Below are positions 1 through 33,824 of a DNA stretch of 33,824 nt, piece by piece. The position numbers and the translations under genes were made by a program. The notes beneath the pieces were generated by a model. That model searched no databases, was not told the origin of the DNA, and was given only the letters and a program-made list of their open reading frames with translations. Source of the DNA: Verrucomicrobiota bacterium (GTDB lineage: Bacteria > Verrucomicrobiota > Verrucomicrobiia > Methylacidiphilales > Verrucolacustridaceae); contig RHAF01000003.1 of the NCBI GenBank assembly GCA_010028775.1, positions 1 to 33,824 on the forward strand, in the 5' to 3' direction. Each line of letters starts with the position of its first letter. Position 1 is the first letter of the stretch.

Positions 1-390
1 CCCCTCTCCCAGGACTCCTCCTCCGTTCCTGCCCCGATCACCCCTGAAATTCCCCCCCGGCTCACGCCCACCGCGGCACCCGCTCATGTATCCGCGACCC
101 CAGAGAGTTCGACGGTTCTCGCCCGCCCCGATGCATCCCACAACTCCCCTCCTCTTTATCCGGAACAGGCACGGAAAAAAGGATGGGAGGGCACCGTTCT
201 TCTTCGGGCAAATATTTCAGCCCAAGGGGCGGTCGAATCCATCACTTTGGTCCAAGGATCCGGGCATGGACTTCTGGATCAGGCTGCGACCACAGCCGTG
301 AGGCAATGGCGGTTTTTCCCAAAAAGGGTCGCCGGTCAACCCACCCCTTCCGTGGTGGAGATTCCGGTGAAGTTTTCCTTAAAACACTGA
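1..390 (+). CDS. TonB family protein, C-terminal domain (5' truncated by window edge)
   Basis: Frame 1 is open from base 1 to TGA at 388-390. It translates to ...LYPEQARKKGWEGTVLLRANISAQGAVESITLVQGSGHGLLDQAATTAVRQWRFFPKRVAGQPTPSVVEIPVKFSLKH*, with the TonB C-terminal pattern YP..A...G.EG.V.L...I...G.V....V..SG...LD.AA..AV..WRF.P and a Pro-rich linker before it. It is absent from the ORF track because it has no start in the window. Confidence 0.9.
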   Translation, partial: PLSQDSSSVPAPITPEIPPRLTPTAAPAHVSATPESSTVLARPDASHNSPPLYPEQARKKGWEGTVLLRANISAQGAVESITLVQGSGHGLLDQAATTAVRQWRFFPKRVAGQPTPSVVEIPVKFSLKH

Positions 391-401
391 CAAACCAATC
401 T

Positions 402-434
402 AACCTTGGCTCGGGGGCTTCCCCCGCCTAGGTT
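402..434 (+). terminator. GC-rich intergenic hairpin between TonB-like gene and tig (no U-tract)
   Basis: AACCTTGGCTCGGGGGCTTCCCCCGCCTAGGTT: outer arms AACCT/AGGTT and inner stem CGGGGG-CTT-CCCCCG. Confidence 0.4.
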
Positions 435-446
435 GCAGGGCTGGTG

Positions 447-1724
447 ATGAAGATTTCCTTGGAAAACATGGGAGGTTGCCGGCGCCGCGATCATGTTCGC
501 AAAAAGGAGAACGAGGTTGCCCAATCCTTTCAGAAGTCGGCCCGCCTGCCGGGGTTCCGCCCCGGGAAGGCCCCCATCGAAATGGTGCGCCGACGCTATG
601 CACCCGACATCCAGGCCGAGCTAAGGGAAAATCTTCTTCGCGAAGGCCTCCGCCACGCCATGGAGAAAGAAAAGCTCACCTTGGTGGATGATCCCGCTGT
701 CGAGGAGGCTAACTTCGAAAAAGACAGCAAATTTAAGTTTATCCTTCGGGTTGATCTGGCCCCCGAGTTCAAGGTTCCCGCTGCCAAGGGACTCAAGATC
801 GCAAAAAAAACCGCCGAACCGGTCACCGATGCGGATGTCGCCTCCGCTCTTTCTCGGATCGCCGAGCCTCACGCACATTTCCACACCCTTCCCGCACGCG
901 CAGCCAAGGAGGGTGATTTCGCCGTGGTCGATTACGAGGGAACCTGCGGGGGCAAAAAAATCATCGAACTGGCCCCCGAGTCCGGCCAAGTCGCCGGGGC
1001 GAAGAAACTTTGGCTTTGGCTAAGGCCCGACTCCTTTCTTCCCGGTTTTGTCACGGGCCTCTACGGAATCCAACCCGGTGAAACCAGGACGGTGGAGGTC
1101 AAATTTCCCGATGACTTCCCCCACACTCCCCTGCGCGGCCAGACCGGTCGCTATGAGGTGACCCTGCATGAGCTCAAGGAACGTCACGTTCCGGAGGTTG
1201 ACGAGGCTTTCTGCCAGGAAAATTACAAGCTCCCCAAGTCCGAAATCGAAAAAAGAATCCGCGAGGATTTGACCGCCTCCCGTGAATCCGCCATCCGCTC
1301 GGAGGAATCCCGTGCCATCACCGAGACCCTCCTCAAATCAACCAAAATGGACGTGCCCGAACCCCTTCTGGAAGAGGAACGCCGCCGCCTGGTGGCCCGT
1401 CTGGTGGAGGAAAACCAGCGACGGGGCGTATCCTCCGAGGAACTCCTCAAGCACAAGGACGAGATTCTCGCCGCTGCCGGACGCAACGCCGAGGAGAACG
1501 TCAAACTCTCCTTTCTGCTCCGCAAAATAGCTGAGGCCGAGAAAATCGAGGTTTCCGAGGAGGAGGTTTTCCATGAAGTGGCCCACCTGGCCTCGCATTC
1601 GGGCCAGGATGTAAGGCTCTTTGCAAAACGTCTTCAGAAGTCAGGATCGTTACCCTCACTTGCTGACACCCTGTTGCGCAGAAAGACGGTTGATTTCCTT
1701 TTGCAACACGCCATCCGTAGTTAG
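447..1724 (+). CDS. tig: Trigger factor (peptidyl-prolyl isomerase / ribosome-associated chaperone)
   Basis: SARLPGFRPGKAPIEMVRRRY ribosome-binding signature, PPIase-like GDFAVVDYEGTCGG, C-terminal chaperone domain, and tig-clpP-clpX synteny. Start taken as ATG 447; the ORF track uses GTG 444. Confidence 0.93.
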   Translation: MKISLENMGGCRRRDHVRKKENEVAQSFQKSARLPGFRPGKAPIEMVRRRYAPDIQAELRENLLREGLRHAMEKEKLTLVDDPAVEEANFEKDSKFKFILRVDLAPEFKVPAAKGLKIAKKTAEPVTDADVASALSRIAEPHAHFHTLPARAAKEGDFAVVDYEGTCGGKKIIELAPESGQVAGAKKLWLWLRPDSFLPGFVTGLYGIQPGETRTVEVKFPDDFPHTPLRGQTGRYEVTLHELKERHVPEVDEAFCQENYKLPKSEIEKRIREDLTASRESAIRSEESRAITETLLKSTKMDVPEPLLEEERRRLVARLVEENQRRGVSSEELLKHKDEILAAAGRNAEENVKLSFLLRKIAEAEKIEVSEEEVFHEVAHLASHSGQDVRLFAKRLQKSGSLPSLADTLLRRKTVDFLLQHAIRS

Positions 1725-1733
1725 TTTTTCCTC

Positions 1734-2357
1734 ATGAGCGCGGATTCCAAGGCCGATTACTTTGTCCCCAGCGTGATCGAACAGACGGGACGCGGGGAGC
1801 GTGCCTACGACATCTATTCCCGGCTTCTGAAGGACCGCATCGTTTTTATCGGAACGGCCATCGATGACAGCATGGCTAACTCGATCATCGCCCAGCTTCT
1901 TTTCCTCCAGATGGAGGACCCCAAAAAGGACGTCAATATCTACGTCCACTCCCCCGGCGGGTATGTCACCGCCGGATTGGCCATCTACGACACCATGCAG
2001 TACATCACCTGCGATGTGGCCACGTATTGCATCGGTCAGGCCGCAAGTATGGGAGCTGTCCTTCTCGCCGCCGGCACCAAGGGCAAGCGCTACTGCCTCC
2101 CTAACGCCCGGATCATGATTCACCAGCCGCTGGGTGGGGCACAGGGCCAAGCCACGGACATCAGCATCCAGGCTCAGGAAATCCTACGGGCCAAAAAACG
2201 CCTCAACGAGATTCTTGCCCATCACACCGGCCAGAAGTTTGAAACGGTGGAGAAAGACACGGACCGGGACCGCTTCATGTCGGCTGATGACGCCAAGACC
2301 TACGGCCTGGTTGACCACGTGGTCAGCTTCCGCAAGGAGCCCTCGACCGCCAAATAA
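1734..2357 (+). CDS. clpP: ATP-dependent Clp protease proteolytic subunit
   Basis: [31 protein letters not shown] (Ser nucleophile), [11 protein letters not shown] (catalytic His), [21 protein letters not shown]. Confidence 0.98.
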
Positions 2358-2372
2358 TCCACCGGAGCCTGC

Positions 2373-3641
2373 ATGGCCCGACCCACCCACCTCACCCTCT
2401 GTTCCTTCTGCGGCAAGAGTCATGCGGAGGTCAAAAAGCTGATCGCCGGTCCAGGGGTCTATATTTGCGACAACTGCATCACCCTCTGCACCAACATTCT
2501 CAATCGGGAGACCTCGGGGGATGGCACCAAACAAACTCTCCTCAAGAAGCTGCCCAAACCCAGGGAGATCCGCGCGGAACTCGACCGCCACGTCGTCGGG
2601 CAGGACCGCGCCAAACGTACCTTGGCTGTTGCTGTTCATAATCATTACAAGCGCGTTCGCGGGGACCAGTCCGATGCCCTTCCCACCGATCATGCCGACG
2701 TGGAATTGGAAAAGAGCAACATCCTCCTAATCGGTCCCACCGGCTCCGGCAAAACCCTCCTGGCGCGGACTCTTGCCCGGATCCTTGACGTCCCCTTCGC
2801 CATTGCCGACGCCACCTCGCTTACCGAGGCAGGGTATGTCGGGGAGGATGTCGAGACCATCATTCTCCGCCTCCTGCAGAATGCCGACTACGACGTCAAA
2901 CGGGCGGAACTTGGTATTGTCTACATCGATGAGATCGACAAAATTGGACGCAAGTCGGACAGCGCTTCGATCACCCGCGACGTTTCCGGCGAAGGAGTAC
3001 AACAGGGCTTGCTCAAGATTTTGGAAGGCACGGTCTGTCAGGTCCCCCCCCAGGGCGGCCGCAAACACCCACAACAGGACCACATCGCGGTCAACACCCA
3101 GAACATCCTCTTCATTTGCGGCGGCGGCTTTGTCGGGTTGGAGGAGATCGTCCACAAACGCCTGGGCGGTCGAGCGCTAGGCTTTGGCTCCGATCTTGCC
3201 TCGGCCAAGGGAGTGAAAGAGGACGGTTTGGGGCTTCTCCGCTACACCGAACCGGACGATCTGCTTCGCTTCGGCATGATTCCCGAATTCATCGGCCGCC
3301 TCCCGGTGCTGACCCATCTCAGCCCCCTGACCGCGGACGAACTCATCTCCGTCCTCACCGATCCAAAAAACTCCCTCACCCGCCAATATGCCAAACTTCT
3401 CGGGATGGAGGGGGTAAAACTCAATTTTACCCGTGATGCCCTGCGTTGCCTTGCCGAGGCGGCCCTGAAGAAAGGCACCGGGGCCAGGGCCCTGCGGAGC
3501 CTTCTCGAAGGCATGATGCTCGACCTGATGTACGACATCCCCTCCCGGGACGACGTGGAGGAGGTGATCATCAACCGCGCCGTGGCCGAAGGCCAACGCG
3601 GGCCGATCATCAAACGAAAGGAATCCCGGAAGGCCGCCTAG
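2373..3641 (+). CDS. clpX: ATP-dependent Clp protease ATP-binding subunit ClpX
   Basis: N-terminal zinc finger [26 protein letters not shown], Walker [16 protein letters not shown], Walker [41 protein letters not shown]. Confidence 0.98.
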
Positions 3642-3693
3642 TTTTAACGCGCCGATTTTAAAAAATTTTTTGCCCCAAGTTTGGTAGGGTCGT

Positions 3694-3743
3694 CTGTCCC
3701 CAAGAGCCCGATGCAAGCCTCCACCGCGGGCCGTCAGGGACAG
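3694..3743. other. Nested inverted-repeat element in clpX/aminotransferase convergent intergenic region
   Basis: CTGTCCC (3694-3700) pairs with GGGACAG (3737-3743); GCCCG (3706-3710) pairs with CGGGC (3727-3731). Role (terminator or small RNA) unknown. Confidence 0.45.
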
Positions 3744-3767
3744 TGGCCCCTATCTGGTCCAAAGCCT

Positions 3768-4850
3768 TCAGCCGATTTTCTTCAGCCCGTCCGCTAAGCG
3801 CCCCCAAAGCTCCTCCATCCCCTTTTCCGTCTCATCCCCCATGTGGGAAACCCTGAAGGTCTGGCCCTTGAGTTTGCCGTACCCTCCGTCGAAAATCGCC
3901 CCGTGGGTTTCCTTCAACCAGGCGATCCACTTTGCGATATCCACCCCGCGGGTGTTCTTTCCGCAGGTTAAGCTCAACGATTCGTAACCCTTCTCGGGAA
4001 AAACCTCAAAGCCGTGGGCCGCCAGCCACGCCCGGCCGCGCTCGGCGTTCTTTTGGTGACGGACATGGCGCTGGCCCACGCCTTCCTTCTCAATCTCGGC
4101 CAATTTCACCTCCAAGGCGTAAAGATGGGAAATGGAGGGGGTGCAGGGCGTCATGTTGTTCTCCGCCTGCTTGCGGAACTCCAGGAAATCGTAGTAATAA
4201 CCGCGATCCTTGACCTTTTCCGACCGCTGATAGGCCCGCTCACTCACGGAAAAAAGCGCCGCGCCCGGGGGCAAAGCCAGGGCCTTCTGCGTCCCGCAGA
4301 GCATCACATCGAGTCCCAGCTCATCGAAGGGGATCGGAGTGACGCTGAAGGATGAGACCGTGTCGGTGATCAGCATGACATCGGGAAACTTGGTGCGGAT
4401 TAACCGGGCGATCTCTGCCAGGGGGCTGAGGACGCCGGTGGAGGTCTCATGATGAATCAGGGTCAGAGCGTCATACCCTCCTTTGGAGAGCTCCTTCTCG
4501 ATCATCTCCGGCTTGATGGCCTGTCCCCATTCCACCTGAACTTTGCCCGCTTCCTTGCCACACTTTTGAGCCACATCGAACCACTTGTCCGAGAAGGCGC
4601 CATTCATGCAGACCAGCACTTTTTTCTGCACCAAGTTCCGCAGGGAGGCCTCCATCACGGACCAAGCCGACCCCGTGCCCAAAAAGACGGGTTGCTGGGT
4701 TTGAAAAAGTTTACGCAGGCTGGGTTGCACCCGGGCATACAGCTCCTGAAATCCCTTCCCCCGATGTCCGATCATCGGCCCTCCGAAGGCCTGGCGCACG
4801 GGGGGGGAGATCTCCACCGGGCCTGGGATAAACAATTTGATGTGGGGCAT
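3768..4850 (-). CDS. Class V aminotransferase (alanine-glyoxylate / serine-glyoxylate aminotransferase-like)
   Basis: MPHIKLFIPGPVEISPPVRQAFGGPMIGHRGKGFQELY start; GTGSAWSVMEASLRNL; HHETSTGVL; DTVSSF; CGTQKALALPPGAA (PLP Lys). Start chosen at the internal Met rather than the ORF-track Met at 4886. Confidence 0.9.
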   Translation of the reverse strand: MPHIKLFIPGPVEISPPVRQAFGGPMIGHRGKGFQELYARVQPSLRKLFQTQQPVFLGTGSAWSVMEASLRNLVQKKVLVCMNGAFSDKWFDVAQKCGKEAGKVQVEWGQAIKPEMIEKELSKGGYDALTLIHHETSTGVLSPLAEIARLIRTKFPDVMLITDTVSSFSVTPIPFDELGLDVMLCGTQKALALPPGAALFSVSERAYQRSEKVKDRGYYYDFLEFRKQAENNMTPCTPSISHLYALEVKLAEIEKEGVGQRHVRHQKNAERGRAWLAAHGFEVFPEKGYESLSLTCGKNTRGVDIAKWIAWLKETHGAIFDGGYGKLKGQTFRVSHMGDETEKGMEELWGRLADGLKKIG

Positions 4851-4872
4851 GATTAGGGTAGATAGGGATTCT

Positions 4873-5922
4873 GTGCTAATTCGCAAACTTATCCTTTGTC
4901 TCGTCCTCTCCTACGTGGGCGCGTGGATCCTGCAGGCTCAGGTCAACTCCAGGGATCCGCAAAAAAGCCCCACCTTCCAGACCACCTGTGACAATGAGAT
5001 CAACAACGAACCCGTGGCCAAGGCTGTGCCTATTCAGACCACGGATACACCGGCCGCCTCCCTCCCCGCCCAACCGGTCGCTTCAAATGCCCAATCCAAT
5101 CCCGACATTACGGTTGACCAGATTGTCAAAAACGCCATCCGCCGGGACGAGGAGTTGCGCGAACTCCGGGAAGGTTTCACCTATCAGCTGAGGCTGGTGA
5201 CCGAGAGACTGGACGATGAGAACAAGGTAGTGCCCGAAAAGACCAAAACCGTCACCGCCAAGATCAAGCCGGGCAAAGACATCACCTTCAGTGCCGACTT
5301 TAACGACGATTCCAAGGATTCTGGAAATCCGGATTCATCCCAAACCAGTTATGCCGGTGCCACCGGGGGGCGGGGACTGAGATCCGCCCACAAAAAGGCC
5401 TCCGATGATGATGATGATTCCTCGAACAAGGACGTGGAAGATGCCAAAAAAGTCAATGCCATGCTCGATATGGGAAAAATCGCCCCCCGTTTCAAATACT
5501 CACGGATGGAGGATGAAACCGTCCGCGACCGCAAATGCTACGTCATCAAATTCTCCCCAAAAAAGGACCAACCCTTTTCCAGTCGCGAGGAGAAGGTCAT
5601 TAACAAGGTGGGCGGCACCATCTGGATCGACCAAAACGACTTCAGTATCGTCCAAACCAAGGGCAAACTTACCGAGGAGGTGGATGTAGCCTGGTTTCTT
5701 GCCACCATGAAGGGGTTGGACTTCAGCTACCAAACCAGCGAATTGCAAAGCATGAACATTCCCGTTCCTTCGGCCTTTTTCATGAATTTCGACCTCAACA
5801 TCATGGGTTACCGCATGGCCCAACGCCAAACCAGCCAGATGACCGATTATCAGCCCGTGAATTCCGTCACACCGCCCACCCCAAACAACCCACCCGCGGC
5901 CTCCCCTGCCCCGTCCCAGTAA
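4873..5922 (+). CDS. Secreted LolA-like (outer-membrane lipoprotein-sorting-like) protein
   Basis: Signal peptide-like (V/M)LIRKLILCLVLSYVGAWILQAQ from GTG 4873 within ORF 4837-5922. C-terminal half with GGTIWIDQNDFSIVQTKGKLTEEVDV resembles LolA/LolB-like beta proteins. Confidence 0.6.
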   Translation: MLIRKLILCLVLSYVGAWILQAQVNSRDPQKSPTFQTTCDNEINNEPVAKAVPIQTTDTPAASLPAQPVASNAQSNPDITVDQIVKNAIRRDEELRELREGFTYQLRLVTERLDDENKVVPEKTKTVTAKIKPGKDITFSADFNDDSKDSGNPDSSQTSYAGATGGRGLRSAHKKASDDDDDSSNKDVEDAKKVNAMLDMGKIAPRFKYSRMEDETVRDRKCYVIKFSPKKDQPFSSREEKVINKVGGTIWIDQNDFSIVQTKGKLTEEVDVAWFLATMKGLDFSYQTSELQSMNIPVPSAFFMNFDLNIMGYRMAQRQTSQMTDYQPVNSVTPPTPNNPPAASPAPSQ

Positions 5923-5932
5923 GAATCTTGGG

Positions 5933-6685
5933 TTATCGGCGCACGGTCCCGGAGAGACTCTGTCCCAACCTTTTCTGCCCGTCCCAACGGGCCCAGCCGG
6001 ATGCCTTCCAGAGAAAGATCAGGGCAACAATCCCAAGAATCGATCGGATCAGCTGGCCAAACTGGGACCCAAAAAGAATTTTCTTTTGCCGATCCATCAC
6101 CGACTGCCGCTCCTCGTTAAGCCTGCTCTCCTGGGCCTTCACCTCATCTTTTAGGTTTTGCAGGAACGCCGTTAGATCCACCGGATTTTTTTTGGCGTTG
6201 GCGGTGTTGTACCGAATGACCATTTTTTGTTGCTCTGCCTCGGGAAGATTGAGGGTGGTTTCCTCGACCAGTTTCACCCTCTTCAATTGCTCCTCCATTT
6301 GAACATTCAAGCTGTAGGCGCTGAGTCGGAATAATCGCGCAGCGGCATTCATGGAGACCGGGATGATCGCCACGTAAAACACAGCAAGACAGAGCGGGGC
6401 CCAGGACAAGCCGGCAAGGACAACCCTCTCCAATTTCACTCGAAAGTAACGGGGATGGATAAAAAACAAGGCCAACCCAAGAACAATCAAGGGGATCCGA
6501 TCGGTCATGGAAGCGCAAAACCTCATTTCCGAGGATGGGTCACGGAGTTGAAGGCTGAAAAGAGCCGCAATACTTTCCATGAAGAAAAAAGCCACCAAGG
6601 CACCGCCCACAATACGGAATATTTGGATCCCGGCTAAAACCGAGCGCTCGGCCGGAGTGGATGTGCTTACCCTCCCAGATTCCAT
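5933..6685 (-). CDS. Membrane protein resembling cyanobacterial HpsJ
   Basis: Two N-terminal TM segments, a third TM, a long charged/coiled stretch (MEEQLKRVKLVEETTLNLPEAEQQKMVIRYN...), then a C-terminal TM. Start inferred at MESGRVSTSTPAERSVLAG, since the ORF-track extension to 6895 overlaps the divergent amylase. Confidence 0.5.
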   Translation of the reverse strand: MESGRVSTSTPAERSVLAGIQIFRIVGGALVAFFFMESIAALFSLQLRDPSSEMRFCASMTDRIPLIVLGLALFFIHPRYFRVKLERVVLAGLSWAPLCLAVFYVAIIPVSMNAAARLFRLSAYSLNVQMEEQLKRVKLVEETTLNLPEAEQQKMVIRYNTANAKKNPVDLTAFLQNLKDEVKAQESRLNEERQSVMDRQKKILFGSQFGQLIRSILGIVALIFLWKASGWARWDGQKRLGQSLSGTVRR

Positions 6686-6773
6686 CGGAAGATTCTGCCC
6701 TAAATGGAATATGGAAGGCAATCCACCGGAATCCCTTCTCGCCCTGCTGTGCATGGGGGATAGTTTATTCTCC

Positions 6774-8687
6774 ATGGCAAACCTGCCTCGCTCCGGATTC
6801 ATAACTGGTCTTTCCAGCCTCATTCCCGCCCTCTTTTTCGCAACCATCTCCACCACTTCGGCCGGGGAAACCCCGAAAGCCGAGTCCCCGGACATAACCT
6901 GGCCTCAACACGCCATTTGGTATCAGATTTTCCCCGAACGCTTCCGAAACGGGGACCCCGCGAACGACCCCACCGCGGAGTACAGCCAGGTCCCCGACAT
7001 CGCGAGAAGTAGCTGGTCCATCATGCCCTGGACCGGAGAGTGGTATGCCATGGAGAAATGGGAAAAGCCGCTGGGGCCGGATGCCTATGCCTCGAGCGGT
7101 CACCGCCGCTACGGGGGGGATTTTCAAGGAATCATGGACAAACTCGACTACCTCAAGGAACTGGGGATCACCGCTCTCTACCTCAACCCGATTTTTGAAT
7201 CCCCCTCCCTGCACAAATATGACGCACGCTCCTACCACCATGCCGACCCTCACTTTGGACCCGATCCGGCAGGAGACAAAACGATGACGTCCGGTGAATC
7301 GGCCGATCCGGCAACCTGGAAATGGACCGCGGCCGACAAACTATTCCTTGAATTGGTCCGCCAGGCCCATCTTCGCGGAATCCGCGTGATCCTCGATGGG
7401 GTGTTCAACCACTGCTCCACCGAATTCTTCGCCTTTGCGGACCTTCGTGAAAAACAGGAAAAGTCGGCATACAAAGACTGGTTTGATGTGAAGAAATTCG
7501 ATGACCCCGCCACCCCCGATAAAAACGAATTTGAATACGCCGGATGGTGGGGGGTGAAAGGCATGCCCGAATTCACCGATATCCCGGGTGAAAACGGACG
7601 TAAAACACTGCCTCCCGGCGTCCGGGACTATCTATTCGCCGTGACCAAGCGGTGGATGGATCCAAACAACGATGGCGATCCCTCGGATGGAATCGACGGA
7701 TGGCGGCTGGATGTGGCCAATGAAGTGGGAACCGGGTTTTGGTCCGACTGGAATGAATTCGTAAAAAAGATCAACCCGTCCGCCTACACCACTCCGGAAA
7801 TATGGGTGGAAAACGCTCCGGATTTCGTCAAGGAGGGCAAGTTTGACGGGGTGATGAACTATTACTCCTTCAGTATGCCCGTCAAAGGAGGGCTGATTGA
7901 CGGCACCCTGCCCATCCGCGCATTCGCCCAGATGATCGAGGATCGGCGTAAAAGATTCCCTCCCGGGCAACAAACCGTTCTGCAAAACCTTTTCGACTCC
8001 CATGACACGGCCCGAATGGCCTCCATGATCGTCAATCGTGACCGGCCCTACTACTCATCCGCCGAGAGTTTTTCCTACGATGCCGATGTTCATGCCGGGA
8101 GCCATGACAGACCGTACCTGATCCGCAAACCAACCGACCCGGAGCGGGGTCTGCAAAGAATGTTGGTCCTGTTCCAGATGACTTATCCTGGAGCCCCATA
8201 CCTCTACTACGGAGTGGAGGCGGGGATGTGGGGAGGAGATGACCCGGATGATCGGCAACCCATGGTCTGGCCGGACCTGCATTTTGAGCCCCAGAAAATC
8301 AGCCCGGGGGGGCAACCAACAAGAAACGATGACCTTAATTTTGACGCCAACCTGCACAACTACTATCGCGATGCCATTGCCCTGCGAAAGAAATATCCGG
8401 CACTGGTGGATGGGGCGATGCAGTTGATCGGCGCAGACAACACCTCCCGCATGTTTGGCTTTGCCCGAAGCTGCGGAACAGAGACCATGGTGGCCGTGTT
8501 CAACCGGTCCGAGACTGTTCAGACCTTTCGCTTTAACTTCGGCACCACGGACGGCAGTTCCCCGAATCCCCTTGTCCCCGTCTTTGTATCCCAAGGGAAA
8601 ATCAGTGATGCTTTGGTCAAACAGGGACCAGGCAAAGTGGAGATCACCCTGCCGGGTTGGACAGGAGCACTCCTGCGCTTGGACTAG
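6774..8687 (+). CDS. Secreted alpha-amylase family GH13 protein (cyclomaltodextrinase/neopullulanase-like)
   Basis: Signal-like [62 protein letters not shown] (nucleophile Asp); [12 protein letters not shown] (acid/base Glu); [10 protein letters not shown] (third Asp). Confidence 0.95.
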
Positions 8688-9544
8688 TCACTTCGCTCAA
8701 TAGGGGCACGCACCCGGTTCCCCCACTCGGTCCAGGAACCGTCGTAGTTGCGGACATTTTTCAGGCCCAACAGATAGCTCAGGACAAACCAGGTATGGCT
8801 GGATCTCTCGCCAATGCGGCAATACGCCACCACCTCGGTGTTTGGATTGAGTTGACAGCCTTCCAGGTAAATTTTTCCCAGTTCCTCTGCCGACTTAAAA
8901 GTCCCGTCCTCACAAACCGCTGTTTTCCAGGGAACACTTTTGGCCCCGGGAATGTGACCTCCCCGAAGCACACCCTCCTGGGGATATTCGGGCATGTGGG
9001 TGACCTCACCCTTGAATTCTCCTGGGGAGCGGACATCGATCAGGGGTTTTTTGGCATGACTGAAGGCCAGCGCGTCCTCGTAAAAGGCCCTGATTTCCGC
9101 GTCCAACCTTTTCGGAGGAATGGGGTATTTAGCCGGGGCCACCTTGGTTTTCTCACGGGTCAACGGTCGTTTCTCAAAAACCCATTTGTCCCGACCACCA
9201 TTCAGGACTTTGACCCGGGTATGACCAAACAGGCGGAACGCCCAGAGCGCGTAACAGGCCCACCAATTGGACTTGTCCCCGTAAAAAATCACCGTCGTCT
9301 CTGGGGTGATGCCGTTTCGCCCGCATAATTCGGCAAAGGCCTGGGTCGAAATGTAATCGCGCACCAACCCATCCTGTAGGTCTCGACGCCAATCGATATG
9401 CACCGCTCCGGGGAGGTGCCCGGTGTCATAGAGCAGAACATCCTCGTTACTCTCCACCACCCGGATCCCAGGATCGTTGAGATGTTCGGCCAGCCAACCG
9501 GTCTCCACTAGGGCTTCTGGATTCGCGTAGTTCTTGGTGCTCAT
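8684..9544 (-). CDS. Thiosulfate/3-mercaptopyruvate sulfurtransferase (tandem rhodanese)
   Basis: [47 protein letters not shown]; second domain [14 protein letters not shown]; active-site loop [14 protein letters not shown]. Start at [15 protein letters not shown]. Confidence 0.93.
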
Positions 9545-9610
9545 GGGGTTTTTAATCTCCGGAAAAGCTAAAAATGCCAAAAAGGGGCCGGGATGCAACC
9601 GTCACCCGTG

Positions 9611-11164
9611 TCATGGGTATTGGGTCTTTTTCTGATCCTCCTCCAACAAGGGGAAAAGCGGCTCGATCTTGCCCAACGCTCTGCCCGCTTGGTGAACAGG
9701 CCACTGGGGCCAATCCCTGGATCGGGGCAAAATATCACCCCTATGACCGATCTGCCTCAGTCCCGCACTTGCCGTGGACGGAATCACGCAGGCCACCTCC
9801 TCCAGAACCAGTTCCAGAGCGGCCATCGCATCCCCCAGAGTCGCATCCAAAGCGTCAGCCTGTGCCGGGTCCTTGGCCAGTTTCCAAGGGGCCCGGGATT
9901 CGATCATCTGGTTGGCCGCTTGGACCCCCTTCCAAAGCTCACCCAAGGCCAAGTGAATCTGGCGGGCCGTCATCAACTCGTCCCATTTGCGAAGGGAGGA
10001 GAGAACTGTGGCACGAAAAGCGGCGGAAACCGCGTCGGGCTTGGTAACGGTGGGGATCTTGCCATCCCGATACCTCCCCACCATCGAACCAGCCCTCTGT
10101 AAAAGATTTCCCAACTCGTGCGCCAGCTCCCCTTTTCGGCGGGCCGCCAGGGACTCCTCGTCAAAGTCCGCGTCATGACCGAGGGCCATCTCACGGAGAA
10201 CGTAATAACGGAAGGAGTCGGCCCCGTAATGTGCCGCGAGCAACTCCGGATCAACAACGTTGCCCGTTGATTTGCTGAGCTTCTCGCTCTTTCGCGTCCA
10301 GAATCCGTGGACCAAAAGCTGCTCAAAAACCGGCAAACCCAGCGCCCTCAGCATACAGGGCCAATAAATTCCATGGGCCGGCACGAGAATGTCTTTACCG
10401 ATGACATGCACCGCGGGCTGCCAGTCCTCCATCTTTCCTTGGCCCGAGCCCGCCCCGGTCACGTAGTTCAGCAAGGCATCAAACCAAACGTAGGTCACCT
10501 GGTTTTCATCAAACGGCAGGGGAATTCCCCAGGCCAGGCGGGTTTTGGGTCTCGAGATGCATAGGTCCGGGAGAGGTTTTTCCAAAGCCCCCAAAACCTC
10601 CTTGGCTCTGAAGTCGGGAAAAATCAGATTGGGGTTCCTGGTGAGAAGCTCCCGGAGCCAATCCTGGTGCTTCGATAACTTGAAAAAGTAGTTTTCCTCG
10701 GTCAGCTCAACCACTTCCCCATATATCACGGGCCAGGATCCGTCGGCTTGTCGTTCCTTCTCGGTGAGAAACTGCTCGGCCCGGATGCTGTAAAACCCCT
10801 TGAATGTGCCCCGTACGATATCGCCTTGCGCGTGAAGCTGGTTCAGGGCCGACTGAACCACCTGCCGATGACGGGTCTGGGTCGTCCTCAGGTAATCGTC
10901 CGGCTCCACTTTGAGAATGTCCCAAAGTCGGAGGAATTCGGCGCTGATACCGTCGACAAAATGCTGGGGGCTTTGTCCGGTCTTGGCCGCACTCTGTTGC
11001 ACCTTCTGCCCATGCTCATCCAATCCGCTGAGGAAACGGACCCGGACCCCTTGGCGTCGCGCAAACCGGGCCAAGGTGTCGGTCAACACCTTCTCGTAGG
11101 CGTGGCCGAGATGAGGTTTGGCGTTTGCGTAGTCGATCGCCGTGGTGATGTAGAGGGACTTCAA
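9611..11164 (-). CDS. metG: Methionyl-tRNA synthetase
   Basis: LYITTAIDYANAKPHLGHAYE (HIGH-type HLGH), FLSGLDEHGQKVQ, KLSKSTGNVVDP (KMSKS-type), anticodon-binding domain. Lacks Cys-knuckle clusters (GFYSIRAEQFLTEKE). Start inferred as TTG 11164 preceded by AGGAAAG; the ORF track extends to 11224. Confidence 0.95.
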   Translation of the reverse strand: MKSLYITTAIDYANAKPHLGHAYEKVLTDTLARFARRQGVRVRFLSGLDEHGQKVQQSAAKTGQSPQHFVDGISAEFLRLWDILKVEPDDYLRTTQTRHRQVVQSALNQLHAQGDIVRGTFKGFYSIRAEQFLTEKERQADGSWPVIYGEVVELTEENYFFKLSKHQDWLRELLTRNPNLIFPDFRAKEVLGALEKPLPDLCISRPKTRLAWGIPLPFDENQVTYVWFDALLNYVTGAGSGQGKMEDWQPAVHVIGKDILVPAHGIYWPCMLRALGLPVFEQLLVHGFWTRKSEKLSKSTGNVVDPELLAAHYGADSFRYYVLREMALGHDADFDEESLAARRKGELAHELGNLLQRAGSMVGRYRDGKIPTVTKPDAVSAAFRATVLSSLRKWDELMTARQIHLALGELWKGVQAANQMIESRAPWKLAKDPAQADALDATLGDAMAALELVLEEVACVIPSTASAGLRQIGHRGDILPRSRDWPQWPVHQAGRALGKIEPLFPLLEEDQKKTQYP

Positions 11165-11241
11165 GTCATCTTTCCTAGCACCGTGCGGGATACAAATCGA
11201 TGCCAAGGTGGGTCCTCCAACCACCGGCTAGAACCGGAGGT

Positions 11242-13476
11242 CTAGAGGAGATCCTGTGCATCCACGTCGATGGATACTTTCATGTTGCCAGGCCACTTCG
11301 GGGCCAAAATCTCCCGTTTCAAGTCCCGCATCACCGGCACAACTTTCTCCACGAGGAGAAAAATATGATACCTGTATTTTCCCTCGACGCGGGCGATGGG
11401 AGCCGGGGCGGGTTCCGGAACCTCCGTTTTGCCCTTCCAAATTTCCCTAAGGCGGTTGGCCACATGAACGATGGAGGCCCTCGTCTGGGCATCGCTCCCC
11501 CCCGAAAAGGAGATCAGGATGACCCGTCGGAAGGGAGGGTAACCATGGGCCCGACGATACTCCAGTTCCTGCTCGCGAAAACCATCCACGTCATGATGCC
11601 GGGCAAACTGGATTGCAGGGTGGAAAGGCGTGTAGGTCTGGATAAACACCTCACCCGGAACTTCCCCGCGGCCTGCCCTGCCCGCCACTTGCACCAATAG
11701 CTGAAAAACCCGCTCGGAAGAGCGGAAGTCCGGCAGGTTCAGCGCGGAATCGATTCCGACCACCCCCACGCAGGTCACCTTGGGAAAATGCAGTCCCTTG
11801 GCGATCATTTGGGTTCCCAGGAGGATGTCCGTCCGCCCCTCGCGGAAATCCTCCAAGGCTTTTCCGTGGGCTCCCCTTGCCTTCATGCTGTCGGAATCCA
11901 TGCGGGTCCAGCGCACACCGGGAAGGCAATGGACCACCGCCTCTTCCAATCGTTCCGTGCCCGCCCCCGTGAATGAGAGAACCGGGGAGCCACATGCCGA
12001 ACACCGGTTGGGCGCCACCTTTTCCGCGTCACAGAAGTGACAGCGTAACCGCCCCTCCCCTCTGTGGTAGGTCATGGGAACCGCACACCGCTCGCACTCC
12101 TCCACTTTTCCGCAATGCGGACATTGGACGCTGGGTGCATACCCGCGCCGGTTAAGCAGAACCAGGCTCTGCTCACCCTTTTTCAGGCGACTCCCCAGCG
12201 CGAGCTTCAGGGGGTCGGAGAGAAGGACCGGGCCACCGTTTTTCGGCTTGGCCTCTTTCCGCAGATCGACCACATGCACCTTGGGTAATTTGGCGCCATC
12301 CACCCGCCGGGTCAGTCGGACCCGCCGGTATCTTCCCCGATCGGCATTGTATCCGCTCTCCAGCGATGGGGTGGCGCTTCCAAGAATGACCGAGGCACCC
12401 TCCATCCGGCCACGCACGACCGCCAGATCCCGGGCGTGATATCGCGGGGCTTCTCCCTGTTTGTATCCGCCGTCATGTTCCTCATCCACCACCAGTAACC
12501 CAAGGTTTTCCAGAGGAGCAAAAAGGGCCGAGCGGGCACCTATCACCACCTTGGCCCGTCCCTCGCGGATCTCATGCCATGACTCCCGTCTCTCCGCCAC
12601 CGTTTGTCCGCTATGCAGAACGCATAGGCGGACGCGCCGTCCGGCCAGCCGGCCGCGGAACCTCGCCACCGTTTGCGGGGTTAGGGAAATTTCCGGCACC
12701 AGCACAATCGCGTTGCGCCCCTCCTGGAGGACCGCATCCAGTGCCTGAAGGTAAACCTCCGTCTTGCCGCTTCCGGTCACCCCCTCAAGCAGGATGGGCC
12801 GCCCCCCCTGATCGCTTTTCCTTTCCTCATTCCATTCAGCCAGAGCCTGAATTTGCTCCTCCCCAAGGGCGGGCCGATGGGATGCATCCGCCCAACCCTC
12901 CTCCGCTTTTTCTTCCGCCGGGACAAAACGTTTTTGCAACCTTTCCGCCAACCCGCGATCCACCAGAGCCCGCCATACAGCGGTTCCCAACCCCGTTTCC
13001 TTGACCAACCGGGTCAACCATCCCCCTCCTTGGAGACAGAGGTGATCCCATGCTTTTTTCTGAGATTTCGCCCCCTTCAGGGCCTTTTCTGCGAGAACAG
13101 ACCGCTCGCGGACCGGCTCAATCCACCAAGCCATCTTTCCCCCGCCCTCATGGGACCGGACCGGTCCCGGTAAAATCGTCCGCAAGGCAGCCCCCAGATC
13201 ACAGGCGTAATAATCGGCCATCCATCGAGCCAGCTTGCAGAGGCCGGGCGGAATCAGGGGCCTCTCACCGATGATTGCACCCACTTCGCGGACCTTCTCG
13301 ACCTCGGGTTGGCCGGGAAATTCCACCGCGTAGGCCATGATGTCCCGCTTTCCCCATGGAACACGCAGTCGTTGCCCCAACTCCATCCTCCCCGCCAGGG
13401 ATTCGGGGATCTCGTAATCAAACAGCTTGTCCAGGCCTAGCTCGGGGGCCACGCGGACATATCGGGGCGAGTTCAC
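11242..13476 (-). CDS. priA: Primosomal protein N' (replication restart helicase PriA)
   Basis: LLEGVTGSGKTEVYLQALD, LVPEISLTPQTVARFRGR, LHSGQTVAERRESWHEIREGRAKVVIGARSALFAP, VVDEEHDGGYKQ, Zn-binding CPHCGKVEECERCAVPMTYHR...CHFCDAEKVAPNRCSACGS. Confidence 0.97.
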   Translation of the reverse strand: MNSPRYVRVAPELGLDKLFDYEIPESLAGRMELGQRLRVPWGKRDIMAYAVEFPGQPEVEKVREVGAIIGERPLIPPGLCKLARWMADYYACDLGAALRTILPGPVRSHEGGGKMAWWIEPVRERSVLAEKALKGAKSQKKAWDHLCLQGGGWLTRLVKETGLGTAVWRALVDRGLAERLQKRFVPAEEKAEEGWADASHRPALGEEQIQALAEWNEERKSDQGGRPILLEGVTGSGKTEVYLQALDAVLQEGRNAIVLVPEISLTPQTVARFRGRLAGRRVRLCVLHSGQTVAERRESWHEIREGRAKVVIGARSALFAPLENLGLLVVDEEHDGGYKQGEAPRYHARDLAVVRGRMEGASVILGSATPSLESGYNADRGRYRRVRLTRRVDGAKLPKVHVVDLRKEAKPKNGGPVLLSDPLKLALGSRLKKGEQSLVLLNRRGYAPSVQCPHCGKVEECERCAVPMTYHRGEGRLRCHFCDAEKVAPNRCSACGSPVLSFTGAGTERLEEAVVHCLPGVRWTRMDSDSMKARGAHGKALEDFREGRTDILLGTQMIAKGLHFPKVTCVGVVGIDSALNLPDFRSSERVFQLLVQVAGRAGRGEVPGEVFIQTYTPFHPAIQFARHHDVDGFREQELEYRRAHGYPPFRRVILISFSGGSDAQTRASIVHVANRLREIWKGKTEVPEPAPAPIARVEGKYRYHIFLLVEKVVPVMRDLKREILAPKWPGNMKVSIDVDAQDLL

Positions 13477-13560
13477 CCCTAGGCTCTGCTCCCTTTTTTT
13501 TTATCCGGCAAGTTTCACCCGCTTTCCCTCCGGTCATTCCTGCCTGTAGGATGCGAATTC

Positions 13561-14193
13561 ATGTTATGGGCCCGTCCACGCATTCTGGCGGCCTTGGCGG
13601 TCATTTTGACCCCCTTGGCTCTGATCACGTTTTCCTGGCTGGGGGAAATCCACCGGTCCCGGGAACTTGAGCCGCTGATCGCAGAGGCAGCAGCCCGGCA
13701 CGACCTCCCGGTTTCCCTGCTCCGGGCCGTGGTTTGGAGAGAAAGCGATTTCGATCCCCGCGCCGTGGGAACCTCCGGGGAGCGCGGACTGATGCAGGTC
13801 ACTCCGGGAGCGGCACACGATTGGGCCCAGGCCACCCGGAACCGAACATTCCGGGAGACCGATCTTTTCGATCCGCGCACCAACCTGGCGGCCGGCAGTT
13901 GGTACCTTTCCCGGGCGATGAAACGGTGGACCAACGCCGACCGGCCGGAGGTTTTTGCCCTGGCGGAATACAATGCAGGCATCACGCATGCCCGCCGCTG
14001 GGCTAGAGAGAATGAAACCCTGAGCTCGTCCGATTTTCTGCAGACCGTCGATTTTCCGACCACCCGCGCTTATATTCGAGCCATCTTGAGGCGGAGGGAA
14101 CTTTACGCGTCCGGAAAGAATCCGGGCCCGTGGGAACTGGTTGATCGACGGTTGGCCATGCAAAGGGAACGTTGGAACAAGAAAACGCGCTAA
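13561..14193 (+). CDS. Lytic transglycosylase, SLT domain (membrane-anchored)
   Basis: N-terminal TM; LLRAVVWRESDFDPRAVGTSGERGLMQVTPGAAHDWA (catalytic Glu, GLMQ), NLAAGSWYLSRAMKRW, ALAEYNAG. Confidence 0.92.
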   Translation: MLWARPRILAALAVILTPLALITFSWLGEIHRSRELEPLIAEAAARHDLPVSLLRAVVWRESDFDPRAVGTSGERGLMQVTPGAAHDWAQATRNRTFRETDLFDPRTNLAAGSWYLSRAMKRWTNADRPEVFALAEYNAGITHARRWARENETLSSSDFLQTVDFPTTRAYIRAILRRRELYASGKNPGPWELVDRRLAMQRERWNKKTR

Positions 14194-15131
14194 ACCAGCA
14201 CCACCCCGACTCCCAGGCTTGATCCTCGGCCGAACTCCGCCGCACTCATGCGCTTCCTGCCTTCCAATTGCACCTCCCGTAAAAGCACTCCGCCTTTTTT
14301 TGCGGCCACCAGGATTCCGTGCGTGTTTACCTCCACCACCTCCCCTGGTTTACCCCTGGCTCTGCGTGACAGGATGACCGAAAAGATCTTGAGCATCCGT
14401 TGGTCCGTCCCATCAGGAATCCAGGCGTAGGCTCCGGGCCATGGTTGCATTGCGCGAATGTGGGCCTCGATCTCATCCGGATTCCTATCCCAGTTGATTT
14501 TGCCGTCCTCTTTGTTCATGCGGGGCGCAAGGGAAGACTCGGAGGAATTTTGACGGGTTCGCTTTAACCTGCCTTTTTCAGCTTTTTCCAGCAGATCCAG
14601 CAAAAGAGGCGCGGCCTTCTGGGCCAACCGGTCATGCAGAATGCCGGTGGTTTCCGCGGGGCGGATCCGTGTCGCCACCCGGTCCAGAATGTCGCCGGTG
14701 TCCAAGCCTTCGTTCATTTGCATGATGGTAACGCCTGTGCGCTTTTGCCGGTCACGGATGGCCGCCGCAATCGGGGAAGCCCCGCGGTACTTGGGCAAAA
14801 GCGAGGCATGAACATTCCAGCACCCTTTTTCCGGAAGTTCCAAAAGCGGCTTCCTCAGGATCTGGCCGTAGGCCACAACCACCATGAGATCCGGTTTCTG
14901 GTAGCGGATTTGGCTCATCGACGCGGGTGCGTTGATATCCTCGGGTTGAAAGACCTGCAGTTGATGGCGAAGGGCGCACTCCTTGATGGGGGAGGCCAGC
15001 AGTTTTTGCTGCCGCCCGGCCGGACGATCAGGCTGCGTCAGGACGGAAAGGACGAAATGCCGGTCGGAAGCCACCAAGGCCTCGAGGCATGGAACCCCGA
15101 ATTCCCCGGTGCCGGCAAAAACAATCCGCAC
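14190..15131 (-). CDS. fmt: Methionyl-tRNA formyltransferase
   Basis: MRIVFAGTGEFGVPCLEAL, VLTQPDRPAGR, VVVAYGQIL, NVHASLLPKYRGASPIAAAI, GVTIMQMNEGLDTGDIL. Its 3' end overlaps the lytic transglycosylase stop tail-to-tail (14190-14193). Confidence 0.95.
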   Translation of the reverse strand: MRIVFAGTGEFGVPCLEALVASDRHFVLSVLTQPDRPAGRQQKLLASPIKECALRHQLQVFQPEDINAPASMSQIRYQKPDLMVVVAYGQILRKPLLELPEKGCWNVHASLLPKYRGASPIAAAIRDRQKRTGVTIMQMNEGLDTGDILDRVATRIRPAETTGILHDRLAQKAAPLLLDLLEKAEKGRLKRTRQNSSESSLAPRMNKEDGKINWDRNPDEIEAHIRAMQPWPGAYAWIPDGTDQRMLKIFSVILSRRARGKPGEVVEVNTHGILVAAKKGGVLLREVQLEGRKRMSAAEFGRGSSLGVGVVLV

Positions 15132-15135
15132 GCGT

Positions 15136-15759
15136 CTAGACGCCAGCTCCGGCCAGTTTTCGCTGGGTTTTTTCCAGCTTGGACGGTTTGACCTGGATGA
15201 GAATGTCCCGGGTCACTTCAAAGGGGAACTGCTCGGCATCGATGACCTTGACCTTCTTGCTGCCGTAATACTCCAGAACGGGTTTTGTCTCGGTCTCGTA
15301 GGTTTTTAGACGGTCCTGAATCACCTTGTCGCTGGCGTCGTCCAACCGGTTGTCACGGAGAGCCCGCCTTTTCAGGCGTTCCGCCAGTTTGGCGCGGTCA
15401 TGGCAAACCAGATGAAAAAGGGCGTCAACCTGCAGGTCGGATTCGAGCAGTTTGGCCTGCGAGGCGTTTCTCGGGATTCCATCCAAAACCAGATGGTCGA
15501 TTTCCGGCTTAAACTTTCCCAAGGTCACCAGATTGGACATGTGCTGCCGCCATAAGTCCACGGTGACGTCATCAGGGACCAGTTTGCCCGCACTGGAGTA
15601 CTTCAAAAAGGCCTGTCCCACGTTGGTCCGAAGATCCATACCCCGAAAGACATCTCCGCACGAGAGGTGACAGAAACCCGGGATGGTACCCAAAATTTTA
15701 CCCTGGGTTCCCTTACCCGAACCTGGGGCCCCGAAAAGAAGAATGGCTCTCCAACGCAT
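15136..15759 (-). CDS. adk: Adenylate kinase, short form
   Basis: MRWRAILLFGAPGSGKGTQGKILGTIPGFCHLSCGDVFRG, LVLDGIPRNASQAKLL, short lid region RALRDNRLDDASDKVIQDRL. Start inferred at internal Met. Confidence 0.88.
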   Translation of the reverse strand: MRWRAILLFGAPGSGKGTQGKILGTIPGFCHLSCGDVFRGMDLRTNVGQAFLKYSSAGKLVPDDVTVDLWRQHMSNLVTLGKFKPEIDHLVLDGIPRNASQAKLLESDLQVDALFHLVCHDRAKLAERLKRRALRDNRLDDASDKVIQDRLKTYETETKPVLEYYGSKKVKVIDAEQFPFEVTRDILIQVKPSKLEKTQRKLAGAGV

Positions 15760-15805
15760 GGATATAGTCCTACACGCTCCCCTCCCCGGCTTGCAACCCG
15801 TCAAA

Positions 15806-18103
15806 TCATGACAAACGGTCTTGGAACTTCTTTTTACCGATTAAGAGGCGGAGGCTGTTGAGTACCACCACCACGGTGCTTCCCTCGTGCCCCGCCACCC
15901 CGGCGGTGAGCGGAATGGCCGCTCCCAAGGCAGCCAGCACCAGAACTGCGATGGTCCCCAAGGAAATAAAGAGATTCTGGGTGATGATTCTTCTGGTTCT
16001 GCGACTCAAATCAAAAGCCTCGGCAAAACTCTCCAACCGATCCCGCATCAGAATGATGTCCGACTCCGCCAATGCCGCCCCCGTACCCCTGGCTCCCATG
16101 GCCACACCGATTTCCGCCGCCGCCAGGCTTGGGGCGTCATTCACCCCATCGCCCACCATCGCCACTTTTTCCCCCTGGGCCGACCACTCCCGGATGGCCG
16201 CCACTTTGTCGCCCGGGTGCAATCCAAAACGAAAATCCCTCAGCCCGACCTCTTCTGCCACATGACGGGCGGCCGCTTCCCGGTCCCCGGTCAGCATTGT
16301 GACCTTAAGCCCCTGCCGCTCCAGCCAATGCAACAAGGGGGCACTACTTTTACGGATCTCATCCGCCAGCAAAAAGCGGCCTCGAACCTTCCCGGCCTCA
16401 TAAAAAACCTCCGTCACCCCCGGCGGGGGAGCAGGGATCTCACGGGTCCAACCTGTGTCCTGAAGAAAAGTTCTCCTGCCCAGTCGGCATTCCACCCCCC
16501 GCGAGGTCTTGCCTCTGACCCCTCCCCCCGTCGCGGAGGAAAACTCCGCAAGGGCCTCACCCTGGATTCCTCTTCGCTTCGCTTCCCGCACAATGGCCAG
16601 CGAAACGGGATGCAAGGACTCCGTGGCCAAGGCGACCGCGCCCTGCAACAAATCCTGCTCGCTGCAGCTCCTCTGGGTCTCCAAACCCAAGACCTTCATT
16701 TCACCGGTGGTCAGGGTTCCCGTTTTGTCCAAAGCCACACGCCGGATTCCACCCAGCCTTTCCATCGGGCTTCCCCCTCGAAAAAGAATCCCACGCCTGG
16801 CCCCGGCGGCGATTCCTGCCAAAATGGCGGAAGGGATGGAGAGAACCAGTGCGCAAGGTGAGGCAACCACCAGCAGGGTCATGGTCTGGTAAAAAGCACG
16901 GTTGATGCAGGATCTCTGCCATCCTCCCATTCCCCACCAGACAAAAAACATCGTCAGGCTCAACCCGAGGATGACTTGGGTATAGCGGGTGCCGAATCGG
17001 TCGGTGAACCTCTGGGCCGGAGCCTTCTGTTCCTGGGCCTCGCGGATCAGGCGGAGCACGCCCTCCAGAGCGCTCTCCTTGGCTTTCCGCAGTACTTTCA
17101 GGTCAACCCGGCCCCACAGGTTTAACGTTCCGGCCAGCACCATGGAGCCGATCTCCTTGTCCACCGCCACCGACTCGCCGGTCAGGCTGGATTCGTCGGC
17201 GCTTGTCCGACCCTCGATCACCTCCGCATCCACCGGAAATCCGTCCCCGGGCTTGACCCGCACGATCATTCCGGGATCGAGTTGGTCAACGGGCACCTCT
17301 TTTTCCTGGCCATCGGGCATGACCCGGATGGCCTCCCTCGGAGCCGTCTTAAACAATCCGGCTAGCTCTCTTTCCGTACGGTAGGCCGCCAACTCCTCCA
17401 ACGCCCCGCTCAACGAAAAGAGAAATAGAAGTAAGGCTCCCTCCTCCAGGTGTCCGACCGCCGCCGCACCGGCCGCCACGGCCAACATCAGGAAATGGAT
17501 GTCCAAAACCCCGCCACGAATCTTGTGCCACACCTCTTCCGCGGTTTTCCAACCACCCGCCAAATAGGCCACTAGGAAAGCGAGGTTGCCCACCCATCCC
17601 CCCATCCTCCACCCAAGCAAGCCGCTCAGACCGCAGGCCAATGCCAATGCTAAGGGTACTTTCCACTTCTTGCCGGCTCCGACCACCGAGGGGAGTTGCC
17701 GAACCTCAAGTTTCACCCCACTCAACATCCTCCAAAGCCAGAATTTGGGGGCCGTGGGACAGCTTTCCCTCTCCAATACAATCTTTTCCCCATCCCTGCG
17801 TATCATTACCCCCTCATGCCACTCCCCGTCCAAAAGCCTCCCGCAGGTGTCGCAACGTGGCGATTTGGCGTCCCAGCGACACACGCTGGCTCCTTGCAGG
17901 GATTGCACGGCCTGGGCCACCTCCACCCCGGCCCTTTCTCCCACCACCTTGCCGGCCGTTGCGTATTCCAACCGCCCCTCGTGAAAGGACACGGAAACCG
18001 CACGCAAATCACCCGAGGAACCCAGGACGTGGGCCAGGGCGTCCAAGCCACAGTTCTTTATGCAAATCTGATGCACGGGGGTAGCGTAACCCCAACAACT
18101 CAT
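15806..18103 (-). CDS. P1B-type heavy-metal translocating ATPase (P1B-4-like) with an atypical Cys-containing N-terminal region
   Basis: DKTGTLTTGEM phosphorylation motif, TGES, MVGDGVNDAPSLAAA, TM6 SPCAL, last TM pair with GHEGSTVVVVLNSLRLL. N-terminus has CIKNC and CDTC motifs. Confidence 0.95.
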   Translation of the reverse strand: MSCWGYATPVHQICIKNCGLDALAHVLGSSGDLRAVSVSFHEGRLEYATAGKVVGERAGVEVAQAVQSLQGASVCRWDAKSPRCDTCGRLLDGEWHEGVMIRRDGEKIVLERESCPTAPKFWLWRMLSGVKLEVRQLPSVVGAGKKWKVPLALALACGLSGLLGWRMGGWVGNLAFLVAYLAGGWKTAEEVWHKIRGGVLDIHFLMLAVAAGAAAVGHLEEGALLLFLFSLSGALEELAAYRTERELAGLFKTAPREAIRVMPDGQEKEVPVDQLDPGMIVRVKPGDGFPVDAEVIEGRTSADESSLTGESVAVDKEIGSMVLAGTLNLWGRVDLKVLRKAKESALEGVLRLIREAQEQKAPAQRFTDRFGTRYTQVILGLSLTMFFVWWGMGGWQRSCINRAFYQTMTLLVVASPCALVLSIPSAILAGIAAGARRGILFRGGSPMERLGGIRRVALDKTGTLTTGEMKVLGLETQRSCSEQDLLQGAVALATESLHPVSLAIVREAKRRGIQGEALAEFSSATGGGVRGKTSRGVECRLGRRTFLQDTGWTREIPAPPPGVTEVFYEAGKVRGRFLLADEIRKSSAPLLHWLERQGLKVTMLTGDREAAARHVAEEVGLRDFRFGLHPGDKVAAIREWSAQGEKVAMVGDGVNDAPSLAAAEIGVAMGARGTGAALAESDIILMRDRLESFAEAFDLSRRTRRIITQNLFISLGTIAVLVLAALGAAIPLTAGVAGHEGSTVVVVLNSLRLLIGKKKFQDRLS

Positions 18104-18161
18104 TCACCGCCAACTTTCCCTGCCCCCTTGCCAATCCCCTCTCGTCAATTACGATTCATGG

Positions 18162-21062
18162 GTGCCTGCCGCAGTGCCCAACGCCAGAACTTCCGTCAAG
18201 GAAACCTCGTCCAAGGATGCGAATGCCGACGGGGATCTTTCTTTTTTGCCACGCCACCTTGGTCCCGACGAAAAGACCCGCAAGGAAATGCTACAAACCC
18301 TTGGACTCGAAAGCCTAGAGGAGCTCGTTGAAAAAGCCGTTCCCGAAGGACTCTTGGCAAAACACCCACCCAAACTTCCCCCAGCCAGATCGGAGGCCCG
18401 GGCCCTTTCCGATTTACAAAGGATTTTTTCCCAAAATCAACCCGTGCGATCCCTCATTGGCTTGGGTTACCACGGAACCATCACACCCCATGTAATCCGG
18501 CGCAATATACTGGAGGACCCAGGTTGGTACTCTGCCTACACCCCGTACCAGCCGGAGATTTCCCAGGGTCGACTGGAAGCCCTGCTTAACTTCCAAACCA
18601 TGATCATCGAACTCACCGGACTGGAGATCGCCAATGCCTCCCTTCTCGACGAAGGCACGGCCGCGGCGGAGGCCGCGTCCCTGGCCCACAACGCCGCACA
18701 GGGCGGTTCCCGCAACACCCTATGGCTTTCCCCCGGACTTCACCCGACCACCCGTGCCGTGGTGATCACCCGGGCGGCGGCCTTGGGATGGAAAATTATC
18801 TCCTCAGAGAGTTTTCCAGAATCCGAATCCACTCATCTCTTCGCCGCCATTCTGGCCTATCCGGAGAGTGACGGACTGCTCGCAGATCCCCGCCCGTCGA
18901 TTCAGAAGATTCAATCTGCCGGGGCACTCTCAATTCTTGTGGCCGACCCCATGGCCCTTCTCCTTTTCACCCCGCCTGGGGAACTGGGCGCCGATATTGC
19001 GGTGGGAAGCACCCAGCGCTTCGGTATCCCCATGGGCTTTGGTGGACCCCACGCAGCCTACCTGGCCACCCGCCTTGCCTATCAAAGGCTTCTCCCAGGG
19101 CGCTTGGTCGGCGTCTCCAAGGACACTTCCGGGCGAACGGCCTATCGCCTCTCCCTGCAAACCCGCGAACAGCACATCCGTCGGGATCGTGCCACCAGCA
19201 ACATCTGCACTGCCCAGGCCCTCCTGGCTTCTATGGCGTCGATGTATGCCATTCACCACGGCCCGGCAGGACTTCGTGCCATCGCCTTGCGGATTCACGG
19301 CCATGCCAGGCGTCTGGCCAAAGAACTGGAAAAACTCGGCCTCACTATCCTGCACCCGTCTTATTTCGACACCCTCCGGATCCGGGGGACTCCATCCGCG
19401 CTGGCCACCACCATCAAAGCCGCACGAGCAGCCCACTATAACTTCCGGATTTTTTCACCAACAGAAATTGGAATCACACTGGACGAACTGACCGATGACG
19501 GGGAAATCGACCGTTTGGTTGGTTTTTTTGGAGGCAAGGGCTCAGGCCCAAGTTCCCCAACCCCCGAGCTTGCGGTCTCCGTCGCCCGCCGAGGCCCAGC
19601 CCTGCGGCATCCTGTTTTCTCCTTGCATGGAAATGAGAACGAGATTCTGAGATATATCCGATCCTTGTCTCATAAGGATCTCACCCCGGCCCAGTCCATG
19701 GTCTCGCTGGGATCCTGCACCATGAAGCTGAACGCCGCCTCCGAACTTGCTCCCCTGGGCTGGGCCTCGGTCACGGACCCCCATCCCTTCGCCCCGGAGG
19801 ATCAGAATTCCGGTTATCGAACAATGATTCACGATCTTGAGAGATGGCTGGGCGAGATTATCGGTTTACCTGCCGTCTCCCTGCAGCCCAATGCCGGCTC
19901 ACAAGGCGAATATGCCGGTCTTCTGGCCATCCGTGCTTGGCAGCACGCCCGTGGCGAGATGGCACGGGATGTATGCCTGATCCCGGTGTCCGCGCACGGC
20001 ACCAACCCCGCCAGTGCAGTTTTAGCCGGCTTTCGCGTGGTCCCGGTGAACTGTGACTCCAAAGGCAACGTCGATCACACGGACTTGGACGCCAAGCTGC
20101 GCGAACACGGTCCAAGGTTGGCCGCCGTAATGGTCACCTACCCATCCACCCACGGGGTTTTTGAGGCCGGCATCCGCGAACTCTGCCAGAAGGTCCATGC
20201 GTCAGGCGGACAGGTCTATATGGATGGGGCCAACCTTAACGCCTTGGTCGGAATCTGCCGCCCCGGGGAATTCGGGATCGATGCCTGTCATCTCAACCTC
20301 CATAAAACTTTTTGCATTCCCCATGGTGGAGGCGGACCTGGCGTGGGTCCGATCGCGGTGGCAGCCCACCTGGCTCCCTACCTTCCCTGCAATCCGGTCC
20401 AGCCCGTCGAACCCGGCCGGGTGGGAGCCGTTGCCTCCGCACCGTATGGAAGCGCCAGCATCCTTGTCATCCCGTGGATGTACCTGGCGATGGTCGGAAC
20501 CCAAGGTCTCTCCCTTTGCACCCGGGTGGCCATTCTCAACGCCAACTATCTCGCTCAACGACTCTCCAAGCACTACCCGATCCTTTATCGGGGAGCCGGC
20601 GGTTGGGTCGCCCACGAGTTCATTGTCGATTTTCGGCCCTTCAAGGCCAGTGCCGGGATCGAGGTCGAGGACATTGCCAAACGGCTGATGGATTACGGGT
20701 TCCACGCACCGACGATGTCGTGGCCGGTCGCTGGCACCCTCATGATCGAGCCCACGGAATCGGAATCCCGGGAGGAGATGGACCGGTTTGCCGATGCCCT
20801 GATTTCCATCCGGCAGGAGATCGCGGAAATCGAGGCAGGACGCATGGATCGCATGAAAAACCCACTCAAAATGGCGCCTCATCCCGCGGCCGATGTTCTT
20901 TCGGATTCATGGAATCGGCCTTACTCCCGCGAAAAAGCCGCCTACCCGGCCCCGTGGACGAGGAAATGGAAATACTGGCCGCCCGTCTCACGCATTGATT
21001 CGGTCCATGGCGACCGGAATCTTGTCTGCTCCTGCCCCTCGGTCTCCGAGTTGGCAAATTGA
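18162..21062 (+). CDS. gcvP: Glycine dehydrogenase (aminomethyl-transferring), full-length P-protein
   Basis: FLPRHLGPDEKTRKEML, GLGYHGTITPHVIRRNILEDPGWYSAYTPYQPEISQGRLEALLNFQTM, NLHKTFCIPHGGGGPGVGPI (PLP Lys), C-terminal SRIDSVHGDRNLVCSCP. GTG start. Confidence 0.98.
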   Translation: MPAAVPNARTSVKETSSKDANADGDLSFLPRHLGPDEKTRKEMLQTLGLESLEELVEKAVPEGLLAKHPPKLPPARSEARALSDLQRIFSQNQPVRSLIGLGYHGTITPHVIRRNILEDPGWYSAYTPYQPEISQGRLEALLNFQTMIIELTGLEIANASLLDEGTAAAEAASLAHNAAQGGSRNTLWLSPGLHPTTRAVVITRAAALGWKIISSESFPESESTHLFAAILAYPESDGLLADPRPSIQKIQSAGALSILVADPMALLLFTPPGELGADIAVGSTQRFGIPMGFGGPHAAYLATRLAYQRLLPGRLVGVSKDTSGRTAYRLSLQTREQHIRRDRATSNICTAQALLASMASMYAIHHGPAGLRAIALRIHGHARRLAKELEKLGLTILHPSYFDTLRIRGTPSALATTIKAARAAHYNFRIFSPTEIGITLDELTDDGEIDRLVGFFGGKGSGPSSPTPELAVSVARRGPALRHPVFSLHGNENEILRYIRSLSHKDLTPAQSMVSLGSCTMKLNAASELAPLGWASVTDPHPFAPEDQNSGYRTMIHDLERWLGEIIGLPAVSLQPNAGSQGEYAGLLAIRAWQHARGEMARDVCLIPVSAHGTNPASAVLAGFRVVPVNCDSKGNVDHTDLDAKLREHGPRLAAVMVTYPSTHGVFEAGIRELCQKVHASGGQVYMDGANLNALVGICRPGEFGIDACHLNLHKTFCIPHGGGGPGVGPIAVAAHLAPYLPCNPVQPVEPGRVGAVASAPYGSASILVIPWMYLAMVGTQGLSLCTRVAILNANYLAQRLSKHYPILYRGAGGWVAHEFIVDFRPFKASAGIEVEDIAKRLMDYGFHAPTMSWPVAGTLMIEPTESESREEMDRFADALISIRQEIAEIEAGRMDRMKNPLKMAPHPAADVLSDSWNRPYSREKAAYPAPWTRKWKYWPPVSRIDSVHGDRNLVCSCPSVSELAN

Positions 21063-21078
21063 TCCCCCCCTTCCTCGT

Positions 21079-21094
21079 CCTCCCCAATTGGAGG
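21079..21094. terminator. Short inverted repeat between convergent gcvP and lipA
   Basis: CCTCC-CCAATT-GGAGG within the 48-bp convergent gap. No clear U-tract, so only tentative. Confidence 0.25.
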
Positions 21095-21110
21095 GAATCG
21101 TGTCTGCCTG

Positions 21111-21986
21111 TCAGCTCTTCGTCGATACAGTATCGATCCCCGTATATTTCGCCGACTGCTCCTCCGCATGGTAGGAACTCCGAACCAGCGGTCCGCTTTC
21201 ACAAACCCCGAACCCAAGCGAGAGGGCTCTCTCTTTCCATCGGGCAAACTCTTCCGGGGTGACCCATCGGTCGACCGGCAGGTGCTTGGGAGTCGGCCGC
21301 AGATACTGACCCAAGGTCAGGATATCCACCTTTTCATCCGCCAAATCTCTCAACGTTTCCTCGATTTCCTCCTCTTTTTCCCCGATCCCCAACATGAGTC
21401 CCGTCTTGGTGACAAACCCCCTGGCTTTGGCCCGGCTCAGCACTTCGAGGCTGCGGTCATATTGGGCCTGGACCCGCACGGGCTTTTGTAGCCTGCAGAC
21501 CGTCTCCATGTTGTGGTTCAGGATGTCCGGCGCTGAATCCAACACCGTGTTCAGGCTTTCCTCCCGTCCCCTGAAATCAGGGATGAGCACCTCGATATGG
21601 GTTTCCGGGTTCACATTCCGGACTGCCCGGACAGTACGTGCCCATATCTCGGCGCCCCCATCCGGTAAATCATCTCGGGCTACCGATGTGATGACCGCGT
21701 GTTGAAGTCCCATGATTCGGACAGCATCCGCCACGCGGGCCGGTTCCCCCCAATCCACCGCGCCGGGCTTGCCAGTGGCAATTGCACAAAAGCGGCAACT
21801 CCGCGTGCAGGTTTCACCCAGAATCATGATCGTGGCGGTCCCGCGACTCCAACATTCGCCCAAATTCGGGCAATGGGCACTCTCACAAACCGTGTGCAAC
21901 TGATTGCCTTGCACAAGATTGCGAACTTTTAAATAGCCAGGGCCACCGGGAATCTTGGCTCGCAACCATGGTGGCTTTCTCTCCAT
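21111..21986 (-). CDS. lipA: Lipoyl synthase
   Basis: N-terminal cluster CESAHCPNLGEC; radical SAM CTRSCRFC; SVARDDLPDGGA; HNMETVCRLQ; C-terminal GPLVRSSYHAEE. Confidence 0.98.
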   Translation of the reverse strand: MERKPPWLRAKIPGGPGYLKVRNLVQGNQLHTVCESAHCPNLGECWSRGTATIMILGETCTRSCRFCAIATGKPGAVDWGEPARVADAVRIMGLQHAVITSVARDDLPDGGAEIWARTVRAVRNVNPETHIEVLIPDFRGREESLNTVLDSAPDILNHNMETVCRLQKPVRVQAQYDRSLEVLSRAKARGFVTKTGLMLGIGEKEEEIEETLRDLADEKVDILTLGQYLRPTPKHLPVDRWVTPEEFARWKERALSLGFGVCESGPLVRSSYHAEEQSAKYTGIDTVSTKS

Positions 21987-22047
21987 AACTCAAAACTAGC
22001 AAAAAAAAGCAACCCACGCACCAAGATCATCCCCCAGAGCATTTCTT

Positions 22048-22064
22048 ATTCACCCTTGTTCACC
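22048..22064 (+). promoter_or_regulatory. Candidate operator: 10-bp-period direct repeat ATTCACC-ctt-GTTCACC upstream of porin
   Basis: ATTCACC at 22048-22054 and GTTCACC at 22058-22064, about 66-82 bp upstream of the porin start codon. Confidence 0.3.
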
Positions 22065-22129
22065 AACCATTTTCCCATGACAGGGTGAGGGATTGGTACC
22101 ACAACGCTTTCCATTGATTCTCTACGAAC

Positions 22130-23782
22130 ATGCTCAGTCGATTCTCCCATGTATTCCGAGGGCTTTTGCTGGCTGCTTTTTTACTGCAATGCGGCTCATA
22201 TGGTCTGCAGGCCATGGATGATGAGACAGCGAAAACCATCGCGGATCTCAAGTCACAGGTCCAAACATTGATCGAAGAGGTCAAAAAACTAAAGAATCAG
22301 GAAAGTGGGGGTCCCTCAGTCTCCCGACTGCGCACACCTTCAGAGGAACCGGTCAAGCCCACCACCATCCGTCCGCACCCTATTGGTTATACTCCTTTTT
22401 TAACTCCCAAAATGTCTTCACCACCCCAAAAAGAACCCCTCCTTTCCCCGGAGGCCAAAGAACAACCCACCATGGAACAACCCGTCGAGGGAACCACGGA
22501 ATTTGCACCCAGATCAGAACAGCAGCCCCGCATGGATCTTCCGATGGTCGACATCTCAGAGAAGGGCATGATTTTTCGATCGCAAGATAACCACCACCTG
22601 ATTCGGCTGGGCGGATTGCTGCAACTCGACGATCGGCAGTTCGTCGATCCGGGAACCTCGGATATGTCCAAGTTTCTTGTCCGCCGGGCCCGACCCTATG
22701 CGTCCGGCTACTTTTACGATGACTGGGAATACCGGTTTGCACCGGAATTCGCGCTCTCCTCCCCTAACGCCACCACGTACTCCACAACCATTGCCGATGC
22801 CTTTATTAATTTTGATACCTTGGAGGAAATCCAGGTACAGGCTGGCAAATTCACCGTTCCATTGGGTCTGGAAATGCTGACTCCGGTGGCGTTTATTCCC
22901 TTCGCCGAACGCTCTCTCACCTCCAACCTTATCCCCAACCGGGATTTGGGCGTGATGGCACACGGGATTCTTTTCGACGAGAAATTGTCCTGGGCGGCTA
23001 TGGTGGGATCGGGAGCTCGGAATGACACGGTGCAAAGCGGTTTGGACTACGGAACCGGTCCCGTGGGTTACTTTCGCTTGTTTTGTCAGCCTTTTCGCAA
23101 CGAATCAGAAGTGCCAGAAGAGCTTCATGGCCTTCACTTCGGAGTCGGAGGCAGCATTGGCTGGCAGACGCAAAACCAGTCCATTAGTTCTTCCAACCTT
23201 TTCCAAAATTACAGCACGGACGGCGGCAACACCTTTCTGTCTTTCCCCAATGGCCTCGGAGTGCAGGGGGAAGTTTGGCGAATCAGCCCACAACTCTACT
23301 TTGAGAACGGCCCTATTTCAGTTTGGGGGGAATTCACCGCCGAACAGCAAGGGGTCGACACAGCTGGCATCTACGGTTCGTCCGGGGGGGGCTTTACCAA
23401 TTACCAGACCACAGCTTGGGATGTGGAAGTGGATTGGGTCATCACCGGGGAACCCTGCTCACTTGGGGGAATTGTTCCTCAAAAGCCGCTCGATTTCTCC
23501 ACCGGGGATATCGGAGCATGGGAGCTCGCCTTTCGTTACGATGGTTTGGCCGCCGGAGCCAACATGTTTCGACCGGTGGCTGAAGGCGGGATGGGTATCT
23601 CCCCGATAAGCAACGCGACCGGCGTCAACGGAGCTTCCGTCGCCCTCAACTGGTACCCCAATCGCATCATTCGGCTCGGGGTCACGTTCGAATACAACGC
23701 CTTCACCGGTGGAGGGGCACCCAACACGGTCGTGGAAAACAATGAGCTCGGCTTCATTACGCGACTACAACTGTTTTACTAA
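22130..23782 (+). CDS. OprO/OprP-type (phosphate-selective porin family) outer-membrane porin
   Basis: Signal peptide, short coiled coil (DDETAKTIADLKSQVQTLIEEVKKLKNQ), Pro-rich linker, LIRLGGLLQLDDRQF, FLVRRARPYASGYFYDDWEYRFAPEF, VQAGKFTVPLGLE, C-terminal aromatic strand ITRLQLFY. Confidence 0.88.
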   Translation: MLSRFSHVFRGLLLAAFLLQCGSYGLQAMDDETAKTIADLKSQVQTLIEEVKKLKNQESGGPSVSRLRTPSEEPVKPTTIRPHPIGYTPFLTPKMSSPPQKEPLLSPEAKEQPTMEQPVEGTTEFAPRSEQQPRMDLPMVDISEKGMIFRSQDNHHLIRLGGLLQLDDRQFVDPGTSDMSKFLVRRARPYASGYFYDDWEYRFAPEFALSSPNATTYSTTIADAFINFDTLEEIQVQAGKFTVPLGLEMLTPVAFIPFAERSLTSNLIPNRDLGVMAHGILFDEKLSWAAMVGSGARNDTVQSGLDYGTGPVGYFRLFCQPFRNESEVPEELHGLHFGVGGSIGWQTQNQSISSSNLFQNYSTDGGNTFLSFPNGLGVQGEVWRISPQLYFENGPISVWGEFTAEQQGVDTAGIYGSSGGGFTNYQTTAWDVEVDWVITGEPCSLGGIVPQKPLDFSTGDIGAWELAFRYDGLAAGANMFRPVAEGGMGISPISNATGVNGASVALNWYPNRIIRLGVTFEYNAFTGGGAPNTVVENNELGFITRLQLFY

Positions 23783-23823
23783 AGATCTCTTGTTTCGGTC
23801 GTTTCTCCCGCTTGAGTTTCTAA

Positions 23824-24486
23824 ATGAAGCATGCCTTGAAATTGAATCTGGCCCTGATTTCATGGATTGCCGTTTCCCTTTCCCAAGCCGGGATTCCCGC
23901 AGGAAAAGCCCGTTCCACTTTGGAGGCAGGCAACCTGCGTTTTGTTGAGGGGAAAGCTTTGGCCCACTCTTGGCAAAAAGGCACGGTAGCCAAAACGGGT
24001 GCTCTCGGACAAACACCCGCAGTCGCCGTCCTGACCTGTGCTGACTCCCGCACCCCGCCTGAGTTGATTTTCGACATGGGGGTGGGTGACCTTTTTGTCT
24101 GCCGTAATGCGGGTGGTTTTGACACCCCGGAGGTCAATGCCACGTTCGAATACGGTGTGGCCGCCCTTGGGGTGCATACCATCCTTGTTCTGGGTCACTC
24201 GAAATGTGGCGCCATCACCGCCACCCTCGAGGGCAAGCCCGTTCCCGGAAATATTTCTCTCTTAACCAAATCCCTCCGACCCGGAATTGAAAAGATCCTT
24301 CAGGATCACACCGACCTGTCCAAGGAGGATCAACTGAACCACGCTGTCGAAGCTCTCGTTCGCTATCAGATGCTTGAACTCATCAAAAACAGTGAACTCC
24401 TGCGAAAAGCGACGGCCGATGGCAAACTGCAGGTCATCGGAGCCGTTTACGATGTGGAAACAGGCCGGGTTCGTTTCCTAGATTAA
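23824..24486 (+). CDS. Beta-class carbonic anhydrase with N-terminal signal peptide
   Basis: Signal-like MKHALKLNLALISWIAVSLSQA; Zn ligands in VLTCADSRTPPELIFD and LGHSKCGAI; NAGG. Confidence 0.93.
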   Translation: MKHALKLNLALISWIAVSLSQAGIPAGKARSTLEAGNLRFVEGKALAHSWQKGTVAKTGALGQTPAVAVLTCADSRTPPELIFDMGVGDLFVCRNAGGFDTPEVNATFEYGVAALGVHTILVLGHSKCGAITATLEGKPVPGNISLLTKSLRPGIEKILQDHTDLSKEDQLNHAVEALVRYQMLELIKNSELLRKATADGKLQVIGAVYDVETGRVRFLD

Positions 24487-24532
24487 CAGCTCTCCGCTCG
24501 TTTCCCCATCCCGATAAGGCTACCCTGGGGGG

Positions 24533-26992
24533 ATGGTCTTGCCACTGAAACCCGAACTCCTTGCCCCAGCCGGTGACTGGGAATGCCTCAAGGCAGCCGT
24601 TACCGCAGGGGCCGATGCCGTCTACTTCGGCCTCCCTGCCTTCAATGCCCGTCTCCGCGCAGAGAATTTTACAGAGCCCGACCTACCGCTTGTTATGGAA
24701 TACCTTCATGCCCGCGGTCGCCGCGGATATCTCACCCTCAATGTATTGATCTTCCCATCCGAACTAACCGAAGCCGAACGACTGCTTCGCTGGGCCGCAA
24801 AATCCAAGGTTGATGCCATCATCGTCCAAGACCTTGGCTTGGTGCGTTTGGCACGCGAAGTCTGTCCCGGAGTGGAAATCCATGCCTCCACCCAGATGAC
24901 CCTCACCTCCCCCGAGGGTGTTGCCTTTGCCCGTCGCCAAGGTGCTTCCCTGGCCGTTCTGGCTCGTGAACTCTCTCTCCGCGAACTTGCCAAGTTCCCG
25001 TCTGCAACTGAATCCTCCGGCCTTCCCCTCGAGGTTTTCGTCCATGGAGCTCTCTGCGTGGCCTACTCCGGGCAGTGTCTGACCAGTGAAGTCTTCGGTC
25101 GTCGTAGTGCGAACCGAGGGGAGTGCGCCCAAGCTTGCCGCCTCCCCTATCGTTTGGAGGTTGATGGAAAAACCAAAGATCTCGGCGATCGAGCCTACCT
25201 TTTATCCCCTCAAGATCTCGCCGGGGTGGATGAAATCCCTGAGCTGGTCAAATTGGGTCTTCATTCTTTCAAGATCGAGGGTCGACTCAAATCCACCGAC
25301 TACATCACGGCGGTCACCTCGGTCTACCGAAAGGCCATCGATCGCGCTTTAGCCAACCAACCTGCCCCGGCCTCCAAAGAGGATCAATACCGACTCGAAA
25401 TGACATTCAGTCGAGGCCTTTTCTCCGGTTGGTTTCATGGCGTGGACCATCAACAGCTCGTCCATGCTCGGTTTGGAAAAAAACGCGGTCCCCTGGCAGG
25501 ACGAATCATCCGCACCGGCCCAGACTGGATCGAACTGGATCAAATACGGACGCCCCTTCATCCCGGCGATGGAGTGGTCATTGATCGCGGTGCCGACACC
25601 GAGAAAGAACCGGGCGGGTTTCTTTTTGGCGTGAAGGGGAATCGACTCCTCTTCCGGCATGGTTCCCTACCTGCCAACACCGCCCGGGTGGGGGACCGCG
25701 TCTGGAAAACCAAGGATCCCCAGCTGGAGAGACAGCTGAAGACCGAAAGATCCAAGGAAGCCTCAATCCAAACCACTCCGCTACATCTTAAAGTTTCCGG
25801 TCAGCCGGATAGACCGCTCTATATCCATGCGACAGCATGGGATCAGGAAGCACTTCTCACTTCCGTCACGCCCCTGACTACGGCCAGGAACCGGCCTCTG
25901 ACCCCTGAATCCCTCCGGGATCAGTTTGGTCGACTGGGCGGGACAGTGTTTCACCTGGGCGACCTGGTTGTCGATCTTCCCCAGCCTGTGATTCTGGCTG
26001 TCTCAGAACTCAATCGCCTTCGGCGAGAACTCGTCACCCGCCTTACCCCCACAGCTGAGTTCCCCCGCATACCCAGTACCCCGAACCCCTCCCAAGAAAA
26101 GACCCTCCCGAACCTCCTTGCCCCAATATCCGCTCGTGCCAAAAGAAGAAAATCAACGGAACCGATCCAGGTCTCCGTCCTATGCCGCAATCCCGCCCAA
26201 GTTGAAGCCCTTCTATCGGAACCACCCGAACTTCTCTACCTCGACTTTGAGGATCTCCGCCGTTTTACCCCAACGGTTGAAATTATTCGGAAGCAGTCCA
26301 AGACCCCCGTCTATCTTGCCACTCCCCGAATCCAAAAAGCGGGAGAGACCGGATTTTTCCGACTGATCGAAAATGCCCGACCGGACGGTGTCCTTGTCCG
26401 AAACCTGGGAGCTCTCGACTACTTCCGTTCCGCCAAACTCCCCATGATTGGTGACTTCTCCTTGAACGTGGCCAATCCCCTCTCCGCCGACCTATTCAAA
26501 TTCGAAGGACTCCAATGGCTGACACCCAGCTACGACCTCGACATCGGGCAGATTATGGAGTTGCTCCGCATGGCCCCTCCTGAATGGTTTGAGCTCACCC
26601 TCCACCAACACATTCCCATGTTTCATATGGAGCACTGTGTCTTCGCCGCCTTTCTGTCCCAGGGCAAAGATCATCTCACCTGCGGTCGCCCCTGCGATCA
26701 CCATCGGATCGCGGTCCGTGACCGTGTGGGCGAGGCACACCCCGTCCGCGCTGATGTGGGTTGCCGAAATACCGTATTTAACGCCCGGCCCCAGTCAGGA
26801 ATTTCCCATCTGCCTAACCTGCTGGATGCGGGACTTCGAAGATTCCGGATTGAACTTCTCGATGAAACGCCGGAGGAATCAATAGGCCTGCTACATGCGT
26901 ACCGGGAGGCCATCGCGGGTCGCTCCGATCCCCGCCGCCTGGCCAAAGCCCTCGGCGCACGGGATCAGTTGGGAGTCCTGTCCTCTCGCTGA
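24533..26992 (+). CDS. Peptidase U32 family protein (RlhA/TrhP-like RNA hydroxylation factor family)
   Basis: PELLAPAGDWECLKAAVTAGADAVYFGL, TLNVLIF, IHASTQMT, HGALCVAYSGQCLTSEVFGRRSANRGECAQACRLPYR (Cys cluster), FKIEGRLKSTDYI. Additional C-terminal half with EHCVFAAFLSQGKDHLTCGRPCDHHRIAVRDR. Confidence 0.92.
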   Translation: MVLPLKPELLAPAGDWECLKAAVTAGADAVYFGLPAFNARLRAENFTEPDLPLVMEYLHARGRRGYLTLNVLIFPSELTEAERLLRWAAKSKVDAIIVQDLGLVRLAREVCPGVEIHASTQMTLTSPEGVAFARRQGASLAVLARELSLRELAKFPSATESSGLPLEVFVHGALCVAYSGQCLTSEVFGRRSANRGECAQACRLPYRLEVDGKTKDLGDRAYLLSPQDLAGVDEIPELVKLGLHSFKIEGRLKSTDYITAVTSVYRKAIDRALANQPAPASKEDQYRLEMTFSRGLFSGWFHGVDHQQLVHARFGKKRGPLAGRIIRTGPDWIELDQIRTPLHPGDGVVIDRGADTEKEPGGFLFGVKGNRLLFRHGSLPANTARVGDRVWKTKDPQLERQLKTERSKEASIQTTPLHLKVSGQPDRPLYIHATAWDQEALLTSVTPLTTARNRPLTPESLRDQFGRLGGTVFHLGDLVVDLPQPVILAVSELNRLRRELVTRLTPTAEFPRIPSTPNPSQEKTLPNLLAPISARAKRRKSTEPIQVSVLCRNPAQVEALLSEPPELLYLDFEDLRRFTPTVEIIRKQSKTPVYLATPRIQKAGETGFFRLIENARPDGVLVRNLGALDYFRSAKLPMIGDFSLNVANPLSADLFKFEGLQWLTPSYDLDIGQIMELLRMAPPEWFELTLHQHIPMFHMEHCVFAAFLSQGKDHLTCGRPCDHHRIAVRDRVGEAHPVRADVGCRNTVFNARPQSGISHLPNLLDAGLRRFRIELLDETPEESIGLLHAYREAIAGRSDPRRLAKALGARDQLGVLSSR

Positions 26993-27055
26993 AATTCGTA
27001 AACGCTCATCTCAAGGCAAACGAATAAGGCTGAGGGAGATTTTAAGGTGCGGATC

Positions 27056-28513
27056 CTACTGCCCCTGCCCCCGGCTGAAGCCCGGCTTGCCGTCAAAATT
27101 GTAGAGATTTTCTACCTTCACCCATTCAACTCCCGCTTGCCTCACCCGGTTCAGAAGTCGCTCCAAAACCTCATGGGCAATGTAACCCGGCTTTTCCTCC
27201 GGCAACTGAAAGCGACAGCGGGTTTCATCCACTGTAAAGGTCTCCGCCATCCCCCCCGGCCAAACTTTCATTCCTCGGTTGGATAACATCTCCAGCTTCA
27301 ATCCGTCGGTGGCCATGGGTTGAAGCTTGGCGGCCAATTGATCCATCGTGCCATGGGGCCAGAACACAAAGACATCGGCTCCCACCAGCTCCCGTTTGGA
27401 GGTGTCACGCTTGTAGGGAGGCCTTGTGGTCAGCGGGCGGCTGGGAGCCTTGGAATAATCTACCGGCTTCAGTTTGGCAGGTTTCTGCCCGATCCGGGCC
27501 ACCACCGCGGCGGCAAATTCCTTGGTGCCCACTTTCTGTTTCGAAACGCCCTCGCGGAAAATGTCATAGGTGTGAACCCCGTCTTCGATCGTCTTAAGCC
27601 AAGCATTGTGGACGTTTTCCGCCACATCCGCCTGGCCGATGTGAACCAACATCTGCACGGCACCCAAGAACAATCCCGAAGGATTTGCCAGATTCTGCCC
27701 CGCGCGGCGCGGTGCGGACCCGTGGATCGCCTCAAACATCGCACAACCATCCCCGATGTTGGCCGAGCCGGCCAAACCCACCGACCCGGCGATCTGCGCC
27801 GCCACATCGGACAGGATGTCCCCATAAAGATTGGGCATGACGATGACATCAAAGACCTCGGGCGTGTCGGCCAATTTGGCCGCGCCGATATCGACGATCC
27901 AATGCTCTTTCTCAATATCGGCATACTCCGCCCCGATCTCATCAAACACCTTATGGAAGAGACCGTCCGTCATCTTCATGATGTTGTCCTTGGTGAAGCA
28001 GGTCACTTTTTTGCGGCCGTAGGCCCGGGCGTACTCAAAGGCATAGCGGACGATCTTTTCGCATCCCGGCCGTGAAATCAGCTTGAGGCACTGGGTCACG
28101 TCATACGTCCGGCGGTGTTCGATCCCGGAATAGGTGTCCTCCTCGTTTTCACGGACAATCACCACATCCATCTTGGGGTGCTTGGTCCGGATAAAAGGAT
28201 CGTAGCTTAAACAAGGGCGGATGTTGGCATAGAGGCCGAAAGCCTTCCGGGTGGTCACGTTCAGCGACTTGAATCCACCGCCCTGGGGAGTGGTGATCGG
28301 GGCCTTGAGGAAAACCTTGGTCCGGCGCAAAGACTCCCAGGCCGAAGGTTCGATACCTGCCGGATTTCCCCTCAGATAAACCTTCTCCCCGATCTCAATC
28401 TCCTCGATGTCCAACCGGGCGCCTCCCCCCTTCAAAATAGCCAATGTGGCTTCCATAATTTCCGGGCCAATACCGTCTCCGCGGGCAACCGTCACAGGGG
28501 TGTTTCTTGACAT
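27056..28513 (-). CDS. icd: Isocitrate dehydrogenase (Thermus-type, with C-terminal extension domain)
   Basis: VTVARGDGIGPEIMEATL, NVTTRKAFGLYANIRPC, VIVRENEEDTYSGIEH, MPNLYGDILSDVAAQIAGSVGLAGSANIG, EAIHGSAPRRAGQNLANPSG; about 130-residue C-terminal extension. Start at MSRNTPVTV. Confidence 0.92.
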   Translation of the reverse strand: MSRNTPVTVARGDGIGPEIMEATLAILKGGGARLDIEEIEIGEKVYLRGNPAGIEPSAWESLRRTKVFLKAPITTPQGGGFKSLNVTTRKAFGLYANIRPCLSYDPFIRTKHPKMDVVIVRENEEDTYSGIEHRRTYDVTQCLKLISRPGCEKIVRYAFEYARAYGRKKVTCFTKDNIMKMTDGLFHKVFDEIGAEYADIEKEHWIVDIGAAKLADTPEVFDVIVMPNLYGDILSDVAAQIAGSVGLAGSANIGDGCAMFEAIHGSAPRRAGQNLANPSGLFLGAVQMLVHIGQADVAENVHNAWLKTIEDGVHTYDIFREGVSKQKVGTKEFAAAVVARIGQKPAKLKPVDYSKAPSRPLTTRPPYKRDTSKRELVGADVFVFWPHGTMDQLAAKLQPMATDGLKLEMLSNRGMKVWPGGMAETFTVDETRCRFQLPEEKPGYIAHEVLERLLNRVRQAGVEWVKVENLYNFDGKPGFSRGQGQ

Positions 28514-28600
28514 AAGCCGTAAAGGATTGCGGTTCAGCATCCCCCCGTCAACGCCTAACCCCCGCTTGAGCCATCCCCAAAGGAAAAGTAACCTCTCGCT

Positions 28601-29293
28601 ATGCGGTGGTTTACACTACTCCTTGCCTTGTGCTCCATGGGTTTGCCCCTTCAGGCCCATGACGTGGTTTTGATTTCCGGTGGTCCGGCCCTTCGCTCCT
28701 TTGAGAAGTTTAAGAAGGCCTCCCACGACAAGTACTGGGGCAACTTCATCGACTCCGCATTGACCCGTGCCGCCGAACTGAAAAAAGAACAACCCCGAGA
28801 GGACCAGATCGTCTGGCTTGTTTTTCGGCCCAGCTACACCAGTCGGTCCTCGGAGGACCAGCAGGACTACCTTAAAATCATCGAGGAACGCGGAGCTATG
28901 GTCGGCCTCACGCCGATCTACTTCGACAACAAGGACCAGCTCTTCACCCTCCTGCGGCGGGACGGATCCAGGGATAAACCAAAAATCTCCCGACTCGAGT
29001 ATTTCGGACACTCCAACAAAAAGTGCTGGATGTTCGACTATAGCAACCGTGTCGATGGTGGGGCGCTGGAACCCCTCGTTGTCCACGTCGACGATCTCGA
29101 AAAGATTTCCGGGTCGAGCTTCACCCCCAAAGCCGAATGCGTCAGTTATGGTTGTCATTCGGGCGAGGAATTTTCCCAGCGCTGGAGAATGGTGGTCGGA
29201 CGCCCCATGGTGGGGGCGGTCGGTAAAACCGACTACAGCGACGGCGGCATGCCCAAACTTTCCAACGGAAAAGAGGGATCATGGGTCTATTGA
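28601..29293 (+). CDS. Secreted protein of unknown function with a caspase-like (clan CD) His/Cys layout
   Basis: Signal peptide MRWFTLLLALCSMGLPLQA; alternating strand/helix pattern; ISRLEYFGHSNKKCWMFDY (candidate His) and AECVSYGCHSGEEF (candidate Cys). CDS call is solid; function is inferred. Confidence 0.8.
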   Translation: MRWFTLLLALCSMGLPLQAHDVVLISGGPALRSFEKFKKASHDKYWGNFIDSALTRAAELKKEQPREDQIVWLVFRPSYTSRSSEDQQDYLKIIEERGAMVGLTPIYFDNKDQLFTLLRRDGSRDKPKISRLEYFGHSNKKCWMFDYSNRVDGGALEPLVVHVDDLEKISGSSFTPKAECVSYGCHSGEEFSQRWRMVVGRPMVGAVGKTDYSDGGMPKLSNGKEGSWVY

Positions 29294-29880
29294 TTCCCAT
29301 TGTCCTTGTTTTAATCTCCCCTTCCCTGGGATGGGCTCCGCCGCTTCCCTTGCGCACCTCACCGACCACCAGCCAGACAGAGACCCCTCCACCCGCCTCG
29401 GAAGAAGAACCCATTACGGCTACCGATGAGGAAATCCGCAAACCCCTGGAAGAAAAAGTGGCTCGAGCCACTCTCCCTGCGGCCCATACTCCGGCCAAAC
29501 ATGGCGAGACCGATGGGGAATCTTGGGTCGCCCAACGGACGATGGTGGAAGATTACTGCGGATGGGGGTGGATCAAAAAAGAAAAGGAATCCTGGCGGCA
29601 GGCCCGATGGATCGCCCTGGAGGGAACCCGGGAAGTCTGTCCGCTCCCCCACACCTATCTGCCCCGACCTGAAGACGACAAGAATTACCAATACAGGTTC
29701 TATGGCTCCTTTGCCCCCTACCGTGCATATGAACCTCAAGCCGATGTTTGGGTCGATGTATTCATCCTCAAGGGGTTTATGAGCCTGGGCCCGGCCAAGG
29801 AGGAGATACGCCGTAGCCCGCCAGCCCAGGCCAGCTCTGGTGTCAATCGCTTCGCCGAGAGGGGCGCCAACGTCAGGTAG
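29281..29880 (+). CDS. Secreted protein of unknown function, overlapping the upstream gene
   Basis: Signal-like [19 protein letters not shown], low-complexity linker, Trp/Tyr-rich domain [20 protein letters not shown]...[25 protein letters not shown]. Overlaps the preceding ORF by 13 nt. Confidence 0.65.
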
Positions 29881-29917
29881 CCTTGACCTCGGTCGACCTC
29901 TCGGGCATCCTTACCAC

Positions 29918-30082
29918 ATGCGCGAACAGATTATCTTGGAATGCACGGAAGCTCGGGCAGAGGGCAAACCCCCATCCCGCTACTTCGGCACCAAAAATAA
30001 AAAGCTCCAAAAAGACCGGATTGAGCTGAAAAAGTTCAATCCCTTCCTCAAGCGCTACACCGTCCACCGCGAGAAAAAATAA
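29918..30082 (+). CDS. rpmG: 50S ribosomal protein L33 (Cys-free zinc-independent form)
   Basis: [54 protein letters not shown] is an L33 sequence. True start is ATG 29918, inside ORF-track entry 29840-30082. Confidence 0.95.
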
Positions 30083-30097
30083 TTTCCGTTCAGGGCT

Positions 30098-31366
30098 TTA
30101 AGGTGGCCCCAACTTCATCTCCACAGGAACCAGGACTGCGTCCTGCATTCCGTGGATCAGTTTTTTGTCCGTGGGACATAACGTGGCTAAGGCGCCCTTC
30201 ATCTCCACTCGATCCCCCGTGACGAGATAGTACGGACAAAGCCTCAACCGCCATTTCCCCTCCTCCACCTCCCCTTGCTCTTCATTCCAAACCGGGTGAA
30301 CCACCGAAGCAGGGTGAGCAAATCTTTGCAAAAGATTCGGTTGTTGAGCCCACTCGCGCAATGCGCGTCGCAACTCCTCAACCCACCGTTCCTTGGGATG
30401 ATCACTTCCGATCAAAACCCCCCGGGATCCCCAAGCGCGAGGGGAGAAACCACTGGTCTTAATGACCAAATCCCTGGCCCTCTGACTAAATCCCTCAAGC
30501 TCGCTCCAGGATTGGATTCCCAACTCGGGCAGGACTCCCTCGGGCGGTAGCTCCATCGGTCGCAACGGCCAAGCCCTTGGAACCAATGCTCTCAGTTCTT
30601 TAAAGAACCCTTCGCCGAGTTCTTTTTTCCACCACTCTTCCAGTGGTTTGATCCAAAAGATGGCCCACCACAACTTCTCTTCGAGATAGGCCTTGGGGGG
30701 CGCCTCCATCTTCACCCGCGAACTCCAACTGGAGCGAATTTCCCCAAGATTCATCCAGTCAAACATCTCAAAGAAGCGGAAGACTTTCTTTTCCCCTAGA
30801 CGATGGCCTTCCGCGGTTTTTACCCGACCCGATCCCAGCAACCACTCCCACTCCGGGCGATACTCCGACGCCTCCTGCGAGACCAGCACTTCCCCGGATT
30901 CACCCAGCACCTCGGTTACCATCCCCCTCATCCCGGTCTTTCCACCCACAACATCATACCCCAATCCTGAGTACTGCTCTTGGAGCCAAGCCGATAATCC
31001 AATACCCCCAGGGACTGAATCAATCTCTGTCAGGGCCCAGCCTTCGTTTGTACGAATCAAATCCGGCCGTAGCACCCTGGGAGTCGCCCCACGCTGCTCA
31101 CGGCCCAAGCGAACCACCTCCTCCGGCTTTCCCCCGTCGAGCCATTCCGAAATCCAGCCCGGTCCTTCCCCTTTGAAGCTGGCGCGATACATGCGGTCGG
31201 CAGCTTGCAGAAAGGAATGGAGACGCCTACCCAACCCATCCAAAAAACGCAGATCTTCGCCCCCGAGGACCAAGGGACGATCCGACCAACGCCAGCTTTT
31301 CCCCTGAAAGAGTCCCCCCGAGGGTAGATTCCTGGTGAGACTATCAACCCAATCCGAACTCTTCAT
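30098..31366 (-). CDS. Unknown protein, possible ATP-grasp-like enzyme
   Basis: ORF starts at ATG 31366 in ATGA overlap with the pdxA stop. PRVLRPDLIRTNEGWALTEIDSVPGGIGLSAWLQEQY and RDLVIKTSGFSPRAWGSRGVLIGSD resemble substrate/ATP-binding segments of permuted ATP-grasp proteins. Confidence 0.6.
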   Translation of the reverse strand: MKSSDWVDSLTRNLPSGGLFQGKSWRWSDRPLVLGGEDLRFLDGLGRRLHSFLQAADRMYRASFKGEGPGWISEWLDGGKPEEVVRLGREQRGATPRVLRPDLIRTNEGWALTEIDSVPGGIGLSAWLQEQYSGLGYDVVGGKTGMRGMVTEVLGESGEVLVSQEASEYRPEWEWLLGSGRVKTAEGHRLGEKKVFRFFEMFDWMNLGEIRSSWSSRVKMEAPPKAYLEEKLWWAIFWIKPLEEWWKKELGEGFFKELRALVPRAWPLRPMELPPEGVLPELGIQSWSELEGFSQRARDLVIKTSGFSPRAWGSRGVLIGSDHPKERWVEELRRALREWAQQPNLLQRFAHPASVVHPVWNEEQGEVEEGKWRLRLCPYYLVTGDRVEMKGALATLCPTDKKLIHGMQDAVLVPVEMKLGPP

Positions 31367-32244
31367 TTCGCAGGATTCTTGGCCAAGTGGTGGGCCAGGC
31401 GAATCGCGGCGATAAGACTGTCCGGTTTGGCCGATCCACGACCGGCGATGGAGAAAGCCGTTCCATGGTCCGGCGCACACCTCACCACGGGTAGACCGAC
31501 AGTCACATTCACGGTGGATTCAAAGTCCAGAAGTTTGGCCGGGATCAGACCTTGATCATGATAAAGTGCAACAACTCCATCGAATTCCCCTCGATAGGCC
31601 CGCCAGAAAACCGTGTCGGGGGATTCCGGTCCCGAGATGCGTAGCTTCGTTCTCTTCCTCAACTCCCTCACCGCCGGCATTACGATTTTCCTCTCCTCAA
31701 GGCCAAAAGCCCCGTTCTCCCCCGCATGCGGGTTCAGGCCACAAACGGCAATTCTGGGTTTTTTACATCCCATCCGCTTCAGCACACCGACCAAATGGAC
31801 GCCGGAGCGAATGATATCTTTTTGATTCAGCCTTAGGACCGCCTGTCGCAACGAAAGATGGGTGCTAACCAAGGCCACCCGCAAACGGGGACCGATCATC
31901 ATCATCGTGACCTCGTCCGCTTTCTTGCCGAAGGCTTTCGCATAGAACTCCGTCTGCCCAGGAAATGGGAAGCCGACACGGCGCAGCCATTCCTTGGATA
32001 CCGGACCATTCACCACCGCTGCCCACTGCTTCTGCTTGAGAAACCGGACGCTTTCCAGCAGGGATGTTTTTGCCGCGCGGGAACCGTCCAAAGTCGGTCT
32101 CCCGGGCCGAACCTTTCCTGTATTTCCGATGACCTCAACGGGAATAGAACCCGCTAGAACGCGAAGCGCCTTTCGAACAAGTTCCGGTCCCACACCGGCG
32201 GGCTCACCCCTGGTGACCCCTACAACCAACGGACCTCTTTTCAC
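31363..32244 (-). CDS. pdxA: 4-hydroxythreonine-4-phosphate dehydrogenase
   Basis: VVGVTRGEPAGVGPELVRKAL, VNGPVSKEWL, FPGQTEFYAKAFG, VCGLNPHAGENGAFGLEE, GVVALYHDQGLIPAKLL, NVTVGLPVVRCAPDHGTAFSIAGRG. GTG start at 32244 overlapping the surA-like stop. Confidence 0.97.
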   Translation of the reverse strand: MKRGPLVVGVTRGEPAGVGPELVRKALRVLAGSIPVEVIGNTGKVRPGRPTLDGSRAAKTSLLESVRFLKQKQWAAVVNGPVSKEWLRRVGFPFPGQTEFYAKAFGKKADEVTMMMIGPRLRVALVSTHLSLRQAVLRLNQKDIIRSGVHLVGVLKRMGCKKPRIAVCGLNPHAGENGAFGLEERKIVMPAVRELRKRTKLRISGPESPDTVFWRAYRGEFDGVVALYHDQGLIPAKLLDFESTVNVTVGLPVVRCAPDHGTAFSIAGRGSAKPDSLIAAIRLAHHLAKNPAK

Positions 32245-33233
32245 AAAAACTTCTCGATGTAGGCGTCTCTTTTCAGCCGATCGATCCACTCCCTCTGCAC
32301 TTTTTCACTCTCGGCCGCTTGTAGGGTGTTTTCGATTTGATCTCGGACACCGCGATCAAGAGGTATGACCGCCGCTTTACTCACCTCCTCCACGTGAAGG
32401 ATATAATAAGCCGGTTTTCCATCTGCGGTTGGTAATGAGATCAAACCACTGGATTGACCGGGCCTTAGGTTGAACGCCACCTCCGCTAGAGCCGGGTGCA
32501 GTCCCGCACGTTCCTCCCATCCATTACTACCTCTTTGTCCGCCATTGGACGGATTATAATTCGAATATTTTTTCGCCAAGTCGGCGAAATCTGCACCTGA
32601 CTCCACCTGGGCCAACACCTCATTGGCTGTGGCATCCAGATTTTCACTGCTCCCGGGCGCTAGGTAGATCATCCGCATTTTCACTCGGTCTGGCGTCAGA
32701 AAGTCCCGCACATGCTGTTGATAATAGGCTTCGATCATATGGGGTGAGATGGTGATGTAACGCTTGGCATTGATGATTCGCATCTGCTGCACAATGAACG
32801 TCTCCCGAACGTATTTTTTCCAGTCCGCCAGGGTCTGACCACGCTCCTCCAGGGTTTTAACCAAAGCCTGTCGATCCCCCCCAAACTGCTCCCGGATCTT
32901 TTGTTTCTCCTGTTGCTCGAAATAGTAGTCCGGAAAGTTGTATCCTTTCTTTTTGTAATCCTGAAGGATGAGCTTGGTCTCGATCAGGGAATCCAGCACG
33001 GTATTGCGACGCGCCTTGATTTTCTCCTGATACTCCTCTTTTGTGATTCTACCGTTGTTTCTCTGATTTTTCAGATCCTCCTCTTCCATTTGTGTTTGTG
33101 CCAAAACATCCCGATAGGTGATCGCTTCGTTGTTTACCACCGCCGCAACACCATTTTTCATGGTGTCTTGTGCCAGCCCGTGATTCCAGAAGACCCATGA
33201 CATCCAGAGGATGATCCAGCCGACTCTTTTCAT
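32241..33233 (-). CDS. SurA-like periplasmic peptidyl-prolyl isomerase/chaperone (single parvulin domain)
   Basis: Signal peptide MKRVGWIILWMSWVFWNHGLAQ; VAAVVNNEAITYRDVLAQ; parvulin-type ANEVLAQVESGADFADLAKKYSNYNPSNGGQRGSNGWEERAGLHPALAEVAFNLRPGQSSGLI. Confidence 0.88.
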   Translation of the reverse strand: MKRVGWIILWMSWVFWNHGLAQDTMKNGVAAVVNNEAITYRDVLAQTQMEEEDLKNQRNNGRITKEEYQEKIKARRNTVLDSLIETKLILQDYKKKGYNFPDYYFEQQEKQKIREQFGGDRQALVKTLEERGQTLADWKKYVRETFIVQQMRIINAKRYITISPHMIEAYYQQHVRDFLTPDRVKMRMIYLAPGSSENLDATANEVLAQVESGADFADLAKKYSNYNPSNGGQRGSNGWEERAGLHPALAEVAFNLRPGQSSGLISLPTADGKPAYYILHVEEVSKAAVIPLDRGVRDQIENTLQAAESEKVQREWIDRLKRDAYIEKFL

Positions 33234-33824
33234 GCTCTTAAATATCCCTCAATCTGGCCCAGTTTATCGGGAGCCGTCAGACCGGTCAAACGGGGGAGCC
33301 TGGTGCCGACCATCTCCAATTCCATCCCCTTCCATAGGCGCATCTTTTCCCCCTCCGTCTCCAGCCGGGTGACCCCCGCCAATCCGGCCTGGATTCTTAC
33401 CCGGTGGTAGGCAAGTAATAGCGACACTTCCATGGGCCACGGGCCGTATCGGTCTCTCCACGTTTTTCCCAGCCCGCCCACCTCCCTTAGGGAACCTGAT
33501 TCGGCGATGGCCCGGTAGGCCTCGATCCGCTCCCGGACCTCCGGAATATACCCGGCGGGCAGATAGGCCCCCGCCAACCCGTCTCCCGCCTCGGCCGCCC
33601 GTAGGGTAACAAAATCCATCCGGATCTGCACCGTGGGGGGTGTACGCCAATCCCCTTTTTTCATACGGGCGACCGCCGACCGCAACAAGCGGCAGTAAAG
33701 TTCGAATCCGATGACCGCCACATGTCCGCTCTGCTCCGTTCCCAGCAAATTACCCGCCCCACGAATCTCCAGATCCCTCATGGCAATCCGGTATCCGGCC
33801 CCCAAACCTCCGTGCATTTGCAAC
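33230..33824 (-). CDS. mfd: Transcription-repair coupling factor, C-terminal part (5' truncated by window edge)
   Basis: LGAGYRIAMRDLEIRGAGNLLGTEQSGHVAVIGFELYCRLL followed by a TRCF-type C-terminal domain. Open to the window edge. Confidence 0.92.
   Translation of the reverse strand, partial: LQMHGGLGAGYRIAMRDLEIRGAGNLLGTEQSGHVAVIGFELYCRLLRSAVARMKKGDWRTPPTVQIRMDFVTLRAAEAGDGLAGAYLPAGYIPEVRERIEAYRAIAESGSLREVGGLGKTWRDRYGPWPMEVSLLLAYHRVRIQAGLAGVTRLETEGEKMRLWKGMELEMVGTRLPRLTGLTAPDKLGQIEGYLRA

Follow-up and report, generated by a model that had tools for sequence, protein, structure and literature searches.

A candidate exported caspase-like protein and a putative partner encoded by an overlapping gene in the class Verrucomicrobiia

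Clan CD of the cysteine peptidases counts eight families in MEROPS (PMC12445089). The order of structural elements in caspases and the clan has been described (PMC4357240), a glycine adjoins the catalytic histidine (PMC4357240, PMC12445089), and the catalytic pair falls at His133 and Cys179 in PmC11, at His91 and Cys140 in MARTX-CPD (PMC4357240), and at His161 and Cys207 in YabG, a sporulation protease proposed for the clan (PMC12445089). Caspase-like domains have also been described as toxin tips (Tox-Caspase; PMC3482391). The sheet of the clan CD fold has the strand order 2-1-3-4. One aquatic survey detected no metacaspase genes among its Verrucomicrobia (PMC4933709).

Here, we describe two overlapping genes in a 33,824-nucleotide stretch of DNA from a Verrucomicrobiota bacterium (the window; contig RHAF01000003.1). 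The initial annotation, made from the letters alone, had reported two ORFs overlapping by 13 nt, each with a signal peptide, and had quoted the ORF1 peptides DVVLISGGP, QIVWLVFRPSY, ISRLEYFGHSN and AECVSYGCHSGEEF. All four peptides are present, the ORFs lie where they were placed, and by inspection both leaders resemble Sec signal peptides (MRWFTLLLALCSMGLPLQA in ORF1, 19 residues in ORF2), so that both proteins are predicted to be exported. The features of the locus are as follows.

28601..29293, + strand: ORF1, candidate caspase-like exported protein, 230 aa
28601..28657, + strand: signal-peptide-like leader of ORF1 (aa 1-19, ending LQA; by inspection); the next residue is where mature homologues begin aligning
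29281..29293, + strand: overlap of the ORF1 end and the ORF2 start, 13 nt; the -13 offset is repeated across most of the genus
29281..29880, + strand: ORF2, candidate exported partner, 199 aa, with an all-beta, OB-like model
29536..29790, + strand: conserved core of ORF2, R..GWGW...W...P...D...Y..G...Y.P...VF...G

Both ORFs are real genes. The search covered 40 relatives from 12 genera; each ORF has homologues in 34 of these relatives, and every genus is represented. Against same-genus relatives dN/dS is 0.04-0.11 for ORF1 and 0.05-0.09 for ORF2, values given only for pairs with an estimable dS, since many pairs have a saturated dS. Among 46 ORF1-ORF2 pairs, 32 have an estimated ORF2 start that falls within the end of ORF1, mostly by an offset of -13 or -4 nt, and the remaining pairs have gaps of 4-74 nt. 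These overlaps are consistent with translational coupling. A divergently oriented isocitrate dehydrogenase gene lies upstream of ORF1, and the gene for ribosomal protein L33 follows ORF2 on the same strand. The mechanical L33 ORF begins at a GTG (29840) within ORF2 (29840-30082), but its true start is likely the ATG at 29919, because the Pfam L33 match begins at residue 29. Beside L33, positions 30098-31480 of the minus strand hold a 460-aa ORF, an unannotated candidate gene for which neither Pfam nor NCBIfam gave a hit at E <= 1.

The AlphaFold2 model of ORF1 (pLDDT 91.8, pTM 0.91) proceeds as strand-helix-strand, strand-His, a small beta section, helix, strand-Cys, helix and strand. In mature numbering, strand 110-116 leads to His118 and is followed by strands 123-125 and 141-143, helix 144-149, and strand 155-163 leading to Cys166. 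As in clan CD, two successive core strands carry the His and the Cys at their C-terminal ends, the small beta section precedes helix 3, and an aromatic residue comes after the next strand, where the clan carries one on L5 near the S1 pocket. In a Foldseek search of a viral predicted-structure library, caspases and metacaspases took ranks 1-7 and 9 (eight of the best nine), with E-values of 0.0025-0.058 and TM-scores of 0.37-0.45. Rossmann dehydrogenases headed the PDB list, in which a metacaspase ranked 36th, and no match reached E <= 0.001 in either the PDB or the viral library. Single matches are each weak, but the clustering of one fold at the top of the viral-library list is hard to explain by chance. 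We infer from the model and these matches that ORF1 probably adopts a caspase fold, as the initial annotation had supposed; the hits from the PDB were mainly Rossmann folds of a generic kind, none of them significant.

Conservation was counted over 129 distinct ORF1-like sequences, and the residues of most interest are these.

28724..28729, + strand: His42-Asp43, 129/129, following the first core strand and shared with the RHS tips described below; predicted role in the substrate pocket
29006..29011, + strand: Gly136-His137, His in 129/129 and Gly in 128/129; candidate catalytic His, to which strand 110-116 leads (mature numbering)
29153..29155, + strand: Cys185, 129/129; candidate nucleophile, to which strand 155-163 leads (mature numbering)
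29225..29236, + strand: Lys209-Thr210-Asp211-Tyr212, Thr in 129/129 and Tyr or Phe in 129/129; after the next core strand, at the position of the conserved clan CD aromatic (L5; PMC4357240)

Invariant residues include His137, Cys185, His42, Asp43, Phe49, Arg82, Tyr147, Gly205 and Thr210. The putative catalytic His precedes the putative catalytic Cys, as in clan CD, and the two are separated by 46-49 residues across the family, a spacing similar to those of PmC11, MARTX-CPD and YabG. The glycine that adjoins the histidine is likewise kept, appearing as GHG in the RHS tips. The neighbors of the cysteine vary, His186 being Tyr in 12 of the 129 sequences and Glu189 differing in 13, a pattern that would be expected if only the dyad were catalytic. 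Thus, of the earlier reading of a His and a Cys followed by Glu, the His-Cys pair stands, whereas the Glu is no functional signature. Tyr212 lies just past strand 184-188 (mature numbering), and Asp211 is replaced in 15 sequences, an Akkermansia-type Arg being among the replacements.

Sequence searches placed neither protein in a named family, in keeping with the first reading of the locus: nothing exceeded background for ORF1 or ORF2 against Pfam, NCBIfam, PHROGs and PADLOC. ORF1 had no match above the curated cut-off to Pfam Peptidase_C14, C25, C11, CHAT or DUF4347, and when 20 family members were compared with Pfam clan CD, the sole match was to DUF4347 (E 0.08, in two of them). By these profiles ORF1 is outside the five families. 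DUF4347 is essentially missing from Verrucomicrobiia, and no profile of it could be built. Searching PDB sequences with ORF1 and with its profile returned nothing meaningful.

Profile-profile comparison was most productive with C25. An alignment of the diverse ORF1 family together with its RHS tips scored 26.7 against C25 in hhalign and paired the His and the Cys of the two families, compared with at most 19.4 for 15 unrelated neighbor-gene controls. The hhalign probability of this alignment is about 6%, and the ORF1 family alone had a raw score of 20.7, with one control higher at 23.3; the C25 result is suggestive only. As a positive control, accepted clan CD families were compared with each other and scored 14-24, apart from C14 with CHAT at 42, so that the 26.7 of ORF1 with C25 exceeds five of the six accepted pairs. 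Alignments of ORF1 with C14, C11 and CHAT gave background scores. Because accepted clan CD families mostly miss each other too, these negatives are uninformative, and the lack of a strong score is compatible with membership in the clan.

ORF1 therefore shares features with several described families but matches none of them. It resembles C14 (caspases and metacaspases) in the order of elements in the model, in having His before Cys and Gly before His, and in its top viral-library matches, and its GCHSG recalls the DxCHSG motif that C14 proteins have in this class. It differs in that the stand-alone family has GH[SA] rather than GHG, has no Pfam Peptidase_C14 match, is exported and single-domain, and aligns with C14 at background level. 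The gingipains (C25) are exported, as ORF1 is predicted to be, and among the clan CD sets tried C25 aligned best by profile, its catalytic His and Cys falling in register with those of ORF1; however, ORF1 lacks a Pfam Peptidase_C25 match, is shorter than the 374-position C25 model, and the alignment by itself is not significant. YabG, as described, is also small and bacterial, has a His-Cys dyad with a spacing of 46 residues and does not resemble other families in sequence (PMC12445089), but its role in sporulation sets it apart from ORF1. In our view, ORF1 represents a new family that belongs to clan CD or borders on it, and its putative partner is conserved too.

Of 286 Verrucomicrobiia genomes examined with a profile, 152 have ORF1, and in a phylum-wide draw it was present in 62 of 388 genomes, all within that class. 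The named loci belong to Verrucomicrobiota of Methylacidiphilales, Chthoniobacterales and Verrucomicrobiales types, and the gene is mostly single-copy and part of the core of several orders of Verrucomicrobiia. ORF2, like ORF1, counts as a core gene across a large share of the class. Both ORF1 and ORF2 occur in the gut species Akkermansia muciniphila (taken as G132; NC_010655.1, 2,664,102 bp) and in the 0.9-Mb symbiont Xiphinematobacter (taken as G054; CP012665, 915,884 bp; PMC4607532), with the ORF1 His and Cys intact in each. Two records titled Candidatus Paceibacterota and Akkermansia muciniphila (L095 and L120) carry loci that by sequence fit the genus or order of the window, and their titles seem mislabelled.

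Genome by genome, both genes are present in 150 of the 286, ORF1 only in 2 (G120, G174), ORF2 only in 4 (G041, G126, G236, G263) and neither in 130. The predicted co-occurrence in other genomes is thus borne out, 150 with both against 6 with one, and the few percent of discordance is about as large as incomplete genomes would be expected to produce. ORF2 comes directly after ORF1 wherever contigs allow, and this adjacency is maintained throughout the order despite changing flanks. The more telling points for a partnership are this adjacency and the retention of both genes in a 0.9-Mb genome: G062 keeps both with clear matches, the ORF2 match in G054 being weaker (E 2.7e-8). The one recurrent flank is a lipoprotein gene with an Amidase_2 (cell-wall amidase) domain, which precedes ORF1 in some Verrucomicrobiales (L160:4010-4819; also L136, L148, L151, L154, L159, L161, L163, L167 and L168) and makes a cell-wall link possible.

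Taken together, we think it somewhat more probable than not that ORF1 is an uncatalogued exported cysteine peptidase with a caspase fold, similar to clan CD, that cleaves a few envelope proteins, and that ORF2 is its co-translated, OB-like periplasmic partner. The modeled fold, the conserved dyad and the co-occurrence likewise support the original proposal of a secreted caspase-like hydrolase with a partner. After Sec export, ORF1 would work in the periplasm or at the outer membrane, where it would probably cleave a limited set of envelope proteins by means of the His137-Cys185 dyad. The P1 residue would probably be recognized by His42-Asp43 and the Thr210-Asp211-Tyr212 loop, with a basic residue favored. 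This preference is speculative; it is suggested by analogy between Asp95 on helix 1 of TbMCA2 (PMC4357240) and Asp43, which is invariant and lies close to the first strand and the first helix. ORF2 most likely binds ORF1, either holding it at the envelope or controlling it.

ORF2 was modeled with lower confidence scores (pLDDT 77.8, pTM 0.62) as an all-beta core with a disordered Pro-rich N terminus. Its structural matches are mostly OB folds (E 0.08-1.4), the fourth being Tannerella potempin D (E 0.21), a protease inhibitor, and they hint at the fold only, not at function. Staphostatins and potempins are inhibitors of their proteases, and ORF2 shares with the OB-fold potempins its small size, its predicted export, its all-beta character and a gene beside a putative protease. 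A finer version of our preferred reading, compatible with it, is that ORF2 is a dedicated, co-translated inhibitor that keeps ORF1 latent. The overlapping genes and their order-wide adjacency fit such a role, but the potempin match is not significant and is equalled by SSB, RPA and other OB folds; moreover, in other orders the genes are unlinked and the ORF2 homologues are for the most part lipoproteins, as judged by eye from the lipobox, with genes at other genomic loci, and in the four near-complete genomes that have only ORF2, no ORF1 was detected even by a relaxed search. We regard a dedicated inhibitor as a tentative idea, with perhaps one chance in a few. Identity of ORF2 with LptE, raised by one homologue beside holA (L284), was rejected given the all-beta model and the lack of an LptE Pfam match, and is also disfavored by the other neighbors (DnaN, an integrase and ThiF). 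One locus has a tandem ORF2 pair after a single ORF1 (L121:5679-6290 and 6431-6943), and one genome has two ORF2 matches (G162).

It is rather unlikely that ORF1 is no peptidase at all, its Rossmann- or caspase-like scaffold serving instead as a binding or structural protein of the envelope or as an enzyme of another type that depends on the Cys, for instance a transpeptidase or an amidase. The Rossmann dehydrogenases that lead the PDB list are in line with this, the many invariant positions outside the dyad could point to another active site, and the Amidase_2 gene often just upstream in Verrucomicrobiales hints at a cell-wall context. Against it, caspases rather than other folds head the viral-library list, and the His and Cys end consecutive core strands at a clan CD spacing and are kept in the RHS tips.

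Equally doubtful is that ORF1 and ORF2 are functionally unrelated, with their co-occurrence reflecting common inheritance within clades and their overlap reflecting compaction. The genes are unlinked in many families and orders, yet co-occurring there, and because the presence of both follows orders, independent co-occurrence events are possibly few and may account for the 150/2/4/130 distribution. This account sits poorly with an adjacency that holds in several families while the flanks change and with the retention of both genes in the 0.9-Mb genome G062.

Distant homologues of ORF1 occur as the C-terminal tips of RHS proteins, at the following positions.

L056:676-1755: RHS protein whose C-terminal tip is an ORF1 homologue, 26% identical
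L194:1577-2644: RHS protein from the genus of A. muciniphila, with an ORF1 homologue as C-terminal domain
L195:1324-1653: a further RHS protein from that genus, with an ORF1-homologous tip that looks like a fragment

The tips keep the HD, R, GHG and GC motifs. Each is followed by a small gene, and those after L194 and L195 encode homologous putative membrane proteins that are putative immunity proteins. Through the tips of L056 and L194, ORF1 is related in kind to the Tox-Caspase domains (PMC3482391), a point in favor of the caspase-like reading, but it differs as a stand-alone exported core protein of 230 aa; the RHS layout is confined to its distant homologues, and ORF1, which lacks RHS repeats, looks like a housekeeping protein. 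That ORF1 and ORF2 form an exported toxin and its immunity protein, directed at competitors, is suggested by these tips and the small membrane proteins next to them but is very improbable, since ORF1 is a mostly single-copy core gene under strong purifying selection that is kept in the intracellular symbiont Xiphinematobacter, found no relatives when phage, plasmid and viral-contig collections were searched with it, and is unlinked from ORF2 in many orders, and since ORF2 is not among the RHS-associated membrane proteins.

Returning to the envelope peptidase with its OB-like partner, we put at about even the chance of a broader reading, in which ORF1 would be a ninth clan CD family, confined to Verrucomicrobiia as far as searched, that joins an OB-like lipoprotein in a module for proteolysis in the envelope; the module would be core in several orders and retained both in A. 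muciniphila and in an obligate symbiont, and its peptidase domain would also have served as the toxin tip of RHS proteins. ORF1, whose caspase-like product has diverged beyond the reach of family models, is a core gene of several orders of Verrucomicrobiia. The locus provides two concrete, unannotated and co-occurring genes, with candidate catalytic residues and a candidate partner named, that are testable in a culturable organism, and the RHS-tip homologues connect an exported protein of housekeeping type with polymorphic toxins.
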